This document shows positions 1-64,000 of a stretch of 64,000 bases of DNA, in pieces. The stretch covers positions 620,001-684,000 of the forward strand of contig NFUV01000001.1 of the NCBI GenBank assembly GCA_002127295.1, in the 5' to 3' direction. The notes beneath the pieces were generated by a model that was given only the letters and a program-made list of their open reading frames with translations, was not told where the DNA came from and did no database searches. Numbering within the stretch: position 1 is the stretch's first letter; each line of letters begins with the position of its first letter. The DNA comes from Chitinophagaceae bacterium IBVUCB2 (GTDB lineage: Bacteria; Bacteroidota; Bacteroidia; Chitinophagales; Chitinophagaceae). The position numbers and the translations under genes were made by a program.

Positions 1-1355
1 TTGATATACCTTTCTGCCGTTGAAAGGCTTACACCCAATACGGATGCAATAGCCGGGGCTTTTAATCCCGGTGTTTTTTCTATCACTGCATAAATGGCAT
101 TTAGCTCTTCATTTACACCTTCACTTTCGGCTTTAAAATGCACTTTTTTTACACCTTCATTTACACCTTCATTTACACCTTTAGTGGCTTTGGTTTTGAT
201 AGAAAGGTCGGGAAAGGTTACAGTAGTTACATTGTCTTTATCCGTCCAAACGGGCATTCTAAAACCATTCTTTTTGCAATCACTTATCATTCGCAAAGTA
301 CCGCTGCCCAGCATTTCTATGTACTTTCTTACAAAGCATATTTGAGCAATATCAGGATTGCGAAGTATGGAACTATGTTCCTTTTTTAAATCCTTAATGG
401 TGATACCGGCAGGTAAGCCCCCGTAATTGGCAATTTCGGTTCTATCGCTAAAAATAGAAATTTGCAAAAAGCCATTTACCGAATTATAATCCCGGTGAAC
501 CATTGCATTGAGCAAACCTTCCCGTACAGCCAATAAAGGATAATTCAATTTTTCTTTACGAAGGATGCCATCTACTACAATGTTTTTACCAAAGGAAATT
601 TCTATAAAATTGAGGATGGCAGTAATATTTTGAAATATACAGCCATCAAATGTTTTGTCGTTCAAAAAATTATCGCCAGTAACAGTAGAGGGATAAATGG
701 TTATTCTAATTTTGGATTGAGGTATAAAACGGGTGGGTTTTTTACCAAACAATACCACACAGGCATTGGTAAGATTGCCATTTTGTATCAAGCCCATTTG
801 AATTAAAAAATCTTCGGCATCTTCTACTGCACTATTTGGCTTATATGCTTTGTATAAAGCAATGGTTTGATTAATTTCTTCGGTATCTAAATCCTGCAAA
901 GAAGAACCTAAAACTGTTCTGCGTTCCCAGTGAAAATCAGCATCCTTACGGTCTTTAATGAGTGAAGTTAAATTGCTGACAGATGATAATTTGGTAGCAT
1001 CATTTTCACGGGTAAAGATTTTGCCTTTGTATTGGTATGGTTTTTTTGCACCCTCCCAAACACTTATCAATATTAAATCTTTCTTTTTGTAATTGATAAC
1101 CTGCGTAAAAATGGGAGCAATGGGCTGGATAAATTCCACCAGCATTTTTTGAATAGCCGCACACAATTTTTCAGCATTTTCTACCCCAACAATTTTTTTA
1201 TTGTCTTCTATCCCTATAACCAAATCGCCGCCTTGTGTATTGATGAAAGCTGCAATGGTTTTGGCAATAGCCTCCTTATTTACAGTTGCTTTAAACTCTA
1301 AACGGGTGCCTTCCTGTTGCTCCAACAAATTGTCTATAATAAAACTATTTTCCAT
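1..1355 (-). CDS. Schlafen AlbA_2 / HATPase_c_4 ATP-binding protein, 3' end outside window
   Basis: About 451 residues are visible, starting MENSFIIDNLLEQQEG; the C-terminus lies beyond base 1. The N-terminal part (about 10-125) has the AlbA_2 pattern, with GTRLEFK, AFINTQGG and LVIGIEDN. The middle (about 240-390) has the GHKL/HATPase_c_4-type pattern MVHRDYNS, YGGLPAGIT, RNPDIA and MLGSGT. A low-complexity linker of GVNE repeats follows (12-bp tandem units near 148-183), then a winged-helix-like segment reaching the edge. Such proteins are usually annotated as putative DNA- or RNA-binding ATP-binding transcriptional regulators, often mislabelled RecG. The start codon overlaps the end of the DUF4062 gene by 11 bp, which suggests translational coupling. 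Its role in the defence operon is unknown; regulator and nucleic-acid effector are both possible. Confidence 0.85.
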   Translation of the reverse strand, partial: MENSFIIDNLLEQQEGTRLEFKATVNKEAIAKTIAAFINTQGGDLVIGIEDNKKIVGVENAEKLCAAIQKMLVEFIQPIAPIFTQVINYKKKDLILISVWEGAKKPYQYKGKIFTRENDATKLSSVSNLTSLIKDRKDADFHWERRTVLGSSLQDLDTEEINQTIALYKAYKPNSAVEDAEDFLIQMGLIQNGNLTNACVVLFGKKPTRFIPQSKIRITIYPSTVTGDNFLNDKTFDGCIFQNITAILNFIEISFGKNIVVDGILRKEKLNYPLLAVREGLLNAMVHRDYNSVNGFLQISIFSDRTEIANYGGLPAGITIKDLKKEHSSILRNPDIAQICFVRKYIEMLGSGTLRMISDCKKNGFRMPVWTDKDNVTTVTFPDLSIKTKATKGVNEGVNEGVKKVHFKAESEGVNEELNAIYAVIEKTPGLKAPAIASVLGVSLSTAERYI

Positions 1356-1935
1356 TTTTTGCCGTTTTATCGTTTAGAATATTTTGAACAAAATCCATAT
1401 CAGTAAACTGAGTATTTACATAAGTCATCATTTCATCCAAGCGGTAAAACTCCTGTGCCCAATTGCCATTCCGTAGCGTAACTGGCTCATGATTTTTTAT
1501 TACATACTCATAAATCTCAATAGTACGTTCATCAAAAAAGCGGTTTGGTTCTACCACAATTTTATCACCTGATTTCAATTTCATTTTGCTAAACAGTAAC
1601 CGTGAAAAAACAACATCCCTATGTACCAGAAACCAATAAGGCTTTTTGAGTTTGATGGCTAATTTTATCTCCTCGAAAGTGATATTCTTATCTCCAATAT
1701 TGCCCGTACCATAGTAAGGCCGTATAATGCCCAAAAACAAATCACATTCTTTAACAGCATTGAGGCAATTATCTAAATTGGATAATGTAGGATTTACTTT
1801 TATGCTGCCGTTGTAAGAGTTGAGTACTTCGTAATCCAGTAGCTGTAGTTGTGCTACAATCTGCGAAAGCTGGTCTTCAAAGCCATACACGGTAGAGCCA
1901 ACCATTATTTTTATTTTTTTTGTTGCTTTTGCCAT
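1345..1935 (-). CDS. DUF4062 domain protein
   Basis: This 196-aa protein is dominated by a DUF4062-like domain. The start has a beta-strand followed by a serine/threonine turn (IKIMVGSTVYGFEDQ). Next come the strand VKECDLFLGII, the motif PYYGTGN and ITFEEIKLAIKLKKP, matching the family's Rossmann-like order. There is no signal peptide or TM segment, so it is probably cytoplasmic. DUF4062 is often the N-terminal domain of large STAND-type NTPases, whereas here it stands alone. It lies 48 bp downstream of the UvrD-like helicase and overlaps the AlbA_2 gene by 11 bp. The biochemical function of DUF4062 is not settled. The family call is by motif recognition, and the defence role is inferred only from context. 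Confidence 0.7.
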   Translation of the reverse strand: MAKATKKIKIMVGSTVYGFEDQLSQIVAQLQLLDYEVLNSYNGSIKVNPTLSNLDNCLNAVKECDLFLGIIRPYYGTGNIGDKNITFEEIKLAIKLKKPYWFLVHRDVVFSRLLFSKMKLKSGDKIVVEPNRFFDERTIEIYEYVIKNHEPVTLRNGNWAQEFYRLDEMMTYVNTQFTDMDFVQNILNDKTAKNGK

Positions 1936-1983
1936 TGTGATGAAATTATTTATTGATATTCATAAATTCCCATTGTAATAACT

Positions 1984-3903
1984 CTATACTACTTCTAAAA
2001 CATTATCGACCCCAAACCATTCTTTTGCTTTTGCAATAACTTCAGGCTTAGGATTATGATAGAATACTGTTAAGTTTTCTTTTGCCCGTGTACAACACAC
2101 ATAAAATATTTTTTGTGTCCTGGCCAAAACTGTTGCTGTTCCATTTCCTAAAAACAAGTTTTCAAAATTGTAATTGTTCCAGCCTCCATTATCCAAAATA
2201 ACCAGTACATCATTAAATTCAGTCCCTTTTGTTTTGTGTTGTGTAGAAAATGGCGTTTTCCCTTCTAAATATTCATATAGTAGTTGAAACTCACTAAACC
2301 TAATTGCTTTTACCCTATTGTATAAATACTCTTTATTAGTTTTAAAATCATTCAATTTATCATCAATAACACAGATACCTTTCTCATGTGCATCTTCAAT
2401 AATCTCTTCAATTGTTTTATCTCCAATATCAATCAGACTTTCAATATTCTCTTTTAATATTTTTTTATCCGCTATGCTATGAATATGATTTTTATAATCT
2501 GTAACCCTTAGAAATTCATTGTAAAGTTTATTTTGATAAAGAGAAATATTTGTTTGAATTTTAAAGAGGTGCTTTATTAAATTATCTCTTTTTGTACCTT
2601 TTTTATTTTCATCTCCTTCATCCTTTTTCTTGTCGTCTAAAAGCTGGTCTTTATTCACATAAATTTTTGTAAATAGTGAATAGTTGTAATTTAAAGCGAT
2701 TGCGAATAAATCAGGATTGTTATCTATAAACGCTTTCATACCTGCTGTAGGCAATACAGCATTTAGTGCAGCCCCCGTTTTTCCTTGCTTTAAAATTTCT
2801 ATTACTTCTCCAAAAGTGTTTTCAGAAAAATCAGTTACAATGGCTTTATCCTTTATGTACTTCTTAATTCTATCCCGATAATTTAAAATCAAATCTCTAT
2901 CATACACATCCATTAATGTTCTAAATCCTGCTTTATCAGCAATTAAATTGTGTGTTAGATTTAGTTCCTTAGTTTCCTTGGCATCATCAAAATGCCAATC
3001 GTGTTTTTCTGTCAATATATTTTTAGCTTTAGAAACATCCCCATCACCCGAATAAAGAAATAGTATAGTCCCATCTTTTAATTCACCATTCAACATATTT
3101 GGTGCATTATGGTCTGCGGATGGAATTTGTGTTATTCCATCAGTTCGCAACCTATTTGCTAAATCAATAACTGTTCGTGGATTTCGCCTGTTTTGCTCCT
3201 TCTTTATTTCTTTTACTTTATCAGCATACGCATCTAAGTTTCCAATAGTATCATCATATATCGACTGCATTGCATCACCGAAAAATCCAATGATATTTTG
3301 CTTGGCACTTTTTGCAAAATGATTAAGAAAAATATCAACCACTGATTTACTTGTATCCTGATACTCATCTATAAAAATAAATGTGTATTTATCTTTTACA
3401 ATGTCACTTAGCTTGCTATAATTCTGAAAAAGATAATTGGCCACTATCAATAATTCATCATGTGAAATAATTCCTTCCTTCAGTTTTAAAAATTCCTTGT
3501 ACTGGATGCCGTCTTCACAATTATCAAAATAATTAGCAGGAATAGGACTGGGTTCATCAATTGAAATATTAGCAACTTCTTCATTATTAACCAAAGCCAC
3601 CAAAGCTGCCTTTAACTCTTTTTGAAAATGTTTAATGTTATCCCATAAAAAATCATGAATGGTTGTAACATTCAGATTTTTATGATTCACCCTTTCCTCA
3701 ATTTCTTTAACTGCTGCATTTGTATAAGTCATACAGGCTATCTTAGCTGATGGGTTTTCTGCTATTGCCTGTCTTATTACCTGGACTAATGAATAAGTTT
3801 TTCCACTACCTGCCCCTCCGCTAAGTAAAAAATTTTCCTTTGCATCAATCAATCCAAAAATCCCCTGAACTTCTGGTTCCAATTCTAATCTTTTTTCAAC
3901 CAT
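1984..3903 (-). CDS. gajB: UvrD/REP-family helicase, GajB-like
   Basis: The protein is 639 aa from the chosen start and is a superfamily-1A helicase. Walker A is GGAGSGKT, motif II is FIFIDEYQDT, motif III GDAMQSIYD, motif IV QNRRNPRT, motif V QHKTKGTEF and motif VI YVCCTRAKENL. In Gabija systems the UvrD-like GajB pairs with the OLD nuclease GajA, and that is the neighbour here. At 639 aa it is longer than the founding GajB (about 490 aa), with a charged linker near residues 450-470. An upstream ATG at 3939 is possible. I chose 3903 because AGAAGG lies just ahead and the overlap with gajA falls from 55 to 19 bp. A general repair helicase is less likely given this pairing. Confidence 0.85.
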   Translation of the reverse strand: MVEKRLELEPEVQGIFGLIDAKENFLLSGGAGSGKTYSLVQVIRQAIAENPSAKIACMTYTNAAVKEIEERVNHKNLNVTTIHDFLWDNIKHFQKELKAALVALVNNEEVANISIDEPSPIPANYFDNCEDGIQYKEFLKLKEGIISHDELLIVANYLFQNYSKLSDIVKDKYTFIFIDEYQDTSKSVVDIFLNHFAKSAKQNIIGFFGDAMQSIYDDTIGNLDAYADKVKEIKKEQNRRNPRTVIDLANRLRTDGITQIPSADHNAPNMLNGELKDGTILFLYSGDGDVSKAKNILTEKHDWHFDDAKETKELNLTHNLIADKAGFRTLMDVYDRDLILNYRDRIKKYIKDKAIVTDFSENTFGEVIEILKQGKTGAALNAVLPTAGMKAFIDNNPDLFAIALNYNYSLFTKIYVNKDQLLDDKKKDEGDENKKGTKRDNLIKHLFKIQTNISLYQNKLYNEFLRVTDYKNHIHSIADKKILKENIESLIDIGDKTIEEIIEDAHEKGICVIDDKLNDFKTNKEYLYNRVKAIRFSEFQLLYEYLEGKTPFSTQHKTKGTEFNDVLVILDNGGWNNYNFENLFLGNGTATVLARTQKIFYVCCTRAKENLTVFYHNPKPEVIAKAKEWFGVDNVLEVV

Positions 3904-5978
3904 AATAAACCTTCTTTTATGTAAGCTGGTATTTTCCAATTAGTAAACTCTGCATCGCTCTGATAAATAATGTCCATAGCAAAGTGAGTTTTCTTTTTGA
4001 TACATTCAGCGGCTAATACAAACGCCCCTTTTGTATCATCATCGAAGTATTCTCTATTCTGCAATCCCTCAAAATCGTCTTTATTTGCCTTTATGAAGGC
4101 TTTATTGATGTGTATATAAGCATCTTCAAAACTTCTTGCGTTATAACCTTCGTCATTTACCTGATAAATTATACACAGGCTGCCGTCCGCATTATTTTGC
4201 CAAACATCAGCAACTTTATTAAAGCATTTATTTGTTATAGCATAGCTCTTTAAATCATCCAAAGTTGCTGTACCAAAGAAAAATTTTAGTGCTGCATTTG
4301 AATACTTAGTACCTACTGCTACTTCACAAGCCTTATTATCATCACCTACTGCATCCAAATCTGTAATCACTAATGATTTAATACCTAAAAAATCAATGAA
4401 TTTTTCAAAAATATGTGAGTATGCACCAACCTCAATAATAGAAATGTTTTGAGAAAGTAAGGGTAGAAATACATCATCTTCTCCTAATGCTGCATATCTT
4501 TTATTTTCATCAATATCAATTTTTCGCATTAGCGTAGGAACTAATATCCTTTCAGTATCGCCTTCAATTAGGATTGCCTTTTCTGCAAAAAATATTTCAG
4601 CCCTGCTTATAGTAAGATACTGGGTTAAAAATTGATACTGGTTTGTACCTGCATCGTAATCTTTTTTTAAGTCTTTAAGATTTTTTGCAATTACTCCATT
4701 TACACCTTGCTTTTTTAGGTATTTAATATCATTGAAATCACTATCTGCGACTATATGTGAAGAGTGGGTACTAATAATATATTGCAATTTTCTCTTTATC
4801 CCGTCTTTTCGTGTTACACCTTCAGCAAGCAGTTTTTTTATGTTTTTAATAAAAATATACTGCATCTGCGGATGTGTATGGGCTTCCGGTTCTTCTATGA
4901 AAAGCAGGTTTATATCCGCAGGGGTTTTATCTGATTCTTTTTTGAACTCATGCACAAGTATCTCAATTTCAAAAATCATACTTATAAGGTTCATGTATCC
5001 TAAACCATTGTAATGTTCAGGCAGGTGGTTATCTTCATCATGCTTGTAAACAACGGTTGTATTTCCTTTCAATAACTCTCTGTGTTGTAGTGTTGAAATT
5101 ATTTCAATATCAGATTCATTTATTTTAACTCCGCCAAAGGCTTTTACTTTTTCAACTATACCATTAAACAACGATTTATAAATGCCGCTTAAATGATTAT
5201 CTGTTTCACTAAGTTTTTCTTTAAAATCATCAACTGCTTTATTCTGTTCTTCTGTAGATTCAGTCTTTTCATAAATTCTTGAAGTTTGTACGGAGAGTGT
5301 TTTATCAATTTCTTTATTAGTTACATCCCTTCTGGCACTTATGAATTTAAAATTGATTATATCTTTTGTACTTATATCTTCACTAATTAAATTTAGATAC
5401 ACAGTTTCGTTTACCAAACTTGTAGCCATATCATATTCAAATGATTTTTTATTGAACTGAAAATAATCAGCCTGTTTTTGCTTTAAAAAATCATAAATAC
5501 CTTTTACGATATAATCTGCATCATCATGCACCTTTGCTTCTTCACTTACTTTAAACTCCCTGTAAGTATTTTTCATTATTACATATTCAGTGTACCTCAT
5601 AGTGTAGTCAAAACCTAACACAATCACATTATTAGCAGGGTCTAAATCCATCATTACACGACTAACATTAGATAAGTTGTCATGCTCATTATACTCAATA
5701 AAGATTTTTAGTTTTATTCCTGAAACAACAAAATCTTCCTCGGTTACCAAATCCGCACTTTCAATAAGGGTTTTCAGCTCTTTTTTGAATTCAATATTAA
5801 AGTCATCAAACAAAAATTTATTCCTGTCGGGTTGATTTAAAAACTTTTCAAGTACAAATAATATTGAAGTTTTACCGGTATTGTTTTTACCAATAACCAA
5901 TGAGAGTTCATTTTCCAAATCCATAGAAAAATTTCTAAGCAGGCGGAAATTCTCAACTTCTATTTTGAATATTTTCAT
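3885..5978 (-). CDS. gajA: OLD-family ATPase with TOPRIM nuclease domain, GajA-like
   Basis: This 697-aa protein has the class 2 OLD nuclease layout. The N-terminal ABC-type ATPase has Walker A GKNNTGKT (about 30-37), a signature-like stretch GLGYMNLISMIFE, Walker B LLFIEEPEAHTHPQ and the H-loop IISTHSSHI. The C-terminal TOPRIM domain has AILIEGDTER for the catalytic glutamate and LVITDLDAVGDD for the DxD metal site. In Gabija, GajA forms the nuclease core that cuts phage DNA and GajB senses DNA ends. At 697 aa this form is longer than the roughly 580 aa of the founding GajA, mainly between the two ATPase halves. It starts 26 bp after the XRE gene and overlaps the helicase gene, so the genes are co-transcribed. 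The OLD-TOPRIM call is firm; the Gabija label rests on the pairing. Confidence 0.88.
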   Translation of the reverse strand: MKIFKIEVENFRLLRNFSMDLENELSLVIGKNNTGKTSILFVLEKFLNQPDRNKFLFDDFNIEFKKELKTLIESADLVTEEDFVVSGIKLKIFIEYNEHDNLSNVSRVMMDLDPANNVIVLGFDYTMRYTEYVIMKNTYREFKVSEEAKVHDDADYIVKGIYDFLKQKQADYFQFNKKSFEYDMATSLVNETVYLNLISEDISTKDIINFKFISARRDVTNKEIDKTLSVQTSRIYEKTESTEEQNKAVDDFKEKLSETDNHLSGIYKSLFNGIVEKVKAFGGVKINESDIEIISTLQHRELLKGNTTVVYKHDEDNHLPEHYNGLGYMNLISMIFEIEILVHEFKKESDKTPADINLLFIEEPEAHTHPQMQYIFIKNIKKLLAEGVTRKDGIKRKLQYIISTHSSHIVADSDFNDIKYLKKQGVNGVIAKNLKDLKKDYDAGTNQYQFLTQYLTISRAEIFFAEKAILIEGDTERILVPTLMRKIDIDENKRYAALGEDDVFLPLLSQNISIIEVGAYSHIFEKFIDFLGIKSLVITDLDAVGDDNKACEVAVGTKYSNAALKFFFGTATLDDLKSYAITNKCFNKVADVWQNNADGSLCIIYQVNDEGYNARSFEDAYIHINKAFIKANKDDFEGLQNREYFDDDTKGAFVLAAECIKKKTHFAMDIIYQSDAEFTNWKIPAYIKEGLLWLKKD

Positions 5979-6004
5979 ACTTTATAAGCTTGGTTTACTC
6001 AATT

Positions 6005-6298
6005 TTATTTTTCTTTACTCAATTTTTTTGTAACTGATTTCAATGCTTCATCTGCCATAGGTTCACCTTCAATAACATTATATAACTGGTCAGCTAACCA
6101 AAGTGTTAGCAATTCATCTTTACCCACTTTCAATATTTCAGCTAAAATGATAATTTGCTCTTTCTTAATTGGCCGTTCGCCTCTTTCCATTTTACTAATA
6201 ATAGAGGTATCTACATCCAGCTTTGAAGCTACCTGGCGCAGTAGCAATTTTTGCTTAATACGAAGCTCTCTTATCCTATCACCAAATTGGGTTGCCAT
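6005..6298 (-). CDS. XRE-family helix-turn-helix regulator of the defence operon
   Basis: This 97-aa protein is a single Cro/C1-type HTH domain. GDRIRELRIKQKLLLRQVAS, DTSIISKMERGERPI and IIILAEILKVGKDEL are the successive helices. The C-terminal tail (WLADQLYNVIEGEP onward) resembles controller-type XRE proteins placed ahead of restriction or defence genes in Bacteroidota. It is the first gene of the leftward operon and ends 26 bp before gajA. A -7-like box (6328-6335) overlaps two decamer direct repeats (6314-6333) just upstream of its start, which fits autorepression. Its role as the operon's controller is inferred from position. Confidence 0.85.
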   Translation of the reverse strand: MATQFGDRIRELRIKQKLLLRQVASKLDVDTSIISKMERGERPIKKEQIIILAEILKVGKDELLTLWLADQLYNVIEGEPMADEALKSVTKKLSKEK

Positions 6299-6313
6299 TG
6301 TAAAAATATTGAC

Positions 6314-6333
6314 TTGACAAATATTGGCAAATA
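6314..6333 (-). promoter_or_regulatory. Tandem decamer repeat, probable XRE operator
   Basis: Two adjacent 10-bp units, TTGACAAATA and TTGGCAAATA, differ at one base and lie 16 bp upstream of the XRE start. They overlap the predicted -7 box. Position and repetition suggest an operator for the adjacent regulator. More TTGCAAA-type words occur at about 6368-6410. Confidence 0.4.
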
Positions 6334-6335
6334 TA
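6328..6335 (-). promoter_or_regulatory. -7 box of the defence operon promoter
   Basis: TATATTTG on the minus strand matches the Bacteroidota TAnnTTTG -7 consensus, 29 bp upstream of the XRE start. A TTG lies upstream at shorter than ideal spacing, so the -33 element is uncertain. Confidence 0.4.
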
Positions 6336-6425
6336 AGAAACCAATAACAACAATTGCTAAAAGGAATAGCAAATTTGCAAACATTGCAAAGTGTGCAATC
6401 AATGCAAAAAGCCCGGATAAGGCTT

Positions 6426-8678
6426 TTAAATGCGTTGGTAGGAACCGGCTTTAATTTTAGTGAGGCTTACACCGAGGCAGGATTTTAGTACATCATCCAC
6501 CGTTCTGGCAGATAGCTTAAATTTTGTACCTATTTCGGTGGCTTCTTTCCTTGTAAATTCTTTGGGCAACGCTTCAAAGAATTTTCGTTTGCCATCGCCG
6601 GAATGAAACTGCATACTTTCATTTTGCTTTGGCAAGTTATTGAACATAAGCAAACTGTGCTGTAAATAGGTTTGCACTATTATGAGGGCTGTATTAAAAT
6701 CTTCATCGGTACAAATAATTGTTTCGGTCATATCCCCATTTTCATGCTTTCTCAGTGCGGAGAATATCATACAAATTCTAAAAAGTACCAACCCCAACCG
6801 ATATACCACACCTGCTGCATCTTCGCTGGTAAAGGTTACCACTTCTGACAGCATTTTGGGAAAGGTGGTATTGATTATCTGCCATTGTGATGGCTGTAAT
6901 TCAACCATAGTGGGGGATTGCTCTAATAGATTAATGAGTTGTAAGATTTGGTCTGAGAGTGCCTCAAAATGGTCGTTATAAACAATCGTATTGCTTTTGG
7001 GAGAAGGGTCTTGCCATTCAATATTATTTTTAAAAGCATAAAACAGGAAACGGCTGAATAAGCCATCTTCTGCGGAAGAAATAAGCCTGGGAGCCTGTGC
7101 CGGTGTGCCGGATAAGGCCACCGCCAGCCGTGGTTCATTTATCTCTACATACTCATTACCGGTTTTCCGGGAAATAGATATTTTTTCATGGTGAAAGGCT
7201 GACCTGAGAATGGGTGAATAGTCGCCCCAATCCTGTTTTTTTGCACCACTCATGGTATCGGCTTCAGTTTCGCAAATGATGCCCTGCCCGTCGTTGGCTT
7301 GCAGATGCTCTACCATTCTTGCCTGACTGCAATCTGCCGGAATGAATACGATTTTAAAAGGGGGTGGTTGTGGTTTTTCCGGTGCTGGCTCTCCTTTGTT
7401 TTTTTTGAACTCCAACCTTTTATATTCTGCCAGTTCGCTTTCATATATTTTTTGTGCCTCCCTGCTTTGCAGTAAAATTTTTTGATGGTACTTATCGCCC
7501 AATCGTTTGGCATTTTTTAATACTCCTTTGCCACTGGCTGCCGGGGCAATAATGAAAGTGTATAAGTGCGGATACACCCTTTCGTTAAAATAGATACCTG
7601 TTACTTTTGGCAGACAGCCGCTAATAATGGAAATAGCACCGGTAAAGAAAACATCCCGTTTACGCTTATCGGTAAATGCCCTTGCACCTTCTTTAAGTAT
7701 GTGGGGCAATGCTTCATACACTTCATCGGGGATTGTGGGGGTGGTTTTTAAATAGTCTTCTAAAGGGTCATCATCCGGCTGGGAAGGTTGCTGTTCTGCA
7801 CTTTGCATCTTTGCAGAGTTTGCAAACTTTGCAAACTCTGTGCTGTGGTGTTTGTAGGCACTGTTTACCGAATCCTTAATTTCTCTTTCAGATAAATCAA
7901 AATGCTGTGCACATAAAATTTCAGTATCGGATTGCGGTACACCAGCTCTGTTGCAATTAGAAGCAAGCAGGTACATATAATTATTGCGGTTTCCATTTTC
8001 ATAATTGGCTTTTTGATTGGTGAATGTGATTTGCTGCTGAAAGATTAGCAGGTATTCATCTGAAGCGGTGCTATCTTCTTTTGGTTCTTGCATGGTAACT
8101 ACCGGAACCGGCTTTTGCTGAACAGGTATATCCTGTACTGGAAATTTTTCGTTGTAAATGTTTTTATACAACTGTGGGTCGTGGCTTACAAAGCAAAGCC
8201 TGGTAATGTCTTTGCATTTTACATCGGCTTTTAAGCCGGTGGCATTTTCATAATACTGCTTTACTTGCTGGTAAGCTGTATCGTGGTGCTCTGCCCCGGT
8301 TTTTACTTCTATAAAAACTTTTAAACCATTGCCGCTTGGGCTGATGAAGCAAAGGAAAGTGTAAGGGATTGCAGCAATGATTTGAAAGGATGCAATTAAT
8401 TGCACCGGTGATAGCTTATCAAAATCAAGATGTACAAAGCCGCTGTACTGCTCCATATTTGGCAGCAATCTTTTGTCTTTAAAAGTTGCCGATGGGGTAA
8501 AGGCCGGAAGCAGCTGCTTCTTTGCCTGTGCTTCTTCTGTTTTACCCTGTGCAATCAGGTTCCGGATTTCTGCTACCGCTGGTTTGTATTTTTCGGATGC
8601 TATCCAATTGGAAAGAATAATCAGCGAAACATCCTCTACCGGATTGGTAAAGTTTTTAAATATGGTGCATACTGCCAT
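6426..8678 (-). CDS. VirE N-terminal / DUF3987 primase-helicase-like protein of mobile element
   Basis: This is a 750-aa protein. The N-terminal BT4734/VirE-N-like domain (about 1-180) carries GFVHLDFDKL and CFISPSGNGLKVFIEV, a primase/polymerase-like fold. A linker follows with NYMYLLASNCNRAGVP, resembling a primase C-terminal helical segment. The C-terminal DUF3987 ATPase domain (about 330-700) has Walker A IIAPAASGKG and a Walker B-like region near GIICETEADTMSG. Such proteins are standard in Bacteroidota integrative and mobilizable elements and probably support replication or stabilisation of the excised element. The gene lies 34 bp from the HTH gene upstream and on the same strand. It is divided from the defence operon by 127 bp of repeat-rich sequence. 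Confidence 0.8.
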   Translation of the reverse strand: MAVCTIFKNFTNPVEDVSLIILSNWIASEKYKPAVAEIRNLIAQGKTEEAQAKKQLLPAFTPSATFKDKRLLPNMEQYSGFVHLDFDKLSPVQLIASFQIIAAIPYTFLCFISPSGNGLKVFIEVKTGAEHHDTAYQQVKQYYENATGLKADVKCKDITRLCFVSHDPQLYKNIYNEKFPVQDIPVQQKPVPVVTMQEPKEDSTASDEYLLIFQQQITFTNQKANYENGNRNNYMYLLASNCNRAGVPQSDTEILCAQHFDLSEREIKDSVNSAYKHHSTEFAKFANSAKMQSAEQQPSQPDDDPLEDYLKTTPTIPDEVYEALPHILKEGARAFTDKRKRDVFFTGAISIISGCLPKVTGIYFNERVYPHLYTFIIAPAASGKGVLKNAKRLGDKYHQKILLQSREAQKIYESELAEYKRLEFKKNKGEPAPEKPQPPPFKIVFIPADCSQARMVEHLQANDGQGIICETEADTMSGAKKQDWGDYSPILRSAFHHEKISISRKTGNEYVEINEPRLAVALSGTPAQAPRLISSAEDGLFSRFLFYAFKNNIEWQDPSPKSNTIVYNDHFEALSDQILQLINLLEQSPTMVELQPSQWQIINTTFPKMLSEVVTFTSEDAAGVVYRLGLVLFRICMIFSALRKHENGDMTETIICTDEDFNTALIIVQTYLQHSLLMFNNLPKQNESMQFHSGDGKRKFFEALPKEFTRKEATEIGTKFKLSARTVDDVLKSCLGVSLTKIKAGSYQRI

Positions 8679-8712
8679 TGTTCAAGTCTTTAGTTCAATT
8701 GGGAAAAAATTG

Positions 8713-9015
8713 TTACTTCCTTTTGCTGCGGATTAATAAATCGGATGCAGCGGCTTCTGCTTCTTCGGCAGTAGGCTGACGGTTTCGTTGCAGCCAAGTG
8801 TCCAGTTCCTCCCGGCGGAAGTACAATTTTTTGCCCTGTGGGCAGAAATGCGGAATGTGCTTTGTACTGGTGAGCTTGTACAAATGCGAGGGGCTTACAT
8901 CTAAGTAAGTGCAAGCCTCATTAAAGTTGAGTACTGTTTTTTGTAACAGGTTTTGCTCATCCAGCTTGTTTGCGATTTCGGTGAGCTTGTCGAGGATTAA
9001 ATTTTCTTGTTCCAT
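8713..9015 (-). CDS. Excisionase-like helix-turn-helix (HTH_17) protein
   Basis: This 100-aa protein carries an HTH_17/MerR-like DNA-binding domain. The run LNFNEACTYLDVSPSHLYKL, then IPHFCPQGKKLYFRREELD, then the tryptophan in TWLQ, is the usual pattern of excisionase-family proteins in Bacteroidota mobile elements. A short N-terminal helix (ENLILDKLTEIANKLDEQN) may dimerise. It lies between the primase-like gene and the unassigned 356-aa gene. An AT-rich inverted repeat (9073-9121) sits upstream of its start. It may act as a recombination directionality factor or as a regulator of the downstream replication gene; the sequence alone does not decide. Confidence 0.8.
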   Translation of the reverse strand: MEQENLILDKLTEIANKLDEQNLLQKTVLNFNEACTYLDVSPSHLYKLTSTKHIPHFCPQGKKLYFRREELDTWLQRNRQPTAEEAEAAASDLLIRSKRK

Positions 9016-9072
9016 CTTTTAATGATTTTTTGATGATGGAACAAAGGAAAATATTGCAGCCGCCCCGGTTAG

Positions 9073-9121
9073 TATAGGTATATAGCTGGGATATAGAAAT
9101 CTATACCTTTATATACCTATC
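9073..9121. repeat. AT-rich inverted repeat upstream of the HTH gene
   Basis: TATAGGTATATA (9073-9084) faces TATATACCTATC (9110-9121), 11 of 12 complementary, with further GATATAGA/CTATACC words between them. It lies 58 bp upstream of the HTH start. Candidates are an operator for the HTH protein, an iteron-like replication site or an excisionase site. Confidence 0.5.
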
Positions 9122-9129
9122 TATATGTT

Positions 9130-10200
9130 TTACATATCGTTTTCTTTGAAAAACTTATCAATTTCTTCTTTTAGTTGCTTTGAAACCGGGTTGTTGGATT
9201 TGGAATTTGAAAGTAAACTTGCCTGGATTGGAGTGCCATTTTTAGTAAAGAAATAATTGCACTTGCCTATATTGGCGTAGGTGAATTTTGGGAAGGTTGT
9301 TTTTAGCTTATCGGCGATATGCTGAAACAGATTTGTTTCGCAGCCAATTTGAACTTTATACTTTCTGTCGTTAATGTTTTTTGTGGTAAGCAGCTTAAAA
9401 AAATCATCCGGCTTGGTTACAGCTTCATCCAATAGGTTTTTGTGATTGCACAAAACAGCAATGAGGTTACGGAGTTTTGCTTCATCCCCTTTAAAGCCAA
9501 AGTTGAAAGCTTTATTGTCAGACTGTGCGATGGATGTAATTTCTTTTTCTGGAACAATAACAGAATTTTTAAAATGAATTATCTGTGCCGTTGGTAAGCC
9601 TAAATCTAATGAATAGAAATCTTCCAATGTTGTTACCTGCGGTAAGTGGGTTTCAAATACTTTTTGAATACTAAAGTATAATTGTATCAAACTATGTTGG
9701 AGATAGTACAAGGCAAAATGAATAAAGCTGCTTTGTTCATCTGGTACAGTTGTGTAGCCTCTTTCCTGTAACTCAGCAATGGTTTGCTGTGTTAATACCT
9801 TCAAGCTGTTTAGTATCCTGGTCGTTTGAAAAGGAATGTCAATTGTAGTATTCCAATTAACAGATTGCTGCATGAAGGAATTATACACCCGAAGGGTTTC
9901 GGCTGTGATAACAGCCGCATAGAAATGTGTGGGTGAGCTGCTGCAAGAAGGTAAATCAATGCTAAATAAAAGTTGCTGTAATGTATTAGTGTTGCTGGTG
10001 GCTTCAGCCGCCAGCCATTTTTTCAAAGTTGGATAATCAGCCAACAGTGTTGTAAGTTGCTTTTGCAACTCTGCATTTGTGGTTGGTGAAACCGCTTTAG
10101 CAGTTTTCACTAATTCTGTAAATCGCTTAGTGCTGGATGTGTCCTGTTTCCAGGGCTTCAGTTCACCGTGCAATATGCTGTCTAAAATTTTTATTTCCAT
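9130..10200 (-). CDS. Unassigned integrative-element protein (possibly RteC-like)
   Basis: This 356-aa soluble protein has no signal peptide or TM segment. I do not recognise a domain with confidence. It is helix-rich, with a central segment (about 120-200) rich in leucine and glutamine. The C-terminal part (FKGDEAKLRNLIAVLCNH, then DDFFKLLTTKNINDRKY) vaguely recalls the end of RteC-family element regulators. It stops 1 bp before the integrase gene and is co-directional, which is the usual place for RteC-type genes in Bacteroidota elements. The integrase and this gene are very probably co-transcribed. A role in controlling excision or transfer is inferred from position only. Confidence 0.7.
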   Translation of the reverse strand: MEIKILDSILHGELKPWKQDTSSTKRFTELVKTAKAVSPTTNAELQKQLTTLLADYPTLKKWLAAEATSNTNTLQQLLFSIDLPSCSSSPTHFYAAVITAETLRVYNSFMQQSVNWNTTIDIPFQTTRILNSLKVLTQQTIAELQERGYTTVPDEQSSFIHFALYYLQHSLIQLYFSIQKVFETHLPQVTTLEDFYSLDLGLPTAQIIHFKNSVIVPEKEITSIAQSDNKAFNFGFKGDEAKLRNLIAVLCNHKNLLDEAVTKPDDFFKLLTTKNINDRKYKVQIGCETNLFQHIADKLKTTFPKFTYANIGKCNYFFTKNGTPIQASLLSNSKSNNPVSKQLKEEIDKFFKENDM

Positions 10201-10201
10201 G

Positions 10202-11431
10202 CTATGAAAACTCTGTTAGAATATTTGCATTTTTTAATTTCACATCATCCGCAAAGCTATCTAAATAGTTTTCAGTTGTAACCATAGAACTGTGCCCTAA
10301 TGATTCTTTGATGAACTCTGTTGAAACGCCTTTGCGTTTTAATACAGTTGAGAAAGTATGTCTTGCTGCATAAGTTCCTATTTTTTGGTCGATTTCTAAT
10401 TCAACCCGTATTAGTTCCATTCTTTTATTTACCCATTTAATAAAACGCTGGCAACGGTGCTTAACTGTTTTTGGTGCAAGCCCTGCCTCTAATACCGGAA
10501 AGAGGTAAGGGTTTTCAGGAATAGTGTTCCTCCATTTGTTGATAATATCTTTTGCCCTGGGATTAAGGCCAACTTTGATAGGCCGTAAATCTTTCTTTTT
10601 TGTGTTCTTTGTTTTTGCCCTTATGAAATGTAAATAATCGCCATTGATATTTGAAGGCTTCAATTCAATAATATCTGCAAAATTGATACCGCTGCACAGG
10701 TAAGAGAGAATCCAAAAATCAAGTGCCTTCTGTTCGTCTGCTTTCTCCGGTGTATGATTTAGAATTTTTTGAATGTCTTTTTCAGACAAGGCTTTCTTCA
10801 CATTTCTGCCGGATGGTATTTCATATTTTTTGAAAGGATATTTTTCGGCGGAAAGAACATTGGCATTAATTGCCTGGTTAATGATGGCCCTGAGTTGGCG
10901 GATATAAATACTGACTGTGGTATAAGATTTACCGGCATTGGTTAAATGCTTTTCATAATCCTCTAACAAAGCCGGGGAAATATCCTGCAAGTGCAAACCT
11001 TTTTTATAAAGGTTTAGCGAATTGATTGTAGTACGGTATGCGATAGCTGTACCAACTCTGCCTTTATCATGCAGCTCATTTATGTACGCATCAAACCAGC
11101 TTTGCAGTGATGTTGTTTTTGTGGTTGGCTTTGGTGATTTATCAAAAAACAATTCTTCAAAGGCAACGAAAGAGAAAGGGTTTATTTTCTCTATTGTTTT
11201 TTCAACTGAAGCTTGCAGGGTGTTAAGCTTCTTCCTGATTTCTTTCAGGTTTTCATCCCGAAGATTGGAGCCGTTTAGTTTTTCCCATTCATCGGTGGTA
11301 ACGTGGCTGGAAGTAGCGTATCTTTTTTTAGTAGGTTTGCAGTAGATATTTAATTTAATCAAACACTTGTTCTCAGCGTTTGGCCTTGATTTATCAAGGA
11401 AGAAATTGACGGTAACTTTTTGCTCTATCAT
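10202..11431 (-). CDS. Tyrosine recombinase / phage-type integrase
   Basis: The protein is 409 aa. An N-terminal arm-binding domain (VNFFLDKSRPNAENKCLIKL) is followed by a SAM-like core-binding domain (about 105-205) and the catalytic domain (about 215-400). The box II motif is YAARHTFSTVL, followed by LGHSSMVTTENYLDSF with the tyrosine nucleophile. The usual first arginine position reads CSGINFADI, so it appears replaced, and the HxxR histidine is tyrosine (YAAR). Similar replacements occur in other Bacteroidota element integrases. It lies at the element end, 170 bp from the tRNA-Val fragment, which fits site-specific integration there. Its promoter region holds two 12-bp direct repeats. Confidence 0.93.
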   Translation of the reverse strand: MIEQKVTVNFFLDKSRPNAENKCLIKLNIYCKPTKKRYATSSHVTTDEWEKLNGSNLRDENLKEIRKKLNTLQASVEKTIEKINPFSFVAFEELFFDKSPKPTTKTTSLQSWFDAYINELHDKGRVGTAIAYRTTINSLNLYKKGLHLQDISPALLEDYEKHLTNAGKSYTTVSIYIRQLRAIINQAINANVLSAEKYPFKKYEIPSGRNVKKALSEKDIQKILNHTPEKADEQKALDFWILSYLCSGINFADIIELKPSNINGDYLHFIRAKTKNTKKKDLRPIKVGLNPRAKDIINKWRNTIPENPYLFPVLEAGLAPKTVKHRCQRFIKWVNKRMELIRVELEIDQKIGTYAARHTFSTVLKRKGVSTEFIKESLGHSSMVTTENYLDSFADDVKLKNANILTEFS

Positions 11432-11459
11432 TAGTTCTTTCTTTAGTTATTAGCGACCT

Positions 11460-11483
11460 GAATGTGACCTCAAATGTGACCTC
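11460..11483. repeat. 12-bp direct repeats ahead of the integrase
   Basis: GAATGTGACCTC (11460-11471) and AAATGTGACCTC (11472-11483) are adjacent and differ at one base. They lie between the predicted integrase -7 box and its start codon, about 120 bp from the attachment site. They could be arm-type integrase or excisionase sites, or a repressor operator. Confidence 0.5.
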
Positions 11484-11490
11484 AAAGGTA
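11483..11490 (-). promoter_or_regulatory. -7 box of the integrase promoter
   Basis: TACCTTTG on the minus strand matches TAnnTTTG, 52 bp upstream of the integrase start and abutting the direct repeats. Confidence 0.4.
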
Positions 11491-11599
11491 CTAATAAGTG
11501 CTAAAAAAAGTAGCAAAAAGGAAAAATAAATTTTATAAAACGTTGATTTACAGAACAAGTGCAAACAGGGGCTAAACAAGAGAAGATGGTGTACTCCGA

Positions 11600-11644
11600 C
11601 TTACAAGCAGAGGGTCGGCGGTTCGAACCCGTCAACTCCCACTA
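11600..11644 (+). other. Attachment site: 3' fragment of tRNA-Val(UAC)
   Basis: The stretch begins with the anticodon loop CTTACAA (anticodon UAC), then the 3' anticodon strand GCAGA and variable loop GGGTC. The T-arm is GGCGG-TTCGAAC-CCGTC, then the acceptor 3' strand AACTCCC and discriminator A. No CCA is encoded. The 5' half (D-arm and acceptor partner GGGAGTT) is absent, since the upstream bases gtactccga do not pair with GCAGA. This is therefore not a working tRNA but the junction left by integration into a tRNA-Val gene. The intact tRNA should be at the element's other end. Confidence 0.8.
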
Positions 11645-11647
11645 AAG

Positions 11648-11671
11648 ACCTCACTCACAAGTGAGGTTTTT
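11648..11671 (+). terminator. Intrinsic terminator (native to the tRNA-Val gene)
   Basis: A perfect 8-bp stem, ACCTCACT / AGTGAGGT, with loop CACA is followed by a T-run. It lies directly after the tRNA-Val fragment and is best explained as the tRNA gene's original terminator. Confidence 0.8.
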
Positions 11672-11770
11672 GTTTTAAAGGTTAGACAGGGGTTGCAAAC
11701 ATATCCAACACTTAATTGTGCAGTTTATATAGCAAGGCAAATTCTATAACAATGGATGAACTTGATTCTC

Positions 11771-12298
11771 TTACAGAGATAGGGCACTAACACTCAAAAT
11801 AATTGCCAGAGCAATGATTGCTCCACCAGCAATAATTCCAAATACATTTTTAAAATTTTTCCCTTCCCTGGCTGATCTTAGTCCTAACCAAAGAGCTAAA
11901 CCGGCTAAAACAGGTATTGCAAACAACAGTATTATTCCAAGAAAGCTCCCGGACGCCCATGGCAAAAAAATTGTTGAAAGCAATGCGAGTGCTGCCACTC
12001 CAAAAATAAAAGACAATTTTCCCTGTTTGTCCGGGTCTCCCGGTGCGAATTTATTAGCCCGGATCTTTTTTTTGTAGCCGATGCTCAATATTCTTATCTC
12101 AATTTTTTCTTTTAAAGTGAATCGTTTACCGATTAGTTTTTCAAGATCTTTAATCTTAAATTTTAACTTTCTCGGTTTACTTTTAGACGGATTCTCCACT
12201 TTTAATATTGAAGAATTGTTTTCCGTTGAGCTTACTACAAAATTGGCCAGGGTCTCTACTCCCGCAAATAAAAATATGGCTAAGCATATAAATCGCAT
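11771..12298 (-). CDS. Membrane protein of unknown function
   Basis: The protein is 175 aa from the ATG at 12298; a TTG two codons upstream is an alternative. An N-terminal hydrophobic segment (MRFICLAIFLFAGVETLA) acts as signal peptide or TM. A basic hydrophilic part follows (about 25-90, with KSKPRKLKFKIKDLEKL). Three TM segments lie at about 93-112, 116-138 and 151-172, separated by LRSAREGKNFKN. The last part resembles small DUF4190-like multi-TM proteins of Bacteroidota, but I cannot name a family. It is the first backbone gene beyond the element junction and its 5' neighbour is the VOC gene on the same strand. Confidence 0.75.
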   Translation of the reverse strand: MRFICLAIFLFAGVETLANFVVSSTENNSSILKVENPSKSKPRKLKFKIKDLEKLIGKRFTLKEKIEIRILSIGYKKKIRANKFAPGDPDKQGKLSFIFGVAALALLSTIFLPWASGSFLGIILLFAIPVLAGLALWLGLRSAREGKNFKNVFGIIAGGAIIALAIILSVSALSL

Positions 12299-12417
12299 GA
12301 GCAAACTTTACAATAACTAAAATACATTATTTATTTAATGTATCTATGTACTCCCCCCATTTTCCCTGCATTTACTTATCAGTTTTGTTAAGTTATAAGA
12401 TTTTGAATGTTATTTGA

Positions 12418-12798
12418 TTATTGAGGTGGTTCCCACAATTCAATCTTATTGCCTTCAGGATCTAATATCCACCCGAATTTTCCATATTCCTCATCCATCG
12501 GGTCTCCTACAAGTTGCACTCCCTCGCTTTTCAGCACTTCTAATAATGCAAACAGATCTTTCACAATAAAATTTAGCATCACCTTTTTTTCACTGGGAGC
12601 AAAATAATCAGAGTCCTGTTTAAAAAATGAAAGTACATTAGAACCTGTCCTTTTGCTGCCATCTTCATTAGCAAACTCCCAGGATGTGTATACTGTTCCA
12701 TTAAAGGAAATACCGAGGTGCTTTTCATACCAGGCCACCATAGCCTTAGGATCATTGGCTTTTATAAAAGGGCCGCCAAGGCCAATTACTCTTTCCAT
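12418..12798 (-). CDS. VOC-family protein (glyoxalase/bleomycin-resistance fold)
   Basis: This 126-aa protein is one VOC module of two beta-alpha-beta-beta-beta halves. The first half begins IGLGGPFIKANDPKAMVAWY and the second ends with the family signature WILDPEGNKIELWEPP, whose glutamate is a typical metal ligand. The region around MLNFIVKDLFALLEVLKSEG is the second half's strand-helix. The substrate cannot be inferred; members include glyoxalases, dioxygenases and resistance proteins. It is transcribed divergently from clpS with 71 bp between the starts. Confidence 0.85.
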   Translation of the reverse strand: MERVIGLGGPFIKANDPKAMVAWYEKHLGISFNGTVYTSWEFANEDGSKRTGSNVLSFFKQDSDYFAPSEKKVMLNFIVKDLFALLEVLKSEGVQLVGDPMDEEYGKFGWILDPEGNKIELWEPPQ

Positions 12799-12854
12799 AC
12801 AATTGATTTAAATTAAGGTAAAACTGCTTTGTAAAAGTTATAGCAAATAATTTT

Positions 12855-12862
12855 TACTTTTG
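12855..12862 (+). promoter_or_regulatory. -7 box of clpS
   Basis: TACTTTTG fits TAnnTTTG and ends 7 bp before the clpS ATG, implying a very short leader. A TTTG at 12828-12831 could be the -33 element, with a 23-bp spacer. Confidence 0.5.
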
Positions 12863-12869
12863 TGCACAG

Positions 12870-13172
12870 ATGCCTTTTACGAAAAACGATATACTTACGG
12901 ATACAAGCGAAGAAACTCTTGTGCTAACCGCAGAAGATGAAGGCTGCAATCTTATTGTCTGGAATGATGATGTAAATACCTTCGAATGGGTGATTGATAC
13001 CCTGATGGAAGTGTGCGGTCATTCACAGGAGCAGGCAGAGCAGTGTTCTTATTTTATTCATTACAAAGGCAAGTATGCTGTAAAAAATGGTTCTTACGAA
13101 GACCTGAAACCACAATGCGATGCAATTACAGACCGGGGGATTAACGCTACAGTGGAAATAGTGGCCGGGTAA
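12870..13172 (+). CDS. clpS: ATP-dependent Clp protease adaptor ClpS
   Basis: This 100-aa protein has the ClpS core. LIVWNDDVNTFEWVIDTLME holds the NDD/NDxxT substrate-pocket loop, and HYKGKYAVKNGSYEDLKP is the region that contacts the ClpA/ClpC N-domain. ClpS delivers proteins with destabilising N-terminal residues to the Clp protease. The extended N-terminus (about 30 residues) is normal for the adaptor. The leucyl/phenylalanyl-transferase gene aat lies 330 bp downstream on the same strand, so both bacterial N-degron components are close together. The 49-aa lipoprotein gene lies between them on the opposite strand. Confidence 0.95.
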   Translation: MPFTKNDILTDTSEETLVLTAEDEGCNLIVWNDDVNTFEWVIDTLMEVCGHSQEQAEQCSYFIHYKGKYAVKNGSYEDLKPQCDAITDRGINATVEIVAG

Positions 13173-13214
13173 TAGCAATTGCTTTAATAATCAAATAAAG
13201 GATGAATCAAATAT

Positions 13215-13364
13215 CTATCCCCCTGTTGGGCCAGTAGGACCAGTTGGGCCGGTATTTACAGGACCAGTTGGAACCTCTCCAGGTTCAGGAACATCCTTGC
13301 CACAACTGACTGTAACTATGGAAAGAGTAATCAACAAGCATAAAACAATCCCAATCTTTTTCAT
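13215..13364 (-). CDS. 49-aa lipoprotein with collagen-like PTG repeats
   Basis: An ATG at 13364 opens a 49-codon frame ending in TAG at 13215-13217. Residues 1-20 form a lipoprotein signal (MKKIGIVLCLLITLSIVTVS) followed by cysteine 21 as the lipidation site. The mature part is about 29 residues. A short acidic stretch (GKDVPEPGEV) leads into PTG/NTG/PTG triplets ending in GG, with glycine every third residue. The product should be anchored in the outer or inner membrane with a tiny Pro/Thr/Gly tail. Such short GPT lipoproteins are often missed by gene callers. Function is unknown. Confidence 0.7.
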   Translation of the reverse strand: MKKIGIVLCLLITLSIVTVSCGKDVPEPGEVPTGPVNTGPTGPTGPTGG

Positions 13365-13501
13365 ACAATTATGTTTGATTAGCTGTAACTAAATATAATA
13401 ACTTCCTAAAAGTAATTTTTTTTGTGAAGTTTAGAAAATTTTAATCTAAACTGGTATTATAACCCAGCAATTCATTAAGTTGGACAACACCTTTAATACC
13501 C

Positions 13502-14167
13502 ATGCCCCTTTTTGCATTAGATAAAGAATTGATCTTCCCTCCGGTTCAATTAGCTGAACCCGATGGGCTATTGGCCATGGGTGGAGATCTTTCTACTGAC
13601 CGCCTGCTCCTGGCATACCAGCAAGGGATTTTTCCATGGTATGAAGGCGAAACCATTTTATGGTGGAGCCCTGACCCCCGTTTTGTTTTATTTCCTGGTG
13701 AATTGAAAATAAATAAAACAACAAAAACCCTATTGAAAAGAGAAGAACCCTCCGGTGAGAATAATGGATTTGAGTTTACCTGCAATAAAGCATTTGGGCA
13801 GGTAATTAATAATTGTAAGGAAACCAAACGACCCGGACAAGAAGGCACCTGGATTACCGACGAAGTAGAAAAAGCATACACCCGGCTGCATCAATTGGGG
13901 CATGCACATAGCGCTGAAGTTTGGAGCAAAAGCGAATTAGTTGGTGGACTGTACGGCATCAAACTCGGTAAAGTTTTTTTCGGTGAAAGTATGTTTAGTA
14001 AAGTAAGCAATGCCTCCCGATATGCTTTTACAAAGTATGTACAGCAATTAAAAGGAGAAGGAATTGAATTGATTGATTGCCAGGTTTACACGGAATATCT
14101 GGAAAGTATGGGAGCAAGAATGATTGAACGAAAAGAGTTCAGCAGACTTTTAAAAGAATTGATTTAA
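13502..14167 (+). CDS. aat: Leucyl/phenylalanyl-tRNA--protein transferase
   Basis: This 221-aa protein is of normal length. It has the Aat hallmarks FPPVQLAEPDGLLAMGGDLS, YQQGIFPWYE, ILWWSPDPRFVL, GQEGTWITDEVEKAYTRLH and VWSKSELVGGLYGIKLGKVF, with FGESMFS and the C-terminal LIDCQVYTEYLESMGA. The enzyme adds Leu or Phe from charged tRNA to N-terminal Arg or Lys of proteins, making them ClpS substrates. The nearby clpS gene fits this. The start ATG is preceded by no strong Shine-Dalgarno, as is usual here. Confidence 0.96.
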   Translation: MPLFALDKELIFPPVQLAEPDGLLAMGGDLSTDRLLLAYQQGIFPWYEGETILWWSPDPRFVLFPGELKINKTTKTLLKREEPSGENNGFEFTCNKAFGQVINNCKETKRPGQEGTWITDEVEKAYTRLHQLGHAHSAEVWSKSELVGGLYGIKLGKVFFGESMFSKVSNASRYAFTKYVQQLKGEGIELIDCQVYTEYLESMGARMIERKEFSRLLKELI

Positions 14168-14176
14168 TTCTAAATT

Positions 14177-14659
14177 CTATTTTTTCTTTTCCCGTATATA
14201 GAATGTCTCCCGAAAATTACAGGCATTCCGATGACAGTTATCACGGCCTTGCTCATGCTCACAATAAGCAAAGCATTGTGAACAGGCAGCATACAATACC
14301 AAATCATTTTTTGAAAAATCAATTACAGGTAAAGAATCAACCAGGCGGCCTATCATCCATTTATAATAATATTCATTTTCCCCAGATTGATTATATTTTT
14401 TCAATGAGTCCTTTGTATACACATATCGCCAAAATAATTTACGATAAACGGAGTCGGAGTTAATAATATGTATTCTGCTTTTTTGCCTGTAGTTAATCGT
14501 GTCATCAATTTGATAATGTGGATTATAATCTCTTTCCGGCATATGAAAAGGCTTTCCTAAGCCGTCTGGAATACTTTTATTGTAGGCAATATCCCATTCT
14601 GTACGCTGCGCTAATGAAAACAGCGGTATTAGCAGCAAAAGAAAAAGCAACTGTTTCAT
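14177..14659 (-). CDS. Exported protein with cysteine-rich C-terminus
   Basis: This 160-aa protein has a clear signal peptide (MKQLLFLLLLIPLFSLAQ, cleavage near residue 17). The mature part is aromatic and charged, with no TM segment. Toward the C-terminus, LVLYAACSQCFAYCEHEQGR and DNCHRNACNF place five cysteines within 25 residues, which could form disulfides or bind a metal. I do not recognise a family. It is convergent with aat (9 bp between the ends) and 48 bp downstream of the esterase gene on the same strand. Confidence 0.75.
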   Translation of the reverse strand: MKQLLFLLLLIPLFSLAQRTEWDIAYNKSIPDGLGKPFHMPERDYNPHYQIDDTINYRQKSRIHIINSDSVYRKLFWRYVYTKDSLKKYNQSGENEYYYKWMIGRLVDSLPVIDFSKNDLVLYAACSQCFAYCEHEQGRDNCHRNACNFRETFYIREKKK

Positions 14660-14707
14660 AAAAGGTTTTAAGAAACAGATGCTTATAATAAAAAGATTAC
14701 ATATTAA

Positions 14708-15439
14708 TTAGAACCTTGAGCCAAGGTAATGTGGCAACATAGCTCTCCAGGTGTTCCAGTCATGCGGCCAATCCTGTCCCCATACATCTAATTCATACCA
14801 AATTCCTTTATCGTATAAGATTTTAGCAAACTTTCCACTGGCATCCGGGTCTTCATAATTACCACTGCCCGTTAAAATATGAATATGCTTGCTTTGACGA
14901 ATTTGTTCAAGAATGTTATGGTCCGTCAAGTTTTGCATGTAATGCCATGGGCTGTTAAAATAAGCATCGTCATCAAAATAACCCTTAGTGTACTCCGATA
15001 AATCGTACACTCCGCTCATAGCTATTACGCCATTGATCAGATCGGGGCGTTTTAAAAACAAGTTCATGCTATGTAATGCACCGAATGATGCGCCGCAGGT
15101 AATAATGGGGGTTTCCTGGCTGGTATTGGTTTTTATAAAGGGTATTACCTCGTTGAAAACATAACTGTTCCATTGCTGTTGCCGCATGGACTTATGTTTT
15201 GGGTCCATTTCATTATTCAACCAGCTCTCATTATTAATACTGTCGATAGAAAACACTCTAACTTTTCCGGCATCAATAAAGGGAGCCAGGTGATCCATTA
15301 ATTGAAACCGTTCATACTCCAAATAATCTGCCGCAGCTGTGGGTATTAGTAATAAGGCAAAACCATAATCACCATATGAGGCTATGGGCATTTCTTTGCT
15401 AAGCGAAGGGCTATACCAGGAGGCCAGTTCTTTTTTCAT
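14708..15439 (-). CDS. Alpha/beta-hydrolase, putative esterase family
   Basis: This 243-aa protein has no signal peptide. The nucleophile elbow is ITCGASFGALHSM (GxSxG), and the likely catalytic histidine is in WGQDWPHDWNTWRAMLP near the C-terminus. The probable acid lies around ILTGSGNYEDPDA. The layout matches the esterase D/feruloyl-esterase-like putative esterase family (PF00756). Two segments near the N-terminus (YGDYGFALLLIPTAAADYLE) form the first strands. Substrates could be acyl or sugar esters; nothing in the neighbourhood settles it. Confidence 0.85.
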   Translation of the reverse strand: MKKELASWYSPSLSKEMPIASYGDYGFALLLIPTAAADYLEYERFQLMDHLAPFIDAGKVRVFSIDSINNESWLNNEMDPKHKSMRQQQWNSYVFNEVIPFIKTNTSQETPIITCGASFGALHSMNLFLKRPDLINGVIAMSGVYDLSEYTKGYFDDDAYFNSPWHYMQNLTDHNILEQIRQSKHIHILTGSGNYEDPDASGKFAKILYDKGIWYELDVWGQDWPHDWNTWRAMLPHYLGSRF

Positions 15440-15831
15440 CAGTCAGTTTTGATTTTATAAACCCCAACGGGCAATTTTTTACGAATATAATTGTAAAAAC
15501 GTAGCCAGAATCCCCTTTTAAACTGGATGTGTATACCAATTCTGGCCATAAGGTAAATAAATTAGTAAAATCTCTTGGTAATTTGACCTAGTAATATTAC
15601 TTTAGTTTTTCAGTATTTTTACTGATAAACATGTTTTAATAGTTATCAGGAATTACTGGCTTGAAATTACTCTATTTAATAAATTTTCGATATTTCTCAA
15701 CTTGGAGTTGAATTTCCCTCCTTGACAAACCACCTTTTCCGAAAATCCTCTCTCCGATTTTAACCAATAGCTCCATAAAAAGCCAAATAGATATTTAAAC
15801 TGAGCTTAAGTAATACAGAAAAAACTGTGCA
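15440..15831. other. Intergenic region, no gene found
   Basis: These 392 bp separate the divergent esterase and receiver genes and contain no convincing reading frame. GCCAGAAT (15504-15511) and ATTCTGGC (15539-15546) form an 8-bp inverted repeat with a 27-bp spacer. A small TCAGTA/TACTGA hairpin lies near 15619-15634. Promoters of both flanking genes are expected here. Confidence 0.6.
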
Positions 15832-16254
15832 ATGAGAAATGAGCGGATCCGTATAGTCCTCGTAGATGATCATGAACTGGTGCGCCAGTCATGGAAAATG
15901 TTACTTGAAAACAATCCCCGGCTTGAGGTGGTGGCTGATTTCGAAAATGGCCAGGCTGTTATAGATCAAGTACAAAAAATTTCGCCTGATATTATCCTTG
16001 TTGACATTAATATGTCCCCGGAAAATGGTTTTGTAATTACTGAAAAATTGATGGGACTTATACCTTCCCTTAAAATTATTGGGTTATCTGCCAATAATCA
16101 ACCAAAATATGCTTCCCGGATGATTGAAGTGGGTGCAAGAGGCTATTTAACTAAAACATCTTCGTTGGAAGAAATTAACCAGGGAATTATAGAGGTGTAT
16201 GAGGGCCGTCTCTACATATGTGACGAGATCAAAAAACATATGCCTTCATCTTAA
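15832..16254 (+). CDS. Stand-alone response-regulator receiver protein
   Basis: This 140-aa protein is a REC domain of the LuxR-regulator class. The acidic pocket is VLVDDHELVR, the phosphoacceptor aspartate is in IILVDINMSPENGF, the switch residue is in IIGLSANNQ and the conserved lysine in GYLTKTSSLEE. The family normally carries a C-terminal LuxR HTH, but here the protein ends about 15 residues after the receiver (CDEIKKHMPSS). It could act by protein-protein contact or as a phosphate sink. No kinase gene is adjacent. Truncation of a longer ancestor is possible, but the downstream bases show no HTH frame. Confidence 0.85.
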   Translation: MRNERIRIVLVDDHELVRQSWKMLLENNPRLEVVADFENGQAVIDQVQKISPDIILVDINMSPENGFVITEKLMGLIPSLKIIGLSANNQPKYASRMIEVGARGYLTKTSSLEEINQGIIEVYEGRLYICDEIKKHMPSS

Positions 16255-16321
16255 TAATTGCTAATTTATAATAAAGCCCCTCCTCTTCCACGCTGCTTTT
16301 CGTTGTGTACTCAAAACAAGG

Positions 16322-16329
16322 TAAATTTG
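16322..16329 (+). promoter_or_regulatory. -7 box of valS
   Basis: TAAATTTG matches TAnnTTTG, with a TTG 16 bp upstream. A start near 16336 would give a leader of about 125 nt containing the dispersed element at 16394-16440. Confidence 0.35.
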
Positions 16330-16393
16330 CCGCCCAAACGGGTTCTCATCTACATTGTTTAGCTTTCGTAAAATGCGCAGTTGTATTATACAG

Positions 16394-16440
16394 TACAAGA
16401 GTGCGACGCAAGGAACGATGATAGTAGTACTGTCGTTGGC
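16394..16440 (+). repeat. Dispersed ~47-bp element, copy 1 (valS leader)
   Basis: The copy starts TACAAGAGTGCGACGCAA, identical over 18 bp to the copy at 50283, then shares TGATAGTAG and CGTT-GGC with it. ACAGTAC (16390-16396) and GTACTGT (16427-16433) pair across it. It lies about 20-70 bp upstream of the valS ATG. See the matching finding. Confidence 0.7.
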
Positions 16441-16461
16441 AACATAAATTTATTACCTGCA

Positions 16462-19125
16462 ATGGAATTATCGAAAAACTTTGACCACAACGTAGCTGAA
16501 AAAAAATGGTACCAGCATTGGCTTGATAAAAATTATTTTCATAGTGAGCCGGATAACCGTGAGCCATACACTATTGTAATTCCCCCTCCCAATGTAACAG
16601 GTGTGCTGCACATGGGGCATTGCCTTAATAATACTATCCAGGATATTTTGATTCGCCGGGCAAGAATGCAGGGAAAAAATGCTTGTTGGGTTCCGGGAAC
16701 AGATCATGCATCCATAGCTACTGAAGCAAAAGTGGTTCAGATGCTCAGGGAAAAAGGTATTGCAAAATCATCACTCAGGCGTGAAGATTTTTTGAAGTAT
16801 GCCTGGGAGTGGAAAGAAAAATATGGTGGTATCATTTTGCAGCAGTTGAAAAAACTGGGTTGCAGTTTAGATTGGGAAAGGACATCCTTTACGATGGATG
16901 ATGATTACTATAAAAGTGTAATCAAGGTTTTTATTGACTTACATGAGAAAGGAATTATTTATCGTGGTTTAAGAATGGTAAACTGGGATCCTGTAAGTAA
17001 AACAGCATTAAGTGATGAAGAAGTAATTTTCAAAGACATTGATTCAAAATTATATTTTGTAAAATACCCATTAGTAGATGATAACAGTCAATTTATGACT
17101 GTTGCTACTACCCGACCCGAAACTATTCTGGGTGACGTAGCTATTTGTGTAAATCCAACAGATGAACGTTATGCTTCATGGATTGGTAAAGAAGTTATTG
17201 TTCCCATCATCAACAGGAAAATTCCCATCATTGCAGATGAATATGTAGATGCAGAATTTGGTACCGGTGCATTGAAGATTACTCCGGCACATGACAAGAA
17301 CGATAACGAACTAGGAAGAAAACACAACCTGAAAGCATTAAACACATTAGATGCAGAAGGAAAGTTTACTGCGGAAGAATTGGTTGATGATAACCCATCT
17401 GCATTAGTACTTTCTTATAATGGTGTTGACCGGTTTGAGTTGAGAAAAAAGATAGTTACAGATATTGAAGCATTAGGGCTGGTAGCAAAAATCGAGGATT
17501 ATAAAGGGCAGGTTGGTACGAGTGAAAGAACGGGAGCTATTATAGAATCCCGATTGAGTTTGCAATGGTTTATGAATATGAAAGAGTTTCTGAAAAGAAA
17601 TCCTGAAACATTAACTGCGGTGATGAATGATGAAATTACTTTTCATCCCGAAAAGACAAAGAATACATACAGTCATTGGTTGAATAATATTAAGGACTGG
17701 TGCATTAGCCGCCAGCTTTGGTGGGGGCAGCAGATACCGGCGTGGTACACACCTGATGGAGATTTTGTTGTTGCTGCTACAAGAGAGGAAGCTTTTGAAA
17801 AATTCAAAACTCAAAATTCAAAATTCAAAATTGAAGACCTTATACAAGATGAGGATTGCCTCGATACATGGTTCTCAAGTTGGCTTTGGCCGATGGAAGT
17901 ATTTAAAGGCATTAGTAATCCGGGAAATAAAGATGCTGAATATTATTACCCTGGTACTACATTAGTAACAGGACAGGATATTATTTTCTTCTGGGTGGCG
18001 AGAATGATAATGGCGGGTTTCGAATACAAAAAAGAAATACCATTCAAAGATGTGTACTTCACCGGAATGGTGCGGGATAAACAGGGAAGAAAAATGAGTA
18101 AGCAATTGGGCAACTCTCCTGACCTGCTTGAAATGATTGAAAAAGATGGTGCCGATGCTGTTCGGTTTGGTGTTATGTTTTCATCGCCGGCAGGAAATGA
18201 TTTGATGTGGGATAAGTCTGGTAATGAGCAAGGCAAATTTTTCATTAATAAAATGTGGAACGCATTGAAATTGGTGAAGATGTGGGAAGGGCGACAGTCT
18301 GAAAGTCAAAACGACGGAAAGATCGAAAACAGCTTCGCAACGGATTGGTTTGAGAATCGTTTAGCACAGGTACGAGTAGAATTAGATGAGCAGTTTAAAG
18401 ATTTCCGGTTGAGCGAATCATTGAAAACAATTTATTCATTGATATGGGATGATTTCTGCAGCTGGTATTTAGAATGGGTAAAACCAGGATTTGAGCAACC
18501 GATAGATAAAGCAGTGTATGAAAAAACAGTTGGTTTCTTTGAAGAACTGATGCAGTTACTACACCCATTTATGCCATTTATTACAGAAGATATTTATCAC
18601 CAGTTGAAAGAAAGAAATGATGATTTGACGGTGAAACAATATAAATCACTGAAATCTGTTGATGCTGCCATTATTGCTAATGCTGGCTTATTAAAAGAAG
18701 TTATTACTGCTATCCGTGATGCAAGAGTTAAAAACCAGTTGAAGCCAAAAGATACTATCAAGCTTCATGTACTTACAGATAGTAACGAAACATATAAGTC
18801 AATAGAAAGTATTTTATTAAAGCAGGTAAATGCCGAATCATGTTCTTATACAGGGGCTTCTGTTGCAAACAGCATAACCGTAGTTGTACAAAAAGATAAA
18901 TTCTTTATTGAAACAACCACTGTTTTAGATACCTCTTCGCAAAAAGAACAATTACAAAAAGACCTTGATTACCTGAAAGGCTTTTTGGTTTCCGTAGAAA
19001 AGAAATTAGGTAACGAACGATTCGTTCAAAATGCAAAACCTGAAGTAATAGAAATTGAGCGGAAGAAAAAAGCAGATGCCGAAGAAAAGATAAAAGTGAT
19101 AGAAGAAAGCCTCGCTACACTATAA
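16462..19125 (+). CDS. valS: Valyl-tRNA synthetase
   Basis: The protein is 887 aa from the ATG at 16462. The frame stays open upstream, but those codons run through the dispersed element and are not conserved protein. Class I signatures are VLHMGHCLNN (HIGH) and GRKMSKQLGNSPD (KMSKS). The editing domain has VATTRPETILGDVA and the anticodon region has FCSWYLEWVKPGF. A C-terminal coiled coil (about 820-887, QKEQLQKDLDYLKGF) is the ValS arm. The enzyme charges tRNA-Val in the cytosol. A heptamer tandem repeat (17799-17833) encodes a KFKTQNSKFKIE insertion between the catalytic and editing-proximal parts. A strong hairpin follows the stop. Confidence 0.97.
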   Translation: MELSKNFDHNVAEKKWYQHWLDKNYFHSEPDNREPYTIVIPPPNVTGVLHMGHCLNNTIQDILIRRARMQGKNACWVPGTDHASIATEAKVVQMLREKGIAKSSLRREDFLKYAWEWKEKYGGIILQQLKKLGCSLDWERTSFTMDDDYYKSVIKVFIDLHEKGIIYRGLRMVNWDPVSKTALSDEEVIFKDIDSKLYFVKYPLVDDNSQFMTVATTRPETILGDVAICVNPTDERYASWIGKEVIVPIINRKIPIIADEYVDAEFGTGALKITPAHDKNDNELGRKHNLKALNTLDAEGKFTAEELVDDNPSALVLSYNGVDRFELRKKIVTDIEALGLVAKIEDYKGQVGTSERTGAIIESRLSLQWFMNMKEFLKRNPETLTAVMNDEITFHPEKTKNTYSHWLNNIKDWCISRQLWWGQQIPAWYTPDGDFVVAATREEAFEKFKTQNSKFKIEDLIQDEDCLDTWFSSWLWPMEVFKGISNPGNKDAEYYYPGTTLVTGQDIIFFWVARMIMAGFEYKKEIPFKDVYFTGMVRDKQGRKMSKQLGNSPDLLEMIEKDGADAVRFGVMFSSPAGNDLMWDKSGNEQGKFFINKMWNALKLVKMWEGRQSESQNDGKIENSFATDWFENRLAQVRVELDEQFKDFRLSESLKTIYSLIWDDFCSWYLEWVKPGFEQPIDKAVYEKTVGFFEELMQLLHPFMPFITEDIYHQLKERNDDLTVKQYKSLKSVDAAIIANAGLLKEVITAIRDARVKNQLKPKDTIKLHVLTDSNETYKSIESILLKQVNAESCSYTGASVANSITVVVQKDKFFIETTTVLDTSSQKEQLQKDLDYLKGFLVSVEKKLGNERFVQNAKPEVIEIERKKKADAEEKIKVIEESLATL
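17799..17833 (+). repeat. (AAAATTC)5 tandem repeat inside valS
   Basis: Five 7-bp units (AAAATTC, AAAACTC, AAAATTC, AAAATTC, AAAATTG) lie in the coding sequence before QDEDCLDTWFSS. Gain or loss of one or two units would shift the frame. Confidence 0.85.
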
Positions 19126-19175
19126 GCGGTTGTTGCAAGCATCGGGAGTATTCAAGAAATTAAAATGTCAAAGGA

Positions 19176-19202
19176 ACCCAACCCTCCAATGGAGGGTTGG
19201 GT
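19176..19202. terminator. Hairpin between convergent valS and the 944-aa gene
   Basis: A perfect 12-bp stem, ACCCAACCCTCC / GGAGGGTTGGGT, encloses 3 nt. It lies 50 bp after the valS stop and 6 bp beyond the opposing gene's stop. No strong T-run follows on either strand, so it may also be a palindromic repeat. Confidence 0.55.
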
Positions 19203-19207
19203 AGTAC

Positions 19208-22042
19208 TTATCTCGGTATAATATTCACTGGTACAATAAACTCAAATATACTTGTGCCTTTTTGGTTTCCGTTTAAGGGATCTCTATCCTGTAAAATGCT
19301 AATGCGGAAACCAAAGGTTAAGGGATATTGATTCCACCATTTGGTATCAACAAAAAATTCCCCGCCGATGCTCCGGAAATCAAGTTTATTTTTTTTATTG
19401 TTTGAATATAATCGTTGAAAATCATAAAATAGGTTAGCACGGAAACGTTGCAGGTACAAAATATTTCCAAAGCCCCAATCCGGGTATAATAATGGCAAAT
19501 GGTAATTAACAGACAGCCCCAGCATTCTCGACCCCGCATTGGTTCGATAAAAATCATTAAAGCCTCTTGCATTGGGGAAGCGACTGCTGAATAATGCAAG
19601 GCTGGTATCCCGCTGCTGGAACGCACCTGTTACAATTATATTATGCGTAGATAAAACTCCGGGCACATATACAGAAGCGGTTCCAATAAATTGATACCCT
19701 TCATAATAACTAATAGCATGACGATGGTTGGCTGAAACAGAATAGGCGAGCCGGGGATAAATATGTTGAACGGCCCGTTGCACTTGTTGGGTATAGGAAA
19801 AAAGATGCAACAAATAACTGAATGAAGTTGTGCCCAGTGAATCCTTATAAAAGTCTTTATTGAATTCATTTCGCAATACATAAAAACTCCCTGCATTAAA
19901 ACTTCTGAAAGTTTGCCCTTTTGTTTTGGTTAGCGGAACCGTCAATCCGATACGGGTATCGAGTTGGTTCCATTGGCGAATTTTATTGCCGATCTGTGTT
20001 TCCCGGTTAAGAGTCATTTCAGTTCCAACATTCAAAAAGGGAAACCATCCACCATAAACGGCATTCAGCCCCACGCTGCTTAATCTTTCGTTTTGATTAT
20101 ATGAATAGAACAATTCAGTTTCAAAAGTATTGAGTACATTTTGTCCATACAATGAGTAAGTAAATATTGGATCAGAATAATAGGGCCGCCAACTGTGGAA
20201 ATTGAACAATCCCGTTCCTTTACTATAATTACTTACCTGGAAATTTCGTTGCGGTAAATTCGCCGGTAACAACTCACTGCTTTTCCCGGATTGAAATACC
20301 GGAAACTTCTCTGTCAATTGTTCGGTAGCTGCACTGCTTACCTCATTCCAAACAATATCTTTTTCATTTATTTGCTTTAACTGGTAACCTTCTGCTGTAA
20401 ATACGGACCAAGCCACTTTTCCATTTCCTGCATTCACAAAATAATTACCCAATGGTCCATTACTGATCTTATATATTTTTTTATCGCTCAATCTTAAAGC
20501 AAATACATCATCATTACCACCATAGCTTGCAGTAAAGTAAACAACTCCATTACTTACACTGGGATAACCGACTACATTAAAGGAAGGATTGGTAAGTCGA
20601 ACCGTATTGCCTGTTCCAATCTCTGCAGTAGCTAAAGCTGTAGAACCATCTCTTAGCCGCACAGCTGTTACAAGATTATTGTCATCAATAAATTTGGGGT
20701 CGGTAAATAAATTAATTTCTGCCGAATGAATGGATTGTAACACCTGCCCGTTGGATGCATCTAAAATATGAAGCTCACTTTTACCATTTGCACTTACCTG
20801 CACCGCTGCTACTTTTGAACCATCTGCAGAAATATCCGGTGTAAAATATTTGGATTTCTTTGTTAGTGTTTTTTGCTGACCCGTGGATATATCCAGCATT
20901 TTAATTACACTATAATCTCTCCAACTCCACCGGGCATCATTCTCATAGGCAGCATATACAATCATTCCATTCCGGTAAGAAAATTGTTCATCGTTAGAAA
21001 CATCTCTCACTTTCAACTTATGTTCGCCGGTTTTGTCTTTCAAATAAAACGCAGGACGATGCCGATAACTTGTTTTTAAATAAATCAAGGAGTCTTCCCC
21101 GGCGTTATAAGGAAAATAATAGTTAGTGACATAGTTTTTCTTAACGGGAAAAACATACTCATCTCTTGAAACAGAAACCCGTTCTGTTTTTTTCTCATAG
21201 AAATCAAAAGCTTGTTCCCTGAAGGTTTTATAATCAATACCTGCATGTGTTTTTATAGCAACCTGAAAAGGGTATAGTAGTCCTTTGTAGGCACTGGCGT
21301 CTTTCGTTACTTGAGTCCAAAAATCAGCTCCATATTTTTCCCGGCCGTAATTAACCAATAAATAACCGAGTTTATAGTGATCGGGTACATAATCTTTCAG
21401 GGAGCCGTTCCGCAATTTCATCCAGGAATATTTCTTGCCTGCCTGCCAAATAGAAGGATAAGCATTAAGAAATAATGGCAATCTTCCCCTACCCTGTTTA
21501 CTCATCACTGTTTCATTATACACTGCATCACCTTCATAAAACCAATCGGGAATTGCTGCATTGATAGCCAATGCATACCCATCTTCACCAAAAAGCACTT
21601 TCATCGCCTTGCTCAGTCCATTATTAAAATTATTAAACTGCTGAACATGGCGGTATTCATGCAGAGCTAACTGGTCGCCCCACGATACAGTTCCCTGGTC
21701 AAAATTATTTAGAGCTGGTGTCAGGTAAAATTCACTTCGATATGGGCCTAACCCAACATATCCGTTGGCAACCGTAGTTTGATGTTGCAATACGATATTA
21801 ATTTTTTTTAATTGATCTCCTAATGATGTAGATCCGGAACCCGGCATTGATTTGGAAGCCAGATAATGAACTATTGATGCTATCCTATTAGCCTGGCTGT
21901 CTAATCCTGCAGGAAAAATAATCCTTGCTGAGTCGGTATTGATCTGTTTCCATTTTTGAGCAGGTGGCGTTCCTCCAAATTGTTGTGCCTTAATACTGCT
22001 ACTAATAACCAGTAAAGAACCCAATATAAAAAGCTTTCGCAT
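19208..22042 (-). CDS. Exported HExxH metallopeptidase-like / WD40-like propeller / beta-barrel protein
   Basis: This 944-aa protein has a signal peptide (MRKLFILGSLLVISSSIKA). The N-terminal domain carries a zinc motif, LALHEYRHVQQF (H128-E-Y-R-H132), and a downstream WFYEGDAVYNE (glutamate near 170), as in gluzincin peptidases. The middle (about 290-590) has PD40/TolB-like repeats such as YFTPDISADGSKVAAVQ. The C-terminal third alternates aromatic beta-strands and ends in FEFIVPVNIIPR, as expected of an outer-membrane barrel related to surface-antigen proteins. The product may be an outer-membrane peptidase or a receptor with a degenerate peptidase head. Such proteins are known in Bacteroidota but are poorly characterised. 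Confidence 0.8.
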   Translation of the reverse strand: MRKLFILGSLLVISSSIKAQQFGGTPPAQKWKQINTDSARIIFPAGLDSQANRIASIVHYLASKSMPGSGSTSLGDQLKKINIVLQHQTTVANGYVGLGPYRSEFYLTPALNNFDQGTVSWGDQLALHEYRHVQQFNNFNNGLSKAMKVLFGEDGYALAINAAIPDWFYEGDAVYNETVMSKQGRGRLPLFLNAYPSIWQAGKKYSWMKLRNGSLKDYVPDHYKLGYLLVNYGREKYGADFWTQVTKDASAYKGLLYPFQVAIKTHAGIDYKTFREQAFDFYEKKTERVSVSRDEYVFPVKKNYVTNYYFPYNAGEDSLIYLKTSYRHRPAFYLKDKTGEHKLKVRDVSNDEQFSYRNGMIVYAAYENDARWSWRDYSVIKMLDISTGQQKTLTKKSKYFTPDISADGSKVAAVQVSANGKSELHILDASNGQVLQSIHSAEINLFTDPKFIDDNNLVTAVRLRDGSTALATAEIGTGNTVRLTNPSFNVVGYPSVSNGVVYFTASYGGNDDVFALRLSDKKIYKISNGPLGNYFVNAGNGKVAWSVFTAEGYQLKQINEKDIVWNEVSSAATEQLTEKFPVFQSGKSSELLPANLPQRNFQVSNYSKGTGLFNFHSWRPYYSDPIFTYSLYGQNVLNTFETELFYSYNQNERLSSVGLNAVYGGWFPFLNVGTEMTLNRETQIGNKIRQWNQLDTRIGLTVPLTKTKGQTFRSFNAGSFYVLRNEFNKDFYKDSLGTTSFSYLLHLFSYTQQVQRAVQHIYPRLAYSVSANHRHAISYYEGYQFIGTASVYVPGVLSTHNIIVTGAFQQRDTSLALFSSRFPNARGFNDFYRTNAGSRMLGLSVNYHLPLLYPDWGFGNILYLQRFRANLFYDFQRLYSNNKKNKLDFRSIGGEFFVDTKWWNQYPLTFGFRISILQDRDPLNGNQKGTSIFEFIVPVNIIPR

Positions 22043-22121
22043 GGGGGGGAGTTATTTTGATGGAAGTTACGCAGGAATAGCAAATAATAGATTGGAGTGC
22101 AGCCTCTTTTGCAATAACTAT

Positions 22122-22129
22122 TAACTTTG
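22122..22129 (+). promoter_or_regulatory. -7 box of the GAF/fRMsr gene
   Basis: TAACTTTG matches TAnnTTTG and ends 4 bp before the ATG, implying an almost leaderless transcript. No clear -33 element was found. Confidence 0.4.
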
Positions 22130-22133
22130 CCGC

Positions 22134-22607
22134 ATGGCAGAAGACTTACAAATTATTACCGGTAATAAAGCCGATCAGTATCATTCATTAATTCCTCAAA
22201 TAAAAGGTTTACTGGAAGGAGAGCCTGACTTAATTGCAAATTTGGCAAATGTGGTAGCGGCATTAAAAGAGCAGTTTGGATGGTTTTGGGTAGGCTTCTA
22301 TTTAGTAAAAAGTGAAGAGTTGGTTTTAGCGCCTTTCCAGGGACCTGTAGCCTGCACCCGTATTAAAAAAGGAAGAGGTGTTTGTGGTAGTAGTTGGGCT
22401 GAAGCTAAAACAATCATAGTCCCCGATGTAGAAAAATTTCCGGGTCATATCGCCTGCAGTAGTTTTTCAAAATCAGAAATTGTAGTTCCTGTTATCAGGA
22501 ATAACCAGGTAGTTGCCGTATTGGATGTTGATAGCGATGAGTACGACCAGTTTGACAGCACCGACCAACAATACCTGGAAGAAATTGTGAACCTGATTGC
22601 ATTTTAG
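22134..22607 (+). CDS. msrC: Free methionine-(R)-sulfoxide reductase (GAF domain)
   Basis: This 157-aa protein is a single GAF domain of the fRMsr/YebR type. FGWFWVGFYL forms the core strand. The redox cysteines lie in VACTRIKKGRGVCGSSW and FPGHIACSSFSKSEIVVPV, and DVDSDEYDQFDSTDQQYLE closes the fold. The enzyme reduces free methionine-R-sulfoxide with thioredoxin in the cytosol. The acylphosphatase gene begins 1 bp after the stop codon, so the two are co-transcribed. The presence of all three expected cysteines separates it from sensory GAF domains. Confidence 0.92.
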   Translation: MAEDLQIITGNKADQYHSLIPQIKGLLEGEPDLIANLANVVAALKEQFGWFWVGFYLVKSEELVLAPFQGPVACTRIKKGRGVCGSSWAEAKTIIVPDVEKFPGHIACSSFSKSEIVVPVIRNNQVVAVLDVDSDEYDQFDSTDQQYLEEIVNLIAF

Positions 22608-22608
22608 T

Positions 22609-22887
22609 ATGCAACAAACCGTTTCCATAATTATATCCGGAAAAGTCCAGGGTGTTTTTTTTCGCCAAAGCACTAAAGAAAAAGCACTTGAGTTGGGACT
22701 GACCGGTAAAGTAAGTAACTTGCCAGATGGAACAGTACATATTGTTGCTACAGGTTCTCCCGACGCTTTAGAGCTATTATCTGCCTGGTGCCAGCAAGGT
22801 CCACCAAAAGCGAATGTGTTCTCAGTTACTATTGAAAAGCTCCCTTTGCAGGTTTTTGAAAAATTCATGATTGATCGTTTTAAATAA
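22609..22887 (+). CDS. acyP: Acylphosphatase
   Basis: The protein is 92 aa from the ATG at 22609, which follows the previous stop by 1 bp. An upstream ATG at 22597 would overlap the fRMsr gene. The signature VSIIISGKVQGVFFRQSTKEKA contains the catalytic arginine of GxVQGVxFR. The motif GKVSNLPDGTVHIVATG supplies the asparagine (GxVxNxxDGxV). The enzyme hydrolyses the carboxyl-phosphate bond of acylphosphates. Pairing with a Met-sulfoxide reductase suggests a small housekeeping operon, with no obvious pathway link. Confidence 0.95.
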   Translation: MQQTVSIIISGKVQGVFFRQSTKEKALELGLTGKVSNLPDGTVHIVATGSPDALELLSAWCQQGPPKANVFSVTIEKLPLQVFEKFMIDRFK

Positions 22888-22901
22888 ATCTCTCCCCGTT
22901 T

Positions 22902-23276
22902 TTAATGTGTAGCATGGAGGTAAGCAATTACCAACAGTGCCAAATGACATAATATCAGCAGCACCTTAGTCAGCAGCCAGAATTTAGCATGGTGCTTTTT
23001 TATTTTCTTTACCCGCTCTTTATGAAAACGGTGGATATGAGCCGTTTCATCCATAGTAGGTGTATGCGATTTTCCAGCAGTTCCGTGAGGTTTTTTATCC
23101 TGGTGAATCGGCGCCGCTTTCATCGGGGTTTCTGTGCTGCTTTTAAGAGGTTTATCAGCCCCATTATTTTCGCTTATTGTAGCGGCAAAAGCAGTATTCT
23201 TTTTTGCCATTATGCTTACAGGTCTTGCTAAAAAGAAGGCCAGGAATGTGGCGGTTAAGATGAAATATCGTGTCAT
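22902..23276 (-). CDS. Small membrane protein of unknown function
   Basis: The protein is 124 aa from the ATG at 23276; the longer frame to 23384 lacks protein-like sequence upstream. An N-terminal signal or TM segment (MTRYFILTATFLAFFLA) precedes a hydrophilic middle rich in Lys, His, Thr and Pro (about 25-90). A strongly basic stretch (KERVKKIKKHHAKFW) and a C-terminal TM helix (LLTKVLLILCHLALLVIAYL) follow. The His-rich tail might bind metal, but nothing proves it. No family is recognised. It is convergent with acyP. Confidence 0.6.
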   Translation of the reverse strand: MTRYFILTATFLAFFLARPVSIMAKKNTAFAATISENNGADKPLKSSTETPMKAAPIHQDKKPHGTAGKSHTPTMDETAHIHRFHKERVKKIKKHHAKFWLLTKVLLILCHLALLVIAYLHATH

Positions 23277-23561
23277 AATAAATTGTTTTATGACCCAAAT
23301 TTTCATCAACTCATAGCCCGATAACAAGGTAGGAACTGCGTAAAATTGAAGTGCCGTAGTTGAACTGGTAAAAGCTCTTAACAACTGCGTATGAACGCCT
23401 TATTACCGGCGATGCGTACAACTACGTATTCTACAGGAGTATCTACGCAATCTTGTAAAAGGGACTTTGAAAGTTCGGTATAGCAGTTTACTTTAGAGAT
23501 AGAATTAATCCTGCCTGTTTAAGACTCCCTGCCCCCATTTTTAACCGCCAAATTAATTGTT

Positions 23562-24251
23562 ATGAAAAAAGTAGAGTTATTCGTTAGGGAAAAAACTTCA
23601 GGGCTAACATTAGCCTCTATATTTCTTGTTTTTGTATTCCTTATTCAGTCCTGTAATGGTAATGCTGATAAATCGAAAGAGGATGATCAAAATAAAGAGA
23701 AAATGGAGGCCACAACTTCCGAGGTAAGTGAGAAAGTTGCTCCCGAGGATGCAACAATTGATTTAAACAGTTTGGTTTTATCAGCCGACACCCTCAAGAT
23801 GATTTTCAATAAGAACAACAATATTAAAGAGCTCATCTTTCAATTTGAATACCGGGGTGCAGATGGATGGGGCTTGTCTGTCTCCGGTACAGACAAAAAA
23901 GGAGCTACTATCACAGGCCCAATTTCATTAAAAATCATTCCCGGCACAGCAACACCAATAGCACCTGGTTCCGTAATTACTAACCAATCATTAAGGAGAG
24001 GTGATATAAAAAGATTTTTAAATTTAACTGGTAGTATAGGAAGGGATAAAATTATTGAGGACAGTAATTTTGTTTCCATCCGGATCACCCCATCTCCTGT
24101 TTTGGGAGAAAACAATGCCGTTTTCTTTATCCTAACAAAAATGCCTTCCGCTCCTGTTGCACCTTATAAAATGAGTGCTGCAGGACAAGTAATTACTAAC
24201 CCATGTCCTCCTGCTAAACCTTGTGAGAACGATTGCGATACACCATCATAA
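23562..24251 (+). CDS. Lipoprotein with NPCPPAKP tail
   Basis: This 229-aa protein has a long N-terminal leader, a hydrophobic stretch (LTLASIFLVFVFLIQ) and a lipobox with cysteine 31 (IQSC). A charged, probably disordered segment follows (NADKSKEDDQNKEKMEA), then a beta-rich domain (about 65-210). The C-terminus reads VITNPCPPAKPCENDCDTPS. The same NPCPPAKP motif ends the next protein, so the two are probably relatives or partners. An inverted repeat (24288-24321) lies between them. Downstream are a multi-TM protein, a kinase and a regulator on the same strand, so this may belong to a signalling locus. No family is recognised. Confidence 0.75.
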   Translation: MKKVELFVREKTSGLTLASIFLVFVFLIQSCNGNADKSKEDDQNKEKMEATTSEVSEKVAPEDATIDLNSLVLSADTLKMIFNKNNNIKELIFQFEYRGADGWGLSVSGTDKKGATITGPISLKIIPGTATPIAPGSVITNQSLRRGDIKRFLNLTGSIGRDKIIEDSNFVSIRITPSPVLGENNAVFFILTKMPSAPVAPYKMSAAGQVITNPCPPAKPCENDCDTPS

Positions 24252-24287
24252 TAGAATAAAAGATGTGTTAACTATTCATTATTAATA

Positions 24288-24321
24288 TAACTAGTCAGTA
24301 ACAACCATTACTGACTAGTTA
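24288..24321 (+). terminator. Perfect 14-bp inverted repeat between two NPCPPAKP genes
   Basis: TAACTAGTCAGTAA and TTACTGACTAGTTA enclose 6 nt (CAACCA). With only a weak T-stretch after it, this could be an attenuator lowering downstream expression, or a protein-binding palindrome, 14 bp ahead of the next ATG. Confidence 0.5.
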
Positions 24322-24335
24322 TTAAATTACAAAAA

Positions 24336-24884
24336 ATGGAAACTCAAATCACCCTCTTATCCCAGAAATTCAGTTTCGAAAAACTGACAAGCCAGTTCCC
24401 AACATCGGGCAGCCCTTTTAAGAAAATATTTTTCCAAAGTGAATTGCGATCATTAGAGGGAGGCACCGCTACATTTGCAGTAATAGCTTATCCCGCATGG
24501 AAAGGGACTTTAAGCAAATGGGTAGTAGGCACCAAGATAGATGGAGAAGATATTGGCGGAGGAAGTCCTATTCCATTTTCAGCACCACTGGCTTTTGCAA
24601 ATAATGAATTATTATTTGCTGCGAAGTCCGACAAGAAGTTAAAAAAGAAAAGTAAAAAAAAGAAAGATTGCAAAACGGACAATCCCGGTGCTGACTTTCG
24701 AAGACTGGTAAGAGCAGTTTTCCGGGATCCGGAGCTTGCAAAGAAAAGTTTTTTCACATTTACCCCCGGCATTTCTAAGAATCCGCATATTGAATTAAGT
24801 ATAACCTTAGATGCTGATGGTACTACAGCTAATGCAATGGCCAACCCTTGTCCTCCTGCAAAACCTGCAGAATCTGAAGCCTAG
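24336..24884 (+). CDS. Protein with polylysine stretch and NPCPPAKP tail
   Basis: This 182-aa protein has no signal peptide. The N-terminal half is beta-rich (FFQSELRSLEGGTATFAVIA, WVVGTKIDGEDIGGG). A basic run of lysines and serines (KLKKKSKKKKDCK) follows at about 101-113, then a second globular part (DFRRLVRAVFRDPELAKKSF). It ends MANPCPPAKPAESEA, echoing the tail of the preceding lipoprotein. How it would be exported, if at all, is unclear. The multi-TM protein gene starts 10 bp after its stop, so the two are co-transcribed. No family is recognised. Confidence 0.75.
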   Translation: METQITLLSQKFSFEKLTSQFPTSGSPFKKIFFQSELRSLEGGTATFAVIAYPAWKGTLSKWVVGTKIDGEDIGGGSPIPFSAPLAFANNELLFAAKSDKKLKKKSKKKKDCKTDNPGADFRRLVRAVFRDPELAKKSFFTFTPGISKNPHIELSITLDADGTTANAMANPCPPAKPAESEA

Positions 24885-24894
24885 GTAAGAAGCC

Positions 24895-25581
24895 ATGAAT
24901 AACGTTTTACAACAACTGCTTGATTGTTCCGAAATGTGGGCATTGTTTATTCCACTTTTCTTTATGACAAGGGATACTAAAAAAATCTCTTATTTAAGAC
25001 CAGTTCGCATTTATGTATATACGGCATTAGCAATAAGTTTGTTGATCATATTAATTGCAAAAAGAAATCAATGGTTTGGACTCCCGAAGGAGCCAGAGCC
25101 CGAATGGCTGGGAAGTAATAATTTTCTATACAATTTACATTCAGTTATCAGGTTCTTGTTTTTTAGCTGGTTTTTTATCCTATTAGATCAAAAGATGTTT
25201 ACCACAGTTAAGAAAACAATTCCAATCCTATTTAGCTTTTGTTTTCTGATAAATTTCATCTTTTTTGAAGATTTTTTTAACTACTGGAGTTTCAGCGGCC
25301 GTCTACTGTCAATAGAAGCTACCATTTTATTATTTTATTGTTTGCTTTATTATATGCATATGCTTAATGACGATGAAAGCTCCTTTAGAAAAACTCCTTC
25401 ATTCTGGGTGGTTACGGGTCTGAGTATTTATGTTGTGATAAACATTCCGATTTTCCTTTTTTATATGGCTTTATTAAAGCAATTCCAAGATTTTACCGTT
25501 GGCATTTGGGACATACACAATATCTCTTATATAATTTTATGTATTTTCTTAGGTAAAGCATTTTATGAATCCCGGAAGTGA
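24895..25581 (+). CDS. Multi-TM membrane protein upstream of histidine kinase
   Basis: This 228-aa protein has about seven TM helices (near 12-22, 36-55, 80-100, 107-125, 135-155, 170-193 and 205-222) with short loops. One hydrophilic loop, GLPKEPEPEWLGSNN, is likely outside. The stop lies 17 bp inside the next gene, a cytoplasmic kinase with a single TM helix, which suggests translational coupling. The natural reading is a membrane sensor or input partner for that kinase. I cannot assign a named family. Confidence 0.8.
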   Translation: MNNVLQQLLDCSEMWALFIPLFFMTRDTKKISYLRPVRIYVYTALAISLLIILIAKRNQWFGLPKEPEPEWLGSNNFLYNLHSVIRFLFFSWFFILLDQKMFTTVKKTIPILFSFCFLINFIFFEDFFNYWSFSGRLLSIEATILLFYCLLYYMHMLNDDESSFRKTPSFWVVTGLSIYVVINIPIFLFYMALLKQFQDFTVGIWDIHNISYIILCIFLGKAFYESRK

Positions 25582-26371
25582 TATACGTTTTATTGTTATC
25601 ATAGCAATAGCCTTAATGCTATTGCTGTTCGCCAGTTTCCTGGTAGCATTGATTTTTAATCAACGTAAAAAATTAAAGTACCAACGCTCCATGGAAAAAC
25701 TCCGGGAGCAACAGCAAAATCAACTCATCGAAGCCGCTGTACGTAGTGAAGAAACAGAGCGACACCGGATTGCCGAAACCTTGCATGACGAGGTTGGCGC
25801 CATTCTTTCTTCCGCCAAGCTTCATTTATTGGGAATTAAAACAGTTAGCCTTGATGACAGAGACAAAGGTTTGCATGACAAAGGCAGCGAATTATTAAAC
25901 GATGTGATACAAAAAGTAAGAGGCATTTCTCATAATCTGCACTCTAACATTCTAAAGGAATTTGGATTGAACGAAGCAATCAGGCATTTTATAAAAAAAA
26001 TTACACAAGGCACTATCATAAATGCTACTACAGCCCTTGATGATAATTATCATACTATAAATGCTGATAACGACATCAGCATTTACAGGATGGTTCAGGA
26101 ATTAGTGAACAATATCCTGAAATATGCAAATGCCTCAGAAATCATTATCAGTTCTACTTATAAAAACAATCTGCTGGATCTTGTCATTTTTCATAATGGA
26201 GAAGGGCTTACACAGGAACAGTTTGAAAAACTCAGGTATGACAAAGAAGGATTAGGTCTGAAAAATATCCAGAACCGTGTTATCTTGCTGAAGGGAAACA
26301 TATATTTTACAAATGGTGCTGAAGGTTACCGGATCAATATTCATGTACCAGTAAAACCCGCTGAAGAATGA
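25565..26371 (+). CDS. NarX-type sensor histidine kinase (HisKA_3)
   Basis: This 268-aa protein has one N-terminal TM helix (FIVIIAIALMLLLFASFLVAL) and then a coiled coil (about 35-65). The HisKA_3 motif ERHRIAETLHDEVGAIL contains the phosphoacceptor histidine. The ATPase domain has MVQELVNNILKYANA (N box) and EGLGLKNIQNRVILLKG (G box). It lacks a periplasmic sensor domain, so input probably comes from the overlapping multi-TM gene. Its stop overlaps the start of the LuxR-type regulator gene by 4 bp, which fixes the cognate pair. Confidence 0.92.
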   Translation: MNPGSDIRFIVIIAIALMLLLFASFLVALIFNQRKKLKYQRSMEKLREQQQNQLIEAAVRSEETERHRIAETLHDEVGAILSSAKLHLLGIKTVSLDDRDKGLHDKGSELLNDVIQKVRGISHNLHSNILKEFGLNEAIRHFIKKITQGTIINATTALDDNYHTINADNDISIYRMVQELVNNILKYANASEIIISSTYKNNLLDLVIFHNGEGLTQEQFEKLRYDKEGLGLKNIQNRVILLKGNIYFTNGAEGYRINIHVPVKPAEE

Positions 26372-27018
26372 GCAGTATTAAAATAGCCATCGCCGATGAT
26401 TATAAGATCTTTCGTGACGGACTGAAAGTTGGTCTTTCTGCCGATGAAAATCTTACGGTGATAATGGAAGCCGACAATGGCGAAGACCTGCTAAAAGCCC
26501 TGGAAACAAATAGCCCTGATGTTATTTTAATGGATCTGAAAATGCCCATCATGGATGGCATGGAAGCAACGAAAGCAGTTCGAAAAAAATATCCTGCCAT
26601 AAAAGTACTCGTTGTTACCATGTATGAAGATGATAAATTCATTATTCACATGATGGAAAATGGAGCAAACGGATATCTATTAAAAAATGCCGAGCCGGAT
26701 GAAATAATAAAATCGATTTATGCTGTACACGAAAACGGCTATTATTTTAATGACCTTGTAAATAAAGCATTGCTGAAAAAACTAGTGCTGAAGAACAACC
26801 TGAAACCTTCCTTTAATCAAAATGTAGAATTAACAGAAAGAGAACTGGAAGTACTTAAACTCATTTGTGAAGAGAAAACGGCTGCTGAAATAGGAAAAGA
26901 AATTTTCCTGAGCCCCCGTTCGGTAGAAGGTATCCGCCAGCGATTAATAGAAAAAGTGGGTGTTCGTAATTCAGCCGGGTTGGTAATGTTTGCGGTAAAA
27001 GGTGGTCTTGTAGATTAA
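26368..27018 (+). CDS. LuxR/NarL-family response regulator
   Basis: The protein is 216 aa. The receiver domain (about 1-120) has IAIADDYKIFRDGLK, the phospho-aspartate in VILMDLKMPIMDG, VVTMYEDDKF and the lysine in GYLLKNAEPDE. The LuxR HTH (about 150-212) has LTERELEVLKLICEEKTAAE and FLSPRSVEGIRQRLIEKVGV. It overlaps its kinase gene by 4 bp. Likely targets include its own operon and the upstream NPCPPAKP genes, but this is inference. Confidence 0.95.
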   Translation: MSSIKIAIADDYKIFRDGLKVGLSADENLTVIMEADNGEDLLKALETNSPDVILMDLKMPIMDGMEATKAVRKKYPAIKVLVVTMYEDDKFIIHMMENGANGYLLKNAEPDEIIKSIYAVHENGYYFNDLVNKALLKKLVLKNNLKPSFNQNVELTERELEVLKLICEEKTAAEIGKEIFLSPRSVEGIRQRLIEKVGVRNSAGLVMFAVKGGLVD

Positions 27019-27020
27019 TA

Positions 27021-27965
27021 CTACTTTTTGAGATTATTCAGCATATCCTTCGTCATAGCCGCTAAATCATAATCTTCTTTCCATCCCCAATCATTTCTTG
27101 CTACCGTATCATCAATACTTTGCGGCCAGCCATCTGCAATGGCCTGTCTATAATCTGGTTTATAAGAAATAGTGAAGTCAGGAATATGTTTTTGAATAGC
27201 AGCAGCTATTTCTTTAGGAGAAAAACTCATACCTGATACATTATAAGATGTACGTATTTTTATTTTTTCTGCAGGTGCTTCCATTAATTCAATCGTAGCT
27301 TTAATGGCATCCGGCATATACATCATTGGCAAATAAGTATCTTCTTTTAAAAAACATTCGTATTTTTTTTCTTCCAGTGCTTCATGAAAAATTTCTACGG
27401 CATAATCTGTTGTTCCTCCACCGGGTGCTGATTTATAAGAGATCAAACCGGGGTAACGCAAACTCCGTACATCTACACCAAAGCGATGGTGAAAATAGTT
27501 ACACCAAAATTCTCCGGCATATTTGCTGATACCATACACAGTGGCTGGCTCTATAATTGTTTGCTGCGGGCAATTTTGCTTTGGTGATGTGGGGCCAAAT
27601 ACTGCAATAGAAGATGGCCAGTATACTTTATGTAATTTTTCTTCTCTTGCTATATCGAGGACATTCAGCAATCCCTGCATATTAAGATTCCAGGCAAGAC
27701 CAGGATTTTTTTCGCCGGTTGCTGAAAGAATAGCCGCTAATAAATATATCTGTGTGATATTTTGGCGAATCACCTGCACATGCAGCATTTCTTTGTTCAT
27801 TACATCCAAACTAACATACGGCCCTGTTCCTTCCAGTAATGGATTTTGTTCCCGCAAGTCGGAAGCAATTACATTCGCATTGCCATAGATCTGGCGCAGT
27901 GCCAATGTTAACTCTACACCTATTTGTCCTGAGGCACCAATTACGAGAATTTTTTCCTTTACCAT
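27021..27965 (-). CDS. L-threonine 3-dehydrogenase, SDR (epimerase-like) type
   Basis: This 314-aa protein has a Rossmann start with VIGASGQIGVELTLAL (GxxGxxG). The catalytic region has YWPSSIAVFGP, then TVYGISKYAGEFWCNYF with the YxxxK pair. YPGLISYKSAPGGGTTDYAV and MMYMPDAIKATIELMEAP are typical of the epimerase-like threonine dehydrogenases of Bacteroidota. These convert L-threonine and NAD+ to 2-amino-3-ketobutyrate. Another NAD-dependent sugar epimerase is possible, but the PGGGTTDYA stretch favours threonine. The gene is convergent with the response regulator. Confidence 0.85.
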   Translation of the reverse strand: MVKEKILVIGASGQIGVELTLALRQIYGNANVIASDLREQNPLLEGTGPYVSLDVMNKEMLHVQVIRQNITQIYLLAAILSATGEKNPGLAWNLNMQGLLNVLDIAREEKLHKVYWPSSIAVFGPTSPKQNCPQQTIIEPATVYGISKYAGEFWCNYFHHRFGVDVRSLRYPGLISYKSAPGGGTTDYAVEIFHEALEEKKYECFLKEDTYLPMMYMPDAIKATIELMEAPAEKIKIRTSYNVSGMSFSPKEIAAAIQKHIPDFTISYKPDYRQAIADGWPQSIDDTVARNDWGWKEDYDLAAMTKDMLNNLKK

Positions 27966-28027
27966 GCTGTCTTATTGAATTACAAATGTAAGGGCTTAAA
28001 CTATTTCTACAGCTTACTCACTGTAAC

Positions 28028-28057
28028 TTGTGTCTTGCTCCTTCCATCTTATCTTTG
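28028..28057 (+). promoter_or_regulatory. kdsA promoter (-33 TTG, -7 TATCTTTG)
   Basis: TTG at 28028-28030 and TATCTTTG at 28050-28057 are separated by 19 bp, the ideal spacing for the main Bacteroidota sigma factor. The ATG begins 4 bp later, so the leader is a few bases at most. Confidence 0.65.
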
Positions 28058-28061
28058 CCCC

Positions 28062-28883
28062 ATGGAAAAATATTTGAAAGATCTATTTGCCTATCAGTCA
28101 TACGATGAGAACAACTTTTTCCTGATGGCCGGACCCTGTGTAGTTGAAAGTGAAGAAATGATCATGAGTATAGCCGAAAAAGTTTCAGGTATCTGCAAAA
28201 AACTTGGTATCCCTTATATTTTTAAAGCATCGTATAGAAAAGCTAATCGTACCAGTGGTACATCTTTTACCGGACTGGGTGATGATGTGGCCATGAAAAT
28301 GCTTCAGAATACAGGCAAGAAATTCTCCTTACCGATTGTTACAGATATTCATTCTCCCGAAGAAGCTACTAAAGCGGCTGAGTTTGTAGATGTATTACAA
28401 ATCCCTGCTTTCCTTTGTCGACAAACAGATCTGTTAGTTGCTGCGGCTGCAACAGGAAAAATTGTGAATGTAAAAAAAGGGCAATTTGTAAGTGGCGAAG
28501 CAATGAAATTTGCGGTTGATAAAATTAAAAAAGCAGGTAACGATAAGGTGATGCTCACAGAAAGAGGAACAACATTCGGCTACCAGGACCTGGTAGTTGA
28601 TTATAGAAATATCCCTGCAATGAAGGCGCATGGTGTTCCGGTAGTGATGGATGTTACACATGCATTACAACAACCCAATCAAACAAGTGGTGTAACAGGT
28701 GGAAATCCGCAACTCATTGGCACTATTGCCAAAGCGGCTATTGCTACGGGTGTGGATGGATTGTTTATTGAAACACATCCGAACCCATCGAAGGCATTAA
28801 GTGATGGGGCGAATATGCTGCAATTGGATTTGTTAGAACCTTTGTTAGAACAACTAATAAAACTTCGTAAAGCTGTTCTATAA
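28062..28883 (+). CDS. kdsA: 3-deoxy-8-phosphooctulonate (KDO-8-P) synthase
   Basis: The protein is 273 aa from the ATG at 28062; an upstream extension would run through the promoter. FFLMAGPCVVESEEM, IFKASYRKANRTSGTSFTGL, PIVTDIHSPEEA, DVLQIPAFLCRQTDLL and VKKGQFVSGEAMKFA are classic KdsA segments. LTERGTTFGYQDLVVDYRNI and LFIETHPNPSKALSDGANML finish the barrel. The enzyme condenses PEP with arabinose-5-phosphate to make KDO-8-P for lipopolysaccharide, so the organism is Gram-negative. A strong terminator follows. Confidence 0.97.
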   Translation: MEKYLKDLFAYQSYDENNFFLMAGPCVVESEEMIMSIAEKVSGICKKLGIPYIFKASYRKANRTSGTSFTGLGDDVAMKMLQNTGKKFSLPIVTDIHSPEEATKAAEFVDVLQIPAFLCRQTDLLVAAAATGKIVNVKKGQFVSGEAMKFAVDKIKKAGNDKVMLTERGTTFGYQDLVVDYRNIPAMKAHGVPVVMDVTHALQQPNQTSGVTGGNPQLIGTIAKAAIATGVDGLFIETHPNPSKALSDGANMLQLDLLEPLLEQLIKLRKAVL

Positions 28884-28894
28884 AAATAAAAAGA

Positions 28895-28923
28895 AAGGCC
28901 TGCATATGGATTATGCAGGCCTT
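28895..28923. terminator. Bidirectional terminator between kdsA and the LolA-like gene
   Basis: A perfect 11-bp stem, AAGGCCTGCAT / ATGCAGGCCTT, has a 7-nt loop and lies between two convergent genes. A-rich sequence precedes it, giving a T-run on the minus strand. Confidence 0.8.
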
Positions 28924-28942
28924 CTGAAATATATTTTATCTT

Positions 28943-29590
28943 TTATCTTAAGTCTATCTCTTCTACTCCCGGGTATTTTGCTTTATCAAATGCAAACTGG
29001 TTGTCGGCTAATGCCACATTTGTTTTCATAGTACTTACTGTGTAAGTATAACGATTACCGGCATTCTCTAACACTTTTGTACTATAAATCGTTTTAGCCG
29101 TTTTATCAACCTGCACATATACTTTATGGAAAGGCTTGCTTTTATCCAACGGAGTCATTTCAATTTCCTGTACTGTCTTGGAACCTACTTTCTTTTCGCC
29201 GTTTAAGATGTAACGAAAATCTTTATCGTAGAAATTAGTAAATAATTTTTGTGGAGTAATCATACCGCTTGAAGCATCCAGCTTGCTGATAGTTACTTCG
29301 TTGGCAGCTTTATCGTAATTCCAGATGGTGGTACCATTGCAAAAAATTTCCTGACCGCTAAAACTTACCCGGTATTTTGTTCCTTTCATAAGGATAGTAC
29401 CGGTTTTATTAGAAAGGGCTTTACCGGAAGCATTTTCAACTTTGTAAGTAAAGCCAGCCTGAACACTGGTAAAAGTTTTGAATTTAGCACTAACACCATC
29501 TAAAATAGCTTTTGCAGCAGCATCACTGGCCTGTGCAGTAACAAACAGTGAAAAAGCAATCATCGGGACTAATAGGTACAATTTCTTCAT
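28943..29590 (-). CDS. LolA-like outer-membrane lipoprotein carrier protein
   Basis: This 215-aa protein has a signal peptide (MKKLYLLVPMIAFSLFVTA). The LolA-like fold shows FTSVQAGFTYKVENASGKAL, GTILMKGTKYRVSFSGQEIF and CNGTTIWNYDKAANEVTI, then a C-terminal sheet with VQEIEMTPLDKSKPF and YVQVDKTAKTIYSTKVLENA. LolA carries lipoproteins across the periplasm. Divergent Bacteroidota members are annotated in the same way, but chaperone activity here is inferred. The gene lies downstream of ftsK, which is also common for lolA in other phyla. Confidence 0.88.
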   Translation of the reverse strand: MKKLYLLVPMIAFSLFVTAQASDAAAKAILDGVSAKFKTFTSVQAGFTYKVENASGKALSNKTGTILMKGTKYRVSFSGQEIFCNGTTIWNYDKAANEVTISKLDASSGMITPQKLFTNFYDKDFRYILNGEKKVGSKTVQEIEMTPLDKSKPFHKVYVQVDKTAKTIYSTKVLENAGNRYTYTVSTMKTNVALADNQFAFDKAKYPGVEEIDLR

Positions 29591-29626
29591 CGTTATTGTT
29601 TTGTAAGCGTCGTTTTAACAGCGGCG

Positions 29627-29634
29627 CAAATATA
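29627..29634 (-). promoter_or_regulatory. -7 box of the LolA-like gene
   Basis: TATATTTG on the minus strand matches the consensus, 36 bp upstream of the start, so the gene has its own promoter separate from ftsK. Confidence 0.45.
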
Positions 29635-29751
29635 ATTGAATATTAGAAATAGCTACTTCGCTAAAGCTTAGCAGCACAGTGTAGGATAGGCAATCACCAT
29701 ACCGGGTTGCATTTCAAAATTTTTCTTAACAACCCAGTAACGGATTATAAA

Positions 29752-32352
29752 CTAACCTAATGCATCCAAATGCTGTTGTAATTCCATTTCGGTTTTGATG
29801 ATCACATCCCGGGCTTTGCTTCCCTGGTTAGGACCTACAATTCCAGCGGCTTCCAGTTGATCCATCAAACGGCCTGCCCTGTTATAACCGAGTTTCATCC
29901 GGCGTTGTAAAAGAGAAGTTGAACCCACCTGGTTTTGAACGATCAATCTTGCGGCATCTTCAAATAAGGAATCCCTGTCCTGCATATCAAAATCCTTTCC
30001 TTCCAGTTCTTTCTCATCAATATATTCTGGTAACAGGAATGCTTGCGGATAACCTCGTTGGTCGCCAATATATTCAACAATTTGTTCTACTTCAGGTGTG
30101 TCAACAAATGCACATTGCAAACGGGTTACTTCCCCATTGTGGGAAATAAGCATATCACCTTTCCCAATTAATTGCTCTGCACCACCCGTATCCAAAATAG
30201 TCCTGGAGTCAATCTTAGAGGAAACTTTAAATGCAATACGGGCCGGAAAGTTCGCCTTAATAGTACCAGTAATAATATTAACAGAAGGCCGCTGGGTTGC
30301 AATGATAAGGTGGATTCCGATTGCTCTAGCCAACTGTGCCAAACGGGCAATCGGCATTTCTACTTCTTTGCCAGCTGTCATTATCAAATCAGCAAACTCA
30401 TCTATTACTAATACAATAAATGGCAAATACTGATGACCTTTTTGCGGATTCAGTTTACGTTTGGTGAACTTCTCGTTGTATTCTTTAATATTTCTTGCAC
30501 CGGCTTCTTTCAACAGATCGTACCTGTTATCCATTTCAATACACAATGCATTAAGCGTATGAACCACTTTCTTAGTATCGGTTATGATCGCATCTTCTTC
30601 TCCTGGTAGTTTGGCCAAAAAATGTTTTTCTATCTGGCGATAGATACTCAACTCTACTTTTTTGGGATCGATCAATACAAATTTCATTTGCGAAGGATGC
30701 TTCTTGTATAACAAAGAGACAAGGATAGCATTCAATCCAACAGATTTACCCTGTCCCGTTGCACCCGCCATCAACAAATGCGGCATACTTGCCAGGTCCA
30801 CAATGAAATTTTCGTTATCAATCTTTTTACCGATGGCGATTGGTAAACTGAAATTATTATTCTGAAATTTTTCAGAAGCCAGCAATGTTTTCATACTCAC
30901 AACGGTCTTTCTCACATTCGGCACTTCAATACCAATGGTGCCTTTACCAGGAATAGGTGCAATAATACGTATACCCAAAGCGGCAAGGCTTAATGCAATA
31001 TCATCTTCCAGGTTTTTAATTTTTGAAATACGTACACCAGCAGCAGGAACAATTTCGTATAAGGTTACTGTAGGACCAACAGTGGCACTAATTTTTTGTA
31101 TTTCAATTGAGTAATTACGGAGTGTGGCGATAATCTGGTTCTTGTTATTTTCCAACTCCCCCGCATCCTGTATAATTTTTTCACTGCCGTGTGTTTCTAA
31201 TAACGTCAGTGTTGGATACTTATAATCCCGCAGATCCAATGTTGGTTCATAAGGAGGGAGATTTTCTACGGCCGAAGTGGCTTCTTCTTCTGCCTCTATA
31301 TCTGGTACTACTTTTATTTCAAGCTCCAACGGCTCATCATTTTTCTTACTTGTTTTTTCTTTAGCCGGTATTACTAATTCGTCTTGTAGTGGCTTTACCT
31401 GTGCCGGTATTTCTTCTACTTCATCATATTCATGTTGATGAAGGATCTCATTTACAATTTCTTTTTCAGCAACTGGCTGCTGCTCTTCAAATGGTGTTTC
31501 TTCTTTTTCTATTACTTTAAAATCATGCAGGGGCTGCTCATCGGGAAAATTAATCACCATCCCCATGTCAGATTTGATGGTATTGGTTTTTGTATCAGTA
31601 GCTGTATCGCCGTTATACAAATCATTTATTGTTTGTCCACCTGTAACTGGTAGTGGAATAATAGCTTCCCCATCCTCCGTTTCATCTTCTGCAAGAACTA
31701 CAGCTTGCTTTTTTTGTGGCAGGTTAAATGCGGGATTAAATTGCCAGATACAATAGCCAAAGAGCAATAGCAGCAACACTGCACCGGTACCAAAGGTTCC
31801 TAATGTACCCACCAATTTGGTACTAATCATTTCACCCACACCTCCACCAAAAGATTGAAAACTGCTATTGGCAAAAAGAAAAGCCAATGATACGGACAAC
31901 ACCAGCAATCCTACTGTTACATATTTAAGATTTCTCCAAATAGAAAATACACGGCGACGGAACAACAGGTTCACTCCTACAACAAAAAAGAAGGTGCAAA
32001 TTAAAAAAGAGGCAATTCCAAAAGCCTTTACCATAAAGAAATAAGAGATTACGGCTCCAAACCTACCAAGAAGGTTAGCCACTGCTTTATCATTGTCAAG
32101 CAGTGCGGACATTCCTTGTTGGGCAATGGCCTGATCTTCCTTCCAGGTAAATAAGTAAGAGGTAAATGCGATAAAAAGGAAAATTGATACCAATAGCGAA
32201 ATAGCTCCAATAATTTTCCAGGTCCGCTCATCACGGGCCAGGGCTTTCCAGTCTATTGTTTCTTCCTTTTCTGCTTTAAATGCCTTTGTTTCGGATTTGG
32301 CAGGTTTTTTCTCAGGACTGGTCTTCGATTTCTTTTTTAGCTTATTAGCCAT
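29752..32352 (-). CDS. ftsK: DNA translocase FtsK
   Basis: This 866-aa protein has four N-terminal TM helices (about 48-70, 95-125, 140-162 and 183-202). A charged linker (about 215-380) follows, then the motor domain. Walker A is MAGATGQGKSVGLNAIL, Walker B is PFIVLVIDEFADLIM, and LIIATQRPSVNIITG precedes the arginine region. The C-terminal gamma winged helix (STSLLQRRMKLGYNRAGRLM) reads KOPS-like DNA signals. FtsK links division with chromosome-dimer resolution. The Lys-rich N-terminus (KKKSKTSPEKKPAKSETK) is usual in this phylum. Confidence 0.96.
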   Translation of the reverse strand: MANKLKKKSKTSPEKKPAKSETKAFKAEKEETIDWKALARDERTWKIIGAISLLVSIFLFIAFTSYLFTWKEDQAIAQQGMSALLDNDKAVANLLGRFGAVISYFFMVKAFGIASFLICTFFFVVGVNLLFRRRVFSIWRNLKYVTVGLLVLSVSLAFLFANSSFQSFGGGVGEMISTKLVGTLGTFGTGAVLLLLLFGYCIWQFNPAFNLPQKKQAVVLAEDETEDGEAIIPLPVTGGQTINDLYNGDTATDTKTNTIKSDMGMVINFPDEQPLHDFKVIEKEETPFEEQQPVAEKEIVNEILHQHEYDEVEEIPAQVKPLQDELVIPAKEKTSKKNDEPLELEIKVVPDIEAEEEATSAVENLPPYEPTLDLRDYKYPTLTLLETHGSEKIIQDAGELENNKNQIIATLRNYSIEIQKISATVGPTVTLYEIVPAAGVRISKIKNLEDDIALSLAALGIRIIAPIPGKGTIGIEVPNVRKTVVSMKTLLASEKFQNNNFSLPIAIGKKIDNENFIVDLASMPHLLMAGATGQGKSVGLNAILVSLLYKKHPSQMKFVLIDPKKVELSIYRQIEKHFLAKLPGEEDAIITDTKKVVHTLNALCIEMDNRYDLLKEAGARNIKEYNEKFTKRKLNPQKGHQYLPFIVLVIDEFADLIMTAGKEVEMPIARLAQLARAIGIHLIIATQRPSVNIITGTIKANFPARIAFKVSSKIDSRTILDTGGAEQLIGKGDMLISHNGEVTRLQCAFVDTPEVEQIVEYIGDQRGYPQAFLLPEYIDEKELEGKDFDMQDRDSLFEDAARLIVQNQVGSTSLLQRRMKLGYNRAGRLMDQLEAAGIVGPNQGSKARDVIIKTEMELQQHLDALG

Positions 32353-32357
32353 GGCTG

Positions 32358-32365
32358 CAAATATA
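32358..32365 (-). promoter_or_regulatory. -7 box of ftsK
   Basis: TATATTTG on the minus strand lies 5 bp before the ftsK ATG, again predicting a very short leader. No well-spaced -33 TTTG is present. Confidence 0.4.
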
Positions 32366-32434
32366 ATTAGTTTACTGCCAAAATATTACCGGAAAGTGGT
32401 ATCGCTTCTGCTGGCAAAAGCAAAAACCATATAT

Positions 32435-32442
32435 TACATTTG
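32435..32442 (+). promoter_or_regulatory. -7 box of the 7TMR-DISM kinase gene
   Basis: TACATTTG matches TAnnTTTG and overlaps the alternative TTG start at 32440. This supports the ATG at 32464 as the true start. Confidence 0.4.
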
Positions 32443-32463
32443 AAAGCCAAGCTGCCCCTTTTC

Positions 32464-34377
32464 ATGAGGAATTTAAACTGCCTGTCCATACTCATCGCTC
32501 TTATGTGTATTATTCTTTTGAATACACATAATGCCATAGCACAAGACAGTTTACATGGCAAATACACCGACATCAGCAAAGTGCTTTTTGAACAGCGCTT
32601 CGAAAAAACAATCAGCAGTGCTTATATTAAAAGTAAAGATGACCTGACTACAATTTACCCATCCCTTCAATTTACTGCAGGCCTTAAACACAAAGGACCT
32701 GTGCCTAATGAATTTGTTACACAGAAAGTCATTTTAAAATTTAATGCTTATAATAGTGCAGACACCGTCGTAAGTATTTATTTTTTTCCTGGTTTTTATT
32801 TCCAGGATATATTTCTTTACCGCATAGAGAATAATTCCTTAAAAACCATCCCTCCCGTATTACCCGACATCAGGGACAGCGTTGGATACCGGCTCTTTAG
32901 TTTAGCTGGTAAAGATTCGGCGACCTTTCTTGTAGAAATGACTTTTGTGAAAACCTATAACAACGTTGTAAAACCCCGCCTGGTTAATGTTGGATACCTG
33001 CCGGCTTTCATCGTTGAAGTACGCAGTAATTACAATCAGAATAATCTTATTACGTATGTCTTTTGTGGATTGATGCTGATGATGATTCTTTTCTCTATTG
33101 CTAATTTTCTTCAAGGTGCCAATCCTGAATTTCTTTACTATTCCGGCTATGCTCTTTTCCTGGGTGGGATGTTATTTACACAGGCTGTTTTCAGTTTCCG
33201 AACTACATATGTAAGTTTCTTCCTGGAGGGTTACCTGGATTTTATTATGCAAGGATTGGGAATAATGTTCTATATGCTTTTTATGCGCCAGTTCCTGGAT
33301 ACCAAAAACAAACATCCTTTTCTTTACCGTCTTTATAATACCGGCATTATACTTATTAGCGTTGCCCTGTTAACCTACACACTTGCACACTACTTCAGCA
33401 ATAATTATAACCTGGTAAATCTTATTGAAAACAGTACGAAGATTTCCTTATTGGTTATGACGATAATCTTCCTCGTATATAGCTTACGGTATTGGAAGGA
33501 CAAGTTGCTTCGCTATCTTTTCTGGGGTAATCTGTGCCTTTTTGTATTTGCCATGATATCTCAATTAGCTATATTAATGCCTCCTCTTTTTAAACCACTA
33601 CCTGGTATTTTCAGCTCAGCTATTATTTACTATGAGATTGGATTATTGTTAGAACTGGTATTATTCCTGGCTGGTTTAAATCATAAAAACCGAAAACAAC
33701 TAATTACACAAACAAAAGAACGGGAAACACTGAAAGCACAGAACCTGTTGCAAGAATATGAAAAAGAAATAGCTGTTTACAAAGCACAACAGGAAGAAAG
33801 AGAAAGAATATCAGCAGATATGCATGATGAATTAGGCGCCGGCATGACAGCCATCCGGCTGATGAGTGAGATTGCCCGGAATAAAATGAAAGAAAATACA
33901 CCGATTGAAATCAATAAAATATCCTCCTCGGCTGATGATGTGTTGAACAAGATGAATGCTATTATCTGGAGTATGAACAGTGGCAATGATACACTCGACA
34001 ATCTTATTTCTTATATCCGCTCTTATGCACTTGAGTATTTTGACAATACACCTATTGAATGCCGGGTAAATGTGCCGGAGAATATTCCAGAAATTGTATT
34101 GGCAGGAGATAAACGACGCAATATATTTCTCTCTGTAAAAGAAACCCTGAATAATTCATTGAAACATTCAGGAGCTTCTTTGATAACAATTGATATAATT
34201 GCCGGGAATAGCCTGCAAGTAAAAATTGCCGACAATGGAAAAGGAATAGACATGCAAAACCTGCGACAATTTGGTAATGGATTAAGAAATATCAGCAGAC
34301 GAATGGAAAGCATTGGAGGTACTTGCAAAATAGAAAACAACAGTGGGGCTGTTACTATTTTAAATCTCCCGATTTAA
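32464..34377 (+). CDS. 7TMR-DISM sensor histidine kinase (HisKA_3-like)
   Basis: The protein is 637 aa from the ATG at 32464. It has a signal peptide (MRNLNCLSILIALMCIILL...), an extracellular DISM-type domain (about 35-190) and seven TM helices (about 195-395). A coiled coil of Gln, Lys and Glu follows, then ERERISADMHDELGAGMTAI with the phosphohistidine. The ATPase domain has SVKETLNNSLKHSGAS (N box) and IADNGKGIDMQNLRQFGNGL (G box). The extracellular domain is of the carbohydrate-binding class in family members. No response regulator is adjacent, so it is an orphan kinase in this window. Confidence 0.9.
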   Translation: MRNLNCLSILIALMCIILLNTHNAIAQDSLHGKYTDISKVLFEQRFEKTISSAYIKSKDDLTTIYPSLQFTAGLKHKGPVPNEFVTQKVILKFNAYNSADTVVSIYFFPGFYFQDIFLYRIENNSLKTIPPVLPDIRDSVGYRLFSLAGKDSATFLVEMTFVKTYNNVVKPRLVNVGYLPAFIVEVRSNYNQNNLITYVFCGLMLMMILFSIANFLQGANPEFLYYSGYALFLGGMLFTQAVFSFRTTYVSFFLEGYLDFIMQGLGIMFYMLFMRQFLDTKNKHPFLYRLYNTGIILISVALLTYTLAHYFSNNYNLVNLIENSTKISLLVMTIIFLVYSLRYWKDKLLRYLFWGNLCLFVFAMISQLAILMPPLFKPLPGIFSSAIIYYEIGLLLELVLFLAGLNHKNRKQLITQTKERETLKAQNLLQEYEKEIAVYKAQQEERERISADMHDELGAGMTAIRLMSEIARNKMKENTPIEINKISSSADDVLNKMNAIIWSMNSGNDTLDNLISYIRSYALEYFDNTPIECRVNVPENIPEIVLAGDKRRNIFLSVKETLNNSLKHSGASLITIDIIAGNSLQVKIADNGKGIDMQNLRQFGNGLRNISRRMESIGGTCKIENNSGAVTILNLPI

Positions 34378-34770
34378 TTATCTTTTTTTCACAGCAGCCA
34401 GCAGCAGCAATATCCAGCCAACAATAAAAAAAAGTCCTCCAACCGGAGTGATTGGACCGGCAAAACGCACAGCTGAACTTTCCTGAATTTTTAAGAAGGT
34501 TAGCAAGTATAAGGAGCCTGAAAATAAAATAATACCTGTTATAAAACAATTAGCAGCCAGCCGGGCCTTATCAGCTGACAATTTATCAAAAGCCAACGCT
34601 ACGAATAATAAAACTATTGCATGGTACATTTGGTATTGCACCCCTGTACGAAAGCCCTGTAATATCTTTTCGTCTGTAGTAACCTGCTCCAGTCCATGGG
34701 CGCCAAAGGCTCCAAAGGCAACAGCAAGTCCACCAAAAATGGCAGCAGTAGCAAGATAATTTTTATGCAT
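34378..34770 (-). CDS. DUF423 membrane protein
   Basis: This 130-aa protein has four TM helices. The family motif AAIFGGLAVAFGAFGAHGLE lies at the N-terminus, followed by FRTGVQYQMYHAIVLLFVAL and GSLYLLTFLKIQESSAVRFA, then ITPVGGLFFIVGWILLLLAA. This is the DUF423/YwdK/YgdD family of inner-membrane proteins of unknown function. Its first codons overlap the end of the shikimate kinase gene by 8 bp, so the two are translated from one transcript. Confidence 0.95.
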   Translation of the reverse strand: MHKNYLATAAIFGGLAVAFGAFGAHGLEQVTTDEKILQGFRTGVQYQMYHAIVLLFVALAFDKLSADKARLAANCFITGIILFSGSLYLLTFLKIQESSAVRFAGPITPVGGLFFIVGWILLLLAAVKKR

Positions 34771-35269
34771 GAAAAATCTTATTGATTAAACCATCCAGCA
34801 ATACCGGTTCATCATCCACTGTTACATCGGCCTGCTCATAATAAATTCTTCGATCAGCGAATTTTTTACTGATAAAATTTTTTAACTGCTCATCTGACAA
34901 ATTTTTAATGAGTGGTCGTTTATCTTTTTCCGCTATTAATCGTTCAAATAACACATCCAAAGGAGCATTGATCCAAACACTGGTGCCGGACTGGTTCATG
35001 TACTCAATATTATTAAAATAACAAGGAGAACCACCGCCACATGCCATCACAAAACTATCATGACTTTCTGTAATGATATGCAGCACATCTTTCTCCATTA
35101 ACCGGAAATGTTCTTCACCTTCCGTAGCAAATATTTCTACAACAGACTTACCGGCATGTTCAGTAACCTGTTCATCCAAATCAAAAAAACGAATGCCCAG
35201 CTTTTCACTTAGCAAGCGACCCCAGTGTGTTTTGCCGGAGCCCATGAAGCCGATAAGGAAGATACGCAT
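34763..35269 (-). CDS. aroK: Shikimate kinase
   Basis: This 168-aa protein is of usual length. Walker A is LIGFMGSGKTHWGRLL, the shikimate-binding aspartate is in FFDLDEQVTEHAGKSV, the arginine in FRLMEKDVLH and the GGG turn in VMACGGGSPCYFNN. The lid region is LIAEKDKRPLI, with the arginine in FADRRIYYEQADVTV. The enzyme phosphorylates shikimate in the aromatic amino-acid pathway. The DUF423 gene follows with an overlap. A palindromic repeat lies about 40-80 bp upstream of its start. Confidence 0.96.
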   Translation of the reverse strand: MRIFLIGFMGSGKTHWGRLLSEKLGIRFFDLDEQVTEHAGKSVVEIFATEGEEHFRLMEKDVLHIITESHDSFVMACGGGSPCYFNNIEYMNQSGTSVWINAPLDVLFERLIAEKDKRPLIKNLSDEQLKNFISKKFADRRIYYEQADVTVDDEPVLLDGLINKIFHA

Positions 35270-35309
35270 GCCTCTGTTATATTGAACCCCTGCAATATTT
35301 CTTTAAGGC

Positions 35310-35347
35310 AAATTTTCCTTTCCCCTAAAGGGAGATTGTAAAATTCA
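35310..35347. repeat. Palindromic intergenic repeat, copy 1
   Basis: AAATTTTCCTT, then a CCCCTAAAGGG palindrome, then TAAAATTCA. The reverse complement of 51297-51336 has the same order with small indels. It lies between aroK and the acyl-CoA dehydrogenase gene. Confidence 0.6.
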
Positions 35348-35452
35348 CTTATTGCATGAGTTATTATTATGGAATTTAATTACTTTAAAGAATCTCTATA
35401 TCCAGAATAAATCATTGAGCTAAGTCTTCCTTTTAGAGAGACAAAGGGCTTT

Positions 35453-36637
35453 TTATTTAAACGCATTAAACCCTGTCACATCCATTCCTGTTATCAACAA
35501 ATGAATATCATGTGTTCCTTCGTAAGTAATCACACTTTCCAAATTCATCATGTGGCGCATTACAGGATATTCACCAGTGATTCCCATGCCGCCAAGCATT
35601 TGTCTTGCATCACGACAAATATTCGTTGCCACTTCGCAGGCATTACGCTTGGCCATACTTACTTGTTGAGGCGTTACTTTACCTTCATTCATTAATACAC
35701 CTAAACGCCAGTTCAATAATTGTGCCTTGGTAATTTCGGTTACCATTTCAGCTAATTTCTTTTGTTGTAATTGGAATCCCCCGATCGGCCTGCCGAACTG
35801 TTCTCTTTCTTTTGAATATTGTAAAGCCGTATCATAACAATCCATTGCTGCACCAATTGCCCCCCATGCAATACCGTAACGGGCTTTTGTTAAACAACCC
35901 AATGGACCTTTCAATCCTTTTACATTAGGAAAAATATTTTCTTTGGGCACTTTTACATTGTCAAAAACTAATTCACCTGTAGCAGAAGCTCTCAGGCTCC
36001 ATTTGCCATGCGTCGTTGGTGTAGTGAAACCCTCCATTCCTCTTTCTACAATCAAACCTTGAATTTCCCCAGCTTCATTCTTCGCCCATACCACTGCTAC
36101 CTGGGAAAAAGGCGCATTGCTGATCCACATTTTTGCACCATTTAATATTACATGGTCACCGGCATCTTTAAAATTAGTAAGCATACTGGATGGGTCGCTG
36201 CCATGATTGGGTTCTGTTAAACCAAAGCAACCAAGCCACTCACCACTTGCCAATTTTGGTAAATACTTATTACGCTGTTCTTCGCTTCCATATTGATAAA
36301 TAGGAAACATTACCAGCGAACCCTGAACTGATGCCGTAGAACGAACACCACTATCGCCTCTTTCCAGTTCCTGCATCATCAGGCCATAAGAAATATAATC
36401 AAGCCCGCCGCCACCATACTGAGTTGGAACAGTTGGACCAAAACAACCCAGGTCACCTAACTGCTTTACTATTTGTTGTGGAAATTCTGCTTTCTGCGCA
36501 TAATCTTCGATAATGGGAGAAATTTCTTTCTTTACATAATTACGAACTGACTCACGGATGAGTTTGTGTTCTTCTGTCAATAATTCATCTACGCCAAAAT
36601 AATCAGGGCTTTGAAAATTGTCTGTACGGGCCGCCAT
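35453..36637 (-). CDS. Acyl-CoA dehydrogenase, glutaryl-CoA dehydrogenase-like
   Basis: This 394-aa protein covers all acyl-CoA dehydrogenase domains. STASVQGSLVMFPIYQYGSE and CFGLTEPNHGSDPSSM are typical of glutaryl-CoA dehydrogenases. GAKMWISNAPFSQVAVVWAK and RQMLGGMGITGEYPVMRHM complete the FAD site. The catalytic glutamate is in VITYEGTHDIHLLITGMDVTG. The enzyme would oxidise and decarboxylate glutaryl-CoA to crotonyl-CoA. That substrate is inferred from family resemblance. The hydroxyacyl-CoA dehydrogenase near 52 kb could act further along such a route, but the genes are not linked. Confidence 0.9.
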   Translation of the reverse strand: MAARTDNFQSPDYFGVDELLTEEHKLIRESVRNYVKKEISPIIEDYAQKAEFPQQIVKQLGDLGCFGPTVPTQYGGGGLDYISYGLMMQELERGDSGVRSTASVQGSLVMFPIYQYGSEEQRNKYLPKLASGEWLGCFGLTEPNHGSDPSSMLTNFKDAGDHVILNGAKMWISNAPFSQVAVVWAKNEAGEIQGLIVERGMEGFTTPTTHGKWSLRASATGELVFDNVKVPKENIFPNVKGLKGPLGCLTKARYGIAWGAIGAAMDCYDTALQYSKEREQFGRPIGGFQLQQKKLAEMVTEITKAQLLNWRLGVLMNEGKVTPQQVSMAKRNACEVATNICRDARQMLGGMGITGEYPVMRHMMNLESVITYEGTHDIHLLITGMDVTGFNAFK

Positions 36638-36660
36638 ATTGCAATCATTTTTTGTTGGCG

Positions 36661-36668
36661 CAAAGGTA
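36661..36668 (-). promoter_or_regulatory. -7 box of the acyl-CoA dehydrogenase gene
   Basis: TACCTTTG on the minus strand lies 23 bp upstream of the start codon and fits TAnnTTTG. Confidence 0.4.
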
Positions 36669-36700
36669 ACGGATAAATGAAAAAGTGAGATATTTGGTTT

Positions 36701-37111
36701 ATGAGTTACCCAGTAAAAGAAATTTGGAGAAATTTTTTATCTGTTGTTGCTGGAGTATTCATTACATTCTTTATTATTTTCCCAATAGTAATTTTTGTGA
36801 CCTTTATTAGTTTTTCGGATTCAAGGATTTCCAGATCGCAAGAAATATTTACTGATGTATTACTTATTTCAGGAGCCCTTTTTGGGTGCATTATGGGTGG
36901 TTATACAACAGCTAAAATTTTTACCCGAAAAAATATTGTACATGGAATAATTACTGGACTGGTGTTGACATTTTTGCTGGCCTGTGTTAATGAATTTGAA
37001 TTTGACTTGCGATACCCTGATGCTGGGATTATATATTTCGGTACTATACCAGTTGTTTTGATTGGAGTATATATTGCTATTAGAAAGAAAAAATCCGCTA
37101 CGAAACTATAA
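36701..37111 (+). CDS. Small membrane protein of unknown function
   Basis: This 136-aa protein has four hydrophobic segments (about 12-36, 50-68, 82-98 and 109-126). Charged loops include SFSDSRISRSQEI and NEFEFDLRYPD. The C-terminus is basic (RKKKSATKL), so it should lie in the cytoplasm. A glycine-rich helix (GALFGCIMGGYTTAKIF) may pack tightly. No family is recognised. It is divergent from the acyl-CoA dehydrogenase gene (63 bp) and 137 bp ahead of the sigma-factor gene. Confidence 0.75.
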   Translation: MSYPVKEIWRNFLSVVAGVFITFFIIFPIVIFVTFISFSDSRISRSQEIFTDVLLISGALFGCIMGGYTTAKIFTRKNIVHGIITGLVLTFLLACVNEFEFDLRYPDAGIIYFGTIPVVLIGVYIAIRKKKSATKL

Positions 37112-37248
37112 CACTTAATATTTGTCGGTCTAAAAATCGCCGCTTTTATTATAATACCAACCTTCCATCCTCTTTTTTAGACCAATCATCCCGCAATTTC
37201 AATAATGTATTACTGATTTTCCTCTTTGGTGCAACAAACTACGAGAAC

Positions 37249-37833
37249 TTGCGTACTTACTCTAAAGCCAACGGATTGGAATTAACAGCGCCTCTGTATT
37301 ACGATGAACTAGTTGCTAAATGCAAACAAGGTGATGCACAAAGTTATAATGCATTATACAAGGGGTATGCTATGGCTATGTTCAATACAAGTTTGCGGAT
37401 CGTTAATAACAGCACCGATGCCGAGGATGTTTTACAGGAAGCATTTGTAGCCGCTTTCCGATTAGACAACTTTGATTATTCCTCCACATTTGGCGCATGG
37501 TTAAAACGAATTGTTATAAATAAATCCATCGATGTATTACGCCGCCGAAAATTGACAGTGATTGATATTGACAATGCAGGAGTAAATGGATTTCAAGAAG
37601 AAGAAATACCGGACGAAGAAAACATCAAGCTAAAAGTAGAGGAGATCAAAAAAGCAATTATAAAATTACCCAGCGGCTATCGCACTGTACTCAGTTTATT
37701 TCTTTTTGAAGATTATAGTTACAGTGAAATAGCATCGGCGCTGAATATAACAGAATCAACGGTTCGTACCCAGTACTACCGGGCACGGCAGAAATTACTA
37801 CACACACTGAAAAACGGAGGTAAAGATGAGTGA
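37249..37833 (+). CDS. ECF RNA polymerase sigma factor
   Basis: The protein is 194 aa with a TTG start; no in-frame ATG precedes the conserved region. The sigma-2 region (about 25-95) has DAEDVLQEAFVAAFR and FGAWLKRIVINKSIDVLRRR. The sigma-4 region (about 130-190) has LPSGYRTVLSLFLFEDYSYS and ALNITESTVRTQYYRARQKL. It belongs to the extracytoplasmic-function class. The anti-sigma-like gene overlaps it by 8 bp and a DUF4097-like gene follows, which is a common Bacteroidota arrangement. The sigma factor probably drives its own operon in response to envelope signals. Confidence 0.93.
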   Translation: MRTYSKANGLELTAPLYYDELVAKCKQGDAQSYNALYKGYAMAMFNTSLRIVNNSTDAEDVLQEAFVAAFRLDNFDYSSTFGAWLKRIVINKSIDVLRRRKLTVIDIDNAGVNGFQEEEIPDEENIKLKVEEIKKAIIKLPSGYRTVLSLFLFEDYSYSEIASALNITESTVRTQYYRARQKLLHTLKNGGKDE

Positions 37834-38419
37834 CAAATTAAAAGATTTTATTGGCAAAAACAGGGAAGCATTTGATGCTAATGAACCCCAGCCGCAACTT
37901 TTCAACCGCATCCATAAACAGATGACAGGAAAGGGCAAGACAAAAAAAATGTTTTATAAGCCATTGCGTTTTGCCGCAGCAGCAGTAATGCTGATTGTAA
38001 TTTCCGGAACCGTTTACACGATAGTGAACAAAAAAAAAGGCGGCGATGATTCTGTTGTAAAGACTACGCAACCTGTGTTAGAGGAAGCCACTTTAATTGG
38101 CGACCCGGCTTTTGCAAAACAGATTGTTTATTTCCGGGAGATGATCGGGCTACAACAATCAGAATTGAAACAACTGGAAAAAGAATACCCCCAATTATAC
38201 AATCAGTTTGTCGGAGATATCACCGAACTCGATAGTTCTTATCAAGCATTAAAAACAAATCTATCTGCAAATCCTAACCGGGAAATGCTGCTGGAAGCCA
38301 TGATCCAGAATTTACAACTGCAGAGTGAATTACTGAACCGGCAACTATTGATCATTAAAGAAATAAAACAAAAAAGTAAAACCAATGAAATGAGCAATAA
38401 AAATTATCGGGCAACATAG
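37826..38419 (+). CDS. Putative membrane anti-sigma factor
   Basis: This 197-aa protein has a short cytoplasmic N-terminal part (LKDFIGKNREAFDANEPQ and PQLFNRIHKQM, as in anti-sigma factors of this type). A single TM helix (about 50-70, AAAAVMLIVISGTVYTIV) is followed by a mostly helical extracytoplasmic domain (IGLQQSELKQLEKEYPQLYN). It overlaps the sigma gene by 8 bp, so coupled translation is likely. No zinc-binding HxxxCxxC is seen. The role is inferred from position and topology. Confidence 0.8.
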   Translation: MSDKLKDFIGKNREAFDANEPQPQLFNRIHKQMTGKGKTKKMFYKPLRFAAAAVMLIVISGTVYTIVNKKKGGDDSVVKTTQPVLEEATLIGDPAFAKQIVYFREMIGLQQSELKQLEKEYPQLYNQFVGDITELDSSYQALKTNLSANPNREMLLEAMIQNLQLQSELLNRQLLIIKEIKQKSKTNEMSNKNYRAT

Positions 38420-38483
38420 CTATATGCAATGAGAATTTTTATTGCGAATAACATTTGGCACAAACCAAATTAAAAACAAACAA

Positions 38484-39503
38484 ATGAAAAGACTATTATT
38501 TAATGCAGCTTTCCTGATAACCGGACTGCTTTACATTAGCAGTGCGATAGCACAGCAAGAAGAGAAAGAAAAAAAGACTTACCAGGAACCTAAATTCAAG
38601 AAAACAAAGTCCTACTCAAAATCATATTCTCTAAGTGGAAGTGACAAAGTAAGTCTCTCCAACCAGTTTGGTGAAATGAAAATTATGACCTGGGATAAGA
38701 ATGAAGTAAAAGTAGACGCTACTATTACCGGGAAGTCGGATGATGAAGCAAGAGCCCAGCAAATACTCGATAAAATTTCTATCGTAGATTCTAAAGAAGG
38801 TGGTACAGCTTCTTTTAAAACGAAATTTGCTGACGACAAAAACGACGACAAAAAAACCTGGAGCAAAGGTGAACATCGCAACGAAGGCATGCAGATCGAC
38901 TACCTTGTTTATCTCCCTTCCGGCAATGCATTGAATGCAGAGAACCAATTTGGTAAAATGATCGTTCCAGATTTTCGTGGAGAAGCAGTACTGGAAAGTA
39001 AATTCGGTTCTTTGACAGCTGGAAAGATCAGCAATGCAAAATCAGTAACTGTTGAATTTGGCAAAGCTGACATCGCTCATATCAACGGTGGTAAACTAAC
39101 CATTAAATTCTCTGAGGGAACGGTAAATAAATTAAGTGGCGACATAAAAGCAGACATTGAGTTTTCACAGGCAAAATTGGTAATTGATAACGAAGTAAAA
39201 AGCTTCGATCTTCATAATTCATACGCTACTGTTTATCTTGATCTGAATAAAAGTTTGTCTGCCACTTACGATATTCACACATCGCATGGCAGTTTTGCCA
39301 ACAAATCTGACTTCACCATAAAATCGCAAAGTGAAGACCGAAACGGTTACGGGCCAAGATTTGATTATCGTTATACCGGCACTTCAGGAAGCGGGACGCT
39401 TAAAATAAAAGCAAGCAGCAGTTTCGGCGAAATTGTTGCCGGCCATAATTTACAAGTTGACATGACCAAGAAAAAGAAAGCAAAGAATACAAGAACGATC
39501 TAA
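38484..39503 (+). CDS. Exported DUF4097-like beta-repeat protein
   Basis: The protein is 339 aa from the ATG at 38484; an upstream ATG at 38442 is in frame but the signal peptide begins at MKRLLFNAAFLITGLLYI. The mature part has a charged segment (QQEEKEKKTYQEP), then repeated strand pairs such as ADIAHINGGKLTIKFSEGTV and SGDIKADIEFSQAKLVIDNE. This pattern fits a DUF4097-type beta-solenoid. The C-terminus is basic (TKKKKAKNTRTI). It is 64 bp downstream of the anti-sigma gene, so it is a likely target or sensor of the sigma factor. A terminator follows. Confidence 0.8.
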   Translation: MKRLLFNAAFLITGLLYISSAIAQQEEKEKKTYQEPKFKKTKSYSKSYSLSGSDKVSLSNQFGEMKIMTWDKNEVKVDATITGKSDDEARAQQILDKISIVDSKEGGTASFKTKFADDKNDDKKTWSKGEHRNEGMQIDYLVYLPSGNALNAENQFGKMIVPDFRGEAVLESKFGSLTAGKISNAKSVTVEFGKADIAHINGGKLTIKFSEGTVNKLSGDIKADIEFSQAKLVIDNEVKSFDLHNSYATVYLDLNKSLSATYDIHTSHGSFANKSDFTIKSQSEDRNGYGPRFDYRYTGTSGSGTLKIKASSSFGEIVAGHNLQVDMTKKKKAKNTRTI

Positions 39504-39520
39504 TAGCATAGCCATGAAAT

Positions 39521-39555
39521 AAAAAAGGATGGTTCGTAGTGAGCCATCCTTTTTT
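39521..39555. terminator. Bidirectional terminator between DUF4097-like and pyrF genes
   Basis: GGATGGTTC and GAGCCATCC pair (one G-U) across a short loop. A-rich sequence before and T-rich sequence after let it work on both strands between convergent genes. Confidence 0.8.
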
Positions 39556-39572
39556 ATTGGAAGAAAATAATC

Positions 39573-40376
39573 TTAATTGAGATAAGTACTCATTTCTTGC
39601 TGATATTCCTGAGCCACCTTTCTTGCTTTCTCCGCAAAATCTTCTCCGTCTGCGGCATAAATGATAGCCCGGCTTGCATTCACTAATATTCCGCAATCAC
39701 TGTTCATAGCTTTCTCAGAAATTTCTTTTAAACTTCCACCTTGTGCTCCAACACCGGGAACAAGATAGAAATGGTTGGGAGTTAGCTTTCTTATATTAAC
39801 AAATGAATCTGCTTGAGTAGCACCAACAACAAACATTAAATTTTCTGGTGTACCCCAAGTGGAAACTGTTTGCAATACTTTTTCATAGAGCAATCCACCG
39901 CCAGCTTGTTGCAATTCAAAATCATTGGCTCCTTTATTGGATGTCAACCCCAATACAATGGCCCATTTACCCTCGTATTGTAAAAATGGTTTTACACTGT
40001 CTTCGCCCATGTATGGGGCAACAGTGATAGAATCAAAAGGCATGGCTTCAAAAAAAGCTTTAGCGTATTGGTCGGAAGTATTCCCAATATCACCCCGCTT
40101 AGCATCGGCAATTTTAAAATGTTCATCACCGATGTAGTGAACGGTTTTTTCCATATCCTGCCAGCCTTTTACACCAAGTGCTTCATAAAATGCTGTATTT
40201 ATTTTATAGCCAACACAAAGATCTTTAGTAGCATCAATAATGGCTTTATTAAAAGCAAAGATTGGGTCGTATTCAGATAAAAGATATTTGGGAATTTTGG
40301 TGATGTCGGTATCTAAACCAACTATGAGATAGGATTTCTTTTTCTGAATTTGGTCGATAAGTTGCTGACGGTTCAT
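39573..40376 (-). CDS. pyrF: Orotidine 5'-phosphate decarboxylase
   Basis: The protein is 267 aa from the ATG at 40376 ([20 protein letters not shown]); a 20-residue upstream extension is unlikely. The signature for the long Mycobacterium/Bacteroides-type PyrF is [19 protein letters not shown], which holds the catalytic Lys/Asp pair. [33 protein letters not shown] and [13 protein letters not shown] complete the TIM barrel. It catalyses the last step of UMP synthesis. The gene lies downstream of the kynurenine genes on the same strand, 85 bp from kmo, without a functional link. Confidence 0.95.
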
Positions 40377-40461
40377 ATTGTAGCGAAGATAATACGGAAC
40401 GCTGATTTTAATAATTATTAAGATTTTCATTACCAATCCTGACTAATCATCAAGATCATAA

Positions 40462-41811
40462 TTACCTGCGTTCTAATTTTTCCAATACAATTTTCTCAAC
40501 CTCCTCAGCTTCCCACTTCGTCTCAATCCCTTCCATCTTCATCACTTCCTGCATTATTGCTTCCTGCTTCTGTCCTCTTTTCAAGGCTTCGCTGTAGCGG
40601 ATATGCGGACTGAACGTTACTTGAGAGTAAGCCGGTATCCATTTATCAGGATATTTTTCATGCAGTCTCGCTTCTATTTTTTTTTGCAATAAAAATTTAG
40701 GGTCGGCAGTTCTGTCCCGCATTTCGGTAAAATTATTGACGGCGAGATCTGCAATGGCATCTGCATCCGGCTTACGAAGCGTTTGATATTGTTGTAAAAT
40801 AGTTTTCCAATCGTCGCCGTTCTTTTCGATCAGTTCATCCAATATCCGACAATCTTCAAAGCCACAGTTCATGCCTTGTCCAAAGAAAGGAACGATAGCA
40901 TGTGCTGCATCACCGATCAATGCAAATTTATCTTCCCGTATCCAGGGGAAACATTTAACTGTTACTAAAGAAGAAGTTGGGTTATTAAAAAACTCTTTTG
41001 CATAATTGGGCATTAGCTTCACCGCATCGGGAAATGTTGCTTCAAAAAAGGTTTTTACTTTTTCTTCTGTATCTAATTTAGAAAAAGACGCTTCTCCTTC
41101 AAACGGAAAGAATAAGGTGCAGGTAAAACTTTTATCCAAATTGGGTAATGCGATAAGCATATAATCTTTGCGTGGCCAAATATGTAAAGCGTTTACTTCC
41201 ATGGCAAATTCGCCATCAGCAGTTGGAGGTATCGTCAACTCTTTATAACCACAATCAATATAATACTGCTGGTAATCAAATTTATCATGCCTGATCTGGT
41301 GCTGCATTCTTGCTGCTGAAAAAGCACCGTCGGCGCCAAAAACAATATCTGCTTTTGAAGAAGGTACTTGTTTAGCACTTGTATTCTCAAACTCCATTAT
41401 ATCTTTATCCCAATCAAGTGTAGTGCATTTTTCATTGAAGAAAATTTCCACTCCATTTTTTTCTGCGATGTCCATCAATCTTTTGTTCAATTCCCCCCTG
41501 GAAACCGAATTGATAAACTGACCTTCTTTTCCATAAGGTTGAAACGCCGTTGTTCCATCCAAGTTATGAATGAACCGGCCATGCATTGGAATCGAGATCT
41601 TCTTTATTTCATCAAGCAGACCCACTTTTTCTAATGCAAGCAAACCTCTGTCACTTAACGCAAGATTGATAGAACGTCCGGCAGCTATTTTCTCTTTTCG
41701 CATATCGCTGCGGCGTTCATATACTTTTACTTTATGCCCTCTTTTTGATAAATAGATAGATAGCAGTGAACCAACAAGACCTGCACCAACAATTGTAATT
41801 TCTTTTTTCAT
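40462..41811 (-). CDS. kmo: Kynurenine 3-monooxygenase
   Basis: This 449-aa flavin monooxygenase matches the family's length. The FAD Rossmann motif is ITIVGAGLVGSLLSIYLSKR, the second FAD motif is FALIGDAAHAIVPFFGQGMN, and GRSINLALSDRGLLALEKVG follows the first. The bacterial KMO pattern includes YGKEGQFINSVSRGELN. The C-terminal helix typical of eukaryotic membrane KMO is short here. It hydroxylates kynurenine to 3-hydroxykynurenine with NADPH and oxygen. It is the last gene of the minus-strand kynurenine operon, 33 bp after kynU. Confidence 0.95.
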   Translation of the reverse strand: MKKEITIVGAGLVGSLLSIYLSKRGHKVKVYERRSDMRKEKIAAGRSINLALSDRGLLALEKVGLLDEIKKISIPMHGRFIHNLDGTTAFQPYGKEGQFINSVSRGELNKRLMDIAEKNGVEIFFNEKCTTLDWDKDIMEFENTSAKQVPSSKADIVFGADGAFSAARMQHQIRHDKFDYQQYYIDCGYKELTIPPTADGEFAMEVNALHIWPRKDYMLIALPNLDKSFTCTLFFPFEGEASFSKLDTEEKVKTFFEATFPDAVKLMPNYAKEFFNNPTSSLVTVKCFPWIREDKFALIGDAAHAIVPFFGQGMNCGFEDCRILDELIEKNGDDWKTILQQYQTLRKPDADAIADLAVNNFTEMRDRTADPKFLLQKKIEARLHEKYPDKWIPAYSQVTFSPHIRYSEALKRGQKQEAIMQEVMKMEGIETKWEAEEVEKIVLEKLERR

Positions 41812-41844
41812 GGTAGATAGAGAACACTGATTTTAATCTGCGTT

Positions 41845-43119
41845 CTATTTAACTATTGATTGAATAATTTCTCCAAATCTATATATATCCTCAAAAGAAT
41901 TGTATAACGGCACGGGAGCCACACGAATAACATTCGGTTCCCGCCAATCGGCAATTACTCCCTGCTCAGTTAATACATTAAAGATTTCCTTCCCATTCTT
42001 CAACATCAGCATAGAAACCTGGCACCCTCTCTCCTTTTCATCTCTCGGTGTAATTACTTCCATAATTTTATCAGCAGCTTTCGAATTGCAACTATCAATG
42101 ATAAATAAAAGATATTCAAACAACTTCTTCCTCTTCTCATGCAATCGCTCCATACCAGCTTCTTCAAAAATATCCAATGAGGCTTTATGTGCCGCCATGC
42201 TTAATACCGGTGCATTACTCAATTGCCAACCTTCTGCCGTTGGTATCGCTTCAAAGCCTTTTTCCATTTTGAAACGGGTTTCTTTCTTATATCCCCACCA
42301 TCCTGCGAACCTTGGTAAATCCTTATTTGATACATGCTTTTCATTGATGTAAGCTCCGGCTACACCACCCGGACCACTATTCAGATATTTATACGAGCAC
42401 CAACAGGCAAAATCAACATCCCAATCATGTAAGTGTAATTCTACATTGCCAGCTGCATGTGCCAGATCGAATCCTGCATAAGCACCAACTTCATGCGCAG
42501 CTTTGGTTATTGCTTTCATATCAAACAACTGTCCGGTATAATAGTTTACACCCCCGAATAAAACAACAGCGGTTGAATCACCATGTTCTCTGATTGTTGC
42601 CAAAATGTCTTCTGTTCGCAAAGTATGCTCACCTTCTCTTGGTGAAACTTCTATCACTGCCTCAGCAGGATCAAAGCCATGGTATTTTGCCTGTGTTTCA
42701 AAAGCATATTGGTCAGAAGGAAATGCTTTTGCTTCGCAGATAATTTTATATCGCTGCTTTGTAGGATGGTAAAAACTAACCATCAGCAAATGCAGGTTCA
42801 CTGTCAGTTGGTTCATAACCACCACTTCATTTTCTTTACAGCCAACAATTTTAGATAACTGTTTAGGAAAAATTTCATGGTACGGCATCCAGGGGTTCTT
42901 TGCATGAAAGTGCCCTTCCACTCCGAGCTTTGCCCAATCATCTAATTCCTGTTGGACATAACCGGAAGTGCTTTTTGCTTGCAACCCGAGTGAATTGCCA
43001 GTGAGATACACACAATCTTTTCCTTCATGTTGAGGGATGAAGAATTTTTGCCGAAAGCTCTTTAATGTATCATTAGCATCTAAATCCTTTGCAAACTCAA
43101 TTGTATTTTGAAAACTCAT
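41845..43119 (-). CDS. kynU: Kynureninase
   Basis: This 424-aa PLP enzyme has the expected length. VYLTGNSLGLQAKSTSGYVQ opens the fold. The PLP site is shown by FDLAHAAGNVELHLHDWDVD and CSYKYLNSGPGGVAGAYINE, where the lysine forms the Schiff base. FAGWWGYKKETRFKMEKGF is also conserved. It cleaves 3-hydroxykynurenine to 3-hydroxyanthranilate and alanine. The RidA gene ends 1 bp upstream of its start region and kmo follows, so all are co-transcribed. Confidence 0.96.
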   Translation of the reverse strand: MSFQNTIEFAKDLDANDTLKSFRQKFFIPQHEGKDCVYLTGNSLGLQAKSTSGYVQQELDDWAKLGVEGHFHAKNPWMPYHEIFPKQLSKIVGCKENEVVVMNQLTVNLHLLMVSFYHPTKQRYKIICEAKAFPSDQYAFETQAKYHGFDPAEAVIEVSPREGEHTLRTEDILATIREHGDSTAVVLFGGVNYYTGQLFDMKAITKAAHEVGAYAGFDLAHAAGNVELHLHDWDVDFACWCSYKYLNSGPGGVAGAYINEKHVSNKDLPRFAGWWGYKKETRFKMEKGFEAIPTAEGWQLSNAPVLSMAAHKASLDIFEEAGMERLHEKRKKLFEYLLFIIDSCNSKAADKIMEVITPRDEKERGCQVSMLMLKNGKEIFNVLTEQGVIADWREPNVIRVAPVPLYNSFEDIYRFGEIIQSIVK

Positions 43120-43120
43120 A

Positions 43121-43537
43121 TTAGTCTATTGTGGCAATCACTTTTAATTCTATCGCTATCGGTGTAGGCAAACTTTTTACCTCAACAGTAGTTCTGCAAG
43201 CCTGCACTGAAGTAAAATACTCCCCATATATTTTATTATAAACTGGAAAATCTTTTTTCATGTTGGTTAGAAAAACCGTCACATCAACTATCTTATCCCA
43301 ACTGCTGCCGCTTGCTTCTACTACTGCTTTTACATTTGCAAAAACAGAATGACATTCTGCTTCAATATCATATTTCACAATATTTCCTGCTGCATCTAGC
43401 TCTAACCCGGGAATAGAATTATCCTTAGGAATTCTGGGGCCGATACCTGAAAGAAAAAGTAAGTTGCCCACTTTTCTGGCATGAGGGTATGCTCCGAGTG
43501 GTTTTGATGCATTATCAGTGTGAATAGCTTCAGACAT
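43121..43537 (-). CDS. RidA-family protein, probable 2-aminomuconate deaminase
   Basis: This 138-aa RidA/YjgF-fold protein has PLGAYPHARKVGNLLFLSGI near the N-terminus, GPRIPKD and the catalytic arginine region FTSVQACRTTVEVKSLP. The PHARxVGxxxFxSGIGPR style is that of 2-aminomuconate deaminases rather than general RidA. It lies 3 bp after the semialdehyde dehydrogenase gene and 1 bp before kynU. It would hydrolyse 2-aminomuconate to 4-oxalocrotonate and ammonia. The assignment rests on subfamily look and context. Confidence 0.85.
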   Translation of the reverse strand: MSEAIHTDNASKPLGAYPHARKVGNLLFLSGIGPRIPKDNSIPGLELDAAGNIVKYDIEAECHSVFANVKAVVEASGSSWDKIVDVTVFLTNMKKDFPVYNKIYGEYFTSVQACRTTVEVKSLPTPIAIELKVIATID

Positions 43538-43540
43538 ATA

Positions 43541-45007
43541 TTATAATTGAATACAAACGTTCTTCGCTTCCGTAAAAAATCGAAGTGCTTCCCACCCACC
43601 TTCTCTTCCAACGCCGCTGTTCTTCAATCCCCCAAAAGGTGTTCGTAAATCCCGGAGCAACCAGCAATTGATCCAGATAATACCGCTTTCAACTTTTGCA
43701 GCAAGCCGGTTAGCTCTTGAAATATCTTTTGTCCAGATGCTGGCAGCTAAACCATATTGCGTAGCATTCGCAAATTGAATTGCTTCCTCTTCCGTTTTAA
43801 AAGATTGTATCGTTACAACAGGACCAAAAATTTCTTCCTGGTTGGTCTGGCAGTTTTGATCAAGCCCTTCAATAATTGTTGGCTGAATAAAATATCCATT
43901 AGCACATCTGCCTTCTAACTTTACTGCATTGCCGCCGCATAAAATTTTCCCGCCTTCCTGTTTTGCTTTTTCTATGCAGCTTAGTATTTTTTCATAATGC
44001 ACTTTACTAACGATTGCGCCTTGCTTGGAGTCTGCTAATAACGGATCGCCAACAGTTAACCTCTTTGTCCACGCAACAAAATCAGTTTTAAATTTTTCGT
44101 ACACCGATTCTTCAATTAAGATGCGGCTGCCGCATAAACAAATTTGCCCCTGGTTACCAAAAGAAGAACGGATCGTATTGAACAACATTTTTTCCCAATC
44201 GCAATCAGCAAAAATAATATTGGGATTTTTGCCCCCTAATTCCAATGAAAGTTTTTTGAATTTTGGTGCAGCGATACTAGCAATTCGTTCACCAGCTTTT
44301 GTACTTCCGGTAAATGAAATTGCTTTTATAGCAGGATGAGAAACGATGGCTTCCCCAACATTGGGACCAGTTCCGTGTAAAATATTCAAGACTCCATCAG
44401 GCAAGCCTGCTTCTTTACAAATTTTAGCTAAGAGGTAAGCTGTAACCGGGGTTACTTCACTTGGTTTGGCAATTACACAATTACCCGCAGCAAGTGCCGG
44501 GGCAATTTTCCAGGTAAATAAATACAATGGTAAATTCCAGGGAGAGATGCAACCAACAATTCCTATAGGCTGACGAAGTGTATAGTTCACCGCCTTGTCT
44601 TCCATGTTATGACTCTCGGTAGCAAAATGCATAATACCCGTAGCAAAAAAACGGAAGTTGGCGGATGCTCGTGGGATATCCACCTCATTACTTAACCACA
44701 ATGGTTTGCCATTATCATTTGTTTCGGCTAATGCTAATACTTCTAAGTTCTCATCAATCAATTCGGCAATTCGATTGAGGATTTTAAATCTTTCTTCTAC
44801 GGGTGACACACTCCATGCAACAAATGCTTTTTGTGCGGCATGAACAGCCGCTTCCACATCTTTTTGATTGCTATCCGGAATTTGTCCGTATACTTCGCCA
44901 GTTGCGGGATCTATATTATCTATAAACTTTCCGCTAAGTGGACCAATCAGATTTCCTCCGATATAATTCTCCAGGTGATATGAGATATCCAATTTCATGA
45001 GCGGCAA
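43541..45007 (-). CDS. 2-aminomuconate-6-semialdehyde dehydrogenase (aldehyde dehydrogenase)
   Basis: This 488-aa aldehyde dehydrogenase has the NAD site GFTGSTKAGERIASIAAPKF, the catalytic glutamate in KLSLELGGKNPNII, the cysteine in FGNQGQICLCGSRILIE and the motif EEIFGPVVTIQSF. The family resembles ALDH8/AmnC enzymes, which oxidise 2-aminomuconate semialdehyde to 2-aminomuconate. The gene is second in the minus-strand kynurenine operon. Two methionines (MPLM) offer starts at 45007 or 44998. Confidence 0.9.
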   Translation of the reverse strand: MPLMKLDISYHLENYIGGNLIGPLSGKFIDNIDPATGEVYGQIPDSNQKDVEAAVHAAQKAFVAWSVSPVEERFKILNRIAELIDENLEVLALAETNDNGKPLWLSNEVDIPRASANFRFFATGIMHFATESHNMEDKAVNYTLRQPIGIVGCISPWNLPLYLFTWKIAPALAAGNCVIAKPSEVTPVTAYLLAKICKEAGLPDGVLNILHGTGPNVGEAIVSHPAIKAISFTGSTKAGERIASIAAPKFKKLSLELGGKNPNIIFADCDWEKMLFNTIRSSFGNQGQICLCGSRILIEESVYEKFKTDFVAWTKRLTVGDPLLADSKQGAIVSKVHYEKILSCIEKAKQEGGKILCGGNAVKLEGRCANGYFIQPTIIEGLDQNCQTNQEEIFGPVVTIQSFKTEEEAIQFANATQYGLAASIWTKDISRANRLAAKVESGIIWINCWLLRDLRTPFGGLKNSGVGREGGWEALRFFTEAKNVCIQL

Positions 45008-45026
45008 TTATTAATTATTAATGTCC

Positions 45027-45812
45027 TTAGATGCTCCCCGTTCTTCCTCCATCTACTGGAATACTCACTCCATTTACATATGATGCCGCAGGCGATGCTA
45101 AAAATGCTGCAACCGCCGCAATCTCCGACGCATCTGCAAATCTTTTCATCGGAACTTCTTCAACCATATTCTTTTCAACAATATCCACAACAGTATTTCC
45201 TTTCTTCGCAATGTTCTCAATTAATGTAGATAACCGTTGCGTTGAGGTAAAACCAGGCAGCACATTGTTAACAGTTATATTATATTGTCCCAATTCATTC
45301 GCCATACTCTTTGCCCAGCTGGCTACAGCACCACGAATGGTATTGGATACTCCCAAATTCTTCAACGGAATTTTTACAGATGTTGAAATGATATTAATGA
45401 TACGTCCATACTTTTCTTTTTGCATAGAAGGCACAACTGCTTTTACCAAAATATGATTGCAAATAAGATGCTGGTTGAATGTATTGAGAAAAGCTTCCTC
45501 TGTTGCCTCGATGATTGGACCTGCCGCCGGACCACCCGTATTATTAACTAAAATATGAACCGGATGTTTGGCAACATGGGCTTCAATTACTTTTTTTACT
45601 TCGTCGGGTTTGCTGAAGTCGGCGACTAAATGACCATGCTGCTGCCGGAGTGCTATATCAAGGCTAAGAACTGCAGTTTTTAATACATCTTCATTCCGAG
45701 CAATTAAAGTACAATTGGTGCCTAATAGAGCCAGTTCTTCGGCAATGGCCAAACCGATACCTTGTGTGCTGCCACAAATGATTGCATATTTTCCTTCAAG
45801 AGAGAGATTCAT
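45027..45812 (-). CDS. Short-chain dehydrogenase/reductase in kynurenine cluster
   Basis: The protein is 261 aa from the ATG at 45812 (MNLSLEGKYAIICGSTQGIG); a longer frame to 45905 would overlap the divergent dioxygenase gene. The SDR pattern has the TGxxxGIG-type CGSTQGIGLAIAEEL, the NNTGG motif (HILVNNTGGPAAG) and a C-terminal VNGVSIPVDGGRTGSI. The active-site YxxxK is not clear: the region reads TSVKIPLKNLGVSNTIRGAV. The tyrosine and lysine therefore may be missing. It is the first gene of the operon. Its reaction in kynurenine catabolism is unassigned. Confidence 0.85.
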   Translation of the reverse strand: MNLSLEGKYAIICGSTQGIGLAIAEELALLGTNCTLIARNEDVLKTAVLSLDIALRQQHGHLVADFSKPDEVKKVIEAHVAKHPVHILVNNTGGPAAGPIIEATEEAFLNTFNQHLICNHILVKAVVPSMQKEKYGRIINIISTSVKIPLKNLGVSNTIRGAVASWAKSMANELGQYNITVNNVLPGFTSTQRLSTLIENIAKKGNTVVDIVEKNMVEEVPMKRFADASEIAAVAAFLASPAASYVNGVSIPVDGGRTGSI

Positions 45813-45876
45813 AGAGTCAAACCTAAAGAAAATTGTTGTATTTTTTCGACCTATTAAATCACATAAAACTTGCACT

Positions 45877-46398
45877 ATGCCAGTTGCTGCCCCTTTCAAC
45901 CTCAAAAAATGGATAGATGAAAACCGAGATCTACTGAAACCCCCGGTAGGTAATCAATGTGTTTATAAAGATGCAGAGAATTTTATCGTAATGGTTGTCG
46001 GAGGTCCCAATGCAAGAAAGGACTACCATTTCAATGAGACCGAAGAATTATACTACCAGGTAGAAGGAGATATTGTCGTAAAGATTATAGATAACGGAGA
46101 ATTCAGGGATATCCCCATCAAAGAAGGAGAAATATTTTTGTTACCTCCCAAAACACCACACTCACCACAACGTGGACCGAACACCGTTGGATTAGTGATT
46201 GAAAAGAAAAGAGAATCGGAAGACGATGGCTTTATGTGGTTCTGCGAAAAATGTGGTCATAAATTATATGAAGAAGCCTTGCATGTGGATGATATTGTAA
46301 AAAAATTACCACCGGTGATGAACCGCTTTTGGGAAGATACGATGCATAGAACTTGTGAGAAATGTGGTACTGTAATGGAACCACCAATAAAAAGATAA
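45877..46398 (+). CDS. nbaC: 3-hydroxyanthranilate 3,4-dioxygenase
   Basis: The protein is 173 aa from the ATG at 45877. The cupin core has KDYHFNETEELYYQVEGDIV and LLPPKTPHSPQRGPNTVGLV, which supply the histidine, glutamate and histidine iron ligands. The C-terminal rubredoxin-like site (WFCEKCGHKLYEEAL and TCEKCGTVMEPP) has four cysteines, as in bacterial forms. It opens the ring of 3-hydroxyanthranilate to give ACMS. It starts 64 bp from the divergent SDR gene and precedes the decarboxylase gene. Confidence 0.95.
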   Translation: MPVAAPFNLKKWIDENRDLLKPPVGNQCVYKDAENFIVMVVGGPNARKDYHFNETEELYYQVEGDIVVKIIDNGEFRDIPIKEGEIFLLPPKTPHSPQRGPNTVGLVIEKKRESEDDGFMWFCEKCGHKLYEEALHVDDIVKKLPPVMNRFWEDTMHRTCEKCGTVMEPPIKR

Positions 46399-46492
46399 AG
46401 TCAAAATTAAAAATTCAAAAGGAGAGTCTGTATATAGTGAAGTCATTTTTGAATTTTGATTTTTTACTTTTGAATTAATTAAATCTCACTTA

Positions 46493-47506
46493 ATGAAAAT
46501 TGACATCCACACCCACATCATGCCGGAACATATGCCGAACTGGACACAGAAGTTTGGTTATGGAGAATTTATTCATTTAGAACACCGCAACTGCGAAGCC
46601 TGTATGATGAAAGGCGATAAAATGTTCCGGGTAGTAGAAGAGAATTGTTTTAAAGGTGATTTGCGGAAAAAAGACATGGAGGCCACGGAAGTTGATATTC
46701 AAGTACTTTCTACCATTCCTGTTTTATTTAATTATTGGGCCAAACCGGCTGACGGATTAGAAACATCAAGATTTTTTAACGACCATATTGCAGAAACGGT
46801 TTCAAAGGAACCGAACCATTTTATTGGCTTAGGTACTGTTCCGTTGCAGGACATCAATCTTGCAATTAAAGAAATGGAACGATGCATGAAAGAATTAAAA
46901 ATGCCCGGGCTGGAAATTGGTTCCAACATAAACGGCAAAAATTTATCTGACGAATCTTTCTTTCCATTTTATGAAGCAGCGGAAAAATTGGGTTGTGCTT
47001 TATTCATCCATCCCTGGGAGATGATGGGGGAAACACAAATGGAAAAATATTGGTTGCCCTGGTTGGTGGGTATGCCTGCAGAAACATCAAGGGCTATCTG
47101 CTCAATGATATTTGGAGGAGTATTTTCAAAATTCCCAAAACTGAGAGTGGCATTTGCCCATGGGGGTGGCTCATTCCCATTAACAATCGGAAGAATTGAA
47201 CATGGATTTAAAGTTCGTCCTGATCTAGTAGCCATTGACAATCCCATCAACCCAAGAGATTATATCGGTAAATTCTGGATTGATAGTTTGGTGCATGATA
47301 AACAAGCTTTCAATTATTTACTGGAAGTAATGGGAGAAGATACAATTTGCCTCGGCAGCGATTACCCTTTTCCATTGGGAGAAAATAAACCCGGAAAACT
47401 AATTGAAAAAATGAGTCTTGGCAAAAAGACCAGCAGAAAACTACTCTATAAAAATGCATTGGACTGGCTGGGTTGGAAGGAAAAGAATTTACCAGAGTTC
47501 TTCTAA
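46493..47506 (+). CDS. nbaD: 2-amino-3-carboxymuconate-6-semialdehyde decarboxylase (ACMSD)
   Basis: This 337-aa amidohydrolase-superfamily enzyme starts MKIDIHTHIMPEHMPNW, with the HxH metal site. ALFIHPWEMMGE gives a further histidine, and AFAHGGGSFPLTIGRIEHGF and ICLGSDYPFPLGENKPG give histidine and aspartate ligands. It decarboxylates ACMS to 2-aminomuconate semialdehyde, which would otherwise cyclise to quinolinate. It follows the dioxygenase gene by 94 bp on the same strand. Those 94 bp contain AT-rich repeats of AAAATTC type. Confidence 0.95.
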   Translation: MKIDIHTHIMPEHMPNWTQKFGYGEFIHLEHRNCEACMMKGDKMFRVVEENCFKGDLRKKDMEATEVDIQVLSTIPVLFNYWAKPADGLETSRFFNDHIAETVSKEPNHFIGLGTVPLQDINLAIKEMERCMKELKMPGLEIGSNINGKNLSDESFFPFYEAAEKLGCALFIHPWEMMGETQMEKYWLPWLVGMPAETSRAICSMIFGGVFSKFPKLRVAFAHGGGSFPLTIGRIEHGFKVRPDLVAIDNPINPRDYIGKFWIDSLVHDKQAFNYLLEVMGEDTICLGSDYPFPLGENKPGKLIEKMSLGKKTSRKLLYKNALDWLGWKEKNLPEFF

Positions 47507-47510
47507 AAAT

Positions 47511-48428
47511 TTATTGATTGAATAGATTTGGATAGTCGGTTATTATTCCATCCACTCCCATTGCTTTCAATTTGTCAATTCCTGCTTTATCATTTACCGT
47601 CCAGGGAATGATTTTAATTCCTAATTTATGGCAAGTAGCAATTAATTTTTCTGTTACCAGTTTATAAGCAGGACTGTAAATAGTGGGAGCAAACCCCAAG
47701 TCTCTTACCTGTTCTTCAAAACTTCTTTTATCAAAGTCCTCAATGAGCATTGCAGTTTTAATGAAAGGGTATTTTTGATGCAGGTATTGCAATGTTCTGA
47801 AATCGAAAGACTGAATAATCACTCTCTCCTCTATGCCTTTTTCTTTGATTACAGCTATTAATAATTCAACAAATTCATCAGGTGCAGGATGATAGATAGC
47901 ATCTGATTCTGGTTTTGTTTTGGTTTCGATATTATAGTACAATGGTGATCTTTTGGCTGTCATCATGTATTCGTTCACACTATCGATCACTTCACTTAGC
48001 AAGGGCTTTGTAACTTTAAATTTCTGTTGCTGCGGAAAACGGGGATGCGGCTTCATACCTACATCATAGTTCTTTGTTTCCGCATGGGTGAGCTGATAGA
48101 TATTTAATGCCTTTTCTTCTGCAACTGTTACATAACTGCCATCTGGTTTGGTTGTTATTTCATGATTAAAAAAAGGCTCGTGGGAGAGTATTACTTTTTT
48201 ATCTTTCGTAATCACTACATCCATTTCTAATGTAGTCACACCCATACCCACAGCATTTAACATGGCAGCAACTGTATTTTCTGGCATTAAGCCCCTGCAG
48301 CCACGATGTCCTTGTTTATCCAATTCAATTTTCATGGAATTTATTTCCTGGGTCTTTTTGCTTACATGACAGGCTGCAAAAAAACAAAGCAAAGCAAGAC
48401 TGTACTGTAAAATTGATCGTTTAGTCAT
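47511..48428 (-). CDS. Glycerophosphodiester phosphodiesterase (lipoprotein)
   Basis: This 305-aa protein has a lipoprotein signal with cysteine 20 (LLCFFAACHVS). The GDPD barrel begins QGHRGCRGLMPENTVAAML, with the catalytic histidine and glutamate. LEMDVVITKDKKVILSHEPF holds the metal site and second histidine, and ends IDKLKAMGVDGIITDYPNLF. It hydrolyses glycerophosphodiesters to glycerol-3-phosphate, probably in the periplasm. It is convergent with the ACMSD gene with only 4 bp between the stops. Confidence 0.92.
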   Translation of the reverse strand: MTKRSILQYSLALLCFFAACHVSKKTQEINSMKIELDKQGHRGCRGLMPENTVAAMLNAVGMGVTTLEMDVVITKDKKVILSHEPFFNHEITTKPDGSYVTVAEEKALNIYQLTHAETKNYDVGMKPHPRFPQQQKFKVTKPLLSEVIDSVNEYMMTAKRSPLYYNIETKTKPESDAIYHPAPDEFVELLIAVIKEKGIEERVIIQSFDFRTLQYLHQKYPFIKTAMLIEDFDKRSFEEQVRDLGFAPTIYSPAYKLVTEKLIATCHKLGIKIIPWTVNDKAGIDKLKAMGVDGIITDYPNLFNQ

Positions 48429-48455
48429 AGGTTTATTTTCAGGCTGCTAAAAAGC

Positions 48456-49100
48456 TTATTCCTTTTCAGCGTTAAATACTTTGTGTCTTCTTTTCTCCAT
48501 TATTATACCAATTTCTTGGGCATCTCCACCTTGTTCTTTAAGTTTTTCAATAATGTTATCATAACTTTTTTCATTCCTGTTCTGGCTGAGTTTAAAAACA
48601 TGCTCAATCGTTTCAATTTCAATTTTAAAGTAAACAATTGCTTTCATTAACGGCTCCAGGTATTCTGCTGATAAATTATCGTATATAGTACTTGAAGCAG
48701 AATTATTATTTTCGTAGTGCAAGGTCAATCTTTTTAGAATGGCCACCAATTCATCTCCGCCACCAAAACTTATTTTACCTTTTGCATGCACACTCATATA
48801 ATTCCAGGTACTTGCCTGGCTGGGATTATCATACCAGGTACCGCTTACATAGGTATGCGGCCCGGTAAATACAGCTAACACATGATCATTTTGTAAAAAA
48901 GCTTTGTGGTGGTCTGTATTCTTCATGATATGACCAGTCAAAAACATTTTGCCTTCATTTTCATCAATAAAAACAGGTACCTGCGTGGCTACAGGTTTAT
49001 TATCAGCATCTACCCCGCTCAGCAATACAAACGGATAGTCCCGCATGAATTTATAGACTTCGGCTGCATCCTGCTCCTTGAAATATGGAAGATTATACAT
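48456..49100 (-). CDS. PaiB-like FMN-binding protein
   Basis: This 214-aa protein has the PaiB/FMN-binding split-barrel look. LLSGVDADNKPVATQVPVFI, MKNTDHHKAFLQNDHVLAVF and GPHTYVSGTWYDNPSQASTW with NYMSVHAKGKI are conserved. The FMN-binding split barrel is shared with pyridoxamine-phosphate oxidases. PaiB in Bacillus affects sporulation and protease genes, but the enzymatic role in general is unsettled. It lies 9 bp downstream of mrp on the same strand and is probably co-transcribed. Confidence 0.9.
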   Translation of the reverse strand: MYNLPYFKEQDAAEVYKFMRDYPFVLLSGVDADNKPVATQVPVFIDENEGKMFLTGHIMKNTDHHKAFLQNDHVLAVFTGPHTYVSGTWYDNPSQASTWNYMSVHAKGKISFGGGDELVAILKRLTLHYENNNSASSTIYDNLSAEYLEPLMKAIVYFKIEIETIEHVFKLSQNRNEKSYDNIIEKLKEQGGDAQEIGIIMEKRRHKVFNAEKE

Positions 49101-49109
49101 CGGTATTTT

Positions 49110-50204
49110 CTATACAGTTTCTGCTATCCTCTCCCCGCTGATATTCGCATTACGCATGGCAATGCTGCGAACAACATGGGCCGCAAAACCTTCAAATGCT
49201 TTTTTAGTGATCACATCATCACTCATCATGATTGGCACACCCTGGTCACCTCCTTCACGGATGGTTTGCACCAACGGAATTTGCCCCAGAAATGGTAAAT
49301 CATATTCATCAGCCAATCGTTTACCACCATCCTTTCCGAAGATGTAATATTTATTGTCTGGCAATTCTGCTGGAGTAAAATAACTCATATTCTCTACCAA
49401 CCCGATGATAGGGACATTCAATTGTGCCTGGCCAAACATGGCAATACCTTTTTTTGCATCTGCTAACGCAACATCCTGTGGTGTAGTAACGATCACTGCA
49501 CCAGTTACAGGCACTGTTTGCATCAGCGTTAAATGTATATCCCCAGTACCGGGTGGCATATCAATTACTAAATAATCTAATTCGTCCCAAAACACATCGG
49601 TAATAAATTGTTTGATAGCACTGCTGGCCATTGGTCCACGCCATACCACTGCATTCTTTTCATCAACCAATAAACCAATGCTTATTAATTTCAGGCCATA
49701 TCTTTCCAATGGGGCAATCATGGGTTTTTCACCACCAACATCGATCATCATCGGCCGCTCCCCTCTTACACCAAACATAATTGGTACACTCGGACCATAG
49801 ATATCCGCATCCATCAATCCTACTTTTGCACCACCCTGTGAAAGTGCCAATGCAAGATTTGCAGCTACGGTGGATTTACCCACTCCACCTTTACCACTAA
49901 CTACGGCAATAATGTTTTTTACTTTTGGTAAAATTGTTTTGGCATCTGTACGTTTGGTAGTTGTATTAGCTGTAAAATTCACTTTTACATTCGCCTCTTT
50001 ATTCACTAATAATTTAATGGCATTGGTGCTGGCTGTTCCCATCATATCCTTCATGGGACAGGCAGGTGTGGTGAGTACAATGGTGAAGGAAACATCATTC
50101 CCATTGATCTCAATGTCCTTTATCATGTTCAGCGTTACAAGATCTTTTCCAAGGTCGGGTTCCTGCACATTGCTTAACGCTTCTAATATTTTTTCTTTTG
50201 TCAT
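49110..50204 (-). CDS. mrp: Mrp/NBP35-family P-loop Fe-S cluster carrier
   Basis: The protein is 364 aa from the ATG at 50204; the frame runs further up but through the dispersed element. An N-terminal DUF59/MIP18 domain (EKILEALSNVQEPDLGKDLV to CPMKDMMGTA) precedes the ATPase. The deviant Walker A is AVVSGKGGVGKSTVAANLAL, followed by LDYLVIDMPPGTGDIHLTLM. The stretch where other Mrp proteins have CxxC reads ENMSYFTPAELPDNKYYIFG and has no cysteine. Mrp proteins bind and transfer Fe-S clusters; the missing cysteines question this here or reflect a lineage-specific site. Confidence 0.93.
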   Translation of the reverse strand: MTKEKILEALSNVQEPDLGKDLVTLNMIKDIEINGNDVSFTIVLTTPACPMKDMMGTASTNAIKLLVNKEANVKVNFTANTTTKRTDAKTILPKVKNIIAVVSGKGGVGKSTVAANLALALSQGGAKVGLMDADIYGPSVPIMFGVRGERPMMIDVGGEKPMIAPLERYGLKLISIGLLVDEKNAVVWRGPMASSAIKQFITDVFWDELDYLVIDMPPGTGDIHLTLMQTVPVTGAVIVTTPQDVALADAKKGIAMFGQAQLNVPIIGLVENMSYFTPAELPDNKYYIFGKDGGKRLADEYDLPFLGQIPLVQTIREGGDQGVPIMMSDDVITKKAFEGFAAHVVRSIAMRNANISGERIAETV

Positions 50205-50282
50205 AATTTGTTGGTGTGGTACCGAAAAGACAGTGCTAAAATTGTAATACACTTCAATACACGATGAGTAGAGAACAGAACG

Positions 50283-50330
50283 TACAAGAGTGCGACGCAA
50301 CGAAAGTTGATAGTAGCAATGCCGTTTGGC
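50283..50330 (+). repeat. Dispersed ~47-bp element, copy 2 (upstream of mrp)
   Basis: This copy has the same 18-bp start as 16394-16440, then TGATAGTAG and CGTTTGGC. CAAC-GAAA-GTTG within it would form a GNRA-capped hairpin. It is antisense to the mrp leader. Confidence 0.7.
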
Positions 50331-50372
50331 CAATAATAAATAGAACTAAATGTTAAATATCCTTACTGCCGG

Positions 50373-50380
50373 CAAAGTTA
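50373..50380 (-). promoter_or_regulatory. -7 box candidate for mrp
   Basis: TAACTTTG on the minus strand fits TAnnTTTG. Used as promoter, it would give mrp a leader of about 160 nt containing the dispersed element in antisense. Confidence 0.35.
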
Positions 50381-50426
50381 GCCAATAGCGGCTGCAATTT
50401 GTTTTACGATTTTAGCAACTTGTCTT

Positions 50427-50434
50427 TATTTTTG
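50427..50434 (+). promoter_or_regulatory. -7 box of the CarboxypepD_reg-like gene
   Basis: TATTTTTG fits TAnnTTTG and ends 5 bp before the GTG start, another very short leader. Confidence 0.4.
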
Positions 50435-50439
50435 AGGCA

Positions 50440-51081
50440 GTGAAGAAAATTTTACTTTATACAGGCTTACTGCTTTTTATCCTCCCGCAAACTGCCAAAG
50501 CCCAGTTTGAAACTTCCCGTGATTCTGTAGTTCAATTGTATGGTATTATTATGACGGCGGATAGCCTGGTGGGTATTCCGGCGGTTAGTGTTACCGTAAA
50601 AGGGCAAAACCGGGGAACTATTTCTAATGCACAAGGTGTGTTTTCAATCGTGGTTTTAAAAGGCGACCAGGTGGAATTCACCCACGTCACCTACAAACCA
50701 AAAACGATCACTATTCCACGCAATCTGGAAGGCAACCAGCACAGTGTTGTTCAGTTGATGGTGATTGATACAGTTTATTTGCCAGCCACTATTATACGGC
50801 CACGACCAACACAGGAACAATTTGCCCGGGATTTTGTGAATGTAAAAGTGCCAACGGATGATATTGAAATTGCCCGTCAGAATACCAGTGCCACCAAACG
50901 GCGTATTTTAATGCGGACTGTTCCCGGCGATGGCGGCGAAGCAACCCGAATACAGTTTAATAATATTGCTAATAAGGCTACTTATACAGGTCAAACTCCC
51001 CCGATGAATATTTTTAACCCGGCTGCATGGGCCGATTTTATACAGGCCTGGAAACGGGGGGATTTTAAGAATAAGAATTAA
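50440..51081 (+). CDS. Exported CarboxypepD_reg-like domain protein
   Basis: This 213-aa protein begins with GTG. A signal peptide (about 1-21, MKKILLYTGLLLFILPQTAK) is followed by one carboxypeptidase-regulatory-like beta-sandwich domain (about 33-105), with LVGIPAVSVTVKGQNRGTIS and NAQGVFSIVVLKGDQVEF. The rest (IIRPRPTQEQFARDFVNVKV onward) is unassigned. This domain often begins TonB-dependent receptors, but no plug or barrel follows. It may be a surface or periplasmic protein of unknown job. Confidence 0.85.
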   Translation: MKKILLYTGLLLFILPQTAKAQFETSRDSVVQLYGIIMTADSLVGIPAVSVTVKGQNRGTISNAQGVFSIVVLKGDQVEFTHVTYKPKTITIPRNLEGNQHSVVQLMVIDTVYLPATIIRPRPTQEQFARDFVNVKVPTDDIEIARQNTSATKRRILMRTVPGDGGEATRIQFNNIANKATYTGQTPPMNIFNPAAWADFIQAWKRGDFKNKN

Positions 51082-51125
51082 CCGCTGATTTCCTTGATTT
51101 TTTTGAATTAAAGGATTTTTTGATG

Positions 51126-51207
51126 TAGCCAGCTGCATGGCTACTAGCATCGCCTGTTGCAATCCAAAGGATTGGGATTTTTATTTCTTCTGGAGAAGAA
51201 ATAAAAA
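51126..51207. repeat. Three tandem hairpins between CarboxypepD_reg-like and hbd genes
   Basis: TAGCCA/TGGCTA (about 51126-51143), AATCC/GGATT (about 51161-51173) and a 13-bp stem TTTTTATTTCTTC/GAAGAAATAAAAA (51178-51190, 51195-51207) follow each other. The last has a TGGA loop and ends T-rich on the minus strand. They may act as terminator(s) or form an RNA. Confidence 0.5.
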
Positions 51208-51296
51208 GACTCACACTTGTACTTCCTGTTCATTGGGCAACAAATACAATCTCCTTACATTTGTTAGTGAAACAATTAATCACTCTTGCCCTAAAT

Positions 51297-51336
51297 GAGT
51301 TTTACAAAACTCCCCTTTAGGGGGTAAGGAAAATTT
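51297..51336. repeat. Palindromic intergenic repeat, copy 2
   Basis: The reverse complement reads AAATTTTCCTTACC, then CCCTAAAGGGG, then GTTTTGTAAAACTCA, parallel to 35310-35347 with a few differences. It lies just before the hbd gene. Confidence 0.6.
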
Positions 51337-51343
51337 AATCTAT

Positions 51344-52243
51344 ATGAATCTAAACGGCGGCTTTGTATCAGTAATCGGTGCCGGCACAATGGGCAATGGT
51401 ATTGCACATGTATTTGCACAGGCAGGTTTTAAAGTAACCATTGTTGATGTATCGTTAGCTCAATTAGACAGGGCTGTAATAAACATCACTAAAAATCTTG
51501 ACCGACAGGTTGCCAAAGGCACCATCACGGAAGATCAGAAAAAAACTACGCTGGCGAATATCAGTATTCAATCAAATATGATCGAAGGTGTAAAGAATGC
51601 CGAGTTAGTGGTTGAAGCTGCTACGGAAAACACCGAATTGAAATTGGAAATATTTGAACAGCTGGATAAATATGCGCCGAAGGAAGCTATCCTCGCAACT
51701 AATACATCCAGTATTTCAATTACAAAAATTGCAGCTACTACTAACCGTGCAGGCAAAGTAATTGGTATGCATTTTATGAACCCGGTGCCGGTGATGAAGC
51801 TGGTAGAAATTATTAACGGCTATGCTACAAAAAAAGAAGTTACTGATACTATTGTTGAGCTGAGCAAGAAACTTGGTAAAGTGCCTTGTGTGGTAAACGA
51901 CTATCCCGGTTTTATTGCCAACCGCATTTTAATGCCGATGATCAACGAAGCTATTTACAGTTTGTATGAAGGTGTAGCTGGAGTAGAAGAAATAGATACG
52001 GTAATGAAACTCGGTATGGCACACCCAATGGGACCCTTACAATTAGCCGATTTTATTGGCCTTGATGTTTGCCATGCTATTTTGAAAGTATTGCATGATG
52101 GTTTTGGTAATCCTAAATATGCACCTTGCCCATTGCTAGTAAATATGGTTACTGCCGGTAAACTGGGCGTTAAAAGTGGCGAAGGATTTTATAAATATGA
52201 AGCAGGAAGTAAAGAGTTAGTGCTGAGTGAGCAGTTTAAATGA
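51344..52243 (+). CDS. hbd: 3-hydroxyacyl-CoA (3-hydroxybutyryl-CoA) dehydrogenase
   Basis: This 299-aa protein has the NAD Rossmann motif VIGAGTMGNGIAHVFAQAGF. The catalytic histidine-containing segment is GMHFMNPVPVMKLVEIINGY, followed by VNDYPGFIANRILMPMINEA and PMGPLQLADFIGLDVCHAIL. The length fits the short hydroxybutyryl-CoA dehydrogenase class. It oxidises (S)-3-hydroxyacyl-CoA to the 3-oxo form in fatty-acid or butyryl metabolism. No other beta-oxidation gene is adjacent. Confidence 0.95.
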   Translation: MNLNGGFVSVIGAGTMGNGIAHVFAQAGFKVTIVDVSLAQLDRAVINITKNLDRQVAKGTITEDQKKTTLANISIQSNMIEGVKNAELVVEAATENTELKLEIFEQLDKYAPKEAILATNTSSISITKIAATTNRAGKVIGMHFMNPVPVMKLVEIINGYATKKEVTDTIVELSKKLGKVPCVVNDYPGFIANRILMPMINEAIYSLYEGVAGVEEIDTVMKLGMAHPMGPLQLADFIGLDVCHAILKVLHDGFGNPKYAPCPLLVNMVTAGKLGVKSGEGFYKYEAGSKELVLSEQFK

Positions 52244-52460
52244 TGATTTTTATTTAGTAAGATTACCTATCAGCAGAATCTTTCAAATTTCATAATTCAA
52301 AACTTCTTATTCACTTCTACTAAATATTTTAACCTCATTCATCATATTTTTTTAGAAGCACTTAAAAAAACTACCGGCGAAAACCCGCAAGTTTATCATT
52401 CTATTAAGACATTTTAATCCGAATATAATTTTATTGCTTTTCCCGACCCGAAGCAGTTCT

Positions 52461-52468
52461 TACCTTTG
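52461..52468 (+). promoter_or_regulatory. -7 box of the PAS protein gene
   Basis: TACCTTTG fits TAnnTTTG, 20 bp upstream of the ATG. Confidence 0.45.
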
Positions 52469-52488
52469 TCTTCCACTAAGTAACTGTT

Positions 52489-52875
52489 ATGGACAAGAAA
52501 GAAATTCTGGAAAAGCTACACCAAAAAATGATTGCAGAGATCCAGGATTATGCTATCATCCTGCTGGATATAGATGGTACTATTTTAACCTGGAATAAAG
52601 GGGCAGAAAAAATAAAAGGTTACACTGAATCAGAAATACTGGGCCAGAATTTTAGGGAATTTTACATGCAGCAAGACCGGGATGCAAATCTACCCGAACA
52701 ATTAATTGAGCTGGCAACAAAAGAAGGCCGGGCAAGGCATATCGGCAGACGACTTAAAAAAGACGGCTCCGTTTTTTGGGGCAGTGTTCTTATTACAGCT
52801 CTTCATGATGATGATGGAAAAGTAATTGGCTTTACCAAACTAACTAAAGAATTGATGGACCACGAAAGAATGTAG
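52489..52875 (+). CDS. Stand-alone PAS domain protein
   Basis: This 128-aa protein is almost entirely one PAS domain. IILLDIDGTILTWNKGAEKI, KGYTESEILGQNFREFYMQQ, DRDANLPEQLIELATKEGRA and HIGRRLKKDGSVFWGSVLIT form the fold and PAC-like tail. In other proteins this domain sits ahead of a histidine kinase or cyclase; here no output domain follows. It may be a small sensory subunit or a remnant. The convergent YigZ-family gene ends 1 bp after its stop. Confidence 0.85.
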   Translation: MDKKEILEKLHQKMIAEIQDYAIILLDIDGTILTWNKGAEKIKGYTESEILGQNFREFYMQQDRDANLPEQLIELATKEGRARHIGRRLKKDGSVFWGSVLITALHDDDGKVIGFTKLTKELMDHERM

Positions 52876-53499
52876 TTATAATTTTTCAACTTCCACTCCT
52901 CTTAAATCATTTAGTTTATTCATCATTTCATCCAGCCAACGTTTAGGTACGCCAATTTCTAACAAACAAAATAATTGAATCTCCTGTTTCAGCACTACGC
53001 AATCAAATTGCTTTACAGCTTTCATTACCTCGTTCATTTGCGTATAATCGAATTGTAACCTATAATTTGTAAGTACAGGTTTTTGTATAATCGCAGTTGT
53101 TTGTAAGGCCAATGCTGCAGCCGCTTTATATGCTGCAATCAAACCTGGCACTCCCAATAAAGTGCCGCCGAAATAACGAACCACAACAATAACTACATTG
53201 GTTACCTGTTTGCTATCTATCTGTCCTAATATAGGCCGGCCGGCTGTACCGGAAGGTTCGCCGTCATCACTTACCCGAAAATTCGTTCCGTCTAATCCCA
53301 ATCGGTAAGCAAAACAATGATGAACGGCTTTAGGATGCTCTTTTTTAAGTGCAGAAAGTTTCTCTTTAAAATCGGGTACTCCAGTAATTGGATACGCATA
53401 TGCAATAAAGCGACTGCTCCGGTCTTTAAATTCAGCTACTGAAGAAGTGTCGATCGTATAATAGTGATAGTCTTTACTGACCCGGGAATCATTATTCAT
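52876..53499 (-). CDS. YigZ/IMPACT family protein
   Basis: This 207-aa protein has the IMPACT/YigZ N-terminal domain, with FIAYAYPITGVPDFKEKLSA, HHCFAYRLG, VSDDGEPSGTAGRPILGQID and VIVVVRYFGGTLLGVPGLIA, and then a ferredoxin-like C-terminal part. In bacteria these proteins probably bind ribosomes or nucleic acid; the biochemical role is unproven. It overlaps the 3' end of ribD by 8 bp, so the two are translated together. Confidence 0.93.
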   Translation of the reverse strand: MNNDSRVSKDYHYYTIDTSSVAEFKDRSSRFIAYAYPITGVPDFKEKLSALKKEHPKAVHHCFAYRLGLDGTNFRVSDDGEPSGTAGRPILGQIDSKQVTNVVIVVVRYFGGTLLGVPGLIAAYKAAAALALQTTAIIQKPVLTNYRLQFDYTQMNEVMKAVKQFDCVVLKQEIQLFCLLEIGVPKRWLDEMMNKLNDLRGVEVEKL

Positions 53500-54607
53500 T
53501 AGTTGCTGGTCTGGAGTTTTTGGGATTGTATACCTCTATTTTATCGCTATGTATTTTTTGTTCAGATACTTTTTCAGCTTTTGAAAGAGTGGGTGCAGCA
53601 AGACCACTATTAATTATTAAATCTTCATTCTTAATCAATCTCGCTTCATCCCATAATCCTTCGTCAATAAAAGATTGCAGGACTTTAGTACCTCCTTCCA
53701 CCAATACACTCTGGATTTTTAATTGATATAAAGCATTCATTAATTGGGAAACAACACTATTATCTTTTTGTAATTTATAATACAACAGATTCTCCTTCTC
53801 TTCCTGCTTCACCGAATTAAAAATGATAGTAGACACTTCTCCATTAAATATTTTTAGTGAATTAGGTAAGCGAAGATTCATATCAAGTACTAATCGGACA
53901 GGTGATTTCCCCGGCCATAATCTTGTGGTTAATTCCGGATTATCCAGCCTTGCGGTATTGGTACCAATAAGGATGGCAGCTTCTTCACTTCGCCATTGGT
54001 GAACGAGGCGATTGGAGTATTCATTGCTGATGAATAGTCGTTGCTCTACCTCGGGTTTAAAATGCCCGGAGCCTAAAGTCTCCCTAGCAGAAGAGTTTTG
54101 AGAAGCTGCAATTTTACCATCTGCAGTCTCGGCCCATTTCAAAATAATATACGGCCGTTGTTTGGTGTGAAAAGTAAAGAAGCGTTTATTCAATACTTTA
54201 CATTCTTCCTCCAGTATTCCGTTTTCAACTTCTACTCCTGCTGCTTGTAATTTTTCAATTCCTTTTCCATTTACTTCAATAAAGGGATCTCTGCAGCCAA
54301 TAACTACCCTGGGTATCTTATGCTTAATGATCAGATCAGCACAAGGAGGCGTTTTCCCAAAGTGAGCACAGGGTTCTAAGGAAACATACAAAGTAGAAGA
54401 AGTAATTAATTTTTTATTCTCCTCACTTACTGAATTGATACAATTTACTTCCGCATGAGCTTCGCCGTACCGCTGGTGCCAGCCTTCCCCAATTATACGG
54501 TCCCCATGTACCAACACTCCGCCCACCAATGGGTTGGGAGCTACATTGCCTGCCCCTTTTGCTGCCAGTTCCAGGCATCGTTGCATGTATTTATGGTGAA
54601 TGTTCAA
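53492..54607 (-). CDS. ribD: Bifunctional riboflavin deaminase/reductase RibD
   Basis: The protein is 371 aa from a TTG at 54607 (reading MNIHHKYMQRCLELA, as in Bacteroidota RibD); the ATG at 54586 is the alternative, and longer frames lack homology. The deaminase domain has the zinc site GEAHAEVNCI and SLEPCAHFGKTPPCADLII. The reductase domain follows, with YIILKWAETADGKIA and AILIGTNTARLDNPELTTRL plus VLVEGGTKVLQSFI. It performs the second and third steps of riboflavin synthesis. It is divergent from prmC with 132 bp between the starts. Confidence 0.94.
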   Translation of the reverse strand: MNIHHKYMQRCLELAAKGAGNVAPNPLVGGVLVHGDRIIGEGWHQRYGEAHAEVNCINSVSEENKKLITSSTLYVSLEPCAHFGKTPPCADLIIKHKIPRVVIGCRDPFIEVNGKGIEKLQAAGVEVENGILEEECKVLNKRFFTFHTKQRPYIILKWAETADGKIAASQNSSARETLGSGHFKPEVEQRLFISNEYSNRLVHQWRSEEAAILIGTNTARLDNPELTTRLWPGKSPVRLVLDMNLRLPNSLKIFNGEVSTIIFNSVKQEEKENLLYYKLQKDNSVVSQLMNALYQLKIQSVLVEGGTKVLQSFIDEGLWDEARLIKNEDLIINSGLAAPTLSKAEKVSEQKIHSDKIEVYNPKNSRPATNE

Positions 54608-54739
54608 TAATGAATTCTGAGTTAGAAAATTCAGCAAATATAATCCATTACCAGCCTTGGCTGTAGTGAAATCGATACAATAGCACCACATTGACAATTC
54701 ACTATTGACCATTCCCTATTCCCGTTGTAAGTTTGTTAC

Positions 54740-55594
54740 ATGACTGTTCAGGAAGCTACCTATTACTTATTAAATCAATTGCGGACTATTTATAACGATA
54801 GTCAGGCTTCACAAATAACTGATTGGGTAATGGAAAAAATTACCGGTTCCCTGAAGACGGAAAGGATGCTATATAAAAACGAATCGCTTAATGTCAAAGA
54901 GGAAGCATTGGTTAAAGAATATGCTGAAAGATTGTTACAACATGAGCCTGTACAATATATATTAAACGAATCATGGTTTTGCGGAATAAAATTTTATGTT
55001 GATAATAATGTTTTGATACCAAGACCAGAAACAGAAGAACTGGTGGATTGGATAGTGAGTGAATTCAAGAAAAGAGACAGCCTAATAAAAATATTAGATA
55101 TCGGAACCGGTAGTGGTTGTATTCCCATTTCTTTAAAAAGAAAGCTACCGAATTCTGAAGTCTGGAGTTGCGATATTAGTAGCAGAGCTATTTCAGTAGC
55201 GAAGAAAAATGCAGCCGCCGCCAATACGGATATACATTTTATTGCACTTGATTTTCTTGATAAAGAACAACGGAAAACCCTTCCTTCATTCGATCTAATT
55301 GTAAGCAATCCCCCTTATATTCCTGAAAATAATAAAGCACAGATGAATCCAAATGTGCTGAATTATGAACCCGCCACAGCATTGTTTGTTCCCGATAATG
55401 ATGCGCTGATCTTTTATGCCGCTATTGCAGACTTCGGCAAACAGCATTTGGAAAAAGATGGCGCCATTTTTCTAGAAATACATGAAGACCTTGGAGAAGC
55501 AGTTTCAGACTTACTTCAATCGAATGGCTTTCATACAACAATAAAAAAAGACATGCAACAAAAAGACCGGATGGTTAAATCCGGTCTTGTATAG
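54740..55594 (+). CDS. prmC: Peptide chain release factor N5-glutamine methyltransferase
   Basis: This 284-aa protein has an N-terminal helical domain (about 1-95) and the SAM methyltransferase core. ILDIGTGSGCIPISLKRKLP is the SAM site, and FDLIVSNPPYIPENNK holds the NPPY glutamine site. VLIPRPETEELVDWIV is a PrmC signature. The enzyme methylates the GGQ glutamine of release factors. The last codons form a strong hairpin (55563-55588), so the terminator lies in the coding sequence. Confidence 0.96.
   Translation: MTVQEATYYLLNQLRTIYNDSQASQITDWVMEKITGSLKTERMLYKNESLNVKEEALVKEYAERLLQHEPVQYILNESWFCGIKFYVDNNVLIPRPETEELVDWIVSEFKKRDSLIKILDIGTGSGCIPISLKRKLPNSEVWSCDISSRAISVAKKNAAAANTDIHFIALDFLDKEQRKTLPSFDLIVSNPPYIPENNKAQMNPNVLNYEPATALFVPDNDALIFYAAIADFGKQHLEKDGAIFLEIHEDLGEAVSDLLQSNGFHTTIKKDMQQKDRMVKSGLV
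55563..55588 (+). terminator. Terminator hairpin inside the prmC 3' end
   Basis: AAGACCGGAT and ATCCGGTCTT form a 10-bp stem with loop GGTTAA, ending 6 bp before the last base of the stop codon, and a T-rich tract follows. Confidence 0.75.
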
Positions 55595-55616
55595 TTGTTT
55601 TTCATGCTGTATTAAA

Positions 55617-56018
55617 CTATTCAATTCTTGCTACAACCTTAGCGGTGTCTTTCTTTGCCAGTCGCATAATGCGGTATACTTCGCCATAAAAGGCAGCCGT
55701 ATCAGCATTGATTACCACAGTAGGTGTATCAACAAAAGCTTTGTATTTTTTTATTTCCAGGGCCAGCATTGAATCAAACTTTCCAGATTCAATTTTGGTG
55801 GTGCCAATAAAAAATTGCTGGTCTTTATCAATAGAAACCATGATGTTTTGCTTGGCCTTTGTATCTTTTGATCCTTTTGGAAGACCCACTTTTACTACGT
55901 TGGGGTTTGCCAGTGTTGCCACAATCAAAAAGAACATCAGCAATATGAACAGGATATCATTCAGCGAGTCGGTGAAAACCTCTGAGGATTCCTTTTTATG
56001 TTTTTTTCTGAACTTCAT
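55617..56018 (-). CDS. exbD: Biopolymer transport protein ExbD/TolR family
   Basis: This 133-aa protein has a basic cytoplasmic start (MKFRKKHKKESSEVF), then one TM helix (about 22-41) with the key aspartate in SLNDILFILLMFFLIVATL. A periplasmic domain follows, with VKVGLPKGSKDTKAKQNIMV and YKAFVDTPTVVINADTAAFY. It is the small rotor-stator subunit that couples proton flow to TonB or Tol. The exbB-like gene lies 9 bp upstream on the same strand. The exact partner (TonB, Tol or gliding) is not given by sequence. Confidence 0.92.
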   Translation of the reverse strand: MKFRKKHKKESSEVFTDSLNDILFILLMFFLIVATLANPNVVKVGLPKGSKDTKAKQNIMVSIDKDQQFFIGTTKIESGKFDSMLALEIKKYKAFVDTPTVVINADTAAFYGEVYRIMRLAKKDTAKVVARIE

Positions 56019-56027
56019 GTGGGTAGT

Positions 56028-56723
56028 TTAGCGGGTAGGTTCTTGTAAAATATCAAGGAAATCAGATGAGGCAGCTTCCATTTTATTAGAGGTCTTATCA
56101 ATTTGAGTATCGAGGTAGCTATGTGCCAGATAGGCAAATAACCCAATTACAAGACCAGTAATAGAAGTAATAAGTTTTGTATAAATACCACCTGAAATAG
56201 TGCTTACTTCAAACTCGTTAGAAGTAGTGATACCCGAGAACATCTGCATCAATCCCATCAGTGTACCCACAAAACCAAAGATCGGTGCGGCCTTTGAAAT
56301 AACGGAAAGCACTCCCATATTCTTTTCCAATTTATACATTTCAAGAGTACCAACATTATCCATGCTATTTTCAATACCATCTAAAGGCTTACCGATACGC
56401 TGAATACCTTTATCTATGATCCTGGCTACCGGATTGTTGGTGTTTTTTGCAAAGTTGCGGGCCGCTGCTACGTTACCGCTAACGATATTATCACGAATAA
56501 TATTCATGAAATTATCATCAATTTTTGATGCATTGCGAATAGCGATACTGCGTTCTGCAAAAACATATACAGCTGCCACCAGCATGATACCGAGTGGGAT
56601 CATAATCCAGCCACCGGTCATTATTAATTCGCCAAATCCTAAATAGCCATCGCCGTTTCTATCTCCGGCTACTTTTTTTGTTACTTGTGTTAGGGAGTCT
56701 GCAATCTGTAGAAGGTCAATCAT
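56028..56723 (-). CDS. exbB: MotA/TolQ/ExbB proton channel family protein with EF-hand-like loop
   Basis: The 231-aa protein has three TM helices (about 36-56, 137-160 and 180-205) in the ExbB pattern. VISKAAPIFGFVGTLMGLMQ and LITSITGLVIGLFAYLAHSY are the conserved core. Ahead of the first helix, residues 21-32 read DRNGDGYLGFGE, an exact EF-hand calcium loop with Asp, Asn, Asp and a final Glu. That part lies on the outer side by ExbB topology. With ExbD it forms the proton-driven motor. It begins a two-gene operon with exbD. Confidence 0.93.
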   Translation of the reverse strand: MIDLLQIADSLTQVTKKVAGDRNGDGYLGFGELIMTGGWIMIPLGIMLVAAVYVFAERSIAIRNASKIDDNFMNIIRDNIVSGNVAAARNFAKNTNNPVARIIDKGIQRIGKPLDGIENSMDNVGTLEMYKLEKNMGVLSVISKAAPIFGFVGTLMGLMQMFSGITTSNEFEVSTISGGIYTKLITSITGLVIGLFAYLAHSYLDTQIDKTSNKMEAASSDFLDILQEPTR

Positions 56724-57032
56724 GATTATTGTTCTTTAGGTGTAAAAGTAGGTGTTGCCTGATAATTTGTTTTTAGCCTTTTTCAACATCTCTTAATAAC
56801 GTTTCATTGAACGAGAAAAATAATGCCACGTTGTACAAGGGTAGTAAGTTTTAGAGTTATTTAACATCAGAAGACATTAAATACCAGTACGACATGTCGG
56901 AATGATAATTCTATGATGACATTAATGATATTGACATTAGTATTTGAACCATCTAACAAAAAAGTCCGAAAGACTGGTTCATTTAAATGAATTGTCTTTC
57001 GGACTTACCTGCTTATTATCTTTCGGTCTTTA
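56724..57032. other. Intergenic region between exbB and SPFH genes
   Basis: The 309 bp hold no convincing gene. The terminator of the SPFH gene occupies the right end (56958-57006). The rest is AT-rich, with direct repeats of ATGATGACATTAATGATATTGACATTAG type near 56930-56951, split here only as GACATTA words. The exbB promoter should lie near 56730-56800. Confidence 0.55.
56958..57006 (-). terminator. Strong terminator after the SPFH gene
   Basis: AAGTCCGAAAGAC (56962-56974) and GTCTTTCGGACTT (56994-57006) pair perfectly over 13 bp, with a nested TTCATTTAAATGAA palindrome. A T-run follows on the minus strand. Confidence 0.85.
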
Positions 57033-57980
57033 TTATTTAGCAGCTGAGGTCCCGGCTTGCTTTACCATCAGGGCCTGAATTTGCTTCATCGTCCCTTCCA
57101 TACCATCAGGACTTCCATCGAGGAATATTACGTTGCCTTTGCCATACTCTGCAAAGTTTTTAATGGCTTCCGTCCACATGCTGAACAAAATTACATTGGT
57201 ATCTAAATTTGCCTGCTTCATTTGTTCGGCCGCTTCTGACATACCAGCTGCAACTTCCCTGCGGAATAGCGCCACACCCTGCCCACGAAGACGGGCTGCT
57301 TCTTTTTCCGCTTCTGCTGCGATCTTTGTTGCATTACCATCTGCTTCCGCAGCTTTTGTTTTAGTAATCAATAAAGCCTGTCCTTCATTTTCCGCAGCAG
57401 CTTTCAGGTTGTTAGAGGCCACCACTTTACTCATAGAGTCCAATATCAATTTGTCGAATGTAATATCATTGATCTGCAGATCCTGCAAATGATAACCCCA
57501 GGTTTCTAACTGGTGATCGATCTCTGCTTTTACATATTCTACAATTTCTTTACGCAATGCCAATATTTCTGCCTGCTTTTTTGTTGCCACAAATGAGCGG
57601 ATATTACCCTCAATTGTTCTAATTAAAGCCTGCATTAGATCTTTATCTGCAAAAAATTTGAAAGCTACTTTTTTGATTGTTTCTTCCTCCGCATTTTGTA
57701 CAGAGTAGAGCAACATACTTTTAAAATATACATTCGCCTGGTCAGAGGTTACCGCCTGGAACTCTAACTCCACCGAACGGTTTTGGATAGATACTCTCCT
57801 GGCAACGGATTCCAGGATCGGAATTTTCATATTTAATCCCGGGCGGGCTATCCGGCGGTATTTACCGAACATGGTTATTACACCAATATATCCCTGGTTA
57901 ATCGTAAAAAGTGAGCCAAAGAAAATAACTGCTAATATCAATGCCCACCAATAATCAGCTAATAATTTTGCAAAGTCCAT
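57033..57980 (-). CDS. SPFH/Band 7 (prohibitin-like) membrane protein
   Basis: This 315-aa protein has one N-terminal TM helix (about 9-29, YWWALILAVIFFGSLF) and then an SPFH domain, with NQGYIGVITMFGKYRRIARP and GLNMKIPILESVARRVSIQN. A long helix follows (about 185-250, AAENEGQALLITKTKAAEAD) that is Ala/Glu-rich and assembles the oligomer. Such proteins form membrane microdomains or regulate proteases such as FtsH; a partner is not visible here. The C-terminus is short and not a NfeD type. It is separated from pepT by 265 bp with no gene. Confidence 0.93.
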   Translation of the reverse strand: MDFAKLLADYWWALILAVIFFGSLFTINQGYIGVITMFGKYRRIARPGLNMKIPILESVARRVSIQNRSVELEFQAVTSDQANVYFKSMLLYSVQNAEEETIKKVAFKFFADKDLMQALIRTIEGNIRSFVATKKQAEILALRKEIVEYVKAEIDHQLETWGYHLQDLQINDITFDKLILDSMSKVVASNNLKAAAENEGQALLITKTKAAEADGNATKIAAEAEKEAARLRGQGVALFRREVAAGMSEAAEQMKQANLDTNVILFSMWTEAIKNFAEYGKGNVIFLDGSPDGMEGTMKQIQALMVKQAGTSAAK

Positions 57981-58245
57981 GGTTAAAAAATTTATGCCGT
58001 AATGTACGAATTTTTATGAGGTCATCCCCGGTTCTTTGTGCATCGGCTATTGTAAATAAAGATTATTCGCAACTCATTCTTGCGGTGAAGGGGGAGTAAG
58101 AGCCACACTTCTACTCCAGCAATATTGAATAAGCAAATTGCAAAGCTTTTGAAAGATGAAAACTGCGACGGATGAACAGTAATAGAATTAATTTTCTGGT
58201 AGATAAAATTCTCCAGTTTAGTACTACGGAAATCAGAAACCCTTC

Positions 58246-59493
58246 TTAGCTCCTCTCTTCCCAAACCTGCACTAGATGAACCAGCATTTGCACCGCTTTA
58301 TTCATATCCTGCACACTAATATGCTCCAACTTGGAATGTATTCCTTGTTCACCTGCAAATAAGTTTGGGCAAGGCAGGCCCATAAAAGATAAACGGCTAC
58401 CATCAGTACCACCCCGAATGCTTTCCATCTTTGGTTGCAAACCAGTTCTGGTGATGGCTTCTTTTGCATACTCCACTACATGAGGATGAAGGTCGAGTAC
58501 TTCCTTCATGTTACGGTATTGCTCGGTTACATGAAACTCAAAAGTTGCTTTGGGATAAGTTCGCATTCTTTCCTCTATTTGAGTACGGAGGTAATCTTCT
58601 TTTTTAGCAAGACCTTCTGTTTCAAAATCTCGGATAATAAAATCAATAACGCATTTCTCTGCAATACCTTCCAATCTTACCGGGTGTATAAAACCTCTTT
58701 TCCCATCGGTTGATTCAGGAGACAACCTGTCTTTTGGCAATGCTGCTAAAATTTCCCCTGCAATCTTCATGGCGTTTACCATTTTATCTTTTGCATAACC
58801 TGGATGTGAAATAACACCATGTATAATCACCTGCACTCCATCAGCGCTGAAAGTTTCATCTTCTAATGCCCCCGCATCGCCGCTATCTAAGGTATATCCA
58901 AAATCAGCTCCCAGTTTTTTCATATCAACTTTAGCTGTGCCTTTTCCCACTTCTTCATCAGGAGTAAAAAGAATTTTTATTTCACCATGCTTTACATCTG
59001 TATGTGTTGTAAGAAAATTAGCAAGATCCATTATTTCTGCAACACCTGCTTTGTCATCAGAACCTAATAAAGTGTTTCCTGATGCGGTAATAAGATCGTT
59101 ACCTATCTGTGTTGTCAAATACGGATACTCGCTCATTCTCAATACTTGTGTAGTGTCATCAGGCAATACAATATCCTGCCCCTGGTATTTTTTATGAAGG
59201 ATGGGTTTTACATTCGTGCCGCTACAATCTGGTGCAGTGTCCATATGTGCACATAAACAAATGACCGGCACTTTCTTATTCGTATTAGATGGAATGGTGG
59301 CATATACGTATCCCCACTCATCCATATGTGCATCTGTAATTCCCATTTGCTTTAATTCGTCTGCCAAAATTTTTCCGAGGTCTTTTTGTTTTTCTGTGGT
59401 AGGGAAAGTTGAAGATTGCGGGTCGCTTTGCGTATCGATCTGTACATATCTCAAGAAACGTTCTGCGGCGGTGTACTGGTAGTTTTCAAACAT
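58246..59493 (-). CDS. pepT: Peptidase T (tripeptide aminopeptidase)
   Basis: This 415-aa protein is of the expected size for M20B. The zinc ligands lie in VICLCAHMDTAPDCSGTNVK, LLGSDDKAGVAEIMDLANFL, ILFTPDEEVGKGTAKVDMKK and IRGGTDGSRLSFMGLPCPNL. The dimerisation domain lies between. It removes the N-terminal residue of tripeptides in the cytosol. The last histidine is in IHSKLEHISVQDM. It precedes the SPFH gene on the same strand but a terminator-free 265-bp gap separates them. Confidence 0.95.
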   Translation of the reverse strand: MFENYQYTAAERFLRYVQIDTQSDPQSSTFPTTEKQKDLGKILADELKQMGITDAHMDEWGYVYATIPSNTNKKVPVICLCAHMDTAPDCSGTNVKPILHKKYQGQDIVLPDDTTQVLRMSEYPYLTTQIGNDLITASGNTLLGSDDKAGVAEIMDLANFLTTHTDVKHGEIKILFTPDEEVGKGTAKVDMKKLGADFGYTLDSGDAGALEDETFSADGVQVIIHGVISHPGYAKDKMVNAMKIAGEILAALPKDRLSPESTDGKRGFIHPVRLEGIAEKCVIDFIIRDFETEGLAKKEDYLRTQIEERMRTYPKATFEFHVTEQYRNMKEVLDLHPHVVEYAKEAITRTGLQPKMESIRGGTDGSRLSFMGLPCPNLFAGEQGIHSKLEHISVQDMNKAVQMLVHLVQVWEERS

Positions 59494-59531
59494 ATTTTTC
59501 CTTTTGGGGGATGTAATATACTAAAAAGAAA

Positions 59532-59562
59532 GTGGTTTGTAGTTAATGAAACTACAAACCAC
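59532..59562 (-). terminator. Terminator hairpin near the pepT/FKBP boundary
   Basis: GTGGTTTGTAGTT (59532-59544) and AACTACAAACCAC (59550-59562) form a 13-bp perfect stem with a 5-nt loop; a T-rich tract follows on the minus strand. It ends transcripts of the upstream FKBP gene. Confidence 0.8.
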
Positions 59563-59582
59563 CCACTATAAATTATAAACTA

Positions 59583-60038
59583 TTAAGGCATGATGATAAG
59601 TGGCGAGCCACCTACTATCTCTATCAGTTCCAAATCAAAAATCAGATCCTGTCCTGCCAACGGATGATTAGCATCCAGCATTACCACTTCTTCTTTTATT
59701 TCAACAATGGTAACCTGGAACTGCTGACCATTCTGGTCACTCATTCCCAATGGCATTCCAACTTCAATTTCCATGTCCTTTGGAAAACGATCTTTCGGCA
59801 TTTCAATTACCATCTCCGGATTTTTAGGACCGTATGCTTCTGCAAATGGAATATTTACTGTTTTCTTTTCGCCAACTGACATACCTGTCACTCCTTCATC
59901 AAAACCCGGAATAACCATTCCACTACCCACTTCAAATTCAAGCGGCTCACGGCCTGCTGATGAATCAAAAGTCTCGCCATTCGTTAATTTTCCATGATAA
60001 TGTACTTTTATTGTATCGCCACTTTTTACCTGTGCCAT
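59583..60038 (-). CDS. FKBP-type peptidyl-prolyl isomerase, SlyD-like
   Basis: This 151-aa protein has the FKBP split core. GDTIKVHYHGKLTNGETFDS and EFEVGSGMVIPGFDEGVTGM come before, and GQDLIFDLELIEIVGG after, an inserted IF domain (about 70-125, MPKDRFPKDMEIEVGMPLGM). The order is that of SlyD, a chaperone-like isomerase. The metal-binding C-terminal tail of E. coli SlyD is missing. It is probably cytoplasmic, as no signal peptide is present. Confidence 0.94.
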   Translation of the reverse strand: MAQVKSGDTIKVHYHGKLTNGETFDSSAGREPLEFEVGSGMVIPGFDEGVTGMSVGEKKTVNIPFAEAYGPKNPEMVIEMPKDRFPKDMEIEVGMPLGMSDQNGQQFQVTIVEIKEEVVMLDANHPLAGQDLIFDLELIEIVGGSPLIIMP

Positions 60039-60170
60039 CGTATTGTTTTTATTAATTGATAAATTTAAAAATGGCTTGCAAGGTAGGCCAAAAAGCTCAA
60101 TGCAACTCTTTAAATATTTCGAGCTGTCTGAGTTAATATTTTCTGTACTTTAACCAGTAATATCATTTGC

Positions 60171-61493
60171 ATGAAGTTATTTAAAGCACTCTTACCCCTT
60201 TTGCTTGTAGCATTCAATACGGCTGCACAAAATTCCTCCGTAAAAACCGGTGCTGACAGGATAGATGTTTACCTGCCTTTATTAAAAGGCAGAACAGTGG
60301 GAATTTTTGCCAATCAAACATCCATAGTGGGCAATACTCACCTGGTAGATACATTACGAAAACTGGGCATTGATATAAAAGTAATATTTGGGCCGGAACA
60401 TGGTTTTAGAGGGACTGCAGATGCTGGTGAAAAAGTAGGAAATTATATTGATGAAAAAACAGGTATTCCTGTAGTCTCTTTATATGGAGCTAAAAGAAAA
60501 CCATCTGCCGACGATATAAAAAATGTTGATATTTTAATTTTCGATATACAGGATGTTGGAGTTCGTTTCTATACGTATATTTCTTCGTTAGAAGAATTTA
60601 TTGAATCTGCGATTGAGCATAATAAGCCGTTGATTATTCTAGACAGGCCCAATCCAAACGGATTTTATGTTGACGGACCTGTGTTAGATAAAAAATATAA
60701 ATCCTTTGTGGGTATGCAACCAATTCCAATTGTATATGGAATGACAATAGGTGAGTATGCCAAAATGATACTTTTTGAAAGATGGATTAGTGAAGATGTA
60801 TTAAAGAAGCTACCAACAAATGACACTGGACTCCGACGACATCCACCTTTAGAACTTGACAAAAACAATACGTTTTTTGTTACAGCATCCTGGTACAACC
60901 CAGCTGAAATAAAACAGAATAAATTTTCTTTAACTGTTATTAACTGCGCCAACTACACTCATAAAAGTAAATACATATTACCAATAAAGCCTTCTCCCAA
61001 TCTTCCAAACATGCAATCAATTTATCTGTATCCTTCAACTTGTTTATTTGAAGGCACAGTTTTGAGTGAAGGACGTGGAACCAACAAACAATTCCAGGTA
61101 TTTGGACATCCATCTTTACCTAAAAATTTATATTCGTTTACACCCAACCCCAATGAAGGTGCGAAAAATTCAAAGCTATATGCTAAGGTTTGCTATGGCT
61201 GGGACCTATCCGGCACCCCGGGTGAGGTACTTGAAAAGGTAAACAACAAAATACAATTAAAATGGCTGATCGAAGCGTATAAGCTTTTCCCTCAGAAAGA
61301 CAGTTTCTTCATCATCCCCAAGTCCGGAAACATGGAGCAATCATTCTTCAACAAACTAGCAGGTAATAATGACCTGTGGCAGCAAATAAAAGCGGGAAAA
61401 ACAGAAGATGAAATTCGCAAGAGCTGGGAACCCAAATTAAGTGAGTTTAAGCAAATTCGAAAAAAATACCTGCTCTATGATGATTTTGAATAA
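60171..61493 (+). CDS. NamZ-type exo-beta-N-acetylmuramidase (DUF1343)
   Basis: This 440-aa protein has a signal peptide (MKLFKALLPLLLVAFNTAA). The DUF1343/NamZ pattern has VGIFANQTSIVGNTHLVDTL, IFGPEHGFRGTADAGEKVGN, ILIFDIQDVGVRFYTYISSL and IILDRPNPNGFYVDGPVLD. The C-terminal part has LSEGRGTNKQFQVFGHPSLP and YKLFPQKDSFF. NamZ enzymes remove MurNAc from peptidoglycan fragments during cell-wall recycling. The domain and signal peptide are seen; the enzyme activity is inferred from the family. A kinase gene follows after 33 bp on the same strand. Confidence 0.93.
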   Translation: MKLFKALLPLLLVAFNTAAQNSSVKTGADRIDVYLPLLKGRTVGIFANQTSIVGNTHLVDTLRKLGIDIKVIFGPEHGFRGTADAGEKVGNYIDEKTGIPVVSLYGAKRKPSADDIKNVDILIFDIQDVGVRFYTYISSLEEFIESAIEHNKPLIILDRPNPNGFYVDGPVLDKKYKSFVGMQPIPIVYGMTIGEYAKMILFERWISEDVLKKLPTNDTGLRRHPPLELDKNNTFFVTASWYNPAEIKQNKFSLTVINCANYTHKSKYILPIKPSPNLPNMQSIYLYPSTCLFEGTVLSEGRGTNKQFQVFGHPSLPKNLYSFTPNPNEGAKNSKLYAKVCYGWDLSGTPGEVLEKVNNKIQLKWLIEAYKLFPQKDSFFIIPKSGNMEQSFFNKLAGNNDLWQQIKAGKTEDEIRKSWEPKLSEFKQIRKKYLLYDDFE

Positions 61494-61526
61494 GTGTAAG
61501 TTGGAAAAAACTTCTACATTTATTAC

Positions 61527-64000
61527 ATGAAGTGGTTTGCTTCCTTACTATTTCTCCTCTCCTGTTTTTTTTGTGGCGCCCAACAGTATTATGAAACCTT
61601 TACCCCGGCTAACGGCCTTGTTGATGCACGGGTAAACAAATTGATACAGGACGCCAACGGTCGTATCCTCTTTCTAACAAGAGATGGCATCAGTATTTAT
61701 GATGGACAGCGGTTTATTAATCATACCAAAATAGGAAATACGCCTATCAGCATTGTGGAAGATGCTTTGCTAATGGCTGACGGAAATATACGGCTGGCAA
61801 CTTTCAGTGGTAACTGGATCACTATAAAAAAAAATAGCGATCAACCTGATACTGTGCTGCAGAAGAATATACCTGAAACATCATCTGTAATCCCCATTTC
61901 CGATAACGAATACCTGGTCGTCTCCAATTATGGATTGTATATTAACAAGAATGCAAGCTTAGTGCCTTTATTAAATAACAACTATTCCGTAGGCAAACAA
62001 AAATTTATTGACCATGTAGCCATTTCAAAGAATACGGTGGTCTTCAATTATTTTAGTGATAACCGGAATTCCGTTTACAGTTGTGATAAAACAAAAGGGA
62101 CCATTACCGATTCACTACTGGATGTCCCGACCTATAGCATGGCAACCGATAATAAGGATAATATTTTCTTCTGTACGCCATCGGGCATAAAGCAGCTGAA
62201 CGCATCGTATCTGCAAAAGGGAAAACTAAAAATAGAAGACCCCTGGTTTCAAAAACTCTTACCCCCATCTTTTCAGGTCAGCAAACTTTTTTTTGATCGG
62301 CAAGGGAATATTTGGCTGATAAACTCCCTAGACGGGTGTTGCAAAATCAATCTAACAACCGGGGAAAAGATTATGTTTTCTCCTAAGGATGGCTTATTCA
62401 CTGGAACAACTTCTATCTACCAGGATCATGAAAACAATTTCTGGTTTATTGCGAAAGGCAAAGGGGTTCAAAAACTGGTACAAACAAATTTTGAACTTTT
62501 TGATAAAGTAGGAGACAATTCTATGGGGGCCGTAAGTACCATCCTTACTTCAGAAGATAATAATCTTGTATTATTTACTGAAAAGGATATAGTAGTTGCC
62601 GGAGAGCCGGCGATCAGATTGAATGACCCAGCTTATATTTCTTACTGGCAAAATAGTTCGTGGAAATTTTCTTCTGCAAATACTCTTTCTAATAATTTAA
62701 AAAAAGAAATAATAATTACCGACAATACACCGGCAAAAATTCAACATTTCCCTTCCCCCAATATAACCATGGATAAAAAGGGCAATATGTTGATTGCCGG
62801 CAATCATTTTGTATTAGTTCAAAAAAATGCTACTGCACAACGTATTGCCTTACCTTATTTTGCAGATAATATAGTTGCAGATGATAATAATAACTATTGG
62901 GCATTTTGCAGAAGCAATGATATCCTCAAATTCAACATACAAGACAATAAACTGAAGAAAGTAAGCAGCTTTATATACCCACAATTAGAAGCCCGGTTCG
63001 CAGTACATTGGAATAAAGATACTTTTCTCATAGCCTCCCGTTCAAATGGTCTCTTACTCGCAAAAGTGAATGAAAAGTCTTTGTCTATAATAGGGCAACT
63101 AACAAGAGGGCAGGGATTATCGAATGATTTTGTAGAAACTTTATTACGTATAGATGATGATAGGATTGCAGCAGGCACTGCAGCAGGTTTGGATATTATT
63201 ACATTTGCTGGAAATGATACATTAATCGAAAATATATCAGCCCGCATTAATCACTTTGAACCAATTTTGCAATTGGCCCGGGATAGTAAGGGGAATATCT
63301 ACGCCAGAACTGAAAATCACCAGGTCTTTAAATACGATCCGAATACATTTATTCCCTCTGCTTATCAGCCACAAGCCTGGTTAAATCAGTTAGCCATTAA
63401 TGGGGAAATAATACCAATCACTAAAAATAGTTTTACTCATATCCAAAATAATTTTCACTTTACAGTATCCTCTCCCTCCTTTATCAATAGCCGGAGCATA
63501 AATTTTTTATTTGAACTAAAAGGGGAAAACAGCAGCTGGCAACAAAGTGGCAATAAAGTAGATTTTGAAATTAATAACCTTGAGCCGGGCAAATATGAAT
63601 TGAGTATAACGATTAAATACCCGGGAAGAATATATAAAGATAAAACAATCACTTACGGCTTTACTATCAATCCCCCTTTTTGGAAAACATGGTGGTTCAT
63701 ATCTATACTCACTATAGTATTCATTTTATCAATTTATCTTATTGTCCGATCGTACTTGCAACGCCAACTGCAAAAAAAGAAGATCATTATGGAAAAAGAG
63801 TTGGCCATAGAACAGGAACGAACCAGGATGGCCAGGGAACTGCATGATGGATTGGGCAGTATGCTCAGTGGGGTTAAGCATTCTTTTACGGCTATGCAAA
63901 AACAAATGAACCTTGACGAAGAACAGGAGAATAAATTCCAATATAATATTGGCAAACTAAATGAATCGATTATTGAATTGCGGGATATTTCACATAGCAT
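61527..64000 (+). CDS. Two-component-propeller / Y_Y_Y histidine kinase, 3' end outside window
   Basis: At least 824 residues are visible and the frame is open to the right edge. A signal peptide (MKWFASLLFLLSCFFCGAQQ) precedes a series of beta-propeller repeats (about 25-590; FFDRQGNIWLINSLDGCCKI is one). A Y_Y_Y-like sandwich follows (about 610-715, with FLFELKGENSSWQQSGNKVD). A single TM helix lies near 720-745 (WWFISILTIVFILSIYLIVR). The cytoplasmic HisKA_3 part starts QERTRMARELHDGLGSMLSG, with the phosphohistidine. The ATPase domain is beyond the window. It starts 33 bp after the NamZ gene and may share its transcript. Confidence 0.9.
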   Translation, partial: MKWFASLLFLLSCFFCGAQQYYETFTPANGLVDARVNKLIQDANGRILFLTRDGISIYDGQRFINHTKIGNTPISIVEDALLMADGNIRLATFSGNWITIKKNSDQPDTVLQKNIPETSSVIPISDNEYLVVSNYGLYINKNASLVPLLNNNYSVGKQKFIDHVAISKNTVVFNYFSDNRNSVYSCDKTKGTITDSLLDVPTYSMATDNKDNIFFCTPSGIKQLNASYLQKGKLKIEDPWFQKLLPPSFQVSKLFFDRQGNIWLINSLDGCCKINLTTGEKIMFSPKDGLFTGTTSIYQDHENNFWFIAKGKGVQKLVQTNFELFDKVGDNSMGAVSTILTSEDNNLVLFTEKDIVVAGEPAIRLNDPAYISYWQNSSWKFSSANTLSNNLKKEIIITDNTPAKIQHFPSPNITMDKKGNMLIAGNHFVLVQKNATAQRIALPYFADNIVADDNNNYWAFCRSNDILKFNIQDNKLKKVSSFIYPQLEARFAVHWNKDTFLIASRSNGLLLAKVNEKSLSIIGQLTRGQGLSNDFVETLLRIDDDRIAAGTAAGLDIITFAGNDTLIENISARINHFEPILQLARDSKGNIYARTENHQVFKYDPNTFIPSAYQPQAWLNQLAINGEIIPITKNSFTHIQNNFHFTVSSPSFINSRSINFLFELKGENSSWQQSGNKVDFEINNLEPGKYELSITIKYPGRIYKDKTITYGFTINPPFWKTWWFISILTIVFILSIYLIVRSYLQRQLQKKKIIMEKELAIEQERTRMARELHDGLGSMLSGVKHSFTAMQKQMNLDEEQENKFQYNIGKLNESIIELRDISHS

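Follow-up and report, generated by a model that had tools for sequence, protein, structure and literature searches.

What is the short sequence that stands in the leaders of both valS and mrp in a 64-kb stretch of Chitinophagaceae DNA (the whole stretch is called the window below), and why does it stand there? An earlier note on this DNA had described a dispersed element of about 47 bp and had offered three readings of it, namely, a mobile repeat, a protein-binding site, or an RNA element. The copies of the element, their distribution, their placement relative to genes, and their fate at orthologous sites are considered here in turn, and the possible explanations are then weighed.

The Repeat Unit and Its Copies

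The 18-mer TACAAGAGTGCGACGCAA is the same at 16394-16411 and 50283-50300, as had been claimed. The unit to which it belongs is longer than first proposed: side-by-side alignment of the sites in the source genome gives about 77 bp, made of a left part (L) of about 24 nt, for example, TGCTGAGTAGCGAACAGAACGTAC, a core of 15 nt, and a right part (R) of about 38 nt, for example, CAGACGATGATAGTAGCAATGCAGCTGGC, with an A-rich end, and the profile assigns about this length to both copies (Table 1). Over the source-genome sites, the per-position information is close to zero upstream of about -27 and drops past about +55. The core, AAG[A/T]GTGCGACGCAA, is nearly invariant. A search of the source genome (4.0 Mb) with the 18-mer returned 22 exact copies, so the element is not limited to the two copies first seen, together with 50 sites at ≤3 mismatches. 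The 15-nt core has 50 exact occurrences in the same genome. A control with the reversed pattern gave 0 forward matches and 1 reverse match, which places the repeat far above chance. The profile search of the window also recovered a third copy, broken and lying on the minus strand (51120-51243); at this site, the core is intact in the orthologues of G001, G026, G009, and G033.

Table 1: Copies of the element and adjoining genes in the window.
Feature	Position	Strand	Remark
Copy 1 (L, core, R), leader of valS	16373..16449	+	Profile match E 5.4e-17
Core of copy 1, AAGAGTGCGACGCAA	16397..16411	+	Orthologues in G001 and G026 have T at the A/T position
Copy 2, between divergently transcribed mrp (-) and downstream gene (+)	50263..50338	+	Profile match E 1.4e-18
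Core of copy 2, AAGAGTGCGACGCAA	50286..50300	+	
Copy 3, L and GTACAAGTGTG (first half of core)	51212..51243	-	Profile match E 0.033; adjoins next part
Copy 3, hairpin-forming insert, TTTTTATTTCTTC-TCCA-GAAGAAATAAAAA then AATCCTTTGGATT, in place of CGAC at core centre	51161..51211	-	
Copy 3, GCAAC and R	51120..51160	-	Profile match E 1.5e-6
valS	16462..19125	+	Likely true start ATG 16462, common to orthologues without the element
mrp	49110..50204	-	Likely true start ATG 50204, common to orthologues without the element

The orientations agree with the earlier description: copy 1 runs in the sense direction of the valS leader, and copy 2 is antisense to mrp. Both are contained in mechanical ORF extensions: that of valS adds 27 codons from TTG 16381 and passes through copy 1, and that of mrp runs from TTG 50333 and passes through copy 2 antisense. 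The orthologues that are free of the element share the starts given in Table 1, and the false N-terminal extensions suspected for both genes indeed arise in annotation from the element.

A second core class, GTACAAGTGAGTGACACAAC, was found in 400 kb of a high-copy relative (G185), where its L and R are of the same styles as those of class 1. Class 2 is present family-wide and co-occurs with class 1. From class 1 to class 2, the dyad changes from GCGACGC to GTGACAC; the change is compensated, the dyad is kept, and intermediates are almost absent. A minor third core type, GATTGCGACGCAA, is also present. The repeat can reach more than 2,000 copies in a single genome.

Distribution among Genomes

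In a set of 200 genomes assigned to the Chitinophagaceae by their record titles, the exact core occurs in 107, and the number of copies per genome ranges from 0 to 1,526. Within the genus, the core (≤1 mismatch) is present in 20 of the 42 genomes searched, the source genome being counted in. Sister species differ widely, with 0 versus 344 copies in one genus (g5) and 143 versus 0 in another (g6). In an independent collection, all matching records but one are titled Chitinophagaceae or carry a vaguer Bacteroidota name. Outside the family, 2 of approximately 380 other Bacteroidota genomes gave a single match each, which is no more than expected by chance. The element is thus specific to the Chitinophagaceae, a family from soil and water. 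Spread by viruses was considered and, as regards class 1, rejected: viral contigs hold 97 class 1 matches, by estimate about the chance level for so short a pattern, and 15 class 2 matches, which exceed chance.

Placement Relative to Genes

Placement was counted in 400 kb of G185 with a simple, crude ORF caller, and the figures are therefore approximate. This region contains 192 intergenic copies. The 216 gaps of at least 90 bp hold zero, one, and two units in 65, 116, and 35 cases, respectively, as compared to 112, 58, and 46 gaps with none, one, and two or more under length-weighted random placement. Units are mostly single and nearly always number at most one per gene gap. Divergent pairs account for 31 of the 35 two-unit gaps; 23 of these 31 combine class 1 with class 2, and none combines class 2 with class 2. 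Where a gene ends on the A-rich side, the stop codon lies within about 15 nt for 34 of 69 class 1 and 17 of 32 class 2 copies. Tandem gaps show class 1 antisense to transcription 44 times out of 67, with no bias for class 2. Traces of a former second core next to single copies are few and barely above those in shuffled sequences.

It has also been observed in G185 (L206-L225) that the spacers of divergent pairs are often palindromic themselves, as in TTTCTGTTCATCAATGAACAGAAA, and the whole divergent-pair unit could extrude a long cruciform.

Evolution at Orthologous Sites

Copy 1 in the valS leader is shared with G001 and G026 only and is absent from about 20 congeners compared. At the copy 2 site, the core is intact in G001 and G026 and altered in G032; in many congeners, the mrp spacer is short (about 100 bp) and lacks the copy. 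For a wider comparison, elements of the source genome (G000) and of G001 were mapped on 1.2 Mb of G026 that had been chosen without regard to the core. An element was called retained when its core had at least 12 of 15 matches, which is a bias, and 14 elements were retained. Only 2 of 196 core positions are substituted (14 loci by 14 positions, the A/T position being excluded). At the same loci, L diverges by 18% and R by 21%, as compared to 12-22% in the flanks, so that both behave approximately as ordinary spacer DNA. The A/T position is toggled at 6 of the 14 loci. No copy with an intermediate state of core decay was seen in the G026 comparison, and only clean absence, deletion, or hairpin insertion was encountered. 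At one site, G001 holds a wholly different element where G000 and G026 share theirs. Many insertions are old, being common to orthologous sites, and active movement was not seen among them. Taken together, the frozen core, the toggling of its A/T position, and the swapping of elements suggest that other copies replace the sequence at a site, either in addition to simple selection or in its place.

Further repeats are found in and around the element. Hairpin-forming inserts replace the core centre in several copies, including the third copy of the window and three G026 loci (L331, L345, and L347). They consist of an AT-rich stem of 10-16 bp and a second small hairpin, and the stems are variable yet self-complementary. 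These inserts may represent another mobile palindrome, or else a long form of the core that is ancestral. The palindrome CCTGCCTACCGGCAGGCAGG, or a close variant of it, is inserted at varying points of or near the element in the G026 orthologue of L369, in L048, and in the pep-hbd spacer of G033 (L263). In the left parts of L369 and L373 (G001), TACTTCGACAAGCTCA, which we take to be a widespread bacterial repeat, or a close variant stands just before GTAG, and the orthologous element of G026 is without the insert. The mrp spacer of G012 (L270) carries another dispersed-looking repeat, AACACGGATTAAAGGGATATTCACGGATT...AATCCGTGTTCATCTGTATAATCTGTG, where G000 has copy 2; certain left parts of the element (CATCCGTGTTA) are similar to this other repeat.

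RNA Structure

The inverted pairs pointed out in the earlier note exist in the letters, though in part only as described: ACAGTAC/GTACTGT occurs in copy 1 only, and CAAC/GTTG is placed differently in copies 1 and 2. When 5′ halves were joined to the 3′ halves of other copies, the folding energy of both L and R was unchanged. Pairing between L and R was at most weakly indicated, the three sets giving z values of 0.25, -2.2, and -1.8, and a scan for pairs by mutual information returned register shifts and subfamily effects only. On the half-swap and L:R tests, the inverted pairs therefore do not represent conserved structure. The earlier note had named a total of only two copies and a lack of conserved pairing as counting against its proposal; the copy number contradicts the first of these, and the second was found for everything except the small core dyad. 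The element has no match in Rfam above the gathering score, and compensatory pairing of the kind that marks structured cis-regulatory RNAs is limited to the core dyad, with its one compensated change between classes. The RNA option of the earlier note is not supported by these tests, nor by the occurrence of copies in both orientations to genes. The 5′ end of a group II intron was considered for the likeness of GTGCGAC, with no Rfam match.

Search for a Driver

No Y1 transposase (PF01797) was detected in the source genome, in G026, in G185 (1,475 copies), or in G066, G114, and G094. A PF01797 protein is present in 37 of 50 genomes, copy-free ones included, and its presence does not track the copy number of the element. 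Among 30 PF01797 loci, 6 have any copy nearby, and one, in the genome with 1,526 copies, has a copy on each side. Mobilisation of the element as a REP by a RAYT was rejected on these grounds, RAYT genes not usually being flanked by the element. No recurring mobile-element family was found among the flanking genes, either when 96 source-genome proteins were compared with Pfam or when 263 proteins of relatives were compared with each other; the gene between two facing copies at L040 encodes a 2-oxoacid dehydrogenase E2. Divergent pairs show no target-site duplication, direct-repeat length being 5.39 versus 5.34 in shuffled sequences, and their outer arms are no more alike than random.

Comparison with Known Repeats

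The element shares several traits with the REP and BIME sequences of enterobacteria and pseudomonads (GTAG REPs and REPINs). Like these, it is a short, extragenic, over-represented sequence with hundreds of copies, a dominant 15-16-mer is accompanied by few one-step variants, several classes occur per genome, and inverted pairs are formed, often of two different classes. It also differs from them. GTAC or variants beside a dyad of 7-9 nt take the place of the GTAG tag, the hairpin stem of 5-13 bp is lacking and the half-swap tests show no conserved stem, and no RAYT gene is linked. Moreover, the core is uniform across the whole family and conserved at fixed orthologous sites. Inverted doublets are the prevailing arrangement of REPs; the 192 copies counted in G185 include 31 divergent pairs and are mostly singles.

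BOX elements of Streptococcus pneumoniae are modular, intergenic, and found in both orientations, as is the present element. No sequence relation between the two is known; the order of the modules differs, and in the present element one module, the core, is frozen. Divergent pairs also look like the terminal inverted repeats of MITEs of DDE insertion sequences around a variable middle. A MITE was nonetheless rejected, as terminal inverted repeats with target-site duplication are lacking, the arms are uncorrelated, and no parent transposase was found.

A further comparison is with the CGTC-tagged REPs, which include Neisseria dRS3 and some Rickettsia palindromic elements and which are similar in having no dedicated transposase found and in forming hetero-pairs. 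Some of their families are reported from Bacteroidetes, and they are defined by a terminal CGTC, a stem of 8-9 bp, and a CCA-like tail (PMC3733652). The present element has CGTC only inside the dyad and not as a terminal tag, and this combination of terminal CGTC, stem, and tail is not found in it. The element is a novel REP/BIME-like dispersed repeat family, REP-like in arrangement and without the tested defining features of GTAG and CGTC REPs.

Interpretation

The element is probably a REP/BIME-type DNA repeat, short, non-autonomous, and dispersed over intergenic sites, with the core as a putative protein-recognition site. Two options of the earlier note, the mobile repeat and the protein-binding site, are both supported, probably together. 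In favour of this reading are the many copies in the family and their near absence outside it, the second class with its compensated dyad, the placement in gaps and close to stop codons, the frozen core, the empty orthologous sites, and the one whole-element swap (G001). A protein that recognises the core would account most economically for the frozen dyad. Such a protein would recognise the core dyad as DNA, in the form of either class. Through such recognition, copies of the element could enter new gaps, and its core sequence would be kept or restored, by binding selection or by repeated replacement by other copies. Where gaps are compact, the host may also use the element as a boundary site, in the manner of REPs. 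Against the dispersed-element reading, no driver was found, the flanking genes are ordinary, the pairs have no target-site duplication, and the many old, shared insertions gave no sight of active movement; in addition, the core is kept at fixed sites, where its loss would be expected of a copy that is purely selfish.

A rather unlikely alternative is a pure host function, in which a chromosomal protein binds the core as a boundary, topology, or regulatory site, one per gap and each kept by selection, and in which the apparent spread reflects the birth of new sites rather than transposition. The frozen core at fixed orthologous loci with drifting neighbours agrees with it, as do the placement of nearly always one unit per gap, the clustering behind stop codons, and the confinement to one family, as of a vertically inherited trait. 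However, copy numbers that swing from 0 to 344 within one genus, and to 1,500 in the family, mean that the site cannot be essential, and clean absences and whole-unit swaps look like insertion or replacement rather than birth by point mutation. It is quite improbable that the element is a true REP whose mobilising RAYT (Y1 tyrosine transposase) has disappeared from several of the genomes. The intergenic, multiclass, inverted hetero-pairs are as reported for REPs (PMC3733652, PMC3116915), a PF01797 protein is common in the genomes examined, and an atypical Bacteroidetes subclass, 2.6, is described as flanked by unusual repeats (PMC6006769), but G185 and the source genome yielded no Y1 transposase, its presence elsewhere does not follow copy number, RAYT genes usually lack flanking copies, and neither the end tag nor the stem is there. 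A structured RNA, as a leader or 3′-UTR motif, is the least credible reading and very improbable, because neither arm showed conserved structure in the tests of pairing. The compensated class change of the core dyad, the slightly better folding of R than of shuffles, and the hairpins of long-core copies would fit it, but pairing covariation is absent from both arms, the L:R signal is at best weak, copies lie in both orientations to genes, and Rfam gives no match.

Beyond the main reading, a bolder proposal is rather unlikely, though it may be stated. The Chitinophagaceae may possess a dedicated DNA-binding system, unrelated to RAYTs, for which the two core classes are cognate marks of gene boundaries throughout the genome, in divergent pairs and at most one unit per gap, and which both spreads the marks and actively resets their core. 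The element would then be a self-maintaining chromosomal punctuation of up to about 2,200 sites.

No earlier description was found in the literature searched, which falls short of all journals, and neither core appears in papers on such repeats. The repeat family is apparently undescribed, although in one relative (G185) about 70% of the tested gaps between genes are occupied by it. An old question about REP-like DNA, namely, how so small a sequence is preserved at a fixed site when everything beside it drifts, can be tested cleanly on this repeat. The two discrete core classes, together with sister species of which one has no copies and the other hundreds, make it tractable to look for the putative binding protein by comparative genomics.
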